Of a stretch of DNA of 64,000 nucleotides, positions 1 to 64,000 are shown piece after piece. Numbering within the stretch: position 1 is the first letter of the stretch; each line of letters opens with the position of its first letter. The translations under genes were made by a program, and so were the position numbers. Under the pieces are notes generated by a model. That model worked only from the letters and a program-made list of their open reading frames with translations. It was not told the origin of the DNA and did not search any database. Origin of the DNA: Noviherbaspirillum sp. UKPF54 (GTDB lineage Bacteria > Pseudomonadota > Gammaproteobacteria > Burkholderiales > Burkholderiaceae_D); NCBI RefSeq assembly GCF_007874125.1, contig NZ_CP040128.1, forward strand, positions 3,162,001 to 3,226,000. The letters run 5' to 3'.

Positions 1-1410
1 TGCATTCTTGGAATACAACGCGATGCGGGAGCCGACTGTATGCGAAAGCGAGGTCTTCTTAAAAGGACGAATCCCTCCATTGACTACCTGAACTAGCTGT
101 CCACCTCGAACAAAAATGTCGTCTTCCCTAGAAAGATGCAGAATGATCGAATCAACTAGTTCAGGTCGGCGCCCCTTGACCACGTAAAGCCTTTTTGGCT
201 GTCTGCGCAGTTTGTAAGTAGAACCACCCCGAGCGAAACTATGCAAATTGGGAGCCGCACCATAGAGGTACAACTTGCCAACGATTTTCCCGTTTTGATA
301 ATCTGGCTCTAATGGGTCTTTTGTCAGCCGCCCATGATACTTTTCTCGATTATCTAGAATCCCGCCAACAGAAACTACCGTATCGTCATCAAGAACAATT
401 TCGAAATCACCATGCAGCACTCCTCCTAGCGCCGATCGTAAGCAGCGCTCTGCTCTATCGGAAATTTGATCCTCTGGGATATGCAAAGCGGCCAACTTCG
501 TTGCCATATCCGCCAAGCGCTCCCGAAGCCATTCCTCTCGCGCCGCATTACTAGCCGCTTCGGCAAGCGCTTTGGCATTGGAGACCAATCCTTCATAGCG
601 CTTTTCTTCGACTGCACTGAGGTCCGGTATCGCTGCAACTGTATCCAGCCATCCACCATCTGACAGAATGATCGGTGAACCGCGCCGTTGCTCCAAGGGT
701 GGATGACATACTGCCCCGCCGATAAAATCTAAGCGTGCAGGTTCATACATTGCGGTATCAAAAGTGGATCGAATAAGCTTCGCACCTGATTTTGAAACCG
801 AAATATGTCCATATCCTGCCAGCCACAAGCGTTTAGCTAGCGCATCACCACAGCGCTCGATATCACTTATATCGTTGACGAATATATAGAGCCGCTGCCC
901 CTTGATGCCCTGTATCGCGTCATTTCCTGAATAAATATAAGAACTACCGGAGCACCACCAGATAACTCCGGCCTGCTCTACTTGCGGAACGACTTTACAT
1001 AGCAGCGCCCAAAGCTCTTCACGATGAAATGGACTCGCGTTGCTTGGCGGGTCATAGTCCAGCGTCATAACACCGCGTTGACCACGAGGGAAAGCGAAAT
1101 ACTCCTTGCTACGGGTGATGGCTCCAGAATTTCGGTTCAATGCCAATTCGCTCTTGGTTACCAAGGGCGTAGGCTTGTCGCCAGAAAGCGGAAGACTTGC
1201 ACATAAAGCCTGATTGTTCCCCACATCCTGGAGAATTCCGACAAAATCTGAAACAGAATTAAAGGGCAGAACATCGACCGTCCCTGCTACTAAATTGGCT
1301 GCGGTTGTCCTTTTCACTCCCTCTAATCCGATTTGAAAAGTCTTCCCAAGCGTTATTGGATTTGTAGAAGTAATGCGGCAAATCTTTCCGATATTTCGGG
1401 TCAGCGTCAT
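1..1410 (-). CDS. Primase-polymerase-like replication protein of an integrated element (partial)
   Basis: An uninterrupted reading frame starts at ATG 1408-1410 and runs off the left edge; 470 codons are visible and the C-terminus is missing. Residues 117-120 are LDYD, a hydrophobic-Asp-x-Asp motif like the metal-binding DxD of archaeo-eukaryotic primases (D118 and D120). A GQRLYIFV strand follows near 171-178 and a conserved-looking KSGAKLIRSTFD block near 207-218. This arrangement is typical of primase or primase-helicase proteins of phages and integrative elements; the family call is inference from motifs. The start overlaps the stop of the AlpA-like gene by an ATGA, so the two are translationally coupled. 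It is AT-richer than the chromosomal genes to the right. A helicase domain may lie beyond the window. Confidence 0.6.
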   Translation of the reverse strand, partial: MTLTRNIGKICRITSTNPITLGKTFQIGLEGVKRTTAANLVAGTVDVLPFNSVSDFVGILQDVGNNQALCASLPLSGDKPTPLVTKSELALNRNSGAITRSKEYFAFPRGQRGVMTLDYDPPSNASPFHREELWALLCKVVPQVEQAGVIWWCSGSSYIYSGNDAIQGIKGQRLYIFVNDISDIERCGDALAKRLWLAGYGHISVSKSGAKLIRSTFDTAMYEPARLDFIGGAVCHPPLEQRRGSPIILSDGGWLDTVAAIPDLSAVEEKRYEGLVSNAKALAEAASNAAREEWLRERLADMATKLAALHIPEDQISDRAERCLRSALGGVLHGDFEIVLDDDTVVSVGGILDNREKYHGRLTKDPLEPDYQNGKIVGKLYLYGAAPNLHSFARGGSTYKLRRQPKRLYVVKGRRPELVDSIILHLSREDDIFVRGGQLVQVVNGGIRPFKKTSLSHTVGSRIALYSKNA

Positions 1411-1892
1411 GATTTCACCATCCCCTCAACATCGATGCCTACCGCGCTTGCCGCCTGCATAACTTGCATCAGCATTTCCATTATTCCGGCCTTTATTTCT
1501 CCCCATGGCAGGTCTTGAGGTGCGACGAGCGATAGATCGGACCGAACTTTACCGAAGACACGTTTGCGTTCGTCGTACACATCCAAAACCCCCCGCATGT
1601 AGAAGAGTGCGGAGTCGATGTCAGCAATTTTGCAAAGCTGTATTGGAGGATACGCTGCAACGTACTGGTTGCGCCTGCTTTGTGCCTCAATTGCTTTATC
1701 GCGAATCCAAGCCTCTACTTCGGCCTTTGGATATCGCGCTGCCGTTGTGCGGGACGGCCCCTTCCCTCCAAACGAAAATTTCAGAGGCCGGGGAAAACAA
1801 TCAAATTTAATAAGGTTTCGAAGTGCAGTTTTTGAGCACTTAAGAAGATCAAGAACCTCAGCAGTCGAGAGAAAAGTGGATTGTGGATCCAT
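1407..1892 (-). CDS. AlpA/MerR-like HTH protein with C-terminal extension
   Basis: This 161-residue protein opens with a winged-helix module like phage AlpA/excisionase regulators: FLSTAEVLDLLKCSKTALRN near residues 7-26, then ARYPKAEVEAWIRDKA near 52-67. AlpA proteins usually have about 60-90 residues. Here about 90 further residues of unknown function follow, including a Met-rich helix near the end. ATG 1892 is chosen because a GAGG ribosome site lies eight bases upstream; an in-frame TTG at 1919 is the alternative. The gene overlaps the primase-like gene by ATGA. Its role is probably regulation of, or participation in, element replication or excision (inference). Confidence 0.65.
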   Translation of the reverse strand: MDPQSTFLSTAEVLDLLKCSKTALRNLIKFDCFPRPLKFSFGGKGPSRTTAARYPKAEVEAWIRDKAIEAQSRRNQYVAAYPPIQLCKIADIDSALFYMRGVLDVYDERKRVFGKVRSDLSLVAPQDLPWGEIKAGIMEMLMQVMQAASAVGIDVEGMVKS

Positions 1893-2082
1893 AATGGTTG
1901 CCTCATAAAAATCCGACAACGCATTAGCGCCTGCATCTTGATAGGCGAACTATTCCCTGTCCACAAATAGAAACTCATCTGGCAAAGGAAGCAGGTCACC
2001 GTATGCAAAGATCAGAGTGAATGCCACCTTTTCGTAGGCAACATCGCACGTACTAACGCATTGTCATTAGGTTTACAAAGCG

Positions 2083-2358
2083 TCACTCCGGCCCAATAGG
2101 GCTGTGAGAGACGTTTCCTTTTCTGCTTCGGTTTTCCAGACGGGGTTTTGAAGAGAAGTGCGAAAACTTTACTGCATAGAATTGGCATTCTGCAAGCAAT
2201 TTCGCTTTTTCATCCAAATTAGGCCCATTTTGAGCCGCAAAATAGGCCAATAGCGGCAATTTCGCGTATTCATCGCCGTGAACTACATGCCAAGACAATG
2301 CAAGTCTGTTAGGGCAATCAGATGCGACTGCATGAGATTGAAACTGGGCCGGTTCCAC
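2083..2358 (-). CDS. Small hypothetical protein downstream of integrase
   Basis: A 91-codon frame starts with GTG, 15 bases after the integrase stop on the same strand, and is preceded by a plausible AAGGCGAG ribosome site. The product has ordinary amino-acid composition and ends in a basic, Ser-rich tail, but no family is recognised. It could be a real accessory gene of the integrated element or a chance frame in an AT-richer stretch. The bases between it and the AlpA-like gene (1893-2082) hold no gene that can be supported. Confidence 0.35.
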   Translation of the reverse strand: MEPAQFQSHAVASDCPNRLALSWHVVHGDEYAKLPLLAYFAAQNGPNLDEKAKLLAECQFYAVKFSHFSSKPRLENRSRKGNVSHSPIGPE

Positions 2359-2373
2359 TGCTTGGTCTCGCCT

Positions 2374-3510
2374 TCATTTTTTGCCTTGCATTGTGCAAAG
2401 CAACATTAACTGAATTTCCTCCAACGGTTTCTGAATATCTTTTACGGAAACACTTACGTAGTGTCGATGTAGGGTGTCGGATCGCTTGGCCTTGTGATTC
2501 AAAATTCTGCGCAAAATCGCATCGCTAAACCCCAACCGTTCGCCAATTGTCGCAAGCAGCTTTCGCAGATCGTGAAGCATGAACTTAGGGGCTCCCGCCC
2601 TCATAGCCATTTCAGCAAGATGCTCCATTGATACACCAGCAAAAAGCATCTGATCGCCTTCCAATCCTGACGCATGATGATTCAAGATCTCGCGGAGAAT
2701 CGGAGTAATTGGTAATGAATGAGGATGGCCGGTCTTAGTCTCCGGTATGTGCATCACGCCGGATTCAAAATCCAAATCCTTCTTTCGGATGCATCCTCCT
2801 TCATTTCTTCGCAATCCAGTAAGCGCCAACAAAATCAACAAATCCCGCTGCTTTTCTGGCAGGCGTTGAACAGCCAAATACCATTGTGGCAAATCGTCTT
2901 CTTGCAGCTTTCGCATTCGAGGTTGAGCCTTTTCCGGCATCAGTCCTGCAGCGGCAAGTTGGCTAAAGGGGCTTTCCAAGGTCAGGCCATGCACTGCGTT
3001 TGCATACTTGATTACCGCCCCTATCAAGCCCCGCCCAGTTTCAACAACAGCCGCACCACGAGTCTGAGCGAATTCATGGCAATGCCGCGAAAATGCTGGC
3101 GTATCCATTTCACTAATGGATAGGTCTTGCCAAGTGGCGAAATGCACTTTGAGCAGCGATTCATAACGCGCCAAGCTTGATGGCTTGATCCCCTTTGCCG
3201 CTGCATACATTGGAAGCAGATCCCGTAATGTTGGAAGCTTTAATGCGGGAGATTTGGCAGGTATTTTCCCGTTCCGACAATCTCGCAGCAGCTCGGCCGC
3301 CTTTGCTCGCGCCTCATCGGCAGTAAGAAGCGGCCAACGTCCAAGCGTAATGCGTACCTGCTCACCGTTGGCGCTTGTTGCAATGATGAAAGTTTTTGTC
3401 CGCTTGTTCACCCTGAGACAAAAGCCGGAAAGCACTCTGTCCCGCAATATGCGACGGTCGCTGGAGGTCAGCCTTTGGATTAATGCATCTGAGAGGGTTA
3501 CAATTGGCAT
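2374..3510 (-). CDS. Tyrosine-type site-specific integrase
   Basis: This 378-residue recombinase would integrate and excise the element. Catalytic residues are visible in order: Arg 234 in TGLRRNE, Lys 259 in TKTGHP, H313xxR316 in LHDLRK, His 339 in ILNHK, and the nucleophile Tyr 351 in HRHYV. The N-terminal part (VLSGFCLRVNKR, then a Gly-Arg-Trp-Pro strand) resembles the arm-binding domain of P4/CP4-type integrases. ATG 3510 is preferred because the N-terminus then matches the family; the frame stays open to 3651 without adding recognisable sequence. The gene points away from ychF, and its promoter side faces the presumed attachment site. Confidence 0.9.
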   Translation of the reverse strand: MPIVTLSDALIQRLTSSDRRILRDRVLSGFCLRVNKRTKTFIIATSANGEQVRITLGRWPLLTADEARAKAAELLRDCRNGKIPAKSPALKLPTLRDLLPMYAAAKGIKPSSLARYESLLKVHFATWQDLSISEMDTPAFSRHCHEFAQTRGAAVVETGRGLIGAVIKYANAVHGLTLESPFSQLAAAGLMPEKAQPRMRKLQEDDLPQWYLAVQRLPEKQRDLLILLALTGLRRNEGGCIRKKDLDFESGVMHIPETKTGHPHSLPITPILREILNHHASGLEGDQMLFAGVSMEHLAEMAMRAGAPKFMLHDLRKLLATIGERLGFSDAILRRILNHKAKRSDTLHRHYVSVSVKDIQKPLEEIQLMLLCTMQGKK

Positions 3511-3529
3511 TTTTTGGGAACAAATTGGG

Positions 3530-3543
3530 CACAAAATTTTGTG
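3530..3543. promoter_or_regulatory. 14-bp perfect palindrome upstream of integrase
   Basis: CACAAAATTTTGTG is a perfect inverted repeat centred about 27 bases upstream of the integrase start codon. This position suits a regulator or integrase arm site overlapping the integrase promoter. The stretch 3511-3671 between integrase and ychF must also contain the element-chromosome junction, but no direct-repeat partner is visible in this window. Confidence 0.4.
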
Positions 3544-3671
3544 AATCCATGCTTGCTTGTCCCGTCTTTTCATTCCGCTGTGCAATTCGACGAATCGAGC
3601 GTTTTTAACGCTCATCAATGCTCGAACAAAACGTAACGCACAGCTAACCACTTGATTTAGCGAAAAATTTC

Positions 3672-4763
3672 ATGAGTCTCAAATGCGGCATCGTCGGCCT
3701 GCCTAACGTCGGCAAATCCACCCTGTTTAACGCACTGACCAAGGCTGGCATCGCTGCGGAGAACTACCCCTTCTGCACCATCGAGCCGAACGTCGGCGTG
3801 GTCGAGGTGCCGGACCCGCGCCTGAATGCGCTGGCCGAGATCGTCAAGCCCGAGCGCATCCTGCCGGCGGTGGTCGAATTCGTCGACATCGCCGGTCTGG
3901 TGGCCGGCGCATCCAAGGGCGAAGGCCTAGGCAACCAGTTCCTCGCGCATATCCGCGAGACCGATGCCATCGTCAACGTGGTGCGCTGCTTCGAAGACCC
4001 GAACGTGGTGCACGTGGCCGGCAAGGTCAGCCCGCTGGACGACATCGCCGTGATCCAGACCGAGCTGGCGCTGGCCGACATGACCACCGTCGACAAGACG
4101 ATCCAGCGCGAAAGCAAGAAAGCCAAGGCCGGCGACAAGGACGCCATCAAGCTGGTCGCCCTGCTGGAGCGCATCCTGCCGCAACTGGACGAGGCCAAGC
4201 CGGTGCGCGCGATGGGCCTCGATGCCGAAGAGATGGCGCTGATCAAGCCGCTGTGCCTGATCACGGCCAAGCCCGCAATGTACGTCGGCAATGTCTCCGA
4301 CACCGGCTTCACCAACAACCCGCTGCTGGATCAATTGACCGAATACGCGAAGTCGCAGAATGCGCCGGTAGTCGCGATCTGCGCCGCGATCGAGGCGGAA
4401 ATCGCCGACCTCGACGAAGAGGACAAGGGCGCCTTCCTGGCCGACATGGGCATGGAAGAGCCGGGCCTGAACCGCCTGATCCGCGCAGCCTTCAAGCTGC
4501 TCGGCCTGCAGACCTATTTCACCGCCGGCGTAAAGGAAGTGCGCGCCTGGACCATCCATGTAGGCGACACCGCACCGCAAGCTGCCGGGGTGATCCATAC
4601 CGATTTCGAACGCGGCTTCATCCGCGCGCAGACCATCTCGTTCGAGGACTTCATCGCCTACAAGGGAGAACAGGGCGCCAAGGAAGCGGGCAAGATGCGC
4701 GCCGAAGGCAAGGAATACGTGGTCAAGGATGGCGACGTCCTCAACTTCCTGTTCAACGTCTAA
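3672..4763 (+). CDS. ychF: Redox-regulated ATPase YchF (OBG family)
   Basis: This 363-residue protein belongs to the universally conserved YchF/OLA1 P-loop family, which hydrolyses ATP and associates with ribosomes. The P-loop GLPNVGKST is at residues 9-17, a [10 protein letters not shown] switch motif near 74-83, and a C-terminal TGS domain begins near residue 277 ([15 protein letters not shown]) and runs to the end. Length is normal. The gene usually follows pth; here an integrase lies upstream instead, so the element may have inserted between them. No strong ribosome site precedes the ATG (only AAAAATTTC), which may reflect a rebuilt junction. Confidence 0.97.
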
Positions 4764-4782
4764 GATAGTGTCCTGAACCGGC

Positions 4783-5634
4783 ATGGCAACCCTGACCGAA
4801 CTGAACTTCTACCCAATCAAATCCTGCGCCGGCATCGCGCTGCAGGAAGCGACGCTGACTGCCGCCGGCCTGATGAGCGAGCAGATCTACGATCGCGAAT
4901 GGATGGTGGTCGACGCGCAGGGCGGGTTCATGACGCAGCGTAGTCATCCGAAAATGGCACTGATCGTGCCGCGCCTGAAAAGCGAGACGCTGGAATTGCG
5001 CGCACCTGGCATGCTGCGCCTCGAAATCCCGCTCGGCCTGCCGCATCCGGAAGACGAACGGACGTTGCAGGTGCGGGTGTGGAATGACACGGTGAAGGCC
5101 TATGACTGCGACGAAACCACTGCGGCCTGGTTTTCGAATTTTCTCGGCGTGCCCTGCCGCCTGGTGCGCTTTCATCCGGAAGCGCGGCGCATCGCCAGCA
5201 CCAAGTGGACGGGCGGCGTGGAGGCGCCCACGCTCTTTTCCGATGGCTATCCGATGCTAGTGATTTCCGAAGCCTCGCTCGGCGACCTGAATGCCAAGCT
5301 GAAGGCGCAGGGGCGCGAGGCACTGCCGATGCAGCGCTTCCGCCCCAACATTGTCATCGGCGGCGTGGAAGCCTTCGACGAGGATTACATGGAATCGTTC
5401 AGGGTGGGAAATGCGACCTTCAAACCCGTCAAGCCTTGCGCACGCTGCCCGATTCCGTCAGTCGATCCGACAACCGGAGAGTTCGGCCCCGATCCGCTCG
5501 ATATCCTACGCACCTACCGCGCCAATCCGAAGGTCGACGGCGGCATTACGTTCGGGATGAACGCGATCCTGCTCGAAGGCGAAGGCCAGCTGCTGCGCCT
5601 CGGGCAAGAGGTCGAGGTCAACCTGGCATTCTAA
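4783..5634 (+). CDS. MOSC domain-containing protein (YcbX-like)
   Basis: This 283-residue protein has an N-terminal MOSC_N beta-barrel (LTELNFYPIKSCAGI at residues 4-18) and a C-terminal MOSC domain with the conserved cysteine motif KPCARCPIPSVDP near residue 216. MOSC proteins bind the molybdenum cofactor. The closest known group is YcbX/mARC-type N-hydroxylamine reductases, but the ferredoxin domain of E. coli YcbX is absent, so electrons must come from a separate partner. It starts 19 bases after ychF on the same strand and may be co-transcribed. Confidence 0.85.
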   Translation: MATLTELNFYPIKSCAGIALQEATLTAAGLMSEQIYDREWMVVDAQGGFMTQRSHPKMALIVPRLKSETLELRAPGMLRLEIPLGLPHPEDERTLQVRVWNDTVKAYDCDETTAAWFSNFLGVPCRLVRFHPEARRIASTKWTGGVEAPTLFSDGYPMLVISEASLGDLNAKLKAQGREALPMQRFRPNIVIGGVEAFDEDYMESFRVGNATFKPVKPCARCPIPSVDPTTGEFGPDPLDILRTYRANPKVDGGITFGMNAILLEGEGQLLRLGQEVEVNLAF

Positions 5635-5750
5635 GACAGCGGCTGCGTCATGATTGCAAGTCGCAACGGCGCAAGCTAGTATTCGCCTGGCAATCATCCC
5701 CTTGAAACGCGGAGAGCCGCTGCCGCCGGCTCGTTGAGGAGCGCACAGCT

Positions 5751-6845
5751 ATGTCGCAGGACCTGGTTACCGAAAATCTGGAGCTACGTAACCGGCTGGA
5801 GCAACTGTTCAGGCAGGCCCAGCAAAACCAGCAGATCCTGCAGCGCTTCCAAGCCTTCGACCTGCAATTCATCGGCGCCTCCGGCTTCCTGGAACTGCTC
5901 GACGCCATCTTCCGCGGCTTCGCGACCGCTTCGGAACTCGACGTCGTCACCCTGGTGCTGCTCGATCCCGACTACGACATCCGCCGCATTCTGGCCGATC
6001 AGAATATCGATCCGGCAGACATTCCCCAGCTGCTGTTCCTGCAGGATGAAGCCGGATTCGGCGCCCTGCCGGGCCAGCTGCGCAAACCGGTGCTGGGCGC
6101 CTTCTCGCTGCAAATGCATGGCGCGCTGTTTCCGGTGCCGCTGCCGACACCGGCCAGCCTCGCGCTGGTGCCTCTGCGGCGCCATGACAGGCTGATCGGC
6201 TGCCTGTGCATCGGCAGCCGCGACGAAGCGCGATTTATCGATGGCATGGGCACCGACTTCGTGGAGCATATGGCGGCAATCGTCGCGGTATGCCTGGAAA
6301 ACGCCGTCAACAACGAACGATTGAAACACATCGGTTTGACCGATCCGCTGACCGGCGTGCATAACCGACGCTATGTCGAACGGCGCCTGCTGGAAGAGAT
6401 CGGGCGCTCGCGCCGCCAGGGGTATGACTTATCGTGCCTGTACATCGACATCGATCACTTCAAGCAGATCAACGATGGCCTGGGGCACCAGGCGGGCGAC
6501 GAGGTATTGCGCGGGATCGCAGGCCGCATCAAGGAAGAATTGCGCCTGTCGGATGCGCTCGGGCGCTTTGGCGGCGAAGAGTTCGTGGTGCTGCTGATCG
6601 ACGCCGGCCCGACTGCCGCCGGCAATGCCGCAGAACGCATCCGCCAGAGCATCGCCGAACAGCCGCTGGCTTTAGGCGACGGGCAGACCCTGGACGTGAC
6701 GGTATCGATAGGCGTCGCCTCACTAGCGCAACACGACGAGTGCGAAGCGATCGAGGCGACTGCGCAAAAATTTGTCGCCCGGGCCGACCAAGCGCTCTAT
6801 CTGGCAAAGCAAGGCGGCCGCAACAAGATCGTCGCGGCCGGCTAA
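5751..6845 (+). CDS. Diguanylate cyclase with DUF484/GAF-like sensor
   Basis: The protein has 364 residues. Residues 1-30 form a coiled coil (ENLELRNRLEQLF), followed by a DUF484/GAF-like domain to about residue 185, then a GGDEF domain. The active-site signature is GGEEF near residue 274, a functional variant of GGDEF. An RLSD inhibitory I-site lies exactly five residues upstream, so product feedback inhibition is expected. It should make cyclic di-GMP in the cytoplasm; no membrane segment is seen. A GAGGAGCG ribosome site eight bases before the ATG fixes the start. It is convergent with the ferredoxin gene. Confidence 0.92.
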   Translation: MSQDLVTENLELRNRLEQLFRQAQQNQQILQRFQAFDLQFIGASGFLELLDAIFRGFATASELDVVTLVLLDPDYDIRRILADQNIDPADIPQLLFLQDEAGFGALPGQLRKPVLGAFSLQMHGALFPVPLPTPASLALVPLRRHDRLIGCLCIGSRDEARFIDGMGTDFVEHMAAIVAVCLENAVNNERLKHIGLTDPLTGVHNRRYVERRLLEEIGRSRRQGYDLSCLYIDIDHFKQINDGLGHQAGDEVLRGIAGRIKEELRLSDALGRFGGEEFVVLLIDAGPTAAGNAAERIRQSIAEQPLALGDGQTLDVTVSIGVASLAQHDECEAIEATAQKFVARADQALYLAKQGGRNKIVAAG

Positions 6846-6859
6846 GCCAAGCTTGGCAA

Positions 6860-7144
<285 letters not shown>

Positions 7145-7151
7145 TCACAAC

Positions 7152-7640
7152 TTACTGCCCGCCTGCCGCGATCTTGTTCTTCAACCACTTTTCGACCGAC
7201 GGGAACACGAACTTCGACACGTCCCCGCCCAAGGTCGCAATCTCGCGCACGATGGTGCCGGAGATGAACTGGTACTGGTCGGACGGCGTCAGGAACAGGG
7301 TTTCGACGTCGGGCAGCAGATATCGGTTCATGCCGGCCATCTGGAACTCGTACTCGAAGTCGGACACCGCGCGCAGTCCGCGCACGATCACGCGCGCGTC
7401 ATGCGTCCGCACGAAATCCTTCAGCAGACCGGAAAAGCTTTCGACCTGCACGTTCGGATAATGGCCGAGCACTTCGTTGGCAATCGAGAGTCGCTCGTCG
7501 AGCGAAAAGAAGGGCCGCTTGTTCTTGCTGTCGGCCACGCCGACGATCAGCTTGTCGAACAAGCCCGATGCACGGCGCACCAGATCTTCATGCCCCCTGG
7601 TGAGCGGATCGAACGTTCCCGGATAAACAGCTGTAACCAT
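7152..7640 (-). CDS. coaD: Phosphopantetheine adenylyltransferase
   Basis: This 162-residue cytoplasmic enzyme adenylates 4'-phosphopantetheine to dephospho-CoA, the penultimate step of CoA synthesis. The nucleotidyltransferase signature TRGH is at residues 14-17 after YPGTFDP. The second motif ISGTIVRE is near residue 127; it is the ISSTxxR motif with Gly replacing one Ser. Length matches the family. It lies between rsmD and the ferredoxin gene on the same strand, the usual rsmD-coaD-fdx order. Confidence 0.97.
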
Positions 7641-7752
7641 CGCGGCTCCCTGACAATTGACATTACTTCAGCATATCGGCACGGCCGTGCGGATTCGGCG
7701 CGGCTCCTTGCGGCACAGGCCGCCGGAACGCGCATTATGCCTGAAATTCCAG

Positions 7753-8385
7753 CTAGGTATTGCGCCGCAACAAGTGAAAAAATACCATGCCGGCCTTGTC
7801 GGCCCGCAGCACGCTCCACCCCGCCAGCCACTCAGGGAGCGCGTCGGTATCGATCGGCATTTCAGCTTCAGCATATACCAAGCCGCCGTCGGCCAATAAC
7901 CTGGCGCATAGCGGCAGGATTTTCGGCAGCCAGTCGCGATGATACGGCGGATCGAGAAAAATAAGCTGGAACTGCGTATGCGCGCCGCCCCGCGCCGCCA
8001 AGCTTTGCGCCACGGCGAGTGCATCGCCGCGCTGGATTACCACCTGTTCCGCATTGAGCTTTTCCTTGACGGCGTTCAGTTGCCGGATGGCGGCGGCATT
8101 GTCTTCCACCATCGTCACGCCGCGCGCGCCACGGCTTGCCGCTTCAAAGCCGAGCGCCCCGGTGCCGGCGAACAGGTCTAGGCAATTCACCTGGATCCAA
8201 TTACCGTCAAATAAATGATTGAGCCAATTAAACAGCGTTTCGCGCACCCGGTCCGGTGTGGGGCGCAAGCCTTCGGCATCCAGAACCGGCAGCGGCGTTC
8301 GTTTCCAGAGGCCGCCGATGATGCGCACTTGGTGCGTAGAGTGAATCTTCGGCTGCGCTGCCGGTCGCTTCTGACTTCGTTGCAT
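7753..8385 (-). CDS. rsmD: 16S rRNA (guanine966-N2)-methyltransferase
   Basis: This 210-residue class I methyltransferase modifies G966 of 16S rRNA in the small subunit. The SAM-binding motif LDLFAGTGALGFEAASRGA lies near residues 69-87, and the catalytic DPPY motif occurs as FLDPPYH near 146-152. RPTPDRVRETLFNWL near 41-55 is characteristic of RsmD. It starts five bases after the upstream M16 gene stop, so it is very likely co-transcribed with the peptidase pair, and coaD follows. Confidence 0.96.
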   Translation of the reverse strand: MQRSQKRPAAQPKIHSTHQVRIIGGLWKRTPLPVLDAEGLRPTPDRVRETLFNWLNHLFDGNWIQVNCLDLFAGTGALGFEAASRGARGVTMVEDNAAAIRQLNAVKEKLNAEQVVIQRGDALAVAQSLAARGGAHTQFQLIFLDPPYHRDWLPKILPLCARLLADGGLVYAEAEMPIDTDALPEWLAGWSVLRADKAGMVFFHLLRRNT

Positions 8386-8389
8386 CGGA

Positions 8390-9715
8390 TTACTTTGCGT
8401 TGCCCACGATTACTGTCGACATCTTGTCGAGCGCAATCTTACGGTTGAAGGCTGCCTTGATATCGGCGATCGACACCTTGGCGACATTGGCGGTCCAGGT
8501 ATCGAGGTAATCGAGCGGCAGGTTATAAAAGCCGATCGCCGCCACGTTGTCGAGAATCTTCCTGTTATTGTCGATACGTAACGCAAAGCCGCCGATCAGG
8601 TTGTCCTTGGCCGCCTGCAGTTCTTTTGGCGTCGGGCCGTCGCTCAGGAAGGCGGCGATCGTGTCGCGCACTACTTTCAGTGCTTCTCCAGCCTGCTCGC
8701 GCTGGGTCTGGAAGCCAGCCTGGAACGGTCCGGGTTGTGCGAGCGGATTGAAATAGCTGTAGACGCTGTAGGATAGGCCGCGCTTTTCGCGCACCTCGCG
8801 CGTCAGGCGCGACACGAAGCCGCCGCCACCCAGCACATAATTGCCGACGATGAGAGGGAAATAATCGTCGTCGCCACGCGCCAGCGCCGGAATACCGGTC
8901 AACACGTGCGCCTGCGACGCCGGATGGTCGATCCGGTCCTCGGTCGGCGGCATCAGCTTGACCGGCGGCACAGCCGGCAACGCGGCGCCTTGCGGCAGGC
9001 GCGACGTGAGCTGCTGCGCAACCGTGTCCGCTTCGGCCCGGGTGATATCGCCGATCATGGCAATGATTGCGCGGTTGGCGACATAGTGGGTGCGATGGAA
9101 GGCAACCAAGTCGTCACGCGTGATCGCCTCGACCGATGCCACCGTTTCCTGCATTGCGTAAGGATGCTCGCCATACAGCACGCGCCAGAATGCCTTGTTG
9201 GCAATCGATTCGGGCTTGGTGTCGTCTTCGCGGATCGATGCGATGGTGCGCGCCTTGTCGCGCGCCAGGAAGTCTTCCGGAAAGCTCGGATGCGCGAGTA
9301 TGCGCGCCAGCAAGGTCACGGCCGCATCGCGCTCGGCGCGACTGGAAAGGGTGCGCAACGTCGATCCGGCGCGGTCGATACCGGCCCCGCCGCCGCGCTG
9401 GGCGGCGATGTCGGCGAACGCATCGGAAATCTGCGCCTCCGTCATGGCCGGTTCCGCCAGCGGCGTTTCGGATTGGTGCAGGCCGCGCGCCAGCATGGCA
9501 TTGGTCAGCTCGGCCGTGCCCGCTTTGCCATGCGGGTCACGCCGCGAACCGGCGTCGAACTCGACGCTAACGTCGAGAATCGGGATGGAGTGATTTTCGA
9601 CAAACAGCACCCGCGCGCCATTGGCGAGCGTCCAGAACTGAATCCGCAGCGACGCCCGGGCCGGCGCTACGGCGACAAGGGAAAGTGCCAGAATAAAAAG
9701 GAAGCGCTTCATCAT
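8390..9715 (-). CDS. M16-family peptidase-like protein lacking the zinc motif
   Basis: This 441-residue protein begins with a signal peptide (FLFILALSLVAVAPARA), giving a periplasmic location. It has the two-domain M16 (pitrilysin) fold, with a C-terminal ADIKAAFNRKI segment. Where M16 enzymes carry HxxEH, this protein reads GTAELTNAML, so both zinc histidines are missing. It follows the catalytic paralogue by 14 bases. By analogy with mitochondrial processing peptidase and other bacterial M16 pairs, it is probably the non-catalytic substrate-binding partner. The native substrate is unknown. Confidence 0.9.
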   Translation of the reverse strand: MMKRFLFILALSLVAVAPARASLRIQFWTLANGARVLFVENHSIPILDVSVEFDAGSRRDPHGKAGTAELTNAMLARGLHQSETPLAEPAMTEAQISDAFADIAAQRGGGAGIDRAGSTLRTLSSRAERDAAVTLLARILAHPSFPEDFLARDKARTIASIREDDTKPESIANKAFWRVLYGEHPYAMQETVASVEAITRDDLVAFHRTHYVANRAIIAMIGDITRAEADTVAQQLTSRLPQGAALPAVPPVKLMPPTEDRIDHPASQAHVLTGIPALARGDDDYFPLIVGNYVLGGGGFVSRLTREVREKRGLSYSVYSYFNPLAQPGPFQAGFQTQREQAGEALKVVRDTIAAFLSDGPTPKELQAAKDNLIGGFALRIDNNRKILDNVAAIGFYNLPLDYLDTWTANVAKVSIADIKAAFNRKIALDKMSTVIVGNAK

Positions 9716-9729
9716 GATCGGTTATCTCG

Positions 9730-11097
9730 TTAGTGACGCATGCCTTTGGGCGGCGCGGCCTTCTTTTCAGACAAGGGCAGCGGAACCAGTGTCGCGACGG
9801 TGAGCGTGTCGTCGGTAAAATACTTCTTCGCCACCGCCTGCACCTGCTCGGCCGTGACCGTCTTGAGCTTGTCGATGATACGGTCGATGTCGGCATACGA
9901 CAGGCCAGACATTTCCATCGTGCCCATTTCCATCGCTTGCCCGAAAATCGAATCGCGCTTGTAGATCTGGCCCGCGATCAGCTGCGCCTTCACGCGCTTG
10001 AGTTCTTCTTCGGATACGCCCTCGTTCGCAATGCGCGCGACTTCGGCGCGCAGCAACTTCTCCAGCTGTTCGGTGGTCGTGCCCTTGGCCGGGGTGCCGT
10101 CGAGCAGGAACAGCGACGGCCCGCGCGCGACATTCGAGTATCCGGCGCCGACCGAATTGGCGACCTTGTCGGTGCGCACCAGCTTCGCATTCAGCCGGGC
10201 GTTGTCGTAGCCGTCGAGAATGGCGGCCAGCACGTCAAGCGCATGCGAATCAATATCCTTGTCGACGTTGCGCAAGGTCGGCGCCTTGAACGCGAGCACG
10301 ACATACGGGTTTTCGGCCGGAGCCTTCACCGTGACGCGCCGGATGCCGTGCTGCTCCGGTTCGATCTGCGGCTTGGTCGTCGGCAGCGGCTTGCGCGCGA
10401 TTTTGCCGAAATGCTTTTCAGCCAGTGCAAACACTTGCTTTGCATCCACATCGCCAGTCACGACCATGGTCGCGTTGTTCGGCGCATACCAACGCTCGTA
10501 CCAGGCTTTCGCATCCTGTACGGTCATGTTTTGCAAATCGCTCATCCAGCCCGCCACCGGATGGTGATAGGGGTGCGCGGTAAACGCCGTAGCATTGAGC
10601 AATTCGTAGACCTGGGGGATCGGCTGGTCCTCGGTGCGCCAGCGGCGCTCCTCCATTACCACCCGGATTTCGCGGGCGAATTCATCCTTGTCGAATACCA
10701 GGTTCGCCATGCGGTCGGCTTCCAGCGCCATCACCTTTTCCAGCTTCGATTTCTCGATCTGCTGGAAATAAGCGGTGTAATCCTTGTTGGTGAATGCGTT
10801 TTCGCGCCCGCCGAGCGCCGCCACGCGCTGACTGAATTCACCGGGCTTGAGCGTTTTGGTGCCCTTGAACATCATGTGTTCCAGCGCATGCGCGACACCC
10901 GTGGTGCCATTGACTTCATCCATCGAGCCGATCTTGTACCAGACCATATGCGCTACCGTCGGCGCCCGATGGTCTTCCTTGACGATAATTTTCATGCCGT
11001 TTTTCAGCATGAATTCTTGCGCAGGCTCGGCATGCGCGAGGACAGGCGCCAGACTGAGCGCCCATCCCGCCAGCAATACGGCGATCCGGAATTTCAT
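9730..11097 (-). CDS. M16-family zinc peptidase, catalytic subunit
   Basis: This 455-residue periplasmic metallopeptidase has a signal peptide (VLLAGWALSLAPVLAHA) and the inverted zinc motif HALEHMMFKGT near residues 66-76, giving the His, Glu, His ligands of M16 enzymes. A downstream acidic ligand region (ENAFTNKDYTAYF) is also present. It is first in a compact minus-strand set with its inactive paralogue, rsmD and coaD. The gene is divergent from ftsY; the 139-base gap must hold both promoters. The protein substrate is not known. Confidence 0.93.
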   Translation of the reverse strand: MKFRIAVLLAGWALSLAPVLAHAEPAQEFMLKNGMKIIVKEDHRAPTVAHMVWYKIGSMDEVNGTTGVAHALEHMMFKGTKTLKPGEFSQRVAALGGRENAFTNKDYTAYFQQIEKSKLEKVMALEADRMANLVFDKDEFAREIRVVMEERRWRTEDQPIPQVYELLNATAFTAHPYHHPVAGWMSDLQNMTVQDAKAWYERWYAPNNATMVVTGDVDAKQVFALAEKHFGKIARKPLPTTKPQIEPEQHGIRRVTVKAPAENPYVVLAFKAPTLRNVDKDIDSHALDVLAAILDGYDNARLNAKLVRTDKVANSVGAGYSNVARGPSLFLLDGTPAKGTTTEQLEKLLRAEVARIANEGVSEEELKRVKAQLIAGQIYKRDSIFGQAMEMGTMEMSGLSYADIDRIIDKLKTVTAEQVQAVAKKYFTDDTLTVATLVPLPLSEKKAAPPKGMRH

Positions 11098-11236
11098 AAT
11101 CTATGCTCTGATAAAATAGATGGCAGGTATGGTGCATGCTCGTAGGCATGCATTTCATGCAACGTAAATTGGCGATTGTATCTCCTTTCCGTCTTGCTGC
11201 TGCAAGCATTCCTGAACGCGTTTCTGCCCAGCTCCC

Positions 11237-12313
11237 ATGTTTAGCTTCTTCAAAAGAAAATCGAAAGACACACCGGCGGTAGAGCCGGCGCCGGAAGCCT
11301 TGGCGACACCTCCCGCGGCGGAATCGGCACCGGTTGCCGAAGCCCCGGTGGCGACCGCGCCCGAAGCGGAAATCATCGAAGAGATCGTCACCGCGGCTCC
11401 GCTGCGGGCCGAACAAAAGCGCTCCTGGCTGCAAAAGCTCAAAGCCGGCCTGTCGAAAACGTCCACCAACCTCACCACCCTGTTCGTCGGCGCGAAGATC
11501 GACGACGACCTCTACGACGAACTCGAATCGGCGCTGCTGGTCTCCGACGCCGGCGTCGAGGCGACCCAGTTCCTGCTGGACGCCTTGAAGAAGAAGGTCA
11601 AGAGCGAGAAACTGACCGAGGCCCAGCAGGTCAAGGACGCATTGCGCGCCCTGCTCGTCGAGATGCTGGCGCCGCTGCAAAAGCCGATGGTGCTGGGGCG
11701 CCATCAGCCGCTGGTGATGATGATCGCGGGCGTCAACGGCGCCGGCAAGACCACCACCATCGGCAAGCTTGCCAAGCACATGCAGACCCATCATCAATCA
11801 GTGCTGCTGGCCGCCGGCGACACGTTCCGCGCCGCCGCCCGCGAACAGCTCGCGATCTGGGGCGCTCGCAACGACGTGACCGTGATCGCGCAGGAATCGG
11901 GCGACCCGGCAGCCGTCGCCTTCGACGCAGTGCAGTCGGCCAAGGCGCGCAACGTCAATGTGGTCATGGTCGACACCGCCGGACGCCTGCCGACGCAGCT
12001 GCATCTGATGGAAGAGTTGAAGAAGATCAAGCGCGTCATCGGCAAGGGCATGGAAAGCGCGCCGCACGAGCTATTGCTCGTCATTGACGGCAACACGGGA
12101 CAGAACGCGCTGGCGCAAGTGAAAGCGTTTGACGATGCGTTGCAGCTGACCGGCCTGATCGTCACCAAGCTCGACGGTACGGCCAAAGGCGGCATCCTGG
12201 CGGCGATCGCGAAAACCCGCCCGGTGCCGGTGTACTTCATCGGGGTGGGCGAGCAGATCGAGGATTTGCAGCCGTTTAATGCCGAAGAATTCGTGGACGC
12301 GCTGCTCAGCTGA
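11237..12313 (+). CDS. ftsY: Signal recognition particle receptor FtsY
   Basis: This 358-residue SRP GTPase receptor targets ribosome-nascent chains to SecYEG. An acidic, Ala/Pro/Glu-rich N-terminal A region (residues 10-55) precedes the NG domains. The P-loop GVNGAGKTTT is near residue 165, DTAGR near 245 and TKLDGTAKGG near 309. The A region is much shorter than in E. coli, as is common in betaproteobacteria. It is followed after one base by ftsE, giving a ftsY-ftsE-ftsX operon. Confidence 0.98.
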   Translation: MFSFFKRKSKDTPAVEPAPEALATPPAAESAPVAEAPVATAPEAEIIEEIVTAAPLRAEQKRSWLQKLKAGLSKTSTNLTTLFVGAKIDDDLYDELESALLVSDAGVEATQFLLDALKKKVKSEKLTEAQQVKDALRALLVEMLAPLQKPMVLGRHQPLVMMIAGVNGAGKTTTIGKLAKHMQTHHQSVLLAAGDTFRAAAREQLAIWGARNDVTVIAQESGDPAAVAFDAVQSAKARNVNVVMVDTAGRLPTQLHLMEELKKIKRVIGKGMESAPHELLLVIDGNTGQNALAQVKAFDDALQLTGLIVTKLDGTAKGGILAAIAKTRPVPVYFIGVGEQIEDLQPFNAEEFVDALLS

Positions 12314-12314
12314 G

Positions 12315-13001
12315 ATGATCGAATTTCACCAGGTTTCAAAACAGTACAGCCGCGACAACGCGGCGTTGTCGGAAATTACGCTATCGATTGCCAAAGGCGA
12401 GCTGGTTTTCCTGTCGGGACCGTCCGGCGCCGGCAAGTCGACCCTGCTGAAGATGATTGCAGCAATGGAGCGTCCGAGTTCCGGCACCATTACCGTCAAC
12501 GGCCATGACATCGGCCGCCTCAAGCCGTCCGGCCTGCCCTACCTGCGCCGCAACCTGGGGCTGATCTTCCAGCAGCAGTGCCTGCTGAACGACCGCAGCG
12601 TGCTGGCAAACGTCATGCTACCCCTGCTCGTCACCGGCCACCCGCGTGCCGACGCGGAAAAACGCGCGCGCGCCGCGCTCGACAAGATCGGCCTGCTGTC
12701 CAAGGCGGCAGACGAGCCGCTGGCGCTGTCCGGCGGCGAGCAGCAGCGCGTTGCGATCGCGCGCGCCATCGTGAACCGCCCGCAGATCATCCTGGCCGAC
12801 GAGCCGACCGCCAATCTGGACCGTGCCAGCGCCGCCAAGGTGATGGAAGCGCTCCATGCGTTTCACGGCGTGGGCGTGACCTGCCTGATCGCCACCCATG
12901 ACGAACATATTCTCAATGAGGCAAAAAAGATCATTTATCTTGAACACGGGCGCCTGGTCGGACCGGGCATCCATGCGCCGTTTTCCGGAGATGCGGCATG
13001 A
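12315..13001 (+). CDS. ftsE: Cell division ATP-binding protein FtsE
   Basis: This 228-residue ABC ATPase works with FtsX at the septum, activating periplasmic murein hydrolases. Walker A GPSGAGKST is at residues 35-43, the signature LSGGEQQR near 138, and Walker B IILADEPTANLD near 157. ATG 12315 is chosen because MIEFHQVSKQY matches the family start and lies one base after the ftsY stop; a longer in-frame start would overlap ftsY without homology. It overlaps ftsX by ATGA. Confidence 0.97.
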   Translation: MIEFHQVSKQYSRDNAALSEITLSIAKGELVFLSGPSGAGKSTLLKMIAAMERPSSGTITVNGHDIGRLKPSGLPYLRRNLGLIFQQQCLLNDRSVLANVMLPLLVTGHPRADAEKRARAALDKIGLLSKAADEPLALSGGEQQRVAIARAIVNRPQIILADEPTANLDRASAAKVMEALHAFHGVGVTCLIATHDEHILNEAKKIIYLEHGRLVGPGIHAPFSGDAA

Positions 13002-13924
13002 ATAGCTGGCTGCGGCAACATGCACTCGCGTTCGCCGACGCGCTGCGGCACCTGCTGAAGACGCCCGGCAGCTTCAGCCTGAACGTCCTGGTGGTCGCCA
13101 TTTCGCTGTCGCTGCCGTTTGCCGGCCTGACTGTGCTGGAAAATGTGCGGCCGGTGTCTCAGCAGCTGGCGGTGGAACCCGAAATCAGCATTTTCATGGC
13201 CTTGGACACGCCGCGCGAACGCGCCACGGCGCTCGCGCCGCAGATTCGCCATCTCGTCCAGCAAGACAGCAACCCGGCCAAGCTCGAATTCATCCCGCGC
13301 GAGCGCGCCTTGAACCTGCTGCAGGAGCGGACCGGCTTGGCCGATGCCATTACCGCACTCGGTGAAAATCCGCTGCCGGATGGTTATGTCCTCAAGCTGT
13401 CCGGCTTTCAGGACGCATCGCAGGCCGGACAGATCGATACGCTGGCGGCGCAGCTGAAAGCCTTGCCGGGCGTCGAGTATGTGCAAGTCGATTCGGCGTG
13501 GGTCAAGCGGCTAGCGGCGCTGATGCATGTCCTGCGCCTCGCCCTGCTGTTCCTTGCCGCGACATTGGGCGTCGTGGTGGTTGCGGTAGTCTTCAATACG
13601 ATTCGCTTGCAAGTCATGACGCAACGCGAGGAAATCGAGGTGTGCCGCATGTTTGGCGCAACCGATGCGTTCATCTGCCGCCCGTTCTATTACATGGGCG
13701 CGCTACTGGGTCTGTTCGCCGGCGCGGCGGCGTTAGGCGTGGTTGCCCTGGCGCTGCATCCGCTTAATACGGCGGTGGCCGATTTTGCCCGGCTGTACGC
13801 CTCGGAATTCCGCCTGGTTCCGCTGGACTTTGCGAGCACAGTGACTCTTTTGGCAATCAGTGCCGGCATGGGACTGTTTGGAACGCGGCTATCGGTGAAA
13901 AAGCATCTGGCGCGCCTTTCCTGA
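12998..13924 (+). CDS. ftsX: Cell division protein FtsX
   Basis: This 308-residue inner-membrane partner of FtsE has an N-terminal transmembrane segment (residues 27-45), a periplasmic domain, and three C-terminal helices (ALLFLAATLGVVVVAVVF near 180, a second near 230, a third near 285). This is the four-helix FtsX topology. Its start codon overlaps the ftsE stop, so production is coupled. FtsX transmits FtsE ATP hydrolysis to the cell-wall amidase activation system outside. Confidence 0.96.
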   Translation: MNSWLRQHALAFADALRHLLKTPGSFSLNVLVVAISLSLPFAGLTVLENVRPVSQQLAVEPEISIFMALDTPRERATALAPQIRHLVQQDSNPAKLEFIPRERALNLLQERTGLADAITALGENPLPDGYVLKLSGFQDASQAGQIDTLAAQLKALPGVEYVQVDSAWVKRLAALMHVLRLALLFLAATLGVVVVAVVFNTIRLQVMTQREEIEVCRMFGATDAFICRPFYYMGALLGLFAGAAALGVVALALHPLNTAVADFARLYASEFRLVPLDFASTVTLLAISAGMGLFGTRLSVKKHLARLS

Positions 13925-14112
13925 AATGAAGGCTGCAACAGGAGTGGTTTTTATCGGCGACCGGCTACCGCATTCTTACCATTGCAGGCCTTTTCTTGCG
14001 CTTGCTTGATTATTCACAATCGCCCGCCGCGCACGCATCTTAAAGTAGAAAATATTAATTAATTGAAACTACGCCATAGTATTTCCCTTATCAAGTCGGT
14101 TAAAAATCCTGA

Positions 14113-14139
14113 TTAGCACTCTTACCCGGAGAGTGCTAA
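14113..14139 (+). promoter_or_regulatory. Perfect CIRCE (HrcA operator) before rpoH
   Basis: The arm TTAGCACTC (14113-14121), nine spacer bases and the arm GAGTGCTAA (14131-14139) match the CIRCE consensus exactly. CIRCE is bound by the heat-labile repressor HrcA. A promoter-like pair, TTAGCA (14113-14118) and TAATAT (14137-14142) with an 18-base spacer, is built into the operator, so HrcA would occlude RNA polymerase directly. The next gene is rpoH, 67 bases away. The rest of the 281-base gap (13925-14205) shows an AT-rich upstream stretch but no other site I can support. Confidence 0.9.
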
Positions 14140-14205
14140 TATATTTGTGAAATAAGCGGATCACTATGGCTTGTAGGTGGTCTTAGCTCAGGACGTTAAG
14201 GAGAA

Positions 14206-15102
14206 ATGATGAGAGCACAATCGGCACTGGTTCCTAAAGGCAATCACGCATTGGCGCTCGGTTTTCCAGGCAATCTGGGCAATATCGAAGCGTACATTTC
14301 GGCGGTCAACCGTATCCCCATGCTCACGCATGAGGAGGAAACGTCACTGGCACGCCGCCTGCGGGATGAAAGCGACCTGGGAGCCGCGCAAAAGCTGGTG
14401 ATGTCGCACCTGCGGCTGGTGGTATCGATCGCCCGCGGGTACCTCGGTTATGGCTTGCCGCATGCGGACCTGATCCAGGAAGGCAATATCGGATTGATGA
14501 AGGCGGTCAAGCGTTTCGACCCGGATCAGGGCGTGCGCCTGGTGTCGTATGCGATGCACTGGATCAAGGCCGAGATTCACGAGTACATCCTGAAGAATTG
14601 GCGGCTGGTGAAAGTGGCGACGACCAAGGCCCAGCGCAAGCTGTTCTTCAACCTGCGCAGCCACAAGGAAAGCCTGGACGCAATGACGCCGGCGCAGGTC
14701 GAAGACCTGGCGCGGGAACTCAACGTGAAGCGCGAAGACGTGATTGAAATGGAAACCCGCATGTCGGGCCATGACATCGCGCTGGATGCGCCGAGCGACG
14801 ACGAAGACGACAACAAGTTCGCGCCGATCGCCTACCTGTCGTCGGATGCGAGCGAGCCGACCAAGGCGCTGGAAGCGCGCCAGTACGACCGCTTGCAGTC
14901 GGAAGGCCTGGAGGCTGCGCTGGACAAGCTCGACGCGCGTTCGCGCCGGATCGTGGAAGCGCGCTGGCTGGCCAACGACGAAGGCTCGGGCGCGACGCTG
15001 CACGAACTGGCCGACGAATTCGGCGTTTCGGCCGAGCGCATCCGCCAGATCGAAAGCGCCGCCCTGAAGAAAATGAAAGGCGCGCTGGCGGCATACGCGT
15101 AA
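14206..15102 (+). CDS. rpoH: RNA polymerase heat-shock sigma factor (sigma-32)
   Basis: This 298-residue sigma-70 family factor directs transcription of heat-shock genes. Region 2 (DLIQEGNIGLMKAVKRFDP near 88-106) and region 4 (LHELADEFGVSAERIRQIE near 265-283) are intact. The RpoH-specific box QRKLFFNLR near residue 144 separates it from RpoD and RpoS. A strong AAGGAGA ribosome site precedes tandem ATG codons at 14206 and 14209. The CIRCE operator upstream puts the gene under HrcA, so two heat-shock circuits are wired together. It follows ftsX, as in many proteobacteria. Confidence 0.97.
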   Translation: MMRAQSALVPKGNHALALGFPGNLGNIEAYISAVNRIPMLTHEEETSLARRLRDESDLGAAQKLVMSHLRLVVSIARGYLGYGLPHADLIQEGNIGLMKAVKRFDPDQGVRLVSYAMHWIKAEIHEYILKNWRLVKVATTKAQRKLFFNLRSHKESLDAMTPAQVEDLARELNVKREDVIEMETRMSGHDIALDAPSDDEDDNKFAPIAYLSSDASEPTKALEARQYDRLQSEGLEAALDKLDARSRRIVEARWLANDEGSGATLHELADEFGVSAERIRQIESAALKKMKGALAAYA

Positions 15103-15122
15103 GCAAATTCGTCGTTCCCAAC

Positions 15123-15155
15123 AAAAAAGGCGTTCCGGTCCGGAACGCCTTTTTC
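15123..15155. terminator. Rho-independent terminator between rpoH and sco
   Basis: The near-perfect stem GGCGTTCCGG / CCGGAACGCC is flanked by A-runs on the left and a T-run on the right. It can therefore stop transcription of both convergent genes, rpoH and the SCO gene. Confidence 0.92.
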
Positions 15156-15185
15156 TTTTTCCATAACGGATTCGTTACGACAGAT

Positions 15186-15815
15186 TCATGACAACAAGAG
15201 CTTGAGGTCATGCGCGATCGGCTCGGCACCCTGCCCATGCCGCACGAACAGGCGCAGGCGTCCTTGCGGATCAAACACGTAGCTTCCCGCCGTGTGGTCG
15301 AGCGTATAGCTGCCCGGCTCCTTGCCCGGCACCTTCTGATAAAACACCTTGAATTCCTTGGCGACCTTCTCGGTTGCCGCCTTGTCGCCGACCAGCCCGA
15401 GGAAGCGTGGATCGAACGAAGGAACATACTTGGCCAGCAATTCCGGCGTGTCGCGCTCCGGGTCGAGCGTGATGAACAAGACTTGCACCTTGTCGGCAAG
15501 CGGGCCCAGCTGCTGCATCACGGACGCCATTTCAGCCATGGTTGTCGGGCAAACGTCGGGGCACTGCGTATAACCGAAGAACACGACGACGGCCTTGCCC
15601 TTGAAATCGGCGAGGGAACGCATTTTCCCAGTGTGGTCCGGCAGCGCGAAATCCTTGGCGTAATCGAGTCCGGTGACGTCCGTATTTGCGAAAGCGGGCT
15701 TGGCCGGAGACAGAAACGTTTGCGCGCCGTCGCCCTGCTTGCCGCAGCCATGCAAGGCGAGCGCGGAAAATGCGACCACGCAGGCGGCGAGAATTCTCCG
15801 GGATGAAAAGAACAT
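15186..15815 (-). CDS. SCO1/SenC copper chaperone for cytochrome oxidase
   Basis: This 209-residue membrane-anchored thioredoxin-fold protein delivers copper to the CuA centre of oxidase subunit II. The N-terminus is a lipoprotein-like signal (AACVVAFSALALHGCGKQ), with Cys as a probable lipidation site. The copper motif CPDVCP is near residue 83, and a distal His occurs in LDHTAGSY. The start at 15815 gives the expected N-terminus; the same frame remains open upstream through ctaB but that is not SCO sequence. It is the last gene of the ctaA-ctaB-sco run. Confidence 0.93.
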   Translation of the reverse strand: MFFSSRRILAACVVAFSALALHGCGKQGDGAQTFLSPAKPAFANTDVTGLDYAKDFALPDHTGKMRSLADFKGKAVVVFFGYTQCPDVCPTTMAEMASVMQQLGPLADKVQVLFITLDPERDTPELLAKYVPSFDPRFLGLVGDKAATEKVAKEFKVFYQKVPGKEPGSYTLDHTAGSYVFDPQGRLRLFVRHGQGAEPIAHDLKLLLS

Positions 15816-15820
15816 AGCTA

Positions 15821-16705
15821 TCAAAACTTGAAATAATGATCGGCCAGTAACGCCGCAAATAGCAGCGACAAATAGACGATCGAATACGCAAAGGTCTTGC
15901 GCGCGAGAAGATCGCTGTAATGCCGCCAGATGCGCCAAGCATACCAGAGGAAGATGGCGCCAAGCACCGCGGCGCTGGCAAGGTAGATCAGGCAGCTCAT
16001 CCGCACCGCGTAAGGCAGCATGGTCGTTGCCACCAGCACGATGGTGTACAGCCAGATATGGAATTGCGTGAATTCCGGCCCGTGCGTAACGGGCAGCATC
16101 GGCAACCCGGATCTCGCGTAATCGTCGCGACGATACATGGCCAGCGACCAGAAATGCGGCGGAGTCCAGACGAAGATGATCAGTACCAGTATCCATGCCT
16201 GCATCGGCACATCGTTGGCCACGGCCGCCCAGCCAAGCGCCGGCGGCATAGCGCCGGACAGTCCGCCGATCACGATGTTCTGCGGCGTGGCGGGCTTGAG
16301 GACCATCGTATAGATCACCGCGTAGCCGACGAAGGTGGCGAAGGTCAGCCACATGGTTAGTGGATTGACGAAATTGAACAGCACCCACATGCCGATGCCG
16401 CCTATGACGCCGGAAAACATCAGGGTCTGCGGCACCGTGATTTCGCCGCGCGCGAGCGGCCGGCGCGCGGTGCGCGCCATGCGCGAGTCGATCTCCCGCT
16501 CGACCAGACAATTCACCGCGAAGGCAGCGCCCGCCAGCAGCCAGATGCCGATGGTGCCCGCCACCACCACTCTCCAGTCTGGAAGCTCCGGCGTGGCGAG
16601 GAACATGCCGATGACGGCGCAAAACACGGCAAGCTGGGTAACGCGCGGCTTGGTGAGCGCCCAGTATTGGGAAATGCGGTTGGGATGGATGGTCAGTGTA
16701 GTCAC
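15821..16705 (-). CDS. ctaB: Protohaem IX farnesyltransferase (haem O synthase)
   Basis: This 294-residue UbiA-family membrane enzyme farnesylates haem B to haem O, the precursor of haem A. The Asp-rich prenyl-binding motif appears as [19 protein letters not shown] near residue 65, followed by about eight hydrophobic helices. The start is GTG 16705, seven bases after the ctaA stop, with a GAGGTG ribosome site; an ATG overlapping ctaA meets an immediate stop. The product feeds ctaA next door. Confidence 0.95.
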
Positions 16706-16712
16706 TTGCACC

Positions 16713-17825
16713 TCATGCGGCGGACAGATGGATCGGGGAACGGTCCGAAGCCGTGTGCGCCGGCAGACGAACCTTGAAGTTAAACATGACAAGCAATAGC
16801 AGAAGCAGCGCGGCGCCGCCGTTATGCGCGACCGCAAGGGCCAATGGCCATTTCAGGAAAATCGTCGACAGCCCGGTCGCCAGCTGCATGCCGATAGCGG
16901 CCAGCAGCCAGCGCGCGTTCTTTTGCAGGCCATTCACCTTGCTTGCCTCGTGCGCCAGCCAGACGGCCAGCGCCACGACGACGAAGGCGAACGTGCGGTG
17001 GGTCCAGTGAATCGCCGTCAATGCGGGGAACGATAGGAAATCGCCGCTCACGGTCCTGCCGAGATCGCGCCACAGCGAAAAGCCGTTGGCGAAATCCATT
17101 TCAGGAATCGGCTTGCCGTGGCAGAGCGGGAAATCCAGGCAAGCCAGCGCGGCATAATTGGTGCTGACCCAGCCGCCCAAGGCGATCTGCACGCCGAGCA
17201 GCACCAGCACGATGGCTGCGGGAAGGCGCAACGCGGCCGCGCGGGACTCGACCGGGGTATGCACGCTCTGGCGCGCCGCAAGCCAGGCCAGCATCGCGAG
17301 CAGGCTCAGGCCGAGCAGCAGATGCGTCGTCACGATGACGGGCTGCAGCTTCAATGTCACGGTCCAGGCGCCGAACGCTCCCTGCAGGCAAACCAATGCC
17401 AGCAGCAAGGACGGCAGCAGCGGCGAAAACCTGTCGTCGTCCCGGCCGGACCTGAGCCAGTTGCGCCAGGCGACAAGTGCGATCGACACGATCAATACGC
17501 CCACGCCCATCGCGAGATAGCGGTGGATCATTTCTATCCATGCCTTTTTTACCGTAACCGGCCCGCTCGGCATGGCGGCTTCCGCGGCGCTGATGTGCGC
17601 ATGCGCCTGCAGCGGATCGGCGTGTCCGTAGCAACCAGGCCAGTCGGGGCAACCCAGGCCTGAATCCGTCAGGCGCGTGAACGCGCCGAACATGATCAGA
17701 TCGAACGTCAGAAACAAGGTCACCCAGATCAGCTTGCGGTACTTGTTCCTGTCGCTGGAAGTCCATACCACTGCCAGGGGCAGGAGCGCCGCCAGGATGC
17801 CGGTAAGCGCCAGTTGAATCAGCAT
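16713..17825 (-). CDS. ctaA: Haem A synthase (CtaA/Cox15)
   Basis: This 370-residue polytopic membrane protein oxidises the haem O methyl group to haem A for the aa3-type oxidase. About eight hydrophobic helices are visible, with family motifs [17 protein letters not shown] near residue 51 (containing the conserved Cys pair region) and [12 protein letters not shown] near 98; EMIHR carries a haem-ligand histidine. Further His-containing segments are [10 protein letters not shown] and WTHRTFAFV. It lies between the SCO-like gene and ctaB on one strand. Confidence 0.95.
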
Positions 17826-17833
17826 GCGGGCTC

Positions 17834-18427
17834 CTATCCTATGCGCGAGGCTTTCAGCAGTTTCACGATGTCCTTCTTGATCTTGTTCGGGTCGGCGTCC
17901 TTCGGAAAGCGCATCATCAGGTTACCCAGCGGGTCGATCATGTACAGGTGATCGGCTGGAACGGTGCCGCCGTCAACTGGAAGCCAGGCGCGTACCGCAT
18001 CCGGTTTGACGCGCAGCATGCGCGTGCCGTCATATTCACGCATCAGCATCGTCTCGACGGGCTGCGCATCCGGGATCAGCCAAACGCGTTCGATGCGGTC
18101 CATGTCCTTTCCCTGTGTCAGGCGCAACTGGCGCATTTCGTAGAGCTTCTTGCGGCATGCGTCGCCGCAATCGGCACCGTCCACCGACAGCATGATCCAT
18201 TTTCCCTTGTAGGCATCCAGCGCCACCGGCTTGCCGTCGAGCGCGGCCGTGCCGAGCGTGGCGGGGATGGGATAGGCGCTTGGATCGAGCAGCGTGCCGT
18301 AATTGGTGCGGCTTTGCGGCTTGAGGACGTAATACGTGAAATAAGAAGCGATCACCGGTGCAGTGCAGACCGCGATCACTGCCAGGAGTTTCCATCTTCC
18401 ATTCGTTCTCTGCTTATTTTCTTTCAC
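17834..18427 (-). CDS. Membrane-anchored SCO-like thioredoxin-fold protein
   Basis: This 197-residue protein has one N-terminal transmembrane segment (KLLAVIAVCTAPVIASYFTY, residues 13-32) and a periplasmic domain with thioredoxin-fold features. CGDAC near residue 87 has the CxxxC spacing of SCO copper chaperones, but a SCO-type distal His is not obvious. It sits between surf1 and ctaA, overlaps surf1 by 14 bases, and starts with GTG. A role in oxidase maturation (copper or disulfide handling) is likely from context but not proven. Confidence 0.8.
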   Translation of the reverse strand: MKENKQRTNGRWKLLAVIAVCTAPVIASYFTYYVLKPQSRTNYGTLLDPSAYPIPATLGTAALDGKPVALDAYKGKWIMLSVDGADCGDACRKKLYEMRQLRLTQGKDMDRIERVWLIPDAQPVETMLMREYDGTRMLRVKPDAVRAWLPVDGGTVPADHLYMIDPLGNLMMRFPKDADPNKIKKDIVKLLKASRIG

Positions 18428-19127
18428 GTCGCAATCCTGTCACTACAAAAAATGCTAATGCCGTCGCAGCCAGCGCATACCACTGGAATGCGTAGCCACG
18501 ATGCCTTTCCACACCGATTGAGGGACGCGGCCAGTCGCGAACCAACCCATCGTGTGTATCGTTCAACTGTTCAAGCATGATCGGGGCGATATCCAGTTTA
18601 CTGGCCTGCGCGACTTCCCGCACACTGACGTTCTGCACGATGGCCCCGGGGTGCAGGGGCTCGTCGCGGCCCAGCTGCAGCACATGGCCCGGATGGCGGC
18701 GCACCATGCCCGTCACTTCCGTCAGTCCGGCTGGAGGCGGCGCTACGGCAAGCCTGGTGCGGTCGGCGGCGTCGCGCCTGACCCAACCGCGCGCCACCAG
18801 CACGTACTGCTGTGTCCCGGCAAGCCGGAATGGCATCAGGACATAAAAGCCCGCCACACCCTGGTAGGGCCGGTTATCAAGATACACCGGCCAGTCACGC
18901 GCAAATTCGCCCCTGGCGATTGCGCGCCGATATTCCGCTTCGTCGATGCCGGGCACGCCTGCATTGAGCAACAGCGGCGCGGCCGCCTCGCGTTGCGCCA
19001 TGCGCGCTTCGATCGCTTCCTTTTCCGTCGCCCGCCGCATCTGCCACTGGCCGAGCGAGATCCCGATGATTGCGGCAATACCCGCCGCAATAAAAGGGAG
19101 CCAACGAAAGCGGAACGTGAATCGCAT
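18414..19127 (-). CDS. SURF1-family cytochrome oxidase assembly protein
   Basis: This 237-residue protein has the SURF1 layout: an N-terminal transmembrane helix (WLPFIAAGIAAIIGISLGQWQ near 9-29), a periplasmic domain with YLDNRPYQGVAGFYVLMP near 81-98 and a GWVRRD motif, and a C-terminal helix (YALAATALAFFVVTGL near 217). SURF1 helps insert haem A into subunit I. It is the first gene of the surf1-SCO-like-ctaA-ctaB-sco run and is divergent from the DUF2909 gene. Confidence 0.92.
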   Translation of the reverse strand: MRFTFRFRWLPFIAAGIAAIIGISLGQWQMRRATEKEAIEARMAQREAAAPLLLNAGVPGIDEAEYRRAIARGEFARDWPVYLDNRPYQGVAGFYVLMPFRLAGTQQYVLVARGWVRRDAADRTRLAVAPPPAGLTEVTGMVRRHPGHVLQLGRDEPLHPGAIVQNVSVREVAQASKLDIAPIMLEQLNDTHDGLVRDWPRPSIGVERHRGYAFQWYALAATALAFFVVTGLRRERK

Positions 19128-19203
19128 TACAATGTCGCTTTATCCAATACTCTCTTGCTGCGCCAAACCGGCGGCGCAATGCCGCGATGCGCGCCTGTCG
19201 AAC

Positions 19204-19404
19204 ATGAAACTCCTGGTCGCCCTTGCCTTTATCCTCATCCTTGCCAGCCTCGGGTCCGCGCTGTTTTTCCTGATGAAAGATAAAGGCAAGAGCAATCGTA
19301 CCGTGAAGGCGCTGGCCTTTCGCGTGGGCCTCTCGATCGCCCTGTTCGTGCTGATTCTGATTGCCAACCACCTGGGATGGATCCAACCTACCGGCATCCG
19401 CTAA
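19204..19404 (+). CDS. DUF2909 twin-transmembrane protein
   Basis: This 66-residue protein has two membrane helices (LLVALAFILILASLGSALFF at 3-22 and FRVGLSIALFVLILIANHLG around 39-58) separated by a short Lys-rich loop. This matches the small DUF2909 family found beside cytochrome oxidase genes in betaproteobacteria. Its function is unknown; context suggests a role in oxidase assembly or stability. It lies alone on the plus strand between the surf1 run and the convergent coxC gene. Confidence 0.85.
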   Translation: MKLLVALAFILILASLGSALFFLMKDKGKSNRTVKALAFRVGLSIALFVLILIANHLGWIQPTGIR

Positions 19405-19427
19405 CGTCCGGACATTTCCCTCCAGTA

Positions 19428-19457
19428 AAAAAGCCGCACCGAAGTGCGGCTTTTTGT
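19428..19457. terminator. Bidirectional terminator between DUF2909 gene and coxC
   Basis: The stem AAGCCGCAC / GTGCGGCTT with a GAAG-type loop has an A-run on the left and a T-run on the right. It can serve both convergent genes. Confidence 0.9.
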
Positions 19458-19467
19458 TGGCAGCACA

Positions 19468-20325
19468 TTACAGCCAGTACACCACCACATACAAGCCGAG
19501 CCACACCACGTCGACGAAGTGCCAGTACCAGGCTGCACCTTCGAACGCGAAGTGATGATCGGGCGTGAAATGTCCCTTCAGCAGGCGCAGCAGCACCACG
19601 GTCAACATGATCGCACCCATTGTCACGTGGAAACCGTGAAAGCCGGTCAGCATGAAGAAGGTGGAACCGTAGATGCCGGAGCTCAACTTCAGGTTCAGCT
19701 CATGGTAGGCATGCACGTACTCATATGCCTGCAAGCCCATGAACACGGCGCCCAGCACGATGGTGGCGAACAGCCAGAATGCCGTCTTGCCGCGCTGATT
19801 CGCGCGCAGCGCATGGTGCGCGATCGTCAGCGTCACGCCGGAGGTCAGCAGCAAGGCCGTGTTGATGGTCGGGATCGGGAACGGGCCCATCTTGGTGAAC
19901 GGTTCGATCGTGCCGCCCGGCGTATTGCCCCACTGCGCGGTGAAATCCGGCCACAGGATCTTGTAATCCAGGCTGCCCAGGTCCGGCAGGGAGATCGTCC
20001 GCGCATAGAACAGCGCGCCGAAGAAACTCGCAAAGAACATCACCTCGGAGAAGATGAACCATCCCATGCTCCAGCGGTACGACGTATCGATGCGGTTGCT
20101 GTACAGGCCGCCTTCCGATTCGCGCACGGCGTCGCCGAACCAGTTGAACAGCACCACAAGTATCGCCAGGATGCCGGCGAGATTGGCCACCGGCCCCCAG
20201 CTCACGCCGTTGACCCATGCGGCGGCACCGATCATGGTCAGCAGCAGCGATGCGCCTCCGAGCACCGGCCATTTGGACGGTCCCGGCACGAAGTAGTAAG
20301 GCGCGCTACCTTGCTTAGCATTCAT
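19468..20325 (-). CDS. coxC: Cytochrome c oxidase subunit III
   Basis: This 285-residue polytopic membrane subunit of the haem-copper oxidase shows seven hydrophobic helices and the subunit III signatures WFIFSEVMFFASFFGALFYA, with its conserved Glu, and GFHGFHVTMGAIML near residue 222. The ATG at 20325 is preferred because GGGGGAG lies six bases upstream; ATG codons at 20331 and 20340 are alternatives. It is the last gene of the coxB-coxA-ctaG-coxC block on the minus strand. Confidence 0.95.
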   Translation of the reverse strand: MNAKQGSAPYYFVPGPSKWPVLGGASLLLTMIGAAAWVNGVSWGPVANLAGILAILVVLFNWFGDAVRESEGGLYSNRIDTSYRWSMGWFIFSEVMFFASFFGALFYARTISLPDLGSLDYKILWPDFTAQWGNTPGGTIEPFTKMGPFPIPTINTALLLTSGVTLTIAHHALRANQRGKTAFWLFATIVLGAVFMGLQAYEYVHAYHELNLKLSSGIYGSTFFMLTGFHGFHVTMGAIMLTVVLLRLLKGHFTPDHHFAFEGAAWYWHFVDVVWLGLYVVVYWL

Positions 20326-20356
20326 CTCCATCTCCCCCATTCAATCAAATTGTTAC

Positions 20357-20572
20357 TTACCGTCCGACGACACTTCGCACAATCATCACGAGCGTCAAAA
20401 TAAATACCAGAGCACCGAGCAGCCCGGCGATGATGACGTGCACCGGGTTGAGCTGCTGTGCATCCTTTTCATAGTCGCTTTTCTTCCTGACGCCGAAGAA
20501 CGACCAGAACACCGCCTTCATCGTTGCGAAAAAAGACATCTTGCGTCGCGAGGCCTTCTCCAGATCATTCAT
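20357..20572 (-). CDS. DUF2970 small membrane protein
   Basis: This 71-residue protein has a basic N-terminus containing AVFWSFFGVRK near 20-30 and one C-terminal membrane helix (VIIAGLLGALVFILTLVMIV, 46-65). It matches the DUF2970 family, which sits between ctaG and coxC in many betaproteobacteria. Its function is unknown; conserved context points to oxidase biogenesis. It lies three bases after the ctaG stop and 31 bases before coxC. Confidence 0.88.
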   Translation of the reverse strand: MNDLEKASRRKMSFFATMKAVFWSFFGVRKKSDYEKDAQQLNPVHVIIAGLLGALVFILTLVMIVRSVVGR

Positions 20573-20575
20573 GCA

Positions 20576-21145
20576 TCAGCCCGCCTTCTTGCCGGCGCCG
20601 GCGACTTCGAAAAACGTATAGGAAAGCGTGATCGTTTTCACATCCCTGGGCAACGCCGGATCGATGTAAAACACGACCTGCATCTGCTTCGCTTCGTTCG
20701 GGCCAAGCGTCTGCTGCTTAAAACAAAAACACTCCATTTTCTTGAAGTGCGACGCGGCCTGCTGCGGCGCGTAGCTCGGAATCGCTTGCGCGTCGACATT
20801 GCGCGCCTGCGTATTCACTACTTCATACACTACCTGCGCCATCTCGCCGGGATGCACTTGCATGCTGCCGATGGTGGGACGGAAACGCCATGGCCCCTGA
20901 GCATTGGCGTCGAACTCGATGGTGACGGTACGAGTCTTGTCGACCTGCGTGTTGCCGACCTCCTGCGCCGTCGCATCTTTCGGCGTCAAAATATTCACGC
21001 CGGTGATTTCGCAAATCTTCTTGTAAACCGGAACCAGCGCATAGCCAAATCCAAACATCAGCACGGCAATCACCAACAGCTTGCCCAGCATTTGCGCATT
21101 CAGTGCACGCGTTTCGCCGGCCTGGTCTTGCTCGTGCTTGTTCAT
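20576..21145 (-). CDS. ctaG: Cytochrome c oxidase assembly protein CtaG (Cox11)
   Basis: This 189-residue periplasmic copper chaperone delivers copper to the CuB site of subunit I. An N-terminal helix (LLVIAVLMFGFGYALVPVYK, 27-46) anchors a beta-rich domain. The family copper motif is seen as KMECFCFKQQTL near residues 131-142 (CFCF), and YSFFEV-type sequence near the end is also typical. The position between coxA and coxC is standard. Confidence 0.95.
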   Translation of the reverse strand: MNKHEQDQAGETRALNAQMLGKLLVIAVLMFGFGYALVPVYKKICEITGVNILTPKDATAQEVGNTQVDKTRTVTIEFDANAQGPWRFRPTIGSMQVHPGEMAQVVYEVVNTQARNVDAQAIPSYAPQQAASHFKKMECFCFKQQTLGPNEAKQMQVVFYIDPALPRDVKTITLSYTFFEVAGAGKKAG

Positions 21146-21146
21146 G

Positions 21147-21254
21147 TCAGCTCAGCCATAAACGCTTCACGAAAATGCCGATGAAAAACATCAGCGCGAT
21201 CGACGCCAGAATCAATGCGGTTCTGAGGTTACTGGGCTTTTTCTGATCGGGCAT
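21147..21254 (-). CDS. Cytochrome oxidase small assembly protein (35 residues)
   Basis: A 35-codon frame lies between coxA and ctaG, with a charged N-terminus (MPDQKKPSNLR) followed by one membrane helix (TALILASIALMFFIGIFVKR). It ends one base before the ctaG start codon, so translation is coupled. Burkholderiales genomes often annotate such a short gene here as cytochrome oxidase small assembly protein. It is too short for most gene finders, but position and composition support it. Confidence 0.8.
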   Translation of the reverse strand: MPDQKKPSNLRTALILASIALMFFIGIFVKRLWLS

Positions 21255-21289
21255 ACGTATTGGGGCGGGCTTGCGCCCGCCCTTTCAGA

Positions 21290-22885
21290 TTACTTGACAG
21301 TCGGCGGTACTTCAAAGGTGTGGAACGGCGCCGGGCTCGGCACGGTCCACTCCAGCCCTTCCGCGCCATCCCACGGCTTGGCCGGCGCCTTCTGGCCGCC
21401 CTTGATTGCCGGCAGCACCACCGCGAACAGGAAGTACACCTGCATCAGGCCGAAACCGAGCGCGCCGATCGAGACGATCATGTTGAAATCGGTGAACTGC
21501 GCCGGGTAGTCGGCATAACGACGCGGCATGCCGGCCAGGCCCAGGAAGTGCATCGGGAAGAAGGTGATGTTGAAGGTGATGAGCGAGCCCCAGAAGTGGA
21601 ACTTGCCGCGGCCTTCGTTATACATGAAGCCGGTCCACTTCGGACCCCAATAATAGAAGCCGGCGAACAGCGCGAACAGCGAGCCGGCCACCAGCACGTA
21701 GTGGAAGTGCGCCACCACGTAATAGGTATCCTGCATCTGAATGTCGATCGGCGTCACCGCCAGGATCAGGCCGGTGAAACCGCCGATCGTAAACACGAAG
21801 ATGAAGCCGACGGCGAACAGCATCGGCGTCTCGAAGGTCATCGAGCCCTTCCACATGGTCGCCACCCAGTTGAAGACCTTCACGCCGGTCGGAACCGAGA
21901 TCAGCATGGTCGCATACATGAAGAACAGCTGGCCGGTGACCGGCATGCCGGTGGTGAACATGTGGTGCGCCCAGACGATGAAGGACAGGATCGCGATCGA
22001 GGCGGTGGCGTACACCATCGATGCATAGCCGAACAGCTGCTTGCGCGAGAAGGCCGGAATGATCTGCGAGATGATGCCAAACGCCGGCAGGATCATGATG
22101 TACACCTCGGGGTGGCCGAAGAACCAGAAGATATGCTGGTACATCACGGGATCGCCGCCGCCGGCGGCATTGAAGAACGAGGTGCCGAAGTGACGGTCGG
22201 TGAGCGTCATGGTGATGGCGCCCGCGAGCACCGGCATGACCGCGATCAGCAGGTAGGCCGTGATCAGCCAGGTCCAGCAGAACATCGGCATCTTCATCAG
22301 CGTCATGCCTGGCGCGCGCATGTTCAGGACGGTCGTGATGATGTTGATGGCGCCCATGATCGACGACGCTCCCATGATGTGCACGGCGAAGATTGCCATG
22401 TCCATGCCGATGCCCATCTGGGTCGACAGCGGCGCATACAGCGTCCAGCCCGCAGCCGTGGCGCCGCCCGGCACCAGGAAGGAAGTCACCAGCAGGATCG
22501 CGGCCGGCGGCAGCAGCCAGAATGAAAAATTGTTCATGCGGGCGAACGCCATGTCGGAGGCGCCGATCTGCAGCGGGATCATCCAGTTGGCGAAGCCGAC
22601 GAAGGCCGGCATGATCGCGCCGAACACCATGATCAGGCCATGCATGGTCGTGAGCTGGTTGAAGAATTCCGGACGGAACAATTGCAGGCCCGGCTGGAAC
22701 AGCTCGGCGCGAATCATCAGCGCCAGCACGCCCCCGGACAGCAGCATGATGAAGGAGAACCACAGGTACAGGGTGCCGATATCCTTGTGGTTTGTGGCAA
22801 ACAGCCAGCGCTGCCAGCCATGCGGATGGTCGTGCGCGTGGTCATGCGAGTGATCGTGGGCGTGATCAACTACAGTGGTGCTCAT
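21290..22885 (-). CDS. coxA: Cytochrome c oxidase subunit I
   Basis: This 531-residue catalytic subunit binds haem A and the haem a3-CuB centre. Conserved His motifs are visible: [12 protein letters not shown] near residue 78 (low-spin haem ligand), [15 protein letters not shown] (CuB His and cross-linked Tyr), [10 protein letters not shown] (two CuB His) and [12 protein letters not shown] (haem ligands). The N-terminus carries an unusual run of alternating His and Asp/Ala (residues 8-22) before the first helix. It is preceded by coxB and followed by the 35-residue assembly gene. Confidence 0.97.
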
Positions 22886-22904
22886 CTCGATCTCCTAGAA
22901 TCTG

Positions 22905-24065
22905 TTACTTACGCGCTGCCAGCACTTCGGCCGGTTGGACAAGTTTTTCCTGGGCCTTGTTGGACCAGTTGTTGCGAGTGTAGGTAATCACGGCGGCGAT
23001 TTCGGTATCGGACAGCGTCCCCTTCCAGGCCGGCATGCCGCCCTTGCCGTTCAGTACGCGATCGATTTGCGGGCCCTTCGGACCATTCACGATGGCAGAG
23101 CCGTCCAGCGCCGGGAACGCGCCCGGGACCCCCTTGCCGTTTGCCTGGTGGCAAGTGACGCAATTGGATGCATAGACTTTTTCGCCACGTTGCTTCAACT
23201 CGTCGAGCGTCCAGGTCTTGTTCGGATCGTCGGCCTTGGCCGCCATTTCCTTTTTCTTGGTGTCGACCCACTTCTTGTAGTCTTCCTCGCTCACGACATT
23301 GACCACGATGGGCATGAACGCATGTTCCTTGCCACACAGTTCGACGCATTGGCCGCGATAGGTGCCGATTTTTTCGGCGCGAAACCATGTGTCGCGCACA
23401 AAACCGGGAATTGCATCCTGCTTGACGGCAAACGCCGGAATCGTCCAGGAGTGGATCACGTCGTTGGCGGTCGTGACGATCCGCACCTTCTTGTTTACCG
23501 GAACGACGACCGGATTATCGACTTCGAGCAGGTAGTTGTCGTTCTTGACCTTGGTCGAATCGACCACCTGCTCGCGCGGCGTGGCCAGCGCAGACAGGAA
23601 GGAAATGCCTTCGCCCTCGCCTTTCAGGTAGTCATAGCCCCATTTCCATTGCATGCCGGTGACCTTGATGGTGAGATCGGCATTCGAGGTGTCTTTCATT
23701 GCCACCACGGTTTTCGTGGCCGGCAGCGCCATGCCGATCACGATCATGAACGGCACGACCGTCCAGGCGATTTCGACGGCGGTGCTTTCGTGGAAGGTGG
23801 CCGGGCGGTGGCCGACCGACTTGCGGTGCTTGAGGATCGAATAGAACATCACGCTGAATACCGCGACGAAGATCACCAGGCAGATGACTAGCATCATGTT
23901 GTGCAGGGAGTAGACATCCTCGGCGATTCTCGTGACCGGCGGCTGAAAATTCAGCTGACGCACGGCAGGCCCGCCCGGGCTATCAACGACCGCCCATGAC
24001 GGCACACCCGCCGCCAGGAGCGACGCACCGAACAGCAACGATTGAAGGCGCTTCGCAAGTTTCAT
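22905..24065 (-). CDS. coxB: Cytochrome c oxidase subunit II with fused cytochrome c (caa3-type)
   Basis: This 386-residue protein has a signal peptide, two membrane helices (MMLVICLVIFVAVFSVMFYS and FMIVIGMALPATKTVVAMK) and a periplasmic cupredoxin domain with the CuA motif CVELCGKEHAFM near residues 239-250. A C-terminal class I cytochrome c domain carries CVTCH near 303-307 and a distal Met in GGMPAW. The fusion marks a caa3-type oxidase that accepts electrons through its own haem c. It starts the coxB-coxA-ctaG-coxC block. Confidence 0.96.
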   Translation of the reverse strand: MKLAKRLQSLLFGASLLAAGVPSWAVVDSPGGPAVRQLNFQPPVTRIAEDVYSLHNMMLVICLVIFVAVFSVMFYSILKHRKSVGHRPATFHESTAVEIAWTVVPFMIVIGMALPATKTVVAMKDTSNADLTIKVTGMQWKWGYDYLKGEGEGISFLSALATPREQVVDSTKVKNDNYLLEVDNPVVVPVNKKVRIVTTANDVIHSWTIPAFAVKQDAIPGFVRDTWFRAEKIGTYRGQCVELCGKEHAFMPIVVNVVSEEDYKKWVDTKKKEMAAKADDPNKTWTLDELKQRGEKVYASNCVTCHQANGKGVPGAFPALDGSAIVNGPKGPQIDRVLNGKGGMPAWKGTLSDTEIAAVITYTRNNWSNKAQEKLVQPAEVLAARK

Positions 24066-24107
24066 AGTTTCCTCAAGTACCTGAATTTGGAATTTCTATA
24101 ATTTTCT

Positions 24108-24545
24108 TCAGGACGCCAGCGCGCTTTTCAACTCCCCCGCAAACTCGCGCCGTTTCCATTCCGTCAAAAACCGTCCGACTTCGACCTTGATACCGTTCGC
24201 TTCCAGCGCCACTGCACTGCCGGGTTTCGCGGGTAGCGCAATGCGCGTGGCATGCGGATCCAGCCTGAATTGCCTGACCCGGTCCGCCCGCACGACCTCA
24301 ACCAGCAAGCAGTTATCCATCAGCAAGATGCGCTCGTGGTCATTCGCATGACGGCCGAACTGGACGAACGCGCCCCCTACTGCCGAAATTTCAAGAATCG
24401 AAAACGCCAGCACATACCAAGCGCCGTGCAACGTAAAAAAGACAGCCACCGCCAAGGACATCGCGCACAACGCCGAGTAAGCCGACGCCAGCTGGCGCGG
24501 CGACATCGAACAGTTGCGCCTTATGACCCATTCCCGCCTGGCCAT
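24108..24545 (-). CDS. DUF2244 membrane protein
   Basis: This 145-residue protein has two adjacent helices (ALCAMSLAVAVFFTLHGAWY and VLAFSILEISAVGGAFVQFG, residues 26-65) followed by a soluble beta-rich tail with LLMDNCLLVEV and a WKRREFAGELKSAL end. This matches DUF2244, a family of unknown function frequently next to coxB. ATG 24545 is preferred; the frame extends to 24581 but MARREWVIRRN looks like the natural start. It sits 42 bases upstream of coxB on the same strand. Confidence 0.85.
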   Translation of the reverse strand: MARREWVIRRNCSMSPRQLASAYSALCAMSLAVAVFFTLHGAWYVLAFSILEISAVGGAFVQFGRHANDHERILLMDNCLLVEVVRADRVRQFRLDPHATRIALPAKPGSAVALEANGIKVEVGRFLTEWKRREFAGELKSALAS

Positions 24546-24653
24546 GAGTAACCACCTGAGCGTGGAAACCACCAAATGCAAGAACGGTAATAATCTGGGG
24601 AAGTATAAGACTGAATCGCGCTAGTTTTCAAGCACAAATATTTCTTAAAAAAA

Positions 24654-24667
24654 ATGATCCAGATCAT
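24654..24667. promoter_or_regulatory. FNR/ANR-like palindrome, possibly part of a weak terminator
   Basis: ATGATCCAGATCAT is a perfect palindrome close to the FNR/ANR consensus TTGAT-N4-ATCAA, differing in one base per arm. It lies 109 bases upstream of the DUF2244-coxB run. It is also flanked by eight A on the left and six T on the right, directly at the end of the BioC-like gene, so a weak hairpin terminator is an equally possible reading. Both uses may coexist. Confidence 0.4.
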
Positions 24668-25605
24668 CTTTTTTGCGGATTGAAGCGGATTATTGCTTCA
24701 CCGCTAGAAGTTTTGGTTGGTGCGGGCCGGAATGCGTGCCCGTAAATGATTTCGAAGGTCAATGGAATCTTTCCATCCTGACCACGGTTTTGCTCCAGGG
24801 CATCGAACAAGCGCTTGCCGGCATGGCGGCCAAGCAGGCCCTGGCGGCGGCTTGCGAGAGGATTGCCGCCCCAAGCCCGGACGTCGGCAATCAGCTTGTC
24901 AGCCGATTCGTAGGTAACGGTGACAGTCTCCATATCCATGACAGGCGTCGAAAAGCCGCTGTCGATTAGCATATCCCCAAAATCATGCATGTCGACGAAT
25001 GGAAGTGCGTGCGGCATTTGATCAAGCGCAGCAAATGCGCTGCGAATCTCCTTGAACGTGTCGGGGCCGAAACACGAAAACATCAACAGCCCGTCGATGG
25101 TCAGCACGCGCCGCCACTCGGCGAACACCAAGTCGGGTTGCGGATGCCAATGCAGCGCCAGATTGGACCAGAGCATGTCGATGGAATTCGGCTTGAGCGG
25201 CAGGCGCGCAAAATCGGCGCAGAGCAAGGTGTTGCCGCCATCGGAGGCGCCGCCCGCGCGACCGGGCAGAAAACGCGACAGCAAGCGATTCATCGAGGAC
25301 CGCGCCAGAGCCTGGCGGCTGCGCGCTTGCCGCAGCATCGGTGCCGAGGCGTCCACCCCGAGCACCTGGGCATCGGGGTACTGCTGCTGCAGCGCCAGCA
25401 AATCCGCCCCCTCGCCGCATCCGGCATCGAGTATCTGGCGCGGCTGGATTTTCACCAGCGCCAGCCGCTCGTGCATGCGGCCGGCGATCTCGCGCCGCAG
25501 AAAATCCGAGTCTGCAGCCCGGGCCGGATCGGAAAACAACTCGCGTACGCGGAGGATATCGATGGGGGCGCTCTGGCTGGCGCGGGAAGAGGAAGAGTCG
25601 GACAC
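24664..25605 (-). CDS. BioC-like malonyl-ACP O-methyltransferase
   Basis: This 313-residue class I SAM methyltransferase has motif I ILDAGCGEGADLL at residues 58-70, an acidic loop GVDAS near 82-86, and the BioC/NDUFAF5-like stretch DMLWSNLALHWHPQPDLVFAEWRRVL near 143-168. MFSCFGPDTFKEI follows. BioC methylates malonyl-ACP to start pimelate synthesis for biotin. No other bio gene is present here, so the biotin assignment rests on family resemblance. It is divergent from comF. Confidence 0.78.
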   Translation of the reverse strand: MSDSSSSRASQSAPIDILRVRELFSDPARAADSDFLRREIAGRMHERLALVKIQPRQILDAGCGEGADLLALQQQYPDAQVLGVDASAPMLRQARSRQALARSSMNRLLSRFLPGRAGGASDGGNTLLCADFARLPLKPNSIDMLWSNLALHWHPQPDLVFAEWRRVLTIDGLLMFSCFGPDTFKEIRSAFAALDQMPHALPFVDMHDFGDMLIDSGFSTPVMDMETVTVTYESADKLIADVRAWGGNPLASRRQGLLGRHAGKRLFDALEQNRGQDGKIPLTFEIIYGHAFRPAPTKTSSGEAIIRFNPQKR

Positions 25606-25670
25606 GATGATTTAATGTGGGGGAATGCGATAATGAGAGCAGTTTACACGCATGAAGATTGACTTGCCCC

Positions 25671-26408
25671 ATGCTTTCCCGCCTGCGTCATTGGTCGCAA
25701 CATGTACTGGCGCACCTGCCCTCGGCGCTGCCGTCATGCTGCGCGCTGTGCGGCGCCGCGACCGGCGACACCATCTGCAGCGGCTGCGCGGCGCAATATT
25801 TCAGCCGGCGCAGGCACCGCTGCGCACGTTGCGCCCATGTCCTGCCCGATGTGCACGCCCGGGCATGCGGGGATTGCGTGCGGCAGATGCCGGCCTTCGA
25901 CGCGACGATCGCCGCCACCGACTATGCGCCGCCGGCCGACCAGCTCGCGCTGGCCCTGAAATTCGGGAGCCGTCTCGAACTTGCGCCGGCGCTGGCGCGC
26001 CTGCTGCGCGATGCCGCGTTGCAGGTGCAGGAGGGGCCGCTGCCGACCGTATTGACGGCTGTGCCGCTCGGTTCCCGGCGGCTGGTCGAGCGCGGATTCA
26101 ACCAGGCGCTGGAAATCGCCCACCCGCTGTCGCGCCTGCTCGGCATCCGGCTTGATGCTCGGCTTGTGGCGCGCCGCCGCGAAACCGATGCCCAGGCATT
26201 GCTGCATCCCGATGCACGCCACAGGAACATGCGGCAAGCCTTTGTCGTCCCGAGCGCGGCGATCGACCGGGTGCGCGGCGCGCATATCGGCGTGGTGGAC
26301 GATGTGATGACAACCGGGGCGACACTGAACGAGGTGGCAGCGACGCTCAAGCGCTTTGGCGCGGCGCGCGTGACCAATTTCGTGTTTGCACGCACGTTAC
26401 CGAATTGA
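25671..26408 (+). CDS. comF: ComF family protein (amidophosphoribosyltransferase-like)
   Basis: This 245-residue protein has an N-terminal Cys-rich zinc-ribbon-like region (CCALCGAATGDTICSGC, then CARCAH and CGDCV) and a C-terminal phosphoribosyltransferase fold with the PRPP loop VVDDVMTTGATLNEV near residue 210. ComF proteins act in DNA uptake and recombination in competent bacteria; in proteobacteria the family is also called GntX. ATG 25671 is chosen; an in-frame TTG at 25659 is the alternative. Confidence 0.9.
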   Translation: MLSRLRHWSQHVLAHLPSALPSCCALCGAATGDTICSGCAAQYFSRRRHRCARCAHVLPDVHARACGDCVRQMPAFDATIAATDYAPPADQLALALKFGSRLELAPALARLLRDAALQVQEGPLPTVLTAVPLGSRRLVERGFNQALEIAHPLSRLLGIRLDARLVARRRETDAQALLHPDARHRNMRQAFVVPSAAIDRVRGAHIGVVDDVMTTGATLNEVAATLKRFGAARVTNFVFARTLPN

Positions 26409-26423
26409 ATTGAGGAGCGAATT

Positions 26424-26894
26424 TTGTTTCATGTCGTACTGGTAGCACCGGAGATTCCGCCCAATACCGGCAACATAATCCGCCTGTGCGCGAACACCGG
26501 CGCGTACTTGCACCTGGTCGAACCGCTCGGCTTTCCGCTGGACGACGCCAAGATGCGGCGCGCCGGGCTCGATTATCACGAGTACGCGACCATGAAAGTG
26601 CATCGCAGCTGGGAGGCGTTCATGGAAAGCGAGTCGCCCGATCCGGCGCGCATGTTTGCCCTGACCACGCACGGCTCGATGCCGTTTGCGTCTGCCACGT
26701 TCCAGCCAGGCGACGTGTTCGTGTTCGGTTCCGAGACCCGAGGGCTCGAACCGGCGCTGCGCGAGTCGTTTCCCGCGTCGCAGCGCATCCGTCTGCCGAT
26801 GCGGCCCGACAACCGCAGCCTGAACCTGTCCAACACCGTCGCCGTCGTCGTCTTCGAAGCATGGCGGCAGAACGGTTTCGCCGGCGGCGCTTGA
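26424..26894 (+). CDS. trmL: tRNA (cytidine/uridine34-2'-O)-methyltransferase TrmL
   Basis: This 156-residue SPOUT methyltransferase modifies the wobble ribose of tRNA-Leu. The signature PEIPPNTGNIIRLCANTG is at residues 9-26, with FGSETRG near 105 and the SPOUT knot MRPDNRSLNLSNTVAV near 126-141. The start is TTG 26424, because the sequence FHVVLVAPEIPPN aligns with E. coli TrmL from its first residues and a GAGGAG site sits just upstream. It follows comF by 15 bases. Confidence 0.95.
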   Translation: MFHVVLVAPEIPPNTGNIIRLCANTGAYLHLVEPLGFPLDDAKMRRAGLDYHEYATMKVHRSWEAFMESESPDPARMFALTTHGSMPFASATFQPGDVFVFGSETRGLEPALRESFPASQRIRLPMRPDNRSLNLSNTVAVVVFEAWRQNGFAGGA

Positions 26895-26935
26895 ACAAAG
26901 ACAAAGCCATTTTTCCTCACCACCGAGAACTCATC

Positions 26936-27412
26936 ATGCACCTACGATCCGTCGTCGCACTTGTACTCGCATTGACCGCCGGCTCGGCTTTCGCGGCCGA
27001 TTACCGCGTGAAAGACCTGCACATTGCCTCTCCGTTTGCGCGCCCGACCGTCGCCAACCAGCCGACCGGCGCGGCCTACCTGACGATCGAAAACCGGGGA
27101 ACCAGCGCAGACAAGTTGCTCGCAGCCAGCTCCCCCGTGGCGAAGGCGGTTGAAATTCATAGCATGTCCATGGAGGGCAATGTCATGAGGATGCATCAAG
27201 TGCCGAACATCGCGCTGCCGCCGGCAACCAAGATCACGATGCAGCCGGGGAACGGCTACCACCTGATGCTGTTCGGCCTGCGCCAGCCACTCAATGCGGG
27301 CGAATCCTTTCCAATGACGCTGACCTTCGAGAAGGCGGGAAAAACCGACGTGACGGTCACTGTCGGGAACATGGGGATGATGAAAGAAGGCGGCATGCCG
27401 CACATGCGCTAA
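26936..27412 (+). CDS. Periplasmic copper chaperone PCuAC
   Basis: This 158-residue protein has a signal peptide (VVALVLALTAGSAFA, cleavage near residue 21) and a DUF461/PCuAC domain. The copper ligands H-x-M ... M ... H-x-M are visible as HSMSMEGNVMRMH near residues 78-90 and YHLMLFG near 109. A Met/His-rich tail (MGMMKEGGMPHMR) may add copper sites. PCuAC hands Cu(I) to oxidase CuA or to SCO, fitting the oxidase region upstream. Confidence 0.93.
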   Translation: MHLRSVVALVLALTAGSAFAADYRVKDLHIASPFARPTVANQPTGAAYLTIENRGTSADKLLAASSPVAKAVEIHSMSMEGNVMRMHQVPNIALPPATKITMQPGNGYHLMLFGLRQPLNAGESFPMTLTFEKAGKTDVTVTVGNMGMMKEGGMPHMR

Positions 27413-27434
27413 GCCGGCAGGACGCCATGCGGGC

Positions 27435-28442
27435 TCAGGCTTTGACGAGCCTGACCGTGGCGCGAACGTCGCCTGTCACCAGTCCGCGCAAGTTGCGTAG
27501 CGTCGGCTGACTCCAGGGTTCCAGCGGCGCGGGCGTGACCGCGTCGATCAAGGCCAGTTGCCGCAATACCGCGATAGCGGCGGGATAAAGCGCACGTGCA
27601 TTGCCGTCCGCCACTTTCAGCGCGATTCCCAATCCGGCCGAGCGGACGCCGACGGCCAGCACGCCTTCGGCGCCGCCTTTTACCACCCAGTCCCGCGGCG
27701 CCGCCTGCATGAAGGCGAGATCGGCCCGGCCGCTGCCCGACACCAGCTCCGGCTGGCCGGTCATGGCGTCGAACAGCGGTCCGAGCGCGCAGCCGTATTC
27801 CCGGTCGTTGGCGCCACGCGCCAGGCGGGCATAGCAAAGCGCCAGGCGCGACAGCGGCATCGCGTAATTCGGCGCGGAACAGCCATCGATACCTGACACC
27901 AGGCCGGACTCGGGCAGCCCAGCGATGCGCGCGACATCGTGCCGGATCGCCTGTTGCAGCGGGTGCCCGGGATCGATGTAGGTATCGAGCGGCAACCCGT
28001 GCTGCACGCAATAGGCGAGAAAGCCGGCGTGCTTGCCGCTGCAGTTGTTATGCAGCTGATTGAAGATTTCCCCGGCCGGCGGGCGCTGGTCCGCCGCCGC
28101 ATACCGAATCGGCACGTGGCAGCCGCAGCGCAGATGATGCTCGTCGCAACCCGCGCAGGAAAGCATCGCCCGCACGGTATCGACATGCATCGGTTCCCCG
28201 GAATGGCTGGCGCACATCAGCGCGATCTCGCGGCTGCCAAAGCCGAAATGCGCCACCCCGCCGCCACGCATGAAAGGCAGCGCCTGGAACGGCTTGAGCG
28301 TCGAGCGGGTGAAGGTCGGGAAATCAGCGTCGCCCGCGTAGTACAGCAGCTTGCCGCCGCTATCGACGACCGCGACGGCGCCGGCATGCAGCGATTCGAT
28401 TTGCCCGCCGCGGGTCACTTCCGCCAATGGCGCGAGGTTCAT
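27435..28442 (-). CDS. Asparaginase (PF06089, rhizobial AnsA type)
   Basis: This 335-residue enzyme resembles thermolabile L-asparaginase II of Rhizobium etli, unrelated to E. coli AnsB. Family features include EVTRGGQIESLHAG near residues 8-21, the conserved STLKPFQALPF near 46, CASHSGEP near 76, and NNCSGKHAGFLAYC near 131-144 with the likely catalytic Ser/Lys/Cys cluster. It would hydrolyse asparagine to aspartate in the cytoplasm. The gene sits eight bases upstream of nothing else on its strand but follows rfaE2 by eight bases. Confidence 0.88.
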   Translation of the reverse strand: MNLAPLAEVTRGGQIESLHAGAVAVVDSGGKLLYYAGDADFPTFTRSTLKPFQALPFMRGGGVAHFGFGSREIALMCASHSGEPMHVDTVRAMLSCAGCDEHHLRCGCHVPIRYAAADQRPPAGEIFNQLHNNCSGKHAGFLAYCVQHGLPLDTYIDPGHPLQQAIRHDVARIAGLPESGLVSGIDGCSAPNYAMPLSRLALCYARLARGANDREYGCALGPLFDAMTGQPELVSGSGRADLAFMQAAPRDWVVKGGAEGVLAVGVRSAGLGIALKVADGNARALYPAAIAVLRQLALIDAVTPAPLEPWSQPTLRNLRGLVTGDVRATVRLVKA

Positions 28443-28450
28443 GAGAGTGG

Positions 28451-28933
28451 TTAGCTGTTCCTGACTTTCGACAGCAGCTTGGTGGTCGAGCGGTCGTGCT
28501 CGAAATCGATCGCGATCGCGCGGCCGCCATAGCCGATCACCGCCTTGCCTTCCGGGATGGCGGTCATGTCGTAATCGCCCCCCTTCACGTACACCTCGGG
28601 CCGCGCCTGCTGCACCACTTCCAGGGCGGTGTCCTCGTCGAACGGCACCACCAGGCTGACCGACTCCAGCGCGGCGAGGATCGCCATGCGGTCTTCGCAG
28701 GTGTTGATCGGACGATCATCACCCTTGCCGAGCCGCCTGACCGAGGCATCGGTATTGACTGCGACAACAAGCGACGCGCCTTGTTCACGCGCCTGCGCCA
28801 GATAAGTGACATGGCCGCGATGGAGGATGTCGAACACGCCATTGGTCAACACCACCGGCTTGGGCAATCGGGCAACGCGCTCCTTGAGGTCGGCGCGGGA
28901 ACACAGTTTTTTTTCGAAATTCGGCATGCTCAA
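28451..28933 (-). CDS. rfaE2: D-glycero-beta-D-manno-heptose 1-phosphate adenylyltransferase
   Basis: This 160-residue nucleotidyltransferase is the stand-alone C-terminal half of HldE. It activates heptose 1-phosphate with ATP for ADP-heptose synthesis, feeding the LPS inner core. The signature TNGVFDILHRGHVTYLAQA is at residues 30-48, with VNTDASVRRLGKG near 59-71. The kinase half (HldA) is not in this window, so the domains are split in this organism. Confidence 0.94.
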   Translation of the reverse strand: MSMPNFEKKLCSRADLKERVARLPKPVVLTNGVFDILHRGHVTYLAQAREQGASLVVAVNTDASVRRLGKGDDRPINTCEDRMAILAALESVSLVVPFDEDTALEVVQQARPEVYVKGGDYDMTAIPEGKAVIGYGGRAIAIDFEHDRSTTKLLSKVRNS

Positions 28934-28935
28934 AT

Positions 28936-28966
28936 GAAAAAAGCCGCAAGCACATGCTTGCGGCCG
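28936..28966 (-). terminator. Terminator downstream of the ferritin-like gene
   Basis: Read on the minus strand, a GCCGCAAGC / GCTTGCGGC stem with a four-base loop runs into a six-T tract. It lies 23 bases after the stop of the ferritin-like gene and just before rfaE2. Confidence 0.88.
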
Positions 28967-28988
28967 TTAGCTTAACATTGCGCCGGGA

Positions 28989-29843
28989 TCAGGCGGCAGC
29001 GGGGTTGAGCTGCGCCAGACGCCCGGTGATTTCCTTGCGATAGCGGTTCAGGTCCTGCACCGAGTCAAAGGTGCGCTCGAACAGCAGCGACATATTGTGC
29101 AGAATGCGATCGACCACCTTCTTTTCCCATTCGCCGTCGAACTTGATCTGGCCGTCAAGCCAGCGCTCGAGCCAGTTCGGGTCCGGCAGGCGGCTTTGCA
29201 CGGTATCGTTCGGAAACAGGGCCTGGTTCACGTGCAGGTTGGTCGGGTGCAAGGGCTTCTCCGTGCGGCGCGCGGACGCCATCAGCACGCCGATCTTGGC
29301 AAAGGCCGCGCGCGCGGCATCACCCGCTTCGCCCAGTGCCTTCTTCATGTAGCGCAGATAGGCACCGCCGTGGCGCGCCTCGTCCTGGCTGATGATCTTG
29401 TAGATCTGCTTGATGACCGGCTCGGTATGCCATTCCGAGGCACAGCGGTACCAGTGGTTCAGGCGGATCTCGCCGCAGAAATGCAGCATCAGCGTCTCCA
29501 GCGGCGGCGCCGGATCGAATTCGAAGCGCACATTGTGCAATTCCTCTTCGGTCGGCACCAAGTCCGGGCGGAAACGGCGCAGGTATTCCATCAACACCAG
29601 CGAATGCTTCTGCTCTTCAAAGAACCAGACGGACATGAACGCAGAAAAATCGCTGTCGCCACGATTGTCGCGCAAGAACATCTCGGTCGCGGGCAAAGCC
29701 GACCATTCGGTGATGGCGTTCATCCGGATGGTTTGCGCCTGTTCATCGGACAATTTGGATGCATCGAACTTGTCCCATGGGATATCCTTTTCCATGTTCC
29801 AGCGGACTTGTTCGAGCGACTTGAATAGTTCTGGGTACAGCAT
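28989..29843 (-). CDS. Ferritin-like di-iron protein
   Basis: This 284-residue all-helical protein shows di-iron ligands in ferritin/desaturase order: Glu 46 (ITEW), E77xxH80 (EEQKH), Glu 125 in GEIRLNHW, and E155xxH158 (DEARH). The repeated ExxH pair suits a four-helix-bundle oxygenase, acyl-ACP desaturase relative or ferritin-like oxidase. The substrate cannot be deduced; helical extensions at both ends make it longer than ferritin. It is a single gene with its own terminator, and its 132-base upstream gap is shared with the divergent MFS gene. Confidence 0.82.
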   Translation of the reverse strand: MLYPELFKSLEQVRWNMEKDIPWDKFDASKLSDEQAQTIRMNAITEWSALPATEMFLRDNRGDSDFSAFMSVWFFEEQKHSLVLMEYLRRFRPDLVPTEEELHNVRFEFDPAPPLETLMLHFCGEIRLNHWYRCASEWHTEPVIKQIYKIISQDEARHGGAYLRYMKKALGEAGDAARAAFAKIGVLMASARRTEKPLHPTNLHVNQALFPNDTVQSRLPDPNWLERWLDGQIKFDGEWEKKVVDRILHNMSLLFERTFDSVQDLNRYRKEITGRLAQLNPAAA

Positions 29844-29975
29844 CTCGCACCTTCAATGTTGAGTTAAGTGATTGATTCTACCAAGAAAAACGCCAAACCC
29901 GGTTTTCATGGACCACAAATCATAATTTTTGTCATTGACTTGCATTAGGAAAATCAAAACACACTTGGATGATTT

Positions 29976-31172
29976 ATGCCTGAAATAAGCAACGCCAAAC
30001 CAGTCGGCATTCCACGCACCGTGTGGATACTGGGGTTCGTCAGCATGCTGATGGACGTTTCTTCGGAAATAATCCATAGCCTTCTGCCGGTGTTTATGAC
30101 CGTTGTTTTAGGCGCAAGTGCCACCACGGTCGGCATCATCGAAGGCATCGCCGAAGCGACGGCACTGATCGTCAAGGTGTTTTCCGGCGTCGTGAGCGAC
30201 TACGTCGGCAAGCGCAAATGGCTCGCCGTCATCGGCTACGGCATGGGTGCGCTGTCCAAGCCGCTGTTCGCACTGGCCAGCGGCACCGGATGGGTGCTGT
30301 CGGCGCGCTTCATCGACCGCATCGGCAAGGGCATGCGCGGCGCGCCCCGCGATGCGCTGATCGCCGACATCACCGAGCCGGCGGTGCGCGGCGCCGCCTT
30401 CGGGCTGCGCCAGTCGCTCGACACGGTCGGCGCCTTCGTCGGGCCGCTGCTGGCAATGGGCTTGATGCTGCTATGGTCGAATGACTTCCGCGCGGTGTTC
30501 TGGATCGCCGTGGTTCCCGGACTGCTGGCGGTTGCGCTGCTGGCGTTGGGCGTGCGCGAGCCGGACAGGAAAAAGCCGCTGGAAAAGGCGGCATCCCCGA
30601 TCTCGCGCAGCGCGCTCAGGTCGCTGCCGCCCGCCTACTGGTGGGTGGTTTCCGCCGGCGCAGTGCTGACGCTGGCGCGCTTTTCGGAAGCATTCCTGGT
30701 GCTGCGCGCGCAGCAGGGGGGACTGCCGCTCGCGCTGGTGCCGCTGGTGATGGTCCTGATGAATATCGTGTATGCGCTGGGCGCCTATCCGTTCGGCATA
30801 CTGGCCGACAAGATGCGGCACCGGACCCTGCTCATGCTGGGCATCGCGCCCCTGATCGTGGCCGACCTGCTGCTGGCCTACGACCGGCAACTGGGCTGGA
30901 TCATGGCCGGCGTAGTGTTCTGGGGCTTGCACATGGCGGCTACGCAGGGACTGCTGGCGGCGATGGTGGCCGATACCGCGCCGGCGGAACTGCGCGGCAC
31001 CGCCTTTGGCCTGTTCAACCTCGCCAGCGGCGTGGCGATGCTGATCGCCAGCGTGCTGGCCGGGCTGCTGTGGGACCGCCTCGGGGCGGCGTTCACGTTC
31101 CAGGCCGGCGCTGCCTTTGCGGCGGCGTCCTTGCTGCTGCTAGCCTTGCGCAAGGCCGAACCGCAGCAATAA
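29976..31172 (+). CDS. MFS transporter
   Basis: This 398-residue major facilitator superfamily permease has about twelve hydrophobic helices. DVSSEIIHSLLPVFM near residues 28-42 and the loop 2-3 motif SDYVGKRKWLAVIGYG near 72-87 are intact, as is GKGMRGAPRDALIAD near 112-126. These motifs are shared by a drug/proton antiporter-like MFS group; the substrate is not predictable. It is convergent with cho, only five bases apart. Confidence 0.9.
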   Translation: MPEISNAKPVGIPRTVWILGFVSMLMDVSSEIIHSLLPVFMTVVLGASATTVGIIEGIAEATALIVKVFSGVVSDYVGKRKWLAVIGYGMGALSKPLFALASGTGWVLSARFIDRIGKGMRGAPRDALIADITEPAVRGAAFGLRQSLDTVGAFVGPLLAMGLMLLWSNDFRAVFWIAVVPGLLAVALLALGVREPDRKKPLEKAASPISRSALRSLPPAYWWVVSAGAVLTLARFSEAFLVLRAQQGGLPLALVPLVMVLMNIVYALGAYPFGILADKMRHRTLLMLGIAPLIVADLLLAYDRQLGWIMAGVVFWGLHMAATQGLLAAMVADTAPAELRGTAFGLFNLASGVAMLIASVLAGLLWDRLGAAFTFQAGAAFAAASLLLLALRKAEPQQ

Positions 31173-31177
31173 AGCGA

Positions 31178-32077
31178 TCATGCCGCCCGCGCGCGCTTCG
31201 CCTGCCGCGGCGCCAGCGGCACGATCTGCAACTCGCCTTCCGCCAGCGGCCTGGCGAGAATCTTGTAGACGTCGATGTCGATTTCCATGCGGGTGCTTCG
31301 GCGAAAGCCGGTGCGCCGCCCTTGCAGGCTATCGATGTATGACCAGTGGTCGATCACATGCACCTGCCGCAGGCCGTCTTCCTGCTCGACGATGCCGATC
31401 GGCCCCGGATAGGGCCACACCGACGCCTGCAACTGCTCCAGCGCGCGCAGCAGCCGTGCCTGGTGCGCCTGCCGCGACTCCAGGCCGATACAGGCGCCGC
31501 GGCACTGCCCGATTTGATGCGCGAAACACGCGCGTTTGCGCGTGGCGACTTCCAGGCCCGTCAACACGGGACACAAACCATGCTGTCGAACCAGCGCGCG
31601 CAAGCCCTGCTCCGCAGCGCTGCGCGACACGAACAGCCCGTGCAGGCAGGCACCGGAAAACTCTGGATCGGCGGAGCCGGCCACCTGCGGAAGCCCGCCC
31701 GCATCCATCCTGATCGAGAACATCTGGCCGACGTCACGCAGCAAGACGTTAAACGCAGGCTGCCATTGCTTGATCAGTTTCGATTCGAGCAGCAGCGCAC
31801 CGATTTCCCCGGCCATGCGCACGTAATCCACGGAGCGGACCTGCTGCAGCATGGCGGCTTCTTCCGCCGTGCGCAGATGGGACAGCACGCGGGTGCGGAT
31901 GTTGACGCTTTTCCCTATATAGATCGGCGCGCCATGCCGGTTGCGAAACAGGTAGACGCCAGGTTTGCCGGGCAGCGCATCGATGCTGGCACGGTCTATA
32001 TGCGCCGGGTATTCGAACTCGACGGGGCGCGGCGGCATGACCAGCCCGACCGAGGTGATTCTGGGGCGTATTGTCAC
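31178..32077 (-). CDS. cho: Excinuclease Cho (UvrC homologue)
   Basis: This 299-residue endonuclease resembles the N-terminal half of UvrC and makes the 3' incision in nucleotide excision repair at bulky lesions. The GIY-YIG core is seen as PGVYLFRNRHGAPIYIGKSV, with RVLSHLRTAEEAAML next, and Cys-rich KRACFAHQIGQCRGAC in the C-terminal part. GTG 32077 is chosen because the N-terminus then aligns with E. coli Cho (295 residues); ATG 32038 is the alternative. SOS regulation is known in E. coli, but no LexA box is recognised here. Confidence 0.85.
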   Translation of the reverse strand: MTIRPRITSVGLVMPPRPVEFEYPAHIDRASIDALPGKPGVYLFRNRHGAPIYIGKSVNIRTRVLSHLRTAEEAAMLQQVRSVDYVRMAGEIGALLLESKLIKQWQPAFNVLLRDVGQMFSIRMDAGGLPQVAGSADPEFSGACLHGLFVSRSAAEQGLRALVRQHGLCPVLTGLEVATRKRACFAHQIGQCRGACIGLESRQAHQARLLRALEQLQASVWPYPGPIGIVEQEDGLRQVHVIDHWSYIDSLQGRRTGFRRSTRMEIDIDVYKILARPLAEGELQIVPLAPRQAKRARAA

Positions 32078-32226
32078 TGCTGTAATGCTTGCATGAACTT
32101 CAAGGAGCAAACGCGGTTTGCCTGCATGACTGGCCGGTCCATGAAAGGCCGGCCCTTCTCCAGCAGGATTGGAGCGCATCCCGGCGGGAATAGTTCTTCG
32201 ATTGCATCACGGCGCCGGGCGCGGGT

Positions 32227-33189
32227 TCAGCGCGCCTTCTTCGCCGGCCGCAGCTTGGCCGCATCGTGGTGAAACGCGCCGAGCTGCCTGCGCACCACTT
32301 CCTGCCCGTTGTCGATGACGAATTCCTGGAATGCTGCCGCCACTTTCGGAATGGGCTGATCGACAAGATGCATTACGTACCAGTCCGCCTCGACCGGGTT
32401 TTCCGGCATCGGCAGCATGCGCACCAGGCCGGCTTCGAACTCCAGCGTGCAGGCATGCACCGACAGGAAGGCCACGCCGAGGCCGGCGACCACCATGCGC
32501 TTGATCGCTTCGTTGCTGGACAGCTCCGAGCCGATGCGCAGCGGATAACCGGCTTCCTTGAACAGGCGTTCGATCGTGGTGCGCGTGCCCGAGCCGCGCT
32601 CGCGCACCAGCAGGTTGGCTTCCATGATGTCCGCCAGCGCCACCCTTTTCTTCTTCATCAGCGGATGCGCCGGGCTGGCGATGAAGGCCATCGGGTGGCG
32701 CGCGAAACGCGCCGCGTTGGTGCGCAGTTCGCGCGGCGGCGTGCCCATGATCGCCAGATCGATTTCATGCTTGCTCAGCATGTTGACGATTTCATTGCGG
32801 TTGCCGACCTGCAGCTTGATGCGCACATCGGGCCGCTCGGTGGTGAATTGCACCAGCATCGGCGGCAGCAGATATTCGGCGGTGGTGATGGCGCCGATGC
32901 GCAGGGTGCCGCTGATGACGCCTTTTAACGCCGCCACTTCATCCGCCGCCTCGTCCCACAGGCGCAGGATGCGCTCGGCGAATTCGACCATCACTTCGCC
33001 GGCGGCGGTCAGCTGTATCTTGCGCCCGACCTTGCGCGTGAGCGGCGTGCCGGCGGCCTCTTCCAGCATGCGCAACTGCAGCGAAACCGCCGGCTGCGTC
33101 ACATGCAAGGCTTCGGCCGCACGCGATACGCTGTCGTGGCGCGCCACCAGCAAGAGCGCCTGCAATTGCTTGAAGCTGGCATGATGCAT
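32227..33189 (-). CDS. LysR-family regulator, CbbR-like
   Basis: This 320-residue LysR regulator has an N-terminal winged helix (LQALLLVARHDSVSRAAEAL, residues 9-28; HVTQPAVSLQLRMLEE, 29-44) and an effector domain with IGAITTAEYLLPPML and HEIDLAIMGTPPRE, which are hallmarks of CbbR, activator of Calvin-cycle operons. No RuBisCO or phosphoribulokinase gene lies in the window, so the target may differ. It is divergent from a HAD-like gene across a 131-base AT-rich gap. Confidence 0.88.
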   Translation of the reverse strand: MHHASFKQLQALLLVARHDSVSRAAEALHVTQPAVSLQLRMLEEAAGTPLTRKVGRKIQLTAAGEVMVEFAERILRLWDEAADEVAALKGVISGTLRIGAITTAEYLLPPMLVQFTTERPDVRIKLQVGNRNEIVNMLSKHEIDLAIMGTPPRELRTNAARFARHPMAFIASPAHPLMKKKRVALADIMEANLLVRERGSGTRTTIERLFKEAGYPLRIGSELSSNEAIKRMVVAGLGVAFLSVHACTLEFEAGLVRMLPMPENPVEADWYVMHLVDQPIPKVAAAFQEFVIDNGQEVVRRQLGAFHHDAAKLRPAKKAR

Positions 33190-33214
33190 AAGCCGTTCCT
33201 TATGAAATAGTCAT

Positions 33215-33228
33215 AAAAATTAATTTTT
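33215..33228. promoter_or_regulatory. AT-only palindrome in the LysR/HAD divergent region
   Basis: AAAAATTAATTTTT is a perfect 14-base palindrome, 26 bases upstream of the LysR start and 93 upstream of the HAD-like start. Divergent LysR genes usually bind AT-rich T-N11-A sites in such gaps. This is a candidate autoregulatory site, supported by position and symmetry only. Confidence 0.35.
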
Positions 33229-33320
33229 CTTTTGAATTACTTGCGCTTATATTAACAGTGAACGGCGGGGATTTTTCTCGTTCCTTCTTTCTCGGATCAA
33301 ACAACACCACGGGCCACATC

Positions 33321-34112
33321 ATGGGAATCGAAGTACTCGCACTCGCACTGGACGGCGTCATTCTGGATACGGAAGACGCGCACCTGAAATCCTGCAACGC
33401 GGCGTTCGAAAGCTGCGGGCTGGAACTGCGCTGGTCGATGCAACAATTCCGGGAAGCGGCACGGACATGGGGGCCGAACAATGCGCTGGCGGCCGTCGTC
33501 GAAAAGATTTCCCCTCCAGCATCGCCACGCGACGCCGCGCGGCTTCTGCAGGAAAAGCAGCGCATGTTCCACGACTTGATCCTGGCAAGCGTTCCTGCCG
33601 TGCACTCCGGCTGCGCACAGCTGATGGAGGACGCAATCGACAGCGGCTGCAAGCTGGCGATTGTCACCGACATGCCGGTACAGACCGCCACCGCCCTGCT
33701 CGACCGAGCGTTCGGCGACGCCGTGACCAAGATGTTTTCGGTCGTGGTGAGCGGCGCGAATTTCAATCCTTCCGGCGACAACGGCCCCTACCACCTGGTA
33801 TTGCGCACCGTGGGCGTCGAGGCCGCGCAATGCGCCGTCATCGACGGCGCGGCACCGGCGCTGCGCGCGGCACAGCGGGCGGGCATCTGGACCGTCGCGT
33901 CCACGCCCCATGAAAAAGATACCGCGCGCATCTCCGGCGCCGACTTGTGGTGCCCGAATCTGCAGGAGACGCGCAATCCGGCGGGCCGCAGAACATCCCC
34001 ATCCAGGGCAGCCGACTTCATCACGTTTGCCGCCCTGAAGTCGAGCAAACAGGGGCGCCTGCCGGTCATGCCGGGCTCCCGGCAACCGATGCCGCTGCAC
34101 GCGAACATTTGA
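33321..34112 (+). CDS. HAD-fold protein with degenerate catalytic motifs (CbbY-like)
   Basis: This 263-residue protein has the fold and cap arrangement of CbbY/beta-phosphoglucomutase HAD enzymes. Motif I reads LALDGVILDTE (residues 8-18), so the nucleophile position of DxD holds Ala 9, and only D11 remains. The Lys motif expected as GKPxPD reads GDNGPYH, and the acidic motif IV reads VIDGAAP. Thus catalysis by the usual route is unlikely although the frame is intact. ATG 33321 is chosen over an upstream GTG. It is divergent from the CbbR-like gene, hinting at a regulatory or binding role (inference). Confidence 0.8.
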   Translation: MGIEVLALALDGVILDTEDAHLKSCNAAFESCGLELRWSMQQFREAARTWGPNNALAAVVEKISPPASPRDAARLLQEKQRMFHDLILASVPAVHSGCAQLMEDAIDSGCKLAIVTDMPVQTATALLDRAFGDAVTKMFSVVVSGANFNPSGDNGPYHLVLRTVGVEAAQCAVIDGAAPALRAAQRAGIWTVASTPHEKDTARISGADLWCPNLQETRNPAGRRTSPSRAADFITFAALKSSKQGRLPVMPGSRQPMPLHANI

Positions 34113-34321
34113 CGGCAGGCCATCTGAGCGCAGACCGGTAATTGCCGGACGCGCGCCGGAACATACGATAGCCGATTCATCATCGCCGATGCATGGGATA
34201 GCCGTGCGGCCGGCCTGCGCCCTGACGTCCTGCGAGGCAACAGCACGCCGCCCCGTCAGCATCATGCGGTGGCCCGCGCAAAGGGCCGGATACCGAATTT
34301 TCAATTTGTCGGAGACGCGAC

Positions 34322-35626
34322 ATGCAAACTATCGTCATCGTTGGAGGAGGCGCCGGCGGACTCGAGCTGGCTACGCGTTTGGGCAATGGCCTCGGCAAGC
34401 AGGGACGCGCCAGAATCGTGCTGGTGGACCGCTGGCCGACCCACTTCTGGAAGCCGCTGCTGCATGCCGTGGCATCCGGCAAGCTCGATCCGCAAGTGCA
34501 TCAGGTCCAATATTCGGCGCAGGCCGCCGAGCATCATTTCCAGTTCGTCTGCGGCGAGGTGACCGCCATCGACCGCCAGGCGCATTGCATCGACATCGGG
34601 CCATATTGCGGCGAGGACGGCGTCGAAGTGCTGCCGCGCCGCACCCTCCATTATGACAAGCTGGTGCTCGCCTTCGGCGCGGTGACCAACTTCTTCAATA
34701 TTCCCGGCGCGGCCGAGCATTCGCTCACGCTCGACAGCGTGCAGCAAGCGGAAATCTTCCGCAAGCGCTTCCTCGGCAGCTGCATGGCGGCCAGCAGCCA
34801 CGGCGCGTACGGCAACCAGGCGCAGGCGGTGGTCAACATCGTCATCGTCGGCGGCGGCGCCACCGGTGTGGAACTGGCGGCCGAACTGAACCATACGGTG
34901 CAGACGCTGGCCAGGTACAACGTGCATTCGCTGGATCCGGCGCGCGACGTACGCATCAGCATCATCGAGCGCGGGGAGCGCATGCTGCCGCCGCTGCATC
35001 CGGCCCTCTCGAAGCGCGCCGCGCGCCACCTGCGGGGACTTGGCGTGGATGTATGCACCGACACCACCGTCGCGCGCGTGGAGGCGGACGCGGTTATCGA
35101 CAGCACGGGGCGGCGCCATGCATCCGATATCACGATGTGGGCCGCCGGGGTCGAGGGCCCGGCGATTGCGACGACGCTGGGCTTGCCGCTGAACCGCTTG
35201 AAGCAGATCGTGGTGACGCCCGGCCTGCAAACCGAGATGGATGCCGACATATTCGCCATCGGCGACTGCGCCAGCCACGTCTGCCCGGTCAGGGGCGCAG
35301 CGGTGCCACCGCGTGCGCAGGTGGCGCACCAACAGGCAATGTTCCTGGCCGAAGTGCTGTCGCGCCCGGGGCAATCCGGCTTGCCGAATTTCCACTACCG
35401 CGATTATGGCTCGCTGGTATCGCTCGGGCCATCCAAGGCGGTCGGCGTGCTGGCGGGCAGCATGACGGGCCGCGAGGTACTAGTGGGCGGCCTTACGGCG
35501 CGACTGCTGTACCGGCTGATGTATCACAAGCACGTAATGTCACTGCATGGCTTCATGCGCATGGCAGCCGAGACCTTGTCGCACTGGATACGCACCAAGG
35601 TGACACCGCCGGTCAAACTGCATTAA
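34322..35626 (+). CDS. Type II NADH dehydrogenase (NDH-2)
   Basis: This 434-residue FAD enzyme oxidises NADH and reduces quinone at the inner membrane without pumping protons. The FAD-binding motif VGGGAGGLELA is at residues 7-17, the NADH-binding motif VGGGATGVELAAEL near 179-192, and the FAD-contact motif DIFAIGDCAS near 308-317. A C-terminal segment (RLLYRLMYHKHVMSLHG) matches the membrane-binding end of NDH-2. A GGAG ribosome site precedes the ATG. It is single-copy on its strand here. Confidence 0.93.
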   Translation: MQTIVIVGGGAGGLELATRLGNGLGKQGRARIVLVDRWPTHFWKPLLHAVASGKLDPQVHQVQYSAQAAEHHFQFVCGEVTAIDRQAHCIDIGPYCGEDGVEVLPRRTLHYDKLVLAFGAVTNFFNIPGAAEHSLTLDSVQQAEIFRKRFLGSCMAASSHGAYGNQAQAVVNIVIVGGGATGVELAAELNHTVQTLARYNVHSLDPARDVRISIIERGERMLPPLHPALSKRAARHLRGLGVDVCTDTTVARVEADAVIDSTGRRHASDITMWAAGVEGPAIATTLGLPLNRLKQIVVTPGLQTEMDADIFAIGDCASHVCPVRGAAVPPRAQVAHQQAMFLAEVLSRPGQSGLPNFHYRDYGSLVSLGPSKAVGVLAGSMTGREVLVGGLTARLLYRLMYHKHVMSLHGFMRMAAETLSHWIRTKVTPPVKLH

Positions 35627-35634
35627 TGCCTGAC

Positions 35635-35658
35635 GCGGGGAGCCGACCGGCTCCCCGC
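35635..35658. repeat. GC-rich hairpin after NDH-2
   Basis: The stem GCGGGGAGCCG / CGGCTCCCCGC with a two-base loop begins eight bases after the NDH-2 stop. It has no T-tract, so it may slow or end transcription only with help, or protect the mRNA 3' end. Confidence 0.5.
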
Positions 35659-35700
35659 ACCTAATCGCCTCCGGGTACCAGGCCGGGCGCTTCCCGGCCG

Positions 35701-35730
35701 ATACTATTGCTTGAAAGCAATTATCAGTAT
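35701..35730. promoter_or_regulatory. Imperfect inverted repeat upstream of CHASE-GGDEF gene
   Basis: The core ATTGCTT-GA-AAGCAAT (35706-35721) is a perfect repeat, extended by outer arms ATACT and AGTAT. It lies about 155 bases upstream of the diguanylate cyclase start. It may be an operator; no known regulator is assigned. Confidence 0.3.
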
Positions 35731-35885
35731 TGCCGCAAACCCTTTCCTGATTTCTCTGTCTGAATCAGGGTAAAGCTTCTTTCAATGCAAAACCGCAAGG
35801 TAAGCCTTGCATCCCGCCTTTATGCTGATCGACGCTTTCCGAACAACCCGTGAACCGCGGGCATCTTTTCCCGCCGACTTCGAGC

Positions 35886-37448
35886 ATGAGACAGGACGAA
35901 AAACGCAAGCGGGAAATTCTGACTATTTTTCTGGCGCGGGATCTGCTGACGATCATTGCGCTGATTCTTGCTCTTTTCATCACCTACAAGCTGTGGAATA
36001 CGGCACGCGAGACGGAATCGCAGACCCTGCAGACCGGTTTTAACTTCCGCGTGCACGAGTTCAACAGCGCGATCCAGCAGCGCATGGCGATTTACGAACA
36101 GGTCCTCCATGCAACCCAAGGTCTTTTTCATGCCAACAAGGCCGTCAGCCGCGGCCAGTTCCACGCGTTCATCGAGGCGCTCGCCCTGCCGCAAAACTAT
36201 CCGGGTATCCAGGGCATCGGCTTTGCCCAGCTCATCCCGCCTTCCCGGCTGGAGCGGCAAGTGGCGGCGGTGCGCAGCGAGGGCTTTCCCAATTACACGG
36301 TCTGGCCCGCAGGCAAGCGCGACGTCTATACGTCCATCATCTACCTCGAACCGTTCACCGGGAAAAACCTGCGGGCGTTCGGCTATGACATGTATTCGAA
36401 CCCAATCCGTCGGGAGGCCATGCAGCAGGCACTCGCTTCCGGAGAGGCCACCGTCACCGGCAAGGTCACGCTGGTGCAGGAGGCCGGCGCCGAAGTGCAG
36501 GTGGGATTCCTGATGTACCTGCCGTTGTACGACGAGGCGGCGCTGCAGAAGCAGCCGGGTGCCCGCCGTCAGGACAATCTGCTAGGCTGGGTTTACGCTC
36601 CTTTCCGCATGAAAGACTTCATGCGCGGCATTAACAGCGGTCAAGCAGAAGACCTCGACATTGCCATCTACGACGGGGATCAGTTATCGCCGGCGACGCT
36701 GATGTTCGATTCCGGCACGCGCCGCGACGGCACCGGCTTGCAGAAAATCGACCGGATCGACCTGGGCAATCACACCTGGACCGTGGTGACGAGCGCCACG
36801 CCTGCCTACCTGCAGCGCCTCACGACCGGGCGGCCGCGCCTGATCCTACATGCCGGCATCAGCATCAGCCTGATGGTGGCGCTGCTGATCTGGCTGTTCC
36901 TCGACGACCGCGCACGCGCCCTGCATGCGGCGCACCAGGCCATGCAGCTGGCGCTGTATGACGCGCTCACCGGCTTACCCAACAGAAAGCTCCTCGACGA
37001 GCGCCTCACGCTCGCGCTTTCCCATGCCAAGCGCAGCCACAGCCATGCGGCGCTGCTGTTCATCGACCTCGACAAGTTCAAGCCGGTCAACGACAATTTC
37101 GGCCATGCCTACGGCGACCTGCTGCTCAAGGAAGTGGCCAAGCGCCTGCGCGAGAACATGCGCGAGTCCGACACCGCGTCGCGCCTGGGCGGCGACGAGT
37201 TCGTGGTGCTGCTGCTCGATGTCGACAGCCCGCAGGCGGTCATGCTGGTGGCCACGAAAATCCTGCAGCATCTGAACGAACCCTACGACGTCGCAGGCCA
37301 TACCTTCCACATCTCCGCCAGCATCGGCGCGGCGCTGTACCCGGAACACGGGACCGACGGCAAGACATTGATGAGAAGTGCGGATCTGGCGATGTACCAG
37401 GCCAAGAACAAGGGCCGCGCCAACGTGCAGTTCGCCCCGTCCGAATAA
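35886..37448 (+). CDS. CHASE-domain diguanylate cyclase
   Basis: This 520-residue membrane sensor has an N-terminal helix (LLTIIALILALFITYKLW near 15-32), a periplasmic CHASE domain (about 70-230; includes PGIQGIGFAQLIPPSRL and LEPFTGKNLRAFGYDM), a second helix near 315-335, and a cytoplasmic GGDEF domain. LGGDEF is near residue 435, preceded by an RESD I-site five residues upstream. It should make cyclic di-GMP in response to an extracytoplasmic ligand. ATG 35886 is preferred; GTG 35850 adds 12 residues. It is convergent with the next gene. Confidence 0.9.
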   Translation: MRQDEKRKREILTIFLARDLLTIIALILALFITYKLWNTARETESQTLQTGFNFRVHEFNSAIQQRMAIYEQVLHATQGLFHANKAVSRGQFHAFIEALALPQNYPGIQGIGFAQLIPPSRLERQVAAVRSEGFPNYTVWPAGKRDVYTSIIYLEPFTGKNLRAFGYDMYSNPIRREAMQQALASGEATVTGKVTLVQEAGAEVQVGFLMYLPLYDEAALQKQPGARRQDNLLGWVYAPFRMKDFMRGINSGQAEDLDIAIYDGDQLSPATLMFDSGTRRDGTGLQKIDRIDLGNHTWTVVTSATPAYLQRLTTGRPRLILHAGISISLMVALLIWLFLDDRARALHAAHQAMQLALYDALTGLPNRKLLDERLTLALSHAKRSHSHAALLFIDLDKFKPVNDNFGHAYGDLLLKEVAKRLRENMRESDTASRLGGDEFVVLLLDVDSPQAVMLVATKILQHLNEPYDVAGHTFHISASIGAALYPEHGTDGKTLMRSADLAMYQAKNKGRANVQFAPSE

Positions 37449-37461
37449 CGAGGGCCGGCGC

Positions 37462-39789
37462 TCAAACACTGACGGTGCGGCCGCCCAGCAGCTTTTCGAA
37501 CTCATCCGGCGGCAGCGGCTGCGCATACAGGAAGCCTTGCGCATAATCGCAGCCTGCGTGCAGAAGCCAGTCGCGCTGCTCGGCTGTTTCGACGCCTTCC
37601 GCGATAACTTTCAGCCCGAGCTTGTGCGCCATGACTATGATCGTTTCAGCGATGGTGCGGCTGATGCTGTCCTTGGCCGTATCGCGGATGAACGACTGGT
37701 CGACCTTGAGGTAGTCGACGTCGTATTTCTTGAGGTAGGCCATCGAGGAGTAGCCGGTGCCGAAGTCGTCAATGGCAACCTGCACCCCGGCGTCGCGCAG
37801 ATCGAAGATCTTGTCGGCCGTGCTGGACGACGCGTTAAGCAGCAAACCCTCGGTAATTTCGACCGCCACGCTGTTCCAGGCCATGCCGAGCTGGCGCAGA
37901 TAGGCGCCCCAGTCCATCGCCTTCTTGTGCGGCAAGAACTGCGCCGGCGACTTGTTGACGCTGACCTGGAACGCCGCGCCGAAACGCTCGCTCCAGCGCC
38001 GGCACCAGGCGGCGGCCTGCATGAAAACCCAGTTGCCGATTTCGTTGATCAAGCCGGTTTCCTCGGCCAGGCCGATGAATTCATTGGGACATACCAGCCC
38101 TCTTTCCGGGTGCATCCAGCGCACCAGCGCCTCGCCCTTGACGATGCGCCCGTCGCGCAAATCGACGATCGGCTGGAAATACACCCGCAACTGCCGTGCC
38201 GGCAAGGCATTGCGCAATTCGCCGATCAGCTTGAGACGGCGCGAGGCCTGCTCCTGCATGGCACGCGTGAAGAAACTGAACTGGTTACGCCCGGCGTTCT
38301 TGGCGACATACATCGCCTGGTCGGCATTGCGCAGCAGCCGCTCTGGCTCGGCGCCGTCGGCCGGGTGCAGCGTGATACCGATGCTGCCGGAGACGTGAAT
38401 GATTTCCTGGCTCAACATGAAGGGCCGCGCCAGTGTTTGCAGGATTTTCTGGGCGATTATTTCGACATGGGCGCGGTCGTCGAGGTCGGTCAGGATCACG
38501 GTGAATTCGTCGCCGCCGAGCCTGGCGACGGTGTCGGCGGAGCGCACGCAAGAGCGGATGCGCGCGGCGGTTTCGCGCAGCAAGGCGTCGCCGGCATCAT
38601 GGCCGAGCAAATCATTGACTTCCTTGAAGCGGTCGAGGTCGACGAACATGAGCGCCAGCATCTTGCCGCTGCGGCGGGAATTCGCCACTTCGTATTCGAG
38701 CCGGTCGCGGAACAGGCTACGGTTGGGCAAGCCGGTCAAGGCGTCGAAATTGGCACGACGCAATGTCTCCTGCTCGAACGACACATCCACCGTGGTGCCG
38801 ACCATGCGCAGCGCGCGCCCGTCATTGTCGCGGCTGACGACCGCGCCGCGCGCCAGGATCCACTTCCAGCCCCCGGTCTTGCCGCGCACGCGATATTCGC
38901 AGGCCAGGAAGCGGGTCTTTCCGCGCACGCAAGCCATGGTCTCGGCCCTGACGCGCTGCTGGTCTTCCGGATGCGTGATAGCGAGCCAATCCTCGAGCCG
39001 GTTGCCGATCTCATGCTCGTCATAGCCCAGCATCGCGCGACCGCGCCGCGAAAACATGAAGTTGTCGGACCCAATGTCCCAGTCCCACACGCCGTCGCCG
39101 GCCGCCTCCAGTGCCAGGTGCAGGCGCTGCTCGCTGGCGCGCAGGCTCGCCTGCGCCTGGACCTGCGCGGTCACTTCGTAACCCAGGAGCAGCACGCCGG
39201 TCACCGTGCGCTCGGCCGAATAGATCGGCTGGCAGACGAAGTCGACATAAGCGCCCACCGGCTGCGTGCCGGGTTCCCGCTGCAGCGCCACTTGGTAGGC
39301 GCGGCCGACATACGGTTCGCCCTTTTCGTAGACGCCGTCGAGCAGGCGGATCAATTCGCGCTCGCCGTGCTCGGGAATGATGTCGCGCAGGGGCATGCCC
39401 AGCACCTGGCGGTGGCAGACGACCTGGTAGCAGGCCTGGTTGACCGCCTCGAGCACATGATCGGGGCCGCGCGTGACCGCCATGAATCCGGGTGCATGAT
39501 CAAGCAGATCCTGCAACGCGATCATGCGCAACCGGGAATCGGGCCCCGCGACCTGATAGCCCAGCTGCGGGCCCGGAGTGCCGCCATGCAAAATTTCACT
39601 TGGGAATGCCTTTTCAATTGGCAATCCAACGATCTCGCTACGGCGGCGTTCCGTGATTTTCAGAAACGCTTCATTGACGCCGATAATGGTCAAGCCGTCC
39701 GACAGCAGGAGCAAGGGATCGGGGCTGGTATTCAGCGCGGCGACCACGTCTTCATGTTGCGCCATTTTATTGCGCCATTTGGAGCCCAT
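37462..39789 (-). CDS. PAS-GGDEF-EAL cyclic di-GMP protein
   Basis: This 775-residue cytoplasmic signalling protein carries successive PAS/PAC domains (about 15-120, 130-240 and 250-370; the last has WDIGSDNFMFSRRGRAMLGY and a PAC end), a GGDEF domain with ARLGGDEF near 422-429, and an EAL domain with GEALVRWMHP near 548 and IDDFGTGYSSMAYL near 668. Both catalytic motifs look intact, so the net direction of activity cannot be predicted. ATG 39789 is chosen because the upstream extension has no family sequence. It is convergent with the CHASE cyclase. Confidence 0.9.
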   Translation of the reverse strand: MGSKWRNKMAQHEDVVAALNTSPDPLLLLSDGLTIIGVNEAFLKITERRRSEIVGLPIEKAFPSEILHGGTPGPQLGYQVAGPDSRLRMIALQDLLDHAPGFMAVTRGPDHVLEAVNQACYQVVCHRQVLGMPLRDIIPEHGERELIRLLDGVYEKGEPYVGRAYQVALQREPGTQPVGAYVDFVCQPIYSAERTVTGVLLLGYEVTAQVQAQASLRASEQRLHLALEAAGDGVWDWDIGSDNFMFSRRGRAMLGYDEHEIGNRLEDWLAITHPEDQQRVRAETMACVRGKTRFLACEYRVRGKTGGWKWILARGAVVSRDNDGRALRMVGTTVDVSFEQETLRRANFDALTGLPNRSLFRDRLEYEVANSRRSGKMLALMFVDLDRFKEVNDLLGHDAGDALLRETAARIRSCVRSADTVARLGGDEFTVILTDLDDRAHVEIIAQKILQTLARPFMLSQEIIHVSGSIGITLHPADGAEPERLLRNADQAMYVAKNAGRNQFSFFTRAMQEQASRRLKLIGELRNALPARQLRVYFQPIVDLRDGRIVKGEALVRWMHPERGLVCPNEFIGLAEETGLINEIGNWVFMQAAAWCRRWSERFGAAFQVSVNKSPAQFLPHKKAMDWGAYLRQLGMAWNSVAVEITEGLLLNASSSTADKIFDLRDAGVQVAIDDFGTGYSSMAYLKKYDVDYLKVDQSFIRDTAKDSISRTIAETIIVMAHKLGLKVIAEGVETAEQRDWLLHAGCDYAQGFLYAQPLPPDEFEKLLGGRTVSV

Positions 39790-39970
39790 TCGTTGCCTGC
39801 GTAGCCTGTTTATCGTTGTTCGACGGGCCGGACAAGCCCATCGATACACATGGAATTGGGCTGACAACGCACTGTTATAGTTCCTGCTTTCGATTTGCGC
39901 AGCCGCATGGAAACTCCACATTCGGCAAGGCTGCGGATTTCCCGCACAGTCGTTTTTCAGGCCGGGGCCC

Positions 39971-40849
39971 TCAGTCATCAATCTCCGTTCCGACCTTGAG
40001 CCGCGCGGTGGATCGGTGGGGCTTGCGCACGAGAAGCAGGGCACACTCGGCTTCTTCCAGCAGCCGCTTGAGCACCGGCGCGCGCCCGGCGCCGATCGCA
40101 CCGCACCAGCCGAGCGCAAGCACGTTGCTCGCGTGGCGCGCGACCTGCTCCAGCAACACCGCGGCCGGATCGCCCCGCCGCAGCAGGACCTGGTCGACGC
40201 GGCGACTCTCCTCGCACGTGCACGCGGCCAGGCCGCGCTCCACCATTTCCTCCATCCTGCCCGGATATTCATGATATGCCGCGTCGGCATAGGCCCCGAG
40301 CGGCATGGAGTCCGCCGCTTCGGGACCGTCTTCCACGTGTACCGCCGTGACCTTGATCTGGAGCGCGCCGGCCAATTGCGTGACGGTTTTCAAGGCCTCG
40401 TCGGCAGCGTTCGAACCGCTCATCGCCGCCAGCGCCGATGTCCAGGGCAACGCTTCCCGGTAGCGCACTGGCAACAGCAGCACCGGTACCGGACTGCGCT
40501 CGATCACCGCCTGCGCGACCGTTCCCACGCGCCGGGACAGATCGAGCCCGGCCGAGGCCGATTTGCCGCGCGCGCTCATCACGACCAGATCGATGTCATG
40601 GGCCGCGATTTCATCCAGCACGGCCGACTCGGCATTCTGCGCCAGCTGATGCAGGACGACCTGCGCCCGCTGCGCGCCGGGCGCATGCAGCCGCGCCAGC
40701 GCTTCGCGCCCGGGCAACGGCTGCGCCGCCGCGTGCAGCACATGCAGCGTGGCGCCCAGTGTTTCGGCCAGCCAGAGCGCGCAGCCGGCGCCTTTCGCCG
40801 CTTCCGGCGAACCGTCGAGCGTCAGCAAAAGCGAAGCGAAACGGGTCAT
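39971..40849 (-). CDS. Tandem universal stress protein
   Basis: This 292-residue protein has two USP repeats: residues 1-145 (FASLLLTLDGSPEAAKGA, then DLVVMSARGKSASAGLDLSRRVGTVAQAVI) and about 150-280 (LAAMSGSNAADEALKTV, then VLALGWCGAIGAGRAPVLKRLLEEA). The first repeat has a recognisable ATP-binding glycine loop; the second is degenerate. Its ATG overlaps the stop of the HAD-GH65 gene, so the stress protein and the sugar phosphorylase are made together. Confidence 0.88.
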   Translation of the reverse strand: MTRFASLLLTLDGSPEAAKGAGCALWLAETLGATLHVLHAAAQPLPGREALARLHAPGAQRAQVVLHQLAQNAESAVLDEIAAHDIDLVVMSARGKSASAGLDLSRRVGTVAQAVIERSPVPVLLLPVRYREALPWTSALAAMSGSNAADEALKTVTQLAGALQIKVTAVHVEDGPEAADSMPLGAYADAAYHEYPGRMEEMVERGLAACTCEESRRVDQVLLRRGDPAAVLLEQVARHASNVLALGWCGAIGAGRAPVLKRLLEEAECALLLVRKPHRSTARLKVGTEIDD

Positions 40850-43725
40850 TGCCTGACCTCCCTTTCCAGCTCCATTTCCAGCTCCATTTCCGGCTCCATC
40901 TCCGGCTCCCGCGCCACGCGCACCGTATGCGTTCGGCCGCGATACGCCAGCGTCAGCGCTACGCTGTTCCAGCCGGCGGGCAGCCGCTGCGCGGCGCGCG
41001 CGTCGGCCCGTGGCTGCGTTTCATCGAAGCCGATGCCGAGGAAGCCGAACACCAGCGCCTGCCAGGCGCCTCCCATGGCCGCCGGATGCACGCCGAGCAT
41101 GCTGTTGTTCATCGCATCGGACAGGTCAAGCCACAGACTCTGCCGCCAGTAGCGCTCGGCATCCTCGCGCAGGCCGATGCGCGCGGCGATGGCGGCATGG
41201 ACCGAGGGCGACAGGCTGCTGCCATGGTCGGTGAGCGGTTCGTAATAACGGTAGTTGGCCGCCACCACGTCGTCGGAGAATGCGTCGGGAAACAGTAGCG
41301 GCAGCATGAGCACGTCGGCCTGCTTCAGAAGCTTGAGGCGATTGACCTGCTGCCAGTCGAACAGCCTGCTGACCGGGGCCTTGAAGCGCTCCTCCCTGGA
41401 CAGCGGATAGTCGTCGAGCGCGAAAAACCCCTCGAACTGTTCGATGACGCCATGTTCGTCAGGCGCAGGAATGTACAGCGACTGTGCCAGCGCGGCCCAC
41501 TCCTGCGCCTCGTCCGCGTGGCTTGCGCACTGTTGGGCCAGCCACACGGCGCGCTCCAGGTTGAAACGGGCCATCCAGTTGGTATACGCGTTATCGTTCA
41601 CGTCATGGTGGTATTCATCGGGCCCGACGACGGCGCGGATGTGGACATGCTTGTCCCCGCGCGTCACGCGGCTTGCCCAGAAGCGCGCGGTCTCGAACAG
41701 GATGTCCGCGCCGGGGCCGAAGAGAAAGTCCTGGTCGCGCGTCGCTTCCCAGTAGCGCCACACGGCATAGGCAATGTCGGCGGTGACATGCACCTGCTGG
41801 CTCCCGGTAAAGACCGGAATCTCCTTGCCCGTGCTTTTGAGGACGATCTTGGTCGGCGTGACGTCGTCGCCGGTCACGGTCGACTCCCAGGCAAAGCATG
41901 CCCCCCGGTAGCCGAGTTGGCGCGCGCGACGGCGCGCGCCGTCGAGCGTGTGGTGGCGATAGAGGAGCAGGTTGCGCGCCCGCACGGGCTCGACATGCAG
42001 GAAAAACGGCAGCATGAAGATTTCCGTGTCCCAGAACACATGCCCCTCGTAGGCGCGGCCGGTGAGCGTGCGCGCGCCGATGGAAACGCGTGCATCATCC
42101 CCCGCCGGCAGCTTCAGGTGGTAACCGCCGAAGCGCAGCGCCTGCTCGACGGCAGGGTGGCCGGGCACGCGGATGTCCGCCCCGCTCCAGAAGCTGGCCC
42201 ACCGTTCCGCGTGCGCAGCCAGCAATTGCTCGAAACCGATTCCCTCTTGCGCCTGCACGTGCGCCAGCGCAGCCGCCCGCGGGTCCGGCACGTCGCGGCT
42301 GGTGAACACCGATATCAGGCGGCGCAGGATGTTCTGTTCGTGCATGATGCGGGACGCCATGACGATCCGGATTCCCGAGGCGCGTGTCGTGTAGCACGCC
42401 ACTTCCAGCCCGTCCATCTCGGCAAGTTCGACCAGTTCGAGGTGGGGATGGCGCTCTGCCGACTGCGGCTCATGGAGGGATGCGCCGAGCTCGATTTCAC
42501 CCCAATGGTTTTCCGGCGTGATGGCCGCCTCCTGGAGCAGCAGGTGCGGGTCGGCGAGCGAGGCGCAGCGGCGCGTGCGCACCATGGTGCGGCGCCCTCC
42601 CGGCGTCTCGTAGAGCGCTTCGCTGTGCAGTTCCGCGCGGCGCAGGTCGAGCACGCGGCGCAGCTGCCGCCCGTACGGACCGGCGAAGTCGAGGGAAGTC
42701 CCCGCGACGGAAACGGTCAGCCGGAACGGAAACGGAAGCGGCACCAGCTCGGCATGCGGGTCCGTGCCGCGCTCCGGCGCCAGGAATTCGATTTCCGAAT
42801 ATGGCAGGTCGGCACGCTTGCTGTCGTACACGCCGGCGATGAACATGTCTCCCTGCGAATCGTGCAACGGGCAGTCGAGCGCGCCACGTACCCCGAGATA
42901 GCCGTTTCCCACGGCGAAGATGCTCTCCATCTGCCGCTCTCGCGCGCGATCGAATCCTTCCTGCTCGATGCGCCAGGAGATCTGTTCCCGGCGCGCCAGG
43001 AATGCTGCGTCCAGTTCCTCGACGCCAAGCTCGGCCAGGTCCTGCACCACGACATGCGCGCCCGCCCGGCGCAGGGCGGTGGCGTTATCGCCACGATCGA
43101 TTCCCACCACTAGGCCGAACTCGCCGCGGCGGCCAGCCTCCACGCCGGCTGCGGCGTCTTCGACCACCATCGCATGCCCTGGCGTAACGCCGAGCGCTTG
43201 CGCCGCGTGCAGGAACATATCGGGATCGGGCTTGCCCTTGAGCCCCAGCCGGGCGAGGTCGACGCCATCCAGACAGGTATCGAAGAGCGCCATGATGCCG
43301 GCCGAGCACAGGATGCCGCGGCCGTGGCGACTGGACGTGACCACGGCAATCTTCACGTCGCACCGGCGCAGCGCCGCGATCAAGGCAAGCGTGGAAGCGA
43401 AGGTTTGCACGCCCCGCTCACGCACCAGCTGCTCGAACAGCGCATCCTTGCGTGCCGCGACGTCCTCCTCCTCTTGCGTCGACAGCACCAGCTCGCGTGC
43501 GCGCAGGAAGGAGCGCACGCCTTCGCTGCGCGGCTTGCCGTCGACGTAGGCGCGATACTCCCTGCTTTCGTCGAATGGCCGATAGGGCACGCCGTCCTGC
43601 GCGTGGCGCCGCAGCATGTCGTCGAATGCCGTCTTCCACGCCGCCGCATGCAAATCGGCCGTCCGGGTAATGACGCCATCCATGTCGAAGATTGCAGCCC
43701 GCAACCCGCCGCTCATCCGGGCCAA
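40846..43725 (-). CDS. Fusion of beta-phosphoglucomutase-type HAD and GH65 sugar phosphorylase
   Basis: This 959-residue fusion begins with a HAD domain (FDMDGVITRTADLHAAAWK near residues 13-31, intact DxD), covering about 1-240, then a glycoside hydrolase family 65 domain to about 940. The GH65 general-acid motif GPDEYHHDVNDNAYTNW lies near 690, after FWDTEIFMLPFF. GH65 enzymes phosphorolyse trehalose, maltose or kojibiose to beta-glucose 1-phosphate, which the HAD part would convert to glucose 6-phosphate. The start is TTG 43725 with GAGGAT six bases before. The C-terminus ends in Glu-Met/Pro repeats. Confidence 0.92.
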   Translation of the reverse strand: MARMSGGLRAAIFDMDGVITRTADLHAAAWKTAFDDMLRRHAQDGVPYRPFDESREYRAYVDGKPRSEGVRSFLRARELVLSTQEEEDVAARKDALFEQLVRERGVQTFASTLALIAALRRCDVKIAVVTSSRHGRGILCSAGIMALFDTCLDGVDLARLGLKGKPDPDMFLHAAQALGVTPGHAMVVEDAAAGVEAGRRGEFGLVVGIDRGDNATALRRAGAHVVVQDLAELGVEELDAAFLARREQISWRIEQEGFDRARERQMESIFAVGNGYLGVRGALDCPLHDSQGDMFIAGVYDSKRADLPYSEIEFLAPERGTDPHAELVPLPFPFRLTVSVAGTSLDFAGPYGRQLRRVLDLRRAELHSEALYETPGGRRTMVRTRRCASLADPHLLLQEAAITPENHWGEIELGASLHEPQSAERHPHLELVELAEMDGLEVACYTTRASGIRIVMASRIMHEQNILRRLISVFTSRDVPDPRAAALAHVQAQEGIGFEQLLAAHAERWASFWSGADIRVPGHPAVEQALRFGGYHLKLPAGDDARVSIGARTLTGRAYEGHVFWDTEIFMLPFFLHVEPVRARNLLLYRHHTLDGARRRARQLGYRGACFAWESTVTGDDVTPTKIVLKSTGKEIPVFTGSQQVHVTADIAYAVWRYWEATRDQDFLFGPGADILFETARFWASRVTRGDKHVHIRAVVGPDEYHHDVNDNAYTNWMARFNLERAVWLAQQCASHADEAQEWAALAQSLYIPAPDEHGVIEQFEGFFALDDYPLSREERFKAPVSRLFDWQQVNRLKLLKQADVLMLPLLFPDAFSDDVVAANYRYYEPLTDHGSSLSPSVHAAIAARIGLREDAERYWRQSLWLDLSDAMNNSMLGVHPAAMGGAWQALVFGFLGIGFDETQPRADARAAQRLPAGWNSVALTLAYRGRTHTVRVAREPEMEPEMELEMELEREVRQ
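40864..40911. repeat. 12-bp tandem repeat at the 3' end of the GH65 gene
   Basis: Four head-to-tail units of the type TTCCAGCTCCAT (the last two diverged to TTCCGGCTCCAT and CTCCGGCTCCCG) encode the Glu-Pro-Glu-Met / Glu-Leu-Glu-Met tail. The unit is a multiple of three, so copy-number change would alter tail length without frameshift and would leave the overlapping USP start intact. Confidence 0.85.
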
Positions 43726-43999
43726 GATGCGATCCTCGTAGCATCATTTGGGCTGGTATCCATGGCGCCTCCATCGATGATCGATCCTCCGGGATTACCG
43801 TCAGATCGAAAATCGACGCCGATGTTCAACGCTTGGGAAAACGGAGGATTCGCGCGGCGGGCTGAAACAGTTGCCAGGAAAGCGCAATGCGCCTGTCGCG
43901 ACATATATCGTAACGACAGGTAACGATAGACAAGAGTTGCAAAATCATTTGACTGCCCGCGGCTGGCGGGAGGCCAGCCTGCGGCGCGGGCAAGCCCGT

Positions 44000-44683
44000 T
44001 TACTTGGCTGTCTTGCGCTTGCGGGTGGTGCCGGAGGTCGTGGCAGAGGCGGTTTTCGCCTTCGGCCTTTGCTTCTTTTCCTCGGGCGCGGCCGTTGCCG
44101 GTTCTTCGGTGGCCATCGCGCTGTTGACCGCCTGCTTGAACTGATCCTGCAGCATGTTCCACCATGCCGCGGCATTGACCAGCGGCGCCGTCAGCGTGGC
44201 GGCATCCGATTCATCCTTGCTGGTCGGTTCGGGCGCACCGCCTGACTTCGCATGGGAGCCGCCGGCACCGTTACCGCCAGCAGCGCCGCTCGATCCGTTC
44301 GTGCCGTTCGCCGAAGGAGAGGGCCCGCCGGCAGGCGCCTTGTCCATCATGCCGGCGCCCATGGTCGCGCTGAAGGATTCGCCCATTGATTGCAAAGTGG
44401 AAATCGTGGCCGCCTGCACTTCCAGCGCCTGTATCGTCCCGCGCAACATATTCATGTTCAGGGTCAGCCAGGATTCGACCGCCTTCAGGTCGGTGATCTT
44501 CTTGTTGATTTCCTCGACCGACAGGGTCGGCATCACCATGCCGGGCACATTCATGCCTGGCACGCTCATGCCGGCCATGTTCATTCCCGGCAGTCCCATG
44601 CCGCCCCACAGATTCTTGACGAATTCGAGCGTGTCCGTCATGGCCCCGATGCCCGGGATATTAGGCATGTTCGGTTTGATCAT
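44000..44683 (-). CDS. phaM: PhaM-type polyhydroxyalkanoate granule protein
   Basis: This 227-residue protein matches PhaM, which activates PHA synthase and links PHB granules to the nucleoid. An N-terminal half contains PGIGAMTDTLEFVKNLWGGM near 10-29, a Met-Pro-rich repeat of G-M-x-x-P units (about 33-53), and helices (EEINKKITDLKAVESWLTLN, then IQALEVQAATISTLQ). A low-complexity Gly/Ala/Ser linker follows and the tail is Lys-rich (RPKAKTAS, RKRKTAK), suited to DNA binding. Upstream of the HAD-GH65 gene, the stretch 43726-43999 shows no gene. Confidence 0.85.
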   Translation of the reverse strand: MIKPNMPNIPGIGAMTDTLEFVKNLWGGMGLPGMNMAGMSVPGMNVPGMVMPTLSVEEINKKITDLKAVESWLTLNMNMLRGTIQALEVQAATISTLQSMGESFSATMGAGMMDKAPAGGPSPSANGTNGSSGAAGGNGAGGSHAKSGGAPEPTSKDESDAATLTAPLVNAAAWWNMLQDQFKQAVNSAMATEEPATAAPEEKKQRPKAKTASATTSGTTRKRKTAK

Positions 44684-44912
44684 GATTCAACTCCGCGTGG
44701 TAAATAAATTGCAGGGTAGCAGATTAGCTGAGTGAACAAAATGATAAAGGTTCCGGTTTACCGCGGATTCTTCATGCGTTATATCAGCAGAAAATCTTGT
44801 GCGCTTGAAACAATGGGTAACAAGTGCGGGACCTGCCTTGTCAGCGTGAATCCACACTCTGCGTTAACACTCTGAAATCCTTCGGGATGCAATAGGTTGG
44901 TAAACTACCAGA

Positions 44913-46019
44913 ATGATGAAAACCTTCTTTCCGGCCCGGCAGCGCGCCGCCAGCAAGCGCGGAATCGCGCTGCTGGCCGCGTCGGTTGTGCTGCATGCCG
45001 TCGCGTTCGAATGGGCGGCGGGCCGTCTCGGCATGCCATCCTGGCCGCAGCAGAAGGAAATGGTGATGACGACCGAATTGCTGCCCGCACCGCCGGCGCC
45101 GCGACCGGCCATTGCTCCGCCCAAGCCGAAGCAGGCCAAGCCACGGCGCGCGCCGCCGCCGCCCCCGCCGGTGGCGCAAGCAGCGCCATCCCCGACGGCG
45201 CTGACGCCGCCCGAGCCCGAGGCGGTCGAAGCCGCACCGGAAGCGGCTGCCATGCCGGCCGGCGCAAGCGATGCGGCCGAGGCAGCCAGCGCAGGCGCCG
45301 CCCAAGGCGCAGCGGCGGACGCGCCGCAGGAAGCCGCGCCGGCCAGCTACAAGTTCGACCCGCCGCCATCGGCCGAACTGACCTACGACGTGAAGGTTTT
45401 GCGGGAAGGCCAGACCTGGCACGGCTCCGGCCTGTATCGCTGGGAAGCGACGCATGACAGCTACACGGCAACCATCGAAGCGGGGGTGACGATCCTGTTC
45501 CGGATCACCGTGCTGAACCTAAAGAGCGAAGGCAGGATCAACGATCTTGGCCTGGCGCCGGTACTGTATAGCGAGAAGCCGTGGCGCAAGGCGATGACGA
45601 ACACGCATTTCCAGCATGAGAACCGCAAGATCAGCTTTTCCGCATCGGAGGCGGTGTATCCGTATAACGGCGGCGAACAGGATCGCGCCAGCGTGATCTG
45701 GCAGCTGGCCGGGATCGGGCGCGCCGATGTCGCGCAGTTCCGTCCCGGTGCCACCTTCGACCTGTTTGTCGCCGGCCCGCGCGATGCCGAAACCTGGCAC
45801 TTCACGGTGGTCGGCGCCGAAGACATCGATACCCCGAACGGCAAGCTCGGCACCTGGCATGTCCAGCGCCTGCCGAAACCGGGCTCATATGACCGGACCA
45901 TCGACATCTGGTTCGCACCTCAGCAGGAGTGGTATCCCGTCAAGGTGCGCGAGACCTACCGCAACGGCGACTACTACGACCTGTCCCTGGCAAAGGCCGA
46001 GCCTGTTGCCGCGCATTGA
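44913..46019 (+). CDS. DUF3108 protein with TonB-like proline-rich N-terminus
   Basis: This 368-residue protein has an N-terminal hydrophobic anchor ([19 protein letters not shown], 17-35), a Pro/Ala/Lys-rich spacer (57-140) like that of TonB, and a C-terminal DUF3108 beta domain from about 145 ([19 protein letters not shown]). The layout suggests an inner-membrane anchor with a domain extended through the periplasm. Its function is unknown. The next gene encodes a second copy of the C-terminal domain 18 bases downstream. Confidence 0.82.
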
Positions 46020-46037
46020 ATATTCCAAGGAAAACGC

Positions 46038-46790
46038 ATGAAACCCCTTCGTATTGCCCTGCCGGCGCTGCTGGCATGCACCCTGTCGCTGGCGTCCGCC
46101 CAGCCGGCGGCCCCTCCGGCGCCGAAGCACAAGTTCAACCTGCCGCCGTCGGCCGAACTCAGTTACGCGATCACTGCGCTGCAGAGCGGCATCCAGCTCG
46201 GCGGCAGCGCGCAGGTGCACTGGGTTGTCAACGGCAAGAAATTCTCGGTGGCGAGCGAGGCGCGCGCCATGCTGCTCGGGAAAATCCTCGAATCGCGCAG
46301 CGAAGGCGCGGTCGACGAGTATGGCCTGGCGCCCGCCAGCTTCACCGAAAAACGCATTCGCCGCGACCGCACCACCACCACCTTCGACCGCGAAGCCGGC
46401 ACCATCAGCTTCACCGCCTCCGAGCTGACCTACCCGTTGCACGGCGGCGAACAGGACCGCAACAGCGCGATATGGCAACTCATTTCCGTGGCGCGCGCGG
46501 CGCCGGCCAAGTTCAAGCCGGGCACGGAATGGACCTTCTTCGTGGCCGGCCAGCGCGACGCCGAACCCTGGACCTTCAAGGTGGTGGAGCGCGAAAAGAT
46601 CGGCACGCCCTTGGGCGAACTGAACGCGCTGCACGTGCAGAAGGAGCCCGCTCCCGGCTCCGGGGGGCAGCATGTCGATATCTGGCTGTCGCCGCAGCAC
46701 GAGTGGTATCCGGTGCGCCTGCGCTATACCGAGGCGGATGGCGACTACATCGAGCAGGCGCTGGACAAGATCAGCAAGGGCGCGTCCTGA
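46038..46790 (+). CDS. DUF3108 periplasmic protein
   Basis: This 250-residue protein has a signal peptide ([16 protein letters not shown], cleavage near 22) and a DUF3108 domain paralogous to the preceding gene: [19 protein letters not shown] aligns with that domain, as do the shared [17 protein letters not shown] and [17 protein letters not shown] blocks. The Pro-rich tether is absent, so this copy is free in the periplasm. The pair likely arose by tandem duplication. Function is unknown. Confidence 0.83.
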
Positions 46791-46864
46791 AGCGACCGCA
46801 GCCGGCGCGGCGTCCGCGCTACAATGCCGGCATTCCTTTCCCCACCTCATTCCGAATCGCCACC

Positions 46865-47566
46865 ATGATGCATTCCAGCCGTGCGCTCGTCCTGTTCAGC
46901 GGCGGGCAAGATTCCACTACCTGCCTGGCCTGGGCCTTGTCGCGCTACGCCCATGTCGAAACCATCGGCTTCGATTACGGCCAGCGGCACGCGATCGAGC
47001 TGTCGGTGCGCCCGCTCCTGCTGCAGAAAATGCGCGCGCTGTCGGCCGGCTGGAACGCCCGGCTGGGCGAGGACCACATGATCGACCTGTCGCTGCTGTC
47101 CCGTATCTCGGATACCGCGCTCACCAGCGACGTGGCCATCACGATGCAGGAAAACGGCTTGCCCAATACTTTCGTGCCGGGGCGCAACCTGCTGTTCATG
47201 ACCGTCGCCGCCACCGTCGCCTACCGGCGCGGCCTGGATGTCCTGGTCGGCGGCATGTGCGAGACCGATTTCTCCGGCTATCCCGACTGCCGCGACGACA
47301 CCATGAAAGCGCTGCAGGTGGCGCTCAACCTCGGCATGTCCACCCGCCTGAAAATCGACACGCCGCTGATGTGGATCGACAAGGCCGCAACCTGGCGCCT
47401 GGCCGAGGAGCTGGGCGGCCCGGCCCTGGTCGACCTGATCCGCACCGACACCCATACCTGCTACCTAGGCGAGCGCGGCGCGCTGCACGACTGGGGCCAC
47501 GGCTGCGGCACCTGCCCGGCATGCGAGCTGCGCGCACGCGGCTACCGTCAGTTCAGACAGGAATAA
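46865..47566 (+). CDS. queC: 7-cyano-7-deazaguanine synthase
   Basis: This 233-residue ATP-dependent enzyme makes preQ0 from 7-carboxy-7-deazaguanine for queuosine tRNA modification. The PP-loop SGGQDSTTC lies at residues 11-19, and the C-terminal zinc-binding Cys set appears as [19 protein letters not shown] plus CELRARGY near 198-222. ATG 46865 is chosen, 74 bases after the DUF3108 gene; ATG 46868 is equally possible. No preQ1 riboswitch is recognised upstream. Confidence 0.95.
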
Positions 47567-47600
47567 GGCCTCATTCCGAATCGCAGCCATTCCCAGGGAT

Positions 47601-47627
47601 TTAAGATTCATTTAAAATGAATCTTAA
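47601..47627. promoter_or_regulatory. NsrR-like perfect inverted repeat
   Basis: Two 13-base arms, TTAAGATTCATTT and AAATGAATCTTAA, flank a single A. The core resembles the NsrR consensus AAGATGCATTT-N-AAATGCATCTT, differing at the same base in each arm. NsrR is a nitric-oxide-sensing Fe-S repressor. A TAAAAT -10-like element (47613-47618) lies inside the repeat, with a weak -35-like TTCCCA at 47590. The site is 63 bases upstream of the small HMA-like gene, so NO control of that gene is proposed. Confidence 0.6.
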
Positions 47628-47689
47628 TGCGCCGATTCCGCTCCGGATTCGGCGCCGCGTTTTCAAGCCCCCTGTCAGACAAAGGACGA

Positions 47690-47953
47690 ATGATGCAATC
47701 CGAAGTGTTTCAATTTAAAACCGCGACCACCGAACAATCCCTGGCCGACGCCGTGCGCGTGCTGAGCGCCGTCGACGGCGTCGGTACCGTTACGCCTTCG
47801 CTGCTGCGCAACGAATTGAGCGTGCAGTTCAATCCGGACCGCGCATCGAAGCAGAGCCTGCGGGCGGTGCTGGCGAACGCCGGCTACGACGTCATGGCGT
47901 CGAACCCGAGCGGCGGCTGCGGCGGTGGCGGCGGCGGTTGCAGCTGCAGCTGA
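47690..47953 (+). CDS. Small HMA-like protein with Gly-Cys tail
   Basis: This 87-residue protein has a ferredoxin-like beta-alpha-beta pattern resembling heavy-metal-associated domains (LADAVRVLSAVDGVGTVTPS, then LSVQFNPDRASKQSLRAVLA), but the metal-binding CxxC of that family is missing. Its last 14 residues hold four cysteines in glycine (GGCGGGGGGCSCS), which could bind metal or Fe-S instead. ATG 47690 (or 47693) follows AAAGGACGA. The NsrR-like repeat upstream suggests nitrosative-stress control. Function is unknown. Confidence 0.7.
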   Translation: MMQSEVFQFKTATTEQSLADAVRVLSAVDGVGTVTPSLLRNELSVQFNPDRASKQSLRAVLANAGYDVMASNPSGGCGGGGGGCSCS

Positions 47954-47996
47954 ACGGCCGGCGTCTCCCTGGCATCATCTGCTAAGCTAGGGAGTC

Positions 47997-48806
47997 ATGG
48001 ACACACAACGCTCATCCCCCAAAGACAGCTGGATCGATACCGGGCAGGGACAATTGCTGGCACGCTGCTGGACGCCGCCGGGCGCCGGCGGCGACTGCCC
48101 CATCGTTCTGTTCCACGATTCGCTTGGCTGCATCGCGCTTTGGCGCACTTTCCCCGCCGTGCTGGCCGAATGCACCGGGCGCATGGTGATCGCCTACGAC
48201 CGCCTCGGGTTCGGGCAGTCCGCGGCGCGCACCGACAGGCCGGGCGTCGATTTTGTGCGGGAGGAGGCCGAACGTTTTTTCCCCGCGCTGCGCGAACAGC
48301 TGGGATTCGACCGTTTCATCGCCTTCGGTCATAGCGTGGGTGGTGGCATGGCCACATACTGTGCCGCCCTGCATGCTTCGGCATGCGAGGTCTTGATCAC
48401 CGAATCCGCGCAGGCGTTCGTGGAAGACAAGACGCGCGCCGGCATCCTGGAAGCGAAAGAGCAGTTCCGGCAGGCCGAGCCGTTCGAGCGCCTGCGGCGC
48501 TATCACGGCGAAAAAACCCGCTGGGTGCTGGACGCCTGGATCGACACCTGGCTGTCGCCGGCGTTTTCCGGCTGGTCGCTCAAGGAAGTCCTGCCGCAGG
48601 TGCGCTGCCCGACCCTGGCGATTCACGGCAGCGACGACGAATACGGCTCGCCGCTGCATCCCGAGACGATCGCGCGACTGGCGGGCGGCCCGGCGCAGGC
48701 GGAAATCATGCCCGGCACGCGGCACGTCCCGCACCGCGAGCAAGAGCATTGGGTAGCAAGGCGGGTCGCCGGCTTCATCGGCATGCACCGTCCCGCCCTG
48801 TCATAA
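47997..48806 (+). CDS. Alpha/beta hydrolase
   Basis: This 269-residue protein has the alpha/beta hydrolase fold: an oxyanion segment CPIVLFHDSLG near 33-43, the nucleophile elbow FGHSVGGGMA near 107-116 with Ser 110, a late acidic residue in IHGSDDEYG near 207, and a C-terminal His in TRHVPHREQEHW near 242-253. It is probably a cytoplasmic esterase-like enzyme; the substrate is unknown. It lies 43 bases after the HMA-like gene and may share its transcript. Confidence 0.85.
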   Translation: MDTQRSSPKDSWIDTGQGQLLARCWTPPGAGGDCPIVLFHDSLGCIALWRTFPAVLAECTGRMVIAYDRLGFGQSAARTDRPGVDFVREEAERFFPALREQLGFDRFIAFGHSVGGGMATYCAALHASACEVLITESAQAFVEDKTRAGILEAKEQFRQAEPFERLRRYHGEKTRWVLDAWIDTWLSPAFSGWSLKEVLPQVRCPTLAIHGSDDEYGSPLHPETIARLAGGPAQAEIMPGTRHVPHREQEHWVARRVAGFIGMHRPALS

Positions 48807-48894
48807 GCCCTGTAAGCAAACACAAAGGTTTCGGGAGTAGGATTGAAGATCGCGCCTCCCGCGCCCTTGACCGTCCATCCGCACGCAGGCAACC

Positions 48895-49638
48895 ATGCTC
48901 ATCGCCATTCTCACCGACATCCACGCCAACCGCGAAGCGCTCGCGGCGTGTCTGGCCCATGCCGCCGAGCGCGGCGCGCAACGCTACGCTTTCCTGGGCG
49001 ACCTGGTCGGCTACGGCGCCGACCCAGCCTGGGTGGTGGACACCGTGCGCGAGTACGTGCAGCAAGGCGCGATCGCTGTGGCCGGCAACCACGACGTGGC
49101 GGTGCTGCAGGAACCGGGCAAGCACATGAATCCGCAGGCGCGCGCCGTGATCGAATGGACGCGCGCGCAGCTCGACGAGAGCCAGCTGGCTTTCCTCGCC
49201 GGCCTGCCGCTCACCGCCGAATCCAACGGCTGCCTGTTCGTGCATGCGAGCGCGGCCGAGCCGCGCCAGTGGGAGTACATCACCGGCACCAACGAGGCGG
49301 TCAAGAGCATGCACGCCACGCGCTGCCGCGTCACCTTCTGCGGCCACGTGCACGAGCCGGCGCTGTACAACCTGTCGATGACGGGCAAGATCTCGTCGTT
49401 CGTTCCAACCGGCGACAGCAGCATCCCGCTGGCGACGCTGCGCCGCTGGCTGGTCATCCCCGGCTCCGCCGGCCAGCCGCGCGATGGCAACCCGGCGGCT
49501 TGCTACGCGCTGTACGACGACAGCACGCACGAACTGATCTATTTCCGCGTGCCCTACGACCATGAAACGGCGGCGGCCAAGATACGCGCCGCCGGCCTGC
49601 CGCAAAGCCTCAGCAGCCGCCTGGTCCAGGGAGTGTAG
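48895..49638 (+). CDS. Calcineurin-like metallophosphoesterase
   Basis: This 247-residue phosphoesterase carries the family metal motifs: TDIHAN (D8, H10), GDLVGYG near 39-45, GNHD near 68-71, and CGHVHEP near 150-156. Such enzymes act as protein phosphatases or cyclic-nucleotide/nucleotide phosphodiesterases. Its stop is separated from the kinase-USP start by two bases, so the two are co-translated. A kinase/phosphatase partnership is an inference from that spacing. Confidence 0.9.
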   Translation: MLIAILTDIHANREALAACLAHAAERGAQRYAFLGDLVGYGADPAWVVDTVREYVQQGAIAVAGNHDVAVLQEPGKHMNPQARAVIEWTRAQLDESQLAFLAGLPLTAESNGCLFVHASAAEPRQWEYITGTNEAVKSMHATRCRVTFCGHVHEPALYNLSMTGKISSFVPTGDSSIPLATLRRWLVIPGSAGQPRDGNPAACYALYDDSTHELIYFRVPYDHETAAAKIRAAGLPQSLSSRLVQGV

Positions 49639-49640
49639 CG

Positions 49641-51053
49641 ATGGTGGCGACGCGCCTTGAAGCGGGCATGGTGATCGACGGCTACGTACTGGAGGAAAAG
49701 CTGCACAAGGGCGGCATGGCGGTGCTCTGGCGCGTGCGGCGCAAGGATGCCGGGGGCGACACGCCCCCCCTTCTGATGAAGCTGCCCATCCTCGGCGACA
49801 ACCACGATCCGGCGGCCATCGTCGGCTTCGAAGTCGAGCAGATGATCATGCCCAAGCTGTCGGGCATCCACGTGCCGCGCTACATCGGCGCCGGCGACTT
49901 CACGGCCCAGCCCTACATCGTGATGGAACTGATCGCCGGCAAATCGCTGCGCGCGCGCTTCGACGACGCGCCGCTGCCGGTGGAAGAAGTCGCCGCGATC
50001 GGCATCAAGGTCGCCAATGCGCTGCACGACTTGCACCGGCAGAACGTGATCCATCTCGACATCAAGCCGAGCAACATCATGTTCCGCGCCAGCGGCGAGG
50101 CGATCCTGATCGACTACGGCCTGGCGCGGCACGACAAGCTGCCCGACCTGCTGGCCGAGGAATTCCGCCTGCCGATGGGCACCGGCCCCTACATCTCGCC
50201 GGAGCAGGTCCTCAACATCCGCAACGATCCGCGCAGCGACCTGTTCGCGCTGGGCGTGCTGCTGTACCACCTGGCCACCGGCGAGCGCCCGCTCGGCAAC
50301 CCGATGTCGGTGCGCGGCCTGCGCCGGCGCCTGTGGCGCGACCCGGTGCCGCCGCGCGCCATCAACGCGAAGATACCGGCGTGGCTGCAGGAAGTCATCC
50401 TGCACTGCCTCGAAGTCAACCCGTCCCGGCGCTACAGCACGGCCGCGCAAGTGGCGTTCGACCTGCAGAACCCGGAGCAGGTGACGCTGACGAAACGCGC
50501 GGAAAAGCGGGTGCGCGACGGCTTCGTCAAGGTCACGCGGCGCTGGTTCCGATCGATCGGCATGGAAGCCATGCCGCAGCAGTCGGCGTCCGAGCAGCTG
50601 TCGCGCGCGCCGATCGTGGTGGTCGCCATCGACCTGACGCACGGCTCGGAGGCGCTGGCCGAGGCACTACGCGTGATCACGCGGCGCATCCTGCAAACAG
50701 CGCCGGAAGCGCGGCTGGCGTGCGTGACGGTGCAAAAGACCAATCGCATCGGCATGGACGAGGTGGTCGACAAGAAAGGCCGCAATCTCCACGTCAAGCA
50801 CCTGGTCGGCCTGAAGCACTGGGCGCGCCCGCTGGCGCTCGATCCGGAAAAGATCACCTTTCACGTGCTGGAAGCGCCCGACCCGGCGGCGGCCATCATC
50901 GATTATGCCAAGGTCAACGACGTCGACCACATCGTGATCGGCTCGCGCGGCAGCTCGGTGCTGCGGCGCTATCTCGGCAGCGTGTCGTCGCAGGTGGTGG
51001 CGCAGGCCGACTGCACGGTCACGGTGGTCAAGAGCGGCGGCACCAGTTCGTGA
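49641..51053 (+). CDS. Ser/Thr protein kinase fused to a universal stress protein domain
   Basis: This 470-residue protein has a PknB-type kinase domain (about 12-285) and a USP domain (about 320-468). Kinase motifs are present: Gly loop HKGGMAVLW, Lys in LLMKLP, HLDIKPSN, DYG in place of DFG, MGTGPYISPEQ and SDLFALGVLL. The HRD Arg is Leu, so it is a non-RD kinase whose activity need not depend on loop phosphorylation. The USP part has IGSRGSSVLRRYLGSVS, a near-consensus ATP-binding loop one residue short. It lies two bases after the phosphoesterase gene. Confidence 0.9.
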   Translation: MVATRLEAGMVIDGYVLEEKLHKGGMAVLWRVRRKDAGGDTPPLLMKLPILGDNHDPAAIVGFEVEQMIMPKLSGIHVPRYIGAGDFTAQPYIVMELIAGKSLRARFDDAPLPVEEVAAIGIKVANALHDLHRQNVIHLDIKPSNIMFRASGEAILIDYGLARHDKLPDLLAEEFRLPMGTGPYISPEQVLNIRNDPRSDLFALGVLLYHLATGERPLGNPMSVRGLRRRLWRDPVPPRAINAKIPAWLQEVILHCLEVNPSRRYSTAAQVAFDLQNPEQVTLTKRAEKRVRDGFVKVTRRWFRSIGMEAMPQQSASEQLSRAPIVVVAIDLTHGSEALAEALRVITRRILQTAPEARLACVTVQKTNRIGMDEVVDKKGRNLHVKHLVGLKHWARPLALDPEKITFHVLEAPDPAAAIIDYAKVNDVDHIVIGSRGSSVLRRYLGSVSSQVVAQADCTVTVVKSGGTSS

Positions 51054-51078
51054 ACGGCCGACGCGAGCGCCGCCTGAT

Positions 51079-51834
51079 TCAAGCGCGGCGCAGGCGCGCC
51101 AGCACCGCCAATGCATTCGGCACCGCAGCCCCCTCCGCGGTATTGTCGAACACGCACCATACCCGATGGCCGGACTGCGCCTGCGCGGCGAGCGTGACAG
51201 CCAGCCGGTCCAGGTAATCCTCCGGGTAGGCCGAGTAATACATCACCGGCGAACCATGCAGCCGGACATATTGCGTGTGGTTCTTGTGCGCTGCGTCAGG
51301 CAAGGGCGCGATCTGCGGATCGGCAAGCACCGGCCCTACCCTGAATCCCGCCAGCATCTCGGCCACTTCCCTGGTGAACCATGTTGCATGGCGTGCTTCG
51401 CACATCAGGTCGACATTCGTCAAACTGCGCAGCAGGCCGAAGAACCGCTGCGCGATGGCCCGGTCATAGTGCAGGCTTGGGGGAAGCTGCACCAGCAGGC
51501 AGCCGAGCTTATGATCAAGATGCGCCACTTCATCGATGAATTTTTTCAACGGCTCGTCGACCTGCTGGAGACGCAAGGCATGCGTGATTGCCTTCGGCAC
51601 TTTTGCTGCAAAGCGAAACGCATCGGGCACGCTGTCGCGCCAGCGTGCATAGGTCGAGGGTCGGTGCGGCCGGTAGAACGAGGAGTTGATTTCCACTGCG
51701 GGAAAGACGGCGGCGTAGCGTTCCAGGTGGCTGCCGGCGCCGGGGAACGCTCCCTGCGCCGCTGCCGGGATGTTCCAGCCGGCGCAGCCGACGAATATTG
51801 CACTGTGATGCTGTGGTGCGGAAGATTTTTCCAT
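51079..51834 (-). CDS. DUF72 (YecE-like) TIM-barrel protein
   Basis: This 251-residue protein matches DUF72: FVGCAGWNIP near residues 14-23, VEINSSFYRPHRPSTYARW near 48-66, FRFAAKVPKAITH near 74-86, and a C-terminal VWCVFDNTAEG near 231. The family has a TIM-barrel structure of unknown activity. It is convergent with the kinase gene. Confidence 0.9.
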   Translation of the reverse strand: MEKSSAPQHHSAIFVGCAGWNIPAAAQGAFPGAGSHLERYAAVFPAVEINSSFYRPHRPSTYARWRDSVPDAFRFAAKVPKAITHALRLQQVDEPLKKFIDEVAHLDHKLGCLLVQLPPSLHYDRAIAQRFFGLLRSLTNVDLMCEARHATWFTREVAEMLAGFRVGPVLADPQIAPLPDAAHKNHTQYVRLHGSPVMYYSAYPEDYLDRLAVTLAAQAQSGHRVWCVFDNTAEGAAVPNALAVLARLRRA

Positions 51835-52181
51835 GCAATGCGATAGGCGTCGGCGAAGAAGAAAAGGACATCATGCACGAGGCGGGCAATGAATCGGATT
51901 GCGCGGCGCAACACGCGCATCGCATTGGACATCAGGGAAAGCCGCTAAATCCTTGCGGCTTTAGCCGAATGCGGCACATATCCAGCAGATTGGAGTCATA
52001 TGAAAAATCAGACTAAGACGAAAGCATTTTCTCTCGGAACTTCGTTGTCCGGCTTACATCAAATAAAGTGCTCTGGTCTGGCATTGCGCTCGACTTCATT
52101 CGTTGCATCCGACCCTTGACTGGCTGTTGCATCAATTGCGGAGCACCCATCAGTTCATCCCTGAATCATGAGGAGTCGCGA
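51835..52181. other. Intergenic stretch without a supported gene
   Basis: This gap of 347 bases lies between the DUF72 gene and the small helical gene. A hairpin, AAAGCCGC / GCGGCTTT (51938-51962), is the only structured element seen; no T-tract follows. A frame in antisense to the left part could encode a short helix, but it continues into the DUF72 gene in another frame and is not supported. The ribosome site GAGGAG of the next gene starts near 52170. Confidence 0.5.
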
Positions 52182-52511
52182 ATGAAAGTGCATAAAGAGG
52201 AACTTCAACAACGCCTGAGCTTCATTGACCGTACCATCGATCATGCGGTGCGCGCCGCCCAGTCGGACAATGGCGTGCCTACGGAATTGAAGCATTACGT
52301 GGATGAACTCGGCGAACGGGCGACGCAGGCGCAGCAGGCGCTGCAGTCGCGCGACGCCAGCCGCATCCGCGCCAGCGTTGAAGACCTCGCACGCACAAGT
52401 GACCATGCGCAGCGCAATCTCCGCCCGTCCGATGGCACCAACTACCAGCTGAAAAGCGCCGTCATCCTCACCCACATCGAGGTGTCGGCGCTGCGCTACC
52501 AGCTGGGTTGA
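52182..52511 (+). CDS. Small helical protein of unknown function
   Basis: This 109-residue, probably all-helical protein (ELQQRLSFIDRTIDHAVRAA near 6-25, then KHYVDELGERATQAQQALQS near 35-54) shows no recognised family. It has no signal peptide or membrane segment. ATG 52182 is fixed by GGAG seven bases upstream; in-frame codons further upstream give a sequence with no ribosome site. It is convergent with the ferredoxin oxidoreductase gene. Confidence 0.7.
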   Translation: MKVHKEELQQRLSFIDRTIDHAVRAAQSDNGVPTELKHYVDELGERATQAQQALQSRDASRIRASVEDLARTSDHAQRNLRPSDGTNYQLKSAVILTHIEVSALRYQLG

Positions 52512-52556
52512 GCAGGAAAGACGGTGCAAGCGGCAGACTGCCTGCAGTGGCGCACG

Positions 52557-52619
52557 GCCGCCGCTCCGGGACCGGAGCGGCGGCGCGAAGGCGGGAGCGG
52601 TTCCCGCCCGCGAATTTTT
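52557..52619. terminator. Paired hairpins between convergent genes
   Basis: Two stems follow each other: GCCGCCGCTCCGG / CCGGAGCGGCGGC (52557-52584) and GGCGGGA / TCCCGCC (52590-52608), the second followed by a short T-run on the plus strand (52615-52619). They would end the small helical gene and may also insulate the minus-strand gene. Confidence 0.7.
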
Positions 52620-52633
52620 GCGCCGTCGGTTTC

Positions 52634-55600
52634 CTACGCCGCATGCTGCGAGCCCGGCGCAGCCGATTTCGGCGCATCGAATTCCTTCAGCAGCGACGCC
52701 TCCTTCTCCTTCGCCGCCTTCAGATTCCTTTCCTTCACATGACCGAAGCCGCGTATGTCTTCCGGAATGGAAGCAAGCGCGACCGCCTTGCCCAGATTGT
52801 CGGCACCGAGCTTCGGCAATAGCGCGCCGACCGTTTCCCGGTACTGCCCGATCAGCGCACGCTCGGTCTTGCGCTCGGCGGTATGGCCGAAGAGGTCGAA
52901 CGCCGTGCCGCGCAAGAACTTGAACTTCGCCAGCACGCCGAACGCCTTCATCATCCACGGGCCGAATTCCTGCTTGACCAGGTGCCCTTCGGCGTCGCGC
53001 TTGGCGAACAGCGGGGGCGCGAGGTGGAACTTGAGCTTGTAGTCGCCTTCGAACATGCCGGCGATCTTGGCCTGGAACGCGGAGTCGGCATACAGGCGCG
53101 CCACCTCGTACTCGTCCTTGTAGGCCATCAGCTTGAACAGGTTGCGCGCCACCGCTTCGGTCAGGCGCAGCGGCTTGCCGCCGGCCACATCGCGCTCGGC
53201 GGTGCGCACTTTTTCAACGAAGTCGCGGTACTGCTGTGCATAGGCGGCGTCCTGGTACTGCGCGAGGAATTCAACGCGGGTGTCGATCACCTGCTCAAGC
53301 GACGGCGCGCGCTTGAATTCGACCACCTGGGCGATCCCCTGTGCCGCCGGGTCGTTCAGCTTCGCCAGGCGTTCCACTGCCGTCCAGTCATGCGCCGCGT
53401 TGCGGCCCCAGACGAAAGCCTGCTTGTTGAAATCGACCGATACGCCGTTCAGTTCGATCGCCCTGATCAGCGCTGCTTCCGACAGCGGCACCCAGCCTTT
53501 TTGCCAGACGTAGCCGAGCATGAACATGTTGCTGGCGATTGCGTCGCCCATCAATGCGGTGGCGACGCGGCCGGCATCGACGAAATCGACGCGATCGCTG
53601 CCGCAGGCATTGCGGATGTCGTTTTCGGCGGCCGCGCCCGGGAATTGCCAGTTCGGGTTCTTCACGAACGCGGCGGTGGGCGAGCCGGTGGTATTGACCG
53701 CCGCATGCGTGCGGCCCTCGCCCATGCGCGACAGCGCGTCGCGGCTGCCGGTGACGATCGCGTCGCAGCCGATCACCAGATCGGCCGCGCCGGTCCCGAC
53801 GCGGGTCGAATAGATATCCTCCGGGCGGTCGGCCAGCCGCACATGCGACATCACCGCCCCGCCCTTCTGCGCCAGGCCGGTCATGTCGAGCACCGAGCAG
53901 CCCTTGCCTTCGACGTGCGCGGCCATCGCCAGGATCTGGCCGACCGTCACCACGCCGGTACCGCCCACGCCCGTGACCAGGATGCCGAACGGCTGCGCGG
54001 TGGACGGCAGCGCCGGCTGCGGCAGGTTACTGCCCTGCAGGATGGGCAGCTTCTTGGCGCCGGCGTCGTCGCTGACGGCGGCCTTCTTCGGCTTCTTCAG
54101 CTGACCGCCCTCGACCGTCACGAAGCTCGGACAGAAGCCCTTCACGCAGGAGAAATCCTTGTTGCAGCTCGACTGGTTGATCTGGCGCTTGCGGCCGAAC
54201 TCCGTTTCCAGCGGCTCGACCGACAGGCAGTTCGACTGCACGCTGCAGTCGCCGCAGCCTTCGCACACGGCTTCATTGATCACCGCGCGCTTGGCCGGGT
54301 CGGGATATTCGCCTTTCTTGCGGCGGCGGCGCTTTTCGGAGGCGCAGGTCTGGTCGTAGATGATGGCCGACACGCCCGGCACCTCGCGCATTTCCTTCTG
54401 CACCGCGTCGAGTTCGTCACGATGCCGGATGGTGACGCCCGGTGCCCAGTTGGTATTGGCCGGGTATTTCTCCGGATCGTCGGTGACGACCACGATCGGG
54501 GTCACGCCTTCGGCCGCGATCTGGCGCGAGATCATGGCCGGATCGAGCGGCCCGTCCACATGCTGGCCGCCGGTCATCGCCACCGCGTCGTTGTACAGGA
54601 TCTTGTAGGTCATGTTGACCTTGCCGGCGACGGCCGCGCGGATCGCCAGCAGGCCCGAGTGGAAGTAGGTGCCGTCACCGAGGTTGGCGAACACGTGCTT
54701 CTCGGTGGTGAACGGCGCATGCCCCACCCAGGTCACGCCTTCCGCGCCCATGTGCGTAAACGTCGAGGTTTGCCGGTCCATCCACAACACCATGTAGTGG
54801 CAGCCGATGCCGGCCAGCGCGCGGCTGCCTTCCGGTACCTTGGTCGAGGTGTTGTGCGGGCAGCCGGAGCAGAAGAACGGCGTGCGATCCTTGTTCGGAT
54901 CGGGCTTGGGGCTGGCAGCCTTGAGCACGTTTTCCTTCGCTTCCAGGTAGGCGATGCGCTCGCGCACGCGCTGCTCGATCGGATGCCCGGCGAAGTATTT
55001 CGAGATGCGGGTGGCGATGGCGCGCGCGATCTGCGCCGGGTTCAGCTCGTAGCTCGCGGGCAGCAGCCAGGAACCATGCCCCTCGTGGTGCGGATTGCTC
55101 CATTCGCCGGTGTCGTCGAACTTGCCGACCACGCGCGGACGCACGTCGTCGCGCCAGTTGTACAGCTCTTCCTTGAGCTGATATTCGAGGATCTGGCGCT
55201 TTTCCTCGACCACGAGGATTTCTTCCAGGCCCTGCGCGAACTGGCGCACGCCTTCGGCTTCCAGCGGCCATGTCATGCCGACCTTGTACAGGCGGATGCC
55301 GATATCCTTGGCGACTTCCTCGTCGATGCCGAGGTCGGCCAGCGCCTGGCGTGTGTCGAGGTAGGATTTGCCGGCGGTGATGATGCCGATCTTGGCGCGC
55401 GGGCTGTCCCAGACGATCTGGTTGAGCTTGTTGGCGCGCACATAGGCCAGCGCGGCGTACCACTTGTAATTGTTCATCCGCGCTTCCTGCTCCAGCACGG
55501 CGTCCGGATAGCGGATGTTCAGGCCGCCCGGCGGCAGCTCGAAATCGGTCGGCAGCACAATCTGCACGCGGTCGGGATCGAGATCCACCGACGCCCCCGA

Positions 55601-56248
55601 CTCGACGATGTCGGTGACGCACTTCATCGCCACCCACAATCCGGTGTAACGGGAAATCGCCCAGCCGTGCAGGCCGTAGTCGAGGTATTCCTGCACCGAG
55701 GAGGGATACAGCACCGGAATGCCGCAGGCTTTCAGGATGTGTTCGCTCTGGTGCGCGGTGGTGGACGATTTTGCCGCATGATCGTCGCCGGCCAGCACGA
55801 GTACACCACCATGCTTGTCCGTGCCGGCCATGTTGGCATGCTTGAAGACGTCGCCGCAGCGGTCCACGCCCGGCCCCTTGCCGTACCACATCGAAAACAC
55901 GCCGTCGTATTTCGCGCCCGGGAAGAGATTCACCTGCTGCGTGCCCCAGACGGTAGTCGCGGCCAGGTCTTCGTTCATGCCGGGATGGAATTTGACGTGA
56001 TGCGCTTCGAGATGCTTCTTCGCCTTCATCGCGGTCATGTCGACGCTGCCCAAGGGGGAACCGCGATAGCCGGTGATGTAGCCGGCGGTGTTCAGGCCGG
56101 CCTTCACGTCGCGCTGACGTTGCATGATCGCCAGGCGGATCAATGCCTGGGTGCCGGTGATGAAGGCGCGGCCGCGCTCCAGCGTGTACTTGTCGTCCAG
56201 GGTAATCGCGTCCAGCATCGGGCGGTTGGGGTCGAAAGGCATGTTCAT
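52634..56248 (-). CDS. Indolepyruvate ferredoxin oxidoreductase (fused alpha/beta)
   Basis: This 1204-residue enzyme oxidatively decarboxylates arylpyruvates to aryl-CoA with reduction of ferredoxin. The N-terminal half is IorA-like (GYRGSPLGSVDM near 59-70; thiamine diphosphate motif NLGDGTYFHSGLLAI near 516-530). A [4Fe-4S] ferredoxin-like segment follows (CEGCGDCSVQSNC near 660-672), and the C-terminal third is IorB-like (GILVTGVGGTGVVTVGQIL near 745-763). Such single-chain forms are typical in proteobacteria. It lies beside a divergent LysR gene and near phhA-hpd, fitting aromatic amino-acid catabolism. Confidence 0.94.
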   Translation of the reverse strand: MNMPFDPNRPMLDAITLDDKYTLERGRAFITGTQALIRLAIMQRQRDVKAGLNTAGYITGYRGSPLGSVDMTAMKAKKHLEAHHVKFHPGMNEDLAATTVWGTQQVNLFPGAKYDGVFSMWYGKGPGVDRCGDVFKHANMAGTDKHGGVLVLAGDDHAAKSSTTAHQSEHILKACGIPVLYPSSVQEYLDYGLHGWAISRYTGLWVAMKCVTDIVESGASVDLDPDRVQIVLPTDFELPPGGLNIRYPDAVLEQEARMNNYKWYAALAYVRANKLNQIVWDSPRAKIGIITAGKSYLDTRQALADLGIDEEVAKDIGIRLYKVGMTWPLEAEGVRQFAQGLEEILVVEEKRQILEYQLKEELYNWRDDVRPRVVGKFDDTGEWSNPHHEGHGSWLLPASYELNPAQIARAIATRISKYFAGHPIEQRVRERIAYLEAKENVLKAASPKPDPNKDRTPFFCSGCPHNTSTKVPEGSRALAGIGCHYMVLWMDRQTSTFTHMGAEGVTWVGHAPFTTEKHVFANLGDGTYFHSGLLAIRAAVAGKVNMTYKILYNDAVAMTGGQHVDGPLDPAMISRQIAAEGVTPIVVVTDDPEKYPANTNWAPGVTIRHRDELDAVQKEMREVPGVSAIIYDQTCASEKRRRRKKGEYPDPAKRAVINEAVCEGCGDCSVQSNCLSVEPLETEFGRKRQINQSSCNKDFSCVKGFCPSFVTVEGGQLKKPKKAAVSDDAGAKKLPILQGSNLPQPALPSTAQPFGILVTGVGGTGVVTVGQILAMAAHVEGKGCSVLDMTGLAQKGGAVMSHVRLADRPEDIYSTRVGTGAADLVIGCDAIVTGSRDALSRMGEGRTHAAVNTTGSPTAAFVKNPNWQFPGAAAENDIRNACGSDRVDFVDAGRVATALMGDAIASNMFMLGYVWQKGWVPLSEAALIRAIELNGVSVDFNKQAFVWGRNAAHDWTAVERLAKLNDPAAQGIAQVVEFKRAPSLEQVIDTRVEFLAQYQDAAYAQQYRDFVEKVRTAERDVAGGKPLRLTEAVARNLFKLMAYKDEYEVARLYADSAFQAKIAGMFEGDYKLKFHLAPPLFAKRDAEGHLVKQEFGPWMMKAFGVLAKFKFLRGTAFDLFGHTAERKTERALIGQYRETVGALLPKLGADNLGKAVALASIPEDIRGFGHVKERNLKAAKEKEASLLKEFDAPKSAAPGSQHAA

Positions 56249-56350
56249 GCGCGGTGTCTCCGTAGTTTTAATGTGCCGACGCCCGCAGTATAGTCAGCGG
56301 GGAAGGTATCGTAAAATTATGAATAATCATTGCAGGTATTAATAAAACAC

Positions 56351-57256
56351 ATGTCTGATAATGTTTCCCTGAGACAGCTGCGTTATTTCGTGGCGGCCGC
56401 CAAGGCGGGCCAGTTTTCGATGGCGGCGCGGGACGAACATGTGTCGCAATCGACTATTACCAACGCCGTGCTGGCGCTGGAGGACGAGCTCGGGATCAAG
56501 CTGTTCGACCGCCTGGCGCAGGGCGTGGCGCTGACCGCCGAAGGGCAGGATTTTTTCCATCATGCCTGCCATATCCTGGACTCGGTCCATGATGCAATCC
56601 ATAAACCGCGCTTCCGAAAAGGCAATCTGCGCGGCAGCGTCCGGGTCGCCGCCTCCTATACGGTGCTCGGATACTTCCTTCCCGAACTGCTGGCGCGCTT
56701 CCGGGCCAGCTATCCCGATGTGGAAATCGACCTGCGCGACACCGACCGGCCAGGCATCGAAAGCGCCGTGCTGGCGCAGGAAGTCGATGTCGGCGTCGCG
56801 GTCGTGTCCAATGTGCAGAAACTGCAACGTTTTTCCCATGCGGTGCTGGTACGTTCGCGCCGGCAGCTTTGGGTGGCGCCGACGCATCCGCTGGCGCAGA
56901 TTCCCGCCCCTTCGCTGGCCGACATCGCCGAGCATCCCTATATCCTGGTGACGGCCGACGAAGCGGAATCGTCCACCATGGCGTACTGGTCGGCCCGCAA
57001 ACAGACGCCGCGCGTGGTGTTCAAAACCTCGTCGATCGAAGCGGTCCGTGGACTGGTCGCGCATGGCTTCGGCATTACGGTGTTATCGGACTTGGTGTTC
57101 CGGCCCTGGTCGCTGGAGGGCAAGCGCATCGAAGCGCGCCCCATCCTGGACGCAGTGCCGCATATGGAGGTCGGCGTCCTCTGGCATCCGGCAACACCGC
57201 TGAGCACGCCGGCAGAGGCATTCCTGCAGTTCCTGTTGCATGCCTATGGCAGCTAG
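56351..57256 (+). CDS. LysR-family transcriptional regulator
   Basis: This 301-residue LysR protein has an N-terminal winged helix (LRQLRYFVAAAKAGQFSMAA at 8-27; HVSQSTITNAVLALEDELG near 31-49) and an effector-binding domain containing RFRASYPDVEIDLRDTD. ATG 56351 is preferred; a TTG start at 56330 adds seven residues. It is divergent from the indolepyruvate oxidoreductase gene across 102 bases, so it probably controls that gene and itself. The effector is unknown, perhaps an aryl-pyruvate. Confidence 0.9.
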   Translation: MSDNVSLRQLRYFVAAAKAGQFSMAARDEHVSQSTITNAVLALEDELGIKLFDRLAQGVALTAEGQDFFHHACHILDSVHDAIHKPRFRKGNLRGSVRVAASYTVLGYFLPELLARFRASYPDVEIDLRDTDRPGIESAVLAQEVDVGVAVVSNVQKLQRFSHAVLVRSRRQLWVAPTHPLAQIPAPSLADIAEHPYILVTADEAESSTMAYWSARKQTPRVVFKTSSIEAVRGLVAHGFGITVLSDLVFRPWSLEGKRIEARPILDAVPHMEVGVLWHPATPLSTPAEAFLQFLLHAYGS

Positions 57257-57589
57257 CGCTCGGCCCGTCGCCGGATTGCGCGAATTTGTCGTAAGGGAAA
57301 AGATTTTCCGGCAGCGAGTGCCGCTTGGAACCGGGGAGCGTATTCATATTGTCTCCAAGCCAAAAATCGTGTCTTTGGGCGCGATGATTGCGCATTGAAC
57401 GCTCAGGCCTTGTGGGCCGCGCGTTTCTTCTTTGGATATTTTGACATTAGCACAGCCCTATCCCATGCTCAATGCATATTGCAGCATTCGCCTTGCGGTA
57501 ACAGCTGTAACAACTGGTAAATGCTTTATGGAAACATCCTGTCCTGCTCTTACAGTCAATTAAGGAAAGAAATTTATTGGGAGCACATC
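57257..57589. other. Intergenic stretch with one very short possible ORF
   Basis: This gap of 333 bases lies between the LysR gene and the EF-hand gene. On the minus strand at 57403-57447 there is a 14-codon frame, MSKYPKKKRAAHKA, with an AGGG site eight bases upstream; its highly basic content is unusual, but no supporting conservation can be seen from one genome. The right end holds the promoter region of the EF-hand gene. No other feature is supported. Confidence 0.35.
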
Positions 57590-57889
57590 ATGATGAAAGT
57601 CGTAGCCATTTGCGCGCTCATCGGTGCCTTGTTCGGCAGCGGCCTTGCCTATACCCAAGTCGTTCCAGGCAATGAAAGCCGGCCGGTGCGCGCAAAATAT
57701 CTGGCGAAATTCGATGCGCAATTCAGCTCCGCCGACAAGGACGGCGACGGCGCCCTGACCAAGGCCGAAGCGCAGAACGCGGGCATGGGCCGCGTGGTCG
57801 AGAATTTCGACCGCCTCGACGCCAACAAGGATGGCAAGCTCACGCGCGACGAAATCCGCGCCATGATACGCAGCCGCGTCTCTAGCTGA
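57590..57889 (+). CDS. Periplasmic EF-hand calcium-binding protein
   Basis: This 99-residue protein has a signal peptide (VVAICALIGALFGSGLAYT) and two canonical EF-hand loops: DKDGDGALTKAE near residues 49-60 and DANKDGKLTRDE near 79-90, each with acidic residues at positions 1, 3, 5 and 12. It would bind calcium in the periplasm; its partner is unknown. ATG 57590 (or 57593) follows the hydrophobic start of the signal peptide. Its 3' end overlaps that of phhA by eight bases on the opposite strand. Confidence 0.85.
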   Translation: MMKVVAICALIGALFGSGLAYTQVVPGNESRPVRAKYLAKFDAQFSSADKDGDGALTKAEAQNAGMGRVVENFDRLDANKDGKLTRDEIRAMIRSRVSS

Positions 57890-58784
57890 CCATCTCCTCC
57901 GGACACGCATTGGGCCGCAGGTTCGCTTCGCCCGGCAGCAGACTGTCGGCCGGCAAGGATTCCATCGTCTTCAAGCGCGCGTACACCGGCGCGAAATCCG
58001 GCTCGGTGGCCGCGAACAGGTGCTCGAAGTCGCGGATCACGAAATAGGTTTCCTGATACGAGTCGATCTTGTACCTGGTGCGCATGACGCGCTCGGCGTC
58101 GAGCAGGATGCGCCGCGGTTTCGGGCTGGTCAGGCAGTACCCGATCTCGCCGCCGGACGACAGGATGCCGGCGCCGTAAGCGCGCAAGCCCTGTTCGCCC
58201 TGGATCAGACCGAACTCCACGGTGTACCAGTACAGCCGCGCCAGGTAAGTCAATGCATCCAGCTTGAGTGCCTTCAGCCCGCCCCTGCCGTACTCCTGCA
58301 AGTGATCCGCGAAAATCGGGTTGAACAGGAGCGGCACATGCCCGAAGAAGTCGTGGAACACGTCCGGCTCGACGATGTAATCGAACTCGTGCGGCGCGCG
58401 CAGCCAGACCGTGACGGGAAAGCGGCGCGCGGCGAGGTGCTCGAAAAAGGTCAGGTCTGGGATCAGCCCCGGCACTGCGACCAGCTGCCAGCGGGTCGCC
58501 TTGTAGAGCGCGTCCGACGCGCGTTCGAACTGCGGGATGGCGTCGGCCGCATCGAGCCTGGCCAGCGCATCGATGAACTCATCGCAGGCGCGCCCCGGAA
58601 CCAGTTTCGCCTGGCGCTGGTACAGGCGGCGCCACAGCGCGTGCTGCTCTGGCGTGTAAGCGCCCCAGTCCTGCCGCACGACGTAGCGTTCGTCGGCCGG
58701 GCTGTAATCGCCGCGCAGTTTTCCGCCGTCGGATTTTTCTTCCAGTGTCTTGAAAAAGTCGGCATGCTCGACCGTGGTGTTCAT
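57882..58784 (-). CDS. phhA: Phenylalanine 4-monooxygenase
   Basis: This 300-residue pterin-dependent enzyme hydroxylates phenylalanine to tyrosine. The iron ligands are visible in HDFFGH near residue 139 and Glu in the following NPIFADHLQEYGRGG stretch. ATG 58784 is fixed by a strong AGGAGAG ribosome site; the frame is open further upstream through hpd but that is not phhA sequence. It follows hpd by 11 bases and completes Phe to homogentisate with a transaminase made elsewhere. Confidence 0.96.
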   Translation of the reverse strand: MNTTVEHADFFKTLEEKSDGGKLRGDYSPADERYVVRQDWGAYTPEQHALWRRLYQRQAKLVPGRACDEFIDALARLDAADAIPQFERASDALYKATRWQLVAVPGLIPDLTFFEHLAARRFPVTVWLRAPHEFDYIVEPDVFHDFFGHVPLLFNPIFADHLQEYGRGGLKALKLDALTYLARLYWYTVEFGLIQGEQGLRAYGAGILSSGGEIGYCLTSPKPRRILLDAERVMRTRYKIDSYQETYFVIRDFEHLFAATEPDFAPVYARLKTMESLPADSLLPGEANLRPNACPEEMVS

Positions 58785-58795
58785 GTCGTGCTCTC

Positions 58796-59920
<1,125 letters not shown>

Positions 59921-60055
59921 GCTTGTCTCCTGTTTTTTATATAAAAAGCTCAGTACAGTATAGACAAGGCGCCAAGGCATTAAATTGCGAATGCTGCCCG
60001 CTGTTCGCCGATTTGAGCAATAATGTATTTCACATACACTTTCGCGTGGATGATT

Positions 60056-60547
60056 ATGCCAAGACCGGAACTCGACAAAACCGACCGGAAGATTCTTTCG
60101 ATCCTGCAATCGAATGGACGGCTGAGCAACCAGGAAGTGGCCGAGCGCGTCAACCTGTCGCCCTCGCCCTGCCTGCGCCGCATCCGGAACCTGGAAGAAT
60201 CGGGCGTGATCCGCCAGTACGTGGCACTGCTCGACCCGGACAAGATCGGGCTCGGGCTGCTCGCCTACGTCAACGTGCGGCTGGAAAAGCACAGCGACAC
60301 GCCGCCCGGCGGAGCCCGTTCGCCGCGCTCCGATTTCGCCGCGTCGGTCGAACACTGGCCGGAAGTGGTGGCCTGCTACGCGATGACCGGTGAAATGGAT
60401 TACCTGCTGCGCGTGCACGTGGAAGACATGGAGCACTTCTCGCATTTCATGATGGAGACGCTGCTCAAGCACCCGGCCGTGCTGGATGTGAAGTCGAGCT
60501 TCGCGCTGCAGCGCATCAAGGACACGACCGCGTTGCCGCTGGTCTGA
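60056..60547 (+). CDS. Lrp/AsnC-family regulator
   Basis: This 163-residue regulator has an N-terminal HTH (LDKTDRKILSILQSNGRLSN at 5-24; ERVNLSPSPCLRRIRNLEE near 30-48) and a C-terminal RAM ligand-binding domain (VVACYAMTGEMDYLLRVHV near 108-126). It contains an insertion rich in Pro/Gly/Ser before the RAM strand. It is divergent from hpd-phhA across a 135-base gap and is the likely regulator of that operon, perhaps sensing Phe or Tyr. ATG 60056 or 60050 can start it. Confidence 0.9.
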   Translation: MPRPELDKTDRKILSILQSNGRLSNQEVAERVNLSPSPCLRRIRNLEESGVIRQYVALLDPDKIGLGLLAYVNVRLEKHSDTPPGGARSPRSDFAASVEHWPEVVACYAMTGEMDYLLRVHVEDMEHFSHFMMETLLKHPAVLDVKSSFALQRIKDTTALPLV

Positions 60548-62684
60548 GCGCAATCCAGCGGCACAGGTCGTGCGGAGAAAGCGGACGGCTGAAATAAAAA
60601 CCCTGGCCCACGTCGCATTGCTGCGCGCGCAGGAAGTCGAGCTGGTGCGGATGTTCGATGCCTTCGGCTACTACGGTCAGATGCAACGCCCGGCCGATAT
60701 GGATGACGGCCGACGCCAGTTCGCGATCGTCCTGCCGCTCGTCGAGATGGCACACGAAGCTTTGGTCCAGCTTCAGTTCCTGCACCGGGAAGCGCTTCAG
60801 ATAGCCCAGGCTGGAGTACCCGGTCCCGAAGTCGTCGATGGCGAGCTTGACCCCGATGGCACTCAGCTTGGAGAGCGTGTCGCGCACCCGCTCGTTATCG
60901 TCGAGCACGCTGCTTTCCGTGATTTCGAGGATGAGCGTTGACGGCGGCAGCGCGTGCCGGCGCAAGGCGTCCTCGACCAGAGCCGGCAACTCCTTGCGTG
61001 TCAATTGCCGGGCCGAGACATTGACTTCGATTGCAGGGACCGGAACGCCGGCGGCCCGCCATTCGGCCAGCTGCCGGCAGGCTTCATCCAGCACCCACAG
61101 GCCAAGTTCGTGAATCAGGCCGGTTTCTTCCGCAACCGGGATGAAGCGGGACGGCGAAATGTCCCCCAACTGCGGATCGTACCAGCGCGCCAGCGCCTCG
61201 ACGCCGTACATCTCCCCGTCCGCCAGGGCCAGCTTGGGCTGGTAATGGAGGTTCAGGCGCCGCTGCGCCAGCGCATCGCGCAACGCATGTTCCAGCGCGG
61301 CCAGTTCCTGAATCTCCGCATTCATCTCACGGCTGAAGAAGCGATAGTTGCCGCGCCCGGCGGCCTTGGCCTGGTGCATCGCCATGTCCGCATAGCGCAG
61401 GAGGGTGTCGAAGTCGGACGCGTCGTCCGGATACATGCTGATGCCGATGCTGGCCGAGCCGGTAAAGTGCCGGGCATTCAAGGCCACCGGGCTGGCGGCG
61501 ATGCCGATCAGGCGCTGCGCCAGTTGCGAGGCCTGATGCACGTCGCACGACGGCAGCACGGCGGCGAATTCGTCGCCGCCTATCCTTGCCAGCGTATCCC
61601 CCTGTCGCACCACCTCCTCGATCCGGACTGCCATCGTCTTGAGGAACGCGTCGCCGGCGTCATGGCCTAACGCGTCGTTGACGGTCTTGAAGCGGTCGAA
61701 ATCGATCAGCAGCACCGCGACCGAGGCAGTGGCATGCGCCGCATTGGCCAGCGCCACCGCGCCGCGGTCCAGCAGCAGCCGGCGGTTGGGCAAGCCGGTC
61801 AGCGGGTCATAGAAGGCCAAGTCGTGCAGGCGCTTGTCCGCCTCGCCGCGCTCAAGCGCGATCGCTACCAGGCGGGAGCACACTTCCACCATTTGCTTGT
61901 GAAAGTCGGAAGGCTCGCGCGGCTGGCGATAATACATCGCAAACGAGCCGACCGCGCGCCCGTCGCGCGCCACGATGGGGTGCGACCAGCACGCGACGAG
62001 CCCGATCGGCAAGACCATATCGCGGTAGTTTTCCCACAGCGGGTCATGCGCGATATCGGACACTTCCACCGGCTGGTTGAAGTACAGCGCGGTACCGCAG
62101 GAGCCGGCCTTAGGCCCGATCGGCTGGCCGTCGATCGCCTCGGAATAACTTTTCGGAATGCTCGGCGCCGCGACTACGTGCACCCTGTCCTGCCCGTCCA
62201 CCAGGATGACAGAGCACAGGAGTTCGGGCGCCATGCGCTCCACCTCGATACAGAGTTGATCGAGCAGCCGCTCGATCGGCTCGCCGCGGGACAGCGATTC
62301 CAGCAGATTGTGCTGCAGCCGGAACAGGTCTTCGGTCCGCACCTGCGTCGTCACGCCCTGCAGGAAGAGCGCGAAGGCATGCGTACTGTCGCCGGCCAGG
62401 CACTGGATATGGGCTTCTGCCGCAGCGCTGCCCTCGTTGGCCATGCGGATCGTCGCATTCAAGTGCGCCGTTTTTCCGTTGACAAGGGAAGCGGCCAGCG
62501 CGCTCCATGCCCGCGGCTGCAATTCCACAATATAGTCGCCGACGGCCTTTCCCATTATCTGGCGCATCGGCGCGCCCAGCAGGCAGCCTGCCGCCTCATT
62601 GACATGCGTAATGACGCCGTGCACATCGACCCAAAGAATGGCAAGCGCATACTGCTGCGCCATCAACCAAAAGGGATCCTGCAT
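60516..62684 (-). CDS. PAS-GAF-GGDEF-EAL cyclic di-GMP protein
   Basis: This 722-residue protein has a PAS domain (about 5-120), a GAF domain (about 130-290; GPKAGSCGTALYFNQPVEVSD region), a GGDEF domain with ARIGGDEFAAVL near 374, and an EAL domain with GVEALARWYDP near 495 and IDDFGTGYSSLGYL near 617. Both catalytic motifs look intact. Its 3' end overlaps the Lrp-type gene by 32 bases on the opposite strand. ATG 62684 is chosen; upstream sequence in frame has no homology. Confidence 0.9.
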   Translation of the reverse strand: MQDPFWLMAQQYALAILWVDVHGVITHVNEAAGCLLGAPMRQIMGKAVGDYIVELQPRAWSALAASLVNGKTAHLNATIRMANEGSAAAEAHIQCLAGDSTHAFALFLQGVTTQVRTEDLFRLQHNLLESLSRGEPIERLLDQLCIEVERMAPELLCSVILVDGQDRVHVVAAPSIPKSYSEAIDGQPIGPKAGSCGTALYFNQPVEVSDIAHDPLWENYRDMVLPIGLVACWSHPIVARDGRAVGSFAMYYRQPREPSDFHKQMVEVCSRLVAIALERGEADKRLHDLAFYDPLTGLPNRRLLLDRGAVALANAAHATASVAVLLIDFDRFKTVNDALGHDAGDAFLKTMAVRIEEVVRQGDTLARIGGDEFAAVLPSCDVHQASQLAQRLIGIAASPVALNARHFTGSASIGISMYPDDASDFDTLLRYADMAMHQAKAAGRGNYRFFSREMNAEIQELAALEHALRDALAQRRLNLHYQPKLALADGEMYGVEALARWYDPQLGDISPSRFIPVAEETGLIHELGLWVLDEACRQLAEWRAAGVPVPAIEVNVSARQLTRKELPALVEDALRRHALPPSTLILEITESSVLDDNERVRDTLSKLSAIGVKLAIDDFGTGYSSLGYLKRFPVQELKLDQSFVCHLDERQDDRELASAVIHIGRALHLTVVAEGIEHPHQLDFLRAQQCDVGQGFYFSRPLSPHDLCRWIALRPAATRSCP

Positions 62685-62935
62685 TGCTGTCACCGTTTGC
62701 GGATAACGAGAATGGCAGTTGCGGCTGCAACAGTGACAGCCGCGGCCAGCTTGACCGCCCTTCTTCATATTACGCCGGATGGAACATGGGGCGTGTGCGT
62801 TTTTCGCCTCATTGCGGGCGGAAACAAAAGGAGGGGAAGAAGGAAGATGGCCCGGAATCGGGCCGGATGCGTTAGATAGCTGCGCCGGCGAGGGGCAGGA
62901 AATGCCCTGCCACCAGCCGGTTCGCCGGGATTGAT

Positions 62936-63631
62936 TTACTTGCCCTTGATTCCAGGCAGCTTGCGCAACAACTTTACCGCCGCCTTGGTGTTGGCCTTGA
63001 AGGTGTAATCGAACGTGGCGAATTGCTCCTCCACCGCTTCCTGCAAGATACTGCCGGGATTGGCCGGTGTCAGTTTCAGATAAGCGTCGGCTTCGCCATA
63101 GCCGCGCTGGATTTCCATGCCCGCCTTTTTCGCGATATGGATCATGGTCTGGTTGGACGACAGGCAATGCATGTACAGGATATCGACATCTTCATTGCGG
63201 CAATGGATTGCCGCGCGCTCGAACAGCTTGGTGCCGATCCCCAAGCCGCGCGCAGTCGCCGCCACCGATACGCCGAATTCGGCAATGCGCGCCTTCAGGG
63301 TCGCATCGCTTAACGATGGCATCGCTTCTTTTGCCGCAAACGCCAGGTGGCCGACACCCAGCAAGTCGAGGTTGCTATCATACACGCCGAATACCTTGTC
63401 GCGCGCGAAATCCAGCTTTTGCACGTAGCGCGTCACCAGTTCGTCCGGCAAAACAGTGCCAAAGCGCAACAACCGGTCGCTATCGTCGAGCGCGAGAAAA
63501 TGCATCAGCAGGCGGCGCCGGTCGCGTTCCGACAATTCCTTGACGCGGATAATGGGTTTTTCAGAAGGTTGATCGAGGCTCATTGCTACCAAAGGAGGGA
63601 AATCTGCATTCGGGGAATAGGTCGATCTCAT
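62936..63631 (-). CDS. GNAT-family N-acetyltransferase
   Basis: This 231-residue protein has the GNAT acetyl-CoA motif A (VSVAATARGLGIGTKLFERA near 117-136, with RGLGIG) after IAEFGV. The C-terminal part (about 170-231) is a helical extension. ATG 63631 is taken; ATG 63583 would remove 16 residues that look unstructured. The substrate is unknown. A gap of 251 bases (62685-62935) downstream shows no gene. Confidence 0.85.
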   Translation of the reverse strand: MRSTYSPNADFPPLVAMSLDQPSEKPIIRVKELSERDRRRLLMHFLALDDSDRLLRFGTVLPDELVTRYVQKLDFARDKVFGVYDSNLDLLGVGHLAFAAKEAMPSLSDATLKARIAEFGVSVAATARGLGIGTKLFERAAIHCRNEDVDILYMHCLSSNQTMIHIAKKAGMEIQRGYGEADAYLKLTPANPGSILQEAVEEQFATFDYTFKANTKAAVKLLRKLPGIKGK

Positions 63632-63857
63632 GATGATGAAGTCCTATAAAACCGCGCATGATTGTGCAGCGCACAATGACATTCTAAGCGATAAGCCGAA
63701 ATGGTTACAGCACCTACATCTTAAATATCGCCTATTTGACTGAAATCAAGTTTAAGCACTTATTTTTCTAACAACCCTGTTACGTAAAACCCACAGTTGC
63801 GCAGTGTTTGCCTCCGCTCAACAATCCGGTCGGCTAATATATTTCCAGGAGGAAAAT

Positions 63858-64000
63858 ATGAAGAAACACTGGCGCGCCGCGATGTCGGCATTGCTGGCAG
63901 CGACGAGCTTGACGGCGGCAGCCGAAGAAGGCGTTACCGACAACAGCATTATTCTGGGAGAAACGATCGGCGTCACCGGCATCATTGCCGGCCCCGTGAA
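63858..64000 (+). CDS. Branched-chain amino acid/urea-type ABC transporter substrate-binding protein (partial)
   Basis: The first 47 codons are visible. A signal peptide (MKKHWRAAMSALLAATSLTA) ends near residue 22, followed by GVTDNSIILGETIGVTGI, the typical start of type I periplasmic-binding proteins (Peripla_BP_6, LivJ-like). A strong AGGAGG ribosome site is six bases before the ATG. The ligand and the rest of the operon lie beyond the window. Confidence 0.82.
   Translation, partial: MKKHWRAAMSALLAATSLTAAAEEGVTDNSIILGETIGVTGIIAGPV

Follow-up and report, generated by a model that had tools for sequence, protein, structure and literature searches.

A metallophosphoesterase gene paired with a non-RD kinase-universal stress protein fusion: a putative two-gene signaling cassette in Noviherbaspirillum and its relatives

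Introduction

Why does a metallophosphoesterase (MPE) gene lie directly in front of a gene that joins a Ser/Thr kinase to a universal stress protein (USP) domain, and what might such a partner do for the kinase? We encountered this arrangement in a 64,000-nucleotide stretch of Noviherbaspirillum sp. UKPF54 DNA (contig NZ_CP040128.1), here called the window. What USP domains do, and what adenine dinucleotides do, has long been debated, and a gene pair that links a USP-bearing protein kinase to an Ap4A-hydrolase-like enzyme in 38 genera offers a small testable system for both questions.

Bacterial STYKs joined to a USPA domain, which like the window fusion hold a Ser/Thr kinase and a USP in one protein, were listed in 2005 (PMC1262709), and a 2010 paper noted Usp domains tethered to kinases of proteobacteria (PMC2877116). 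In the passages on these proteins, the 2005 list refers to no neighboring MPE and to no non-RD motif, and the Nitrosomonas STYK in it carries its Usp domain at the N terminus, whereas the USP of the window fusion is C-terminal (PMC1262709). The kinase-USP fusion is therefore already known, while on its pairing with an MPE we found no paper in the open-licence literature. KdpD histidine kinases, which are membrane bound, offer a further comparison. They too contain a USP within the kinase protein, where it binds c-di-AMP and regulates output, but they are two-component histidine kinases and, unlike in the window pair, no MPE partner is mentioned in the passages describing them (PMC8214093).

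Organization of the gene pair

The initial annotation had placed the MPE gene two bases before the kinase-USP gene, and the coordinates of the two open reading frames bear this out (Table 1). A Shine-Dalgarno-like sequence for the kinase gene lies within the MPE gene, and a scan of positions 47900-51200 found no promoters or terminators. An alpha/beta hydrolase gene, a gene for a weak HMA-like protein, and a QueC gene lie 5' of the pair, and a DUF72 gene faces it from the other side. The genome (4.7 Mb) contains one kinase-USP and six further kinase matches; the N. autotrophicum kinase-USP is 94% identical to the window copy, and NCBI names homologues "bifunctional serine/threonine-protein kinase/universal stress protein." As a side observation, the HMA match of the small upstream protein falls under the Pfam cut-off and its C-terminal tail is Gly/Cys-rich, and farther upstream two adjacent ORFs have products that look similar by eye, perhaps as a result of tandem duplication.

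Table 1. Features of the gene pair and its surroundings, in window coordinates
Feature	Position	Strand	Remarks
Two adjacent ORFs	44913-46790		second = DUF3108
QueC gene	46784-47566		5' of pair
HMA-like small protein	47690-47953		5' of pair
Alpha/beta hydrolase gene	47997-48806		5' of pair
MPE gene	48895..49638	+	247 aa; 3RQZ/SapH-like branch, calcineurin-like superfamily
GHVH metal-ligand motif, MPE H151-H153	49345..49353	+	kept in 123/123 linked and 17/17 solo MPEs
R183-R184-W185 of MPE	49441..49449	+	R183 and W185 kept when linked, replaced in most solo MPEs
AGGGAG, Shine-Dalgarno-like, for kinase gene	49628..49633	+	within MPE gene; read from sequence
Kinase-USP fusion gene	49641..51053	+	ORF, 470 aa; PF00069 + PF00582
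PknB-type kinase domain	49665..50492	+	about residues 9-284
HLD, non-RD catalytic motif	50052..50060	+	residues 138-140
Activation segment DYG...SPE	50112..50204	+	residues 158-188; window copy without S/T/Y at 161-179
USP domain	50610..51032	+	residues 324-464; Pfam Usp E 2e-17
USP nucleotide motif G434-SR-G437-8x-G446-S447	50940..50981	+	read from sequence
DUF72 gene	51079-51834		faces the pair

Conservation of the pairing

We searched three draws of genomes, from the window's family (195 genomes), order (399), and class (274). In the family draw, with kinase-USP counted at E <= 1e-60, 31 genomes carried the fusion and 30 of them had a near-full-length MPE directly upstream; in the remaining one (G141, N. 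denitrificans TSA40) the kinase is preceded by the last 49 MPE residues, with residues 1-197 located about 2 Mb from there. The order draw (kinase at E <= 1e-40, MPE at E <= 1e-20) yielded 38 genomes with the kinase and 40 with the MPE, and by coordinates the two were adjacent in 38 of 38, 25 of these loci being re-read. Only 4 of the 274 class genomes had the kinase, two of them new, and both new ones were paired. With shared genomes counted once, there are 66 kinase-bearing genomes in 38 genera, 65 of which have a near-full-length MPE directly upstream while the other has the broken copy; apart from contig ends and one distant paralogue, no kinase-USP without an MPE was found in these 66 genomes. 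A set of named loci that overlaps with the draws, the best 80 of 547 relatives, gave the same picture: MPE sequence stood directly upstream of the kinase in 79 (one being the broken N. denitrificans copy and one cut by a contig end), and at the 80th the kinase match starts 248 bases from the end of the contig.

The pair is a conserved two-gene unit, and its conservation suggests a signaling cassette. The proposal in the initial annotation that it is a self-contained signaling unit is, as a whole, partly supported. From the start-stop distances, which ranged from -11 to 181 bases with script-picked starts, 38 of 55 loci had a gap of at most 20 bases, the 55 including one (L012) whose MPE is represented by the tail fragment only. 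For alignment, 135 loci provided 134 kinases and 131 MPEs of sufficient length, reduced to 126 distinct kinases and their 123 MPEs; kinase and MPE distances correlated (r 0.88, n = 123), as expected for genes inherited together. Adjacency was still seen at 36% (G580) and even 29% (G356) kinase identity. In both the kinase and MPE trees, ten alphaproteobacterial tips form one clade (supports 0.92 and 0.91, though some MPE nodes are poorly supported) within a larger clade in which the sister tips are betaproteobacterial. Four alphaproteobacterial plasmid records carry kinase-USP; both genes are annotated, and adjacent, in two, while of the other two one is cut at the gene and one is without annotation there.

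The flanking genes were far less constant. Of the window neighbors, queC recurred in 9 of the 80 named loci, each of the two DUF3108-type genes in 6, and the DUF72 gene and a 1204-aa gene in 2 apiece; the alpha/beta hydrolase and HMA genes recurred in none of these 80. A neighbor cluster that we take, from the start of its sequence, to be ornithine carbamoyltransferase-like occurred in at least 19 of the 80 loci and another cluster near it in at least 28, both being lower bounds, as gene calling recovered the kinase in 78 and the MPE in 44 of the 80. The recurrent neighbors vary by lineage, and in these loci we found no further gene that is a constant part of the cassette. The queC gene recurs in Oxalobacteraceae-type loci. 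Several relatives have QueC 5' of the MPE whether or not the kinase is present (among the solo MPEs it was recognized by eye, as in L053, L054, and L061), so that within the family the MPE seems to have long occupied this site.

Two oddities of copy structure were seen. The split MPE of N. denitrificans TSA40 (residues 198-246 in L012/L069/L109, residues 1-197 in L047) reflects a rearrangement or an assembly error, and in one genome (G294:C79:55881-60221, part of it in L095) two MPE-kinase pairs are arranged head to head, the entire cassette having been duplicated in divergent orientation.

The kinase domain

PknB-type kinases usually carry PASTA and membrane parts, in place of which the window kinase has its USP domain. 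It shares with the PknB-type (Hanks) bacterial kinases the fold and the catalytic residues, as the catalytic Lys, Glu, Asp of HxD, Lys, Asn, Asp of DFG, and the Glu of APE are all present, and it differs from them in having HLD rather than HRD and no S/T/Y at positions 161-179. The earlier description of a non-RD kinase with Leu for Arg is correct and extends to the family: among 126 distinct kinases the HxD motif was HLD in 119, HHD in 6, and HFD in 1, and none had HRD, which sets them apart from RD kinases of the PknB type, while the catalytic residues have been retained. The best PADLOC model, PD-T4-6 (residues 10-283, E 7e-53), corresponds to this domain, and the flanking genes were scanned with Pfam; as the best PADLOC models match the kinase domain only, a reading of the locus as a defense system seems unlikely.

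The altered HRD had also been taken to argue for loop-independent activity. This fits the window copy with its lack of S/T/Y at 161-179, from which we infer that the kinase needs no activation-loop phosphorylation and is controlled from elsewhere, but it may not carry over to the family, as many relatives have loop S/T/Y. Of the 126 kinases, 97 have such a residue at position 162, 37 at position 176, and 124 at position 181, and loop phosphorylation may be possible in the many relatives that bear them at 162 or 176.

The USP domain

The identity of the USP domain is based on Pfam (64.4 bits against a cut-off of 24, residues 326-464) and sequence, as the kinase domain fills the structure-comparison list, although the strand-helix order of a USP is present in the structure model. 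PDB sequence matches were weak (E 2e-5 to 5e-3) and all to USPs (1wjg, 3loq, 3fdx, and 2pfs), some of which were solved with nucleotides and which include the Nitrosomonas USP 2pfs/3tnj. The window copy has the ATP-binding (UspFG-type) motif G-2x-G-(8 or 9)x-G-S/T, and the 8-residue spacing is also that of NE1028, which was crystallized with AMP (PMC3673472).

The domain had been described as ATP binding, and for the window copy a nucleotide pocket is indeed predicted, but the motif is degenerate in part of the family. In its strict form (G, G, G, S/T) it is intact in 76 of 126 proteins and in a relaxed form, without the second Gly, in 103, with about 5 changes along a midpoint-rooted FastTree tree; a degenerate motif does not exclude ATP binding (PMC3673472). 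Other positions are nearly constant (R358, W394, and G434 in 126 of 126 each, C458 in 124), and the retention of the domain even where the pocket motif is lost suggests that it may have a second role, for example in docking or dimerization.

The metallophosphoesterase

Residues D8, H10, D36, N65, H66, H117, H151, and H153 of the MPE, presumably the metal ligands by analogy with the calcineurin-like superfamily, are invariant in all 123 pair-linked and 17 solo MPEs and constitute the superfamily set D-x-H, GD, GNH, H, and GHxH. The PPP-family Ser/Thr protein phosphatases are recognized by the signatures GDxVDRG and GNHE. Neither was found in the 123 pair-linked MPEs, in which GNHD is universal and the equivalent of GDxVDRG reads GDLVGYG (40), GDFVGYG (36), GDYVGYG (22), GDYVDYG (5), and others, with Y40 at the Arg position in all 123. 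This rules out the PPP family as the family of the MPE, phosphatase activity as such being a separate matter. The nearest structure is 3RQZ, a Sphaerobacter thermophilus metallophosphoesterase with no function in its listings, and among structural relatives whose titles name a function the closest is SapH/Spr1479, an asymmetric Ap4A hydrolase and phosphodiesterase according to the title of PDB 3QFM/3QFN. The SapH fold matches the MPE over its whole length, but identity is 22%, and fold alone shows no substrate.

Possible roles of the partner

Our results lead us to speculate that the kinase is limited by a nucleotide-hydrolyzing MPE partner, with the USP domain as a further control, a reading that we favor only tentatively. 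Since the window kinase would be free of loop phosphorylation, the kinase-USP protein would be controlled through its USP domain, by way of the nucleotide pocket in the window copy and perhaps of a surface for dimerization or docking, and through the MPE. The MPE, in the least certain step, would act not on protein phosphates but on a nucleotide ligand, a signal resembling Ap4A, AMP, or ATP, which it would hydrolyze, so that under stress the nucleotide would accumulate and raise kinase output, and its clearance by the MPE would lower output again. Several observations weigh against this. If USP and MPE shared a ligand the pocket should be kept, yet the MPE stays in place across the roughly five motif changes; many relatives have loop S/T/Y at positions 162 or 176; the likeness to SapH is a distant one and the 3rqz listings give no substrate; and a distant kinase-USP in one genome (G424) has no MPE nearby. 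The most specific version, in which the USP reads an Ap4A/AMP-type adenine (di)nucleotide as an alarmone and the operon-partner hydrolase erases it, is unlikely in our judgment, but if true it would mean that a stress nucleotide is converted directly into protein phosphorylation.

The initial annotation had instead let the phosphoesterase reverse the kinase, as a phosphoprotein phosphatase that removes phosphates from the kinase itself and from shared targets. The one-sided dependence, in that the kinase was not found without the MPE in 66 genomes, agrees with this, as it would be expected of an antagonist, and true Ser/Thr phosphatases, which also turn up in the fold lists of the MPE, belong to the superfamily. 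Set against these are the missing PPP signature and the Ap4A hydrolase/phosphodiesterase activity in the title of the nearest function-titled relative, and we regard a phosphatase role as rather doubtful. The usual protein-phosphatase partners of such kinases belong to the PPM and PPP families, so were it true, this would be a protein-phosphatase partner outside both.

A role of the MPE as main target or effector of the kinase, with its activity or location tuned by phosphorylation and the USP as sensor or docking part, also appears unlikely. Rv0805, which we take to belong to another branch of the metallophosphoesterase superfamily, provides a precedent. It is phosphorylated by the Ser/Thr kinases PknA, PknB, and PknL and so, as here, is a metallophosphoesterase tied to such kinases, and phosphorylation changed its localization but left its enzyme activity unchanged; unlike the window pair, it is not described in the passages on it as forming an operon pair with the kinases (PMC4746578).

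MPEs that occur without this kinase bear on the same idea, as they fit an enzyme that also works alone. Of the 54 family genomes that have an MPE, 23 lack the kinase, as do 2 of the 40 from the order draw (G011 and G214), which makes 24 genomes in all since G011 is counted in both draws. A direct search (E <= 1e-10) of seven such genomes for kinase-USP gave only other kinases, and in no case did the match run through the USP domain. The 17 solo MPEs compared come from 15 of the 23 family genomes and from second copies in G171 and G019, both of which also hold a linked copy; the L047 fragment was excluded and the G214 MPE was read by eye only. In linked MPEs R183 is kept in 123 of 123 and W185 in 122 of 123, while both are replaced in exactly 15 solo MPEs and kept in 2 (L048 and L064), a contrast that could mark a partner surface, as a contact site for the kinase might. 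However, those 15 form one clade (support 0.998) with the two exceptions outside it, and the contrast amounts to little more than one evolutionary event.

A last reading, in which the two products have no direct functional contact and their genes are simply transcribed and passed on together as a general stress module, is improbable, for although the distribution is patchy (38 of 399 order genomes), the alphaproteobacterial clade is nested beside betaproteobacterial tips in both trees, and plasmid copies exist, adjacency persists down to the lowest kinase identities and most gaps stay short while the flanks change.

The distant kinase-USP mentioned above (L191, G424:C39:10000-19000) is a second copy in its genome with 30-32% identity and no MPE in the 9-kb stretch, and it perhaps represents a separate subfamily. 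Finally, at 5 of the 17 solo loci (L050, L052, L053, L056, and L062) the MPE is followed on its own strand by a gene for a protein of about 1000 aa, alike by eye, which in L053 has the Pfam architecture CHASE-PAS-GAF-GGDEF.
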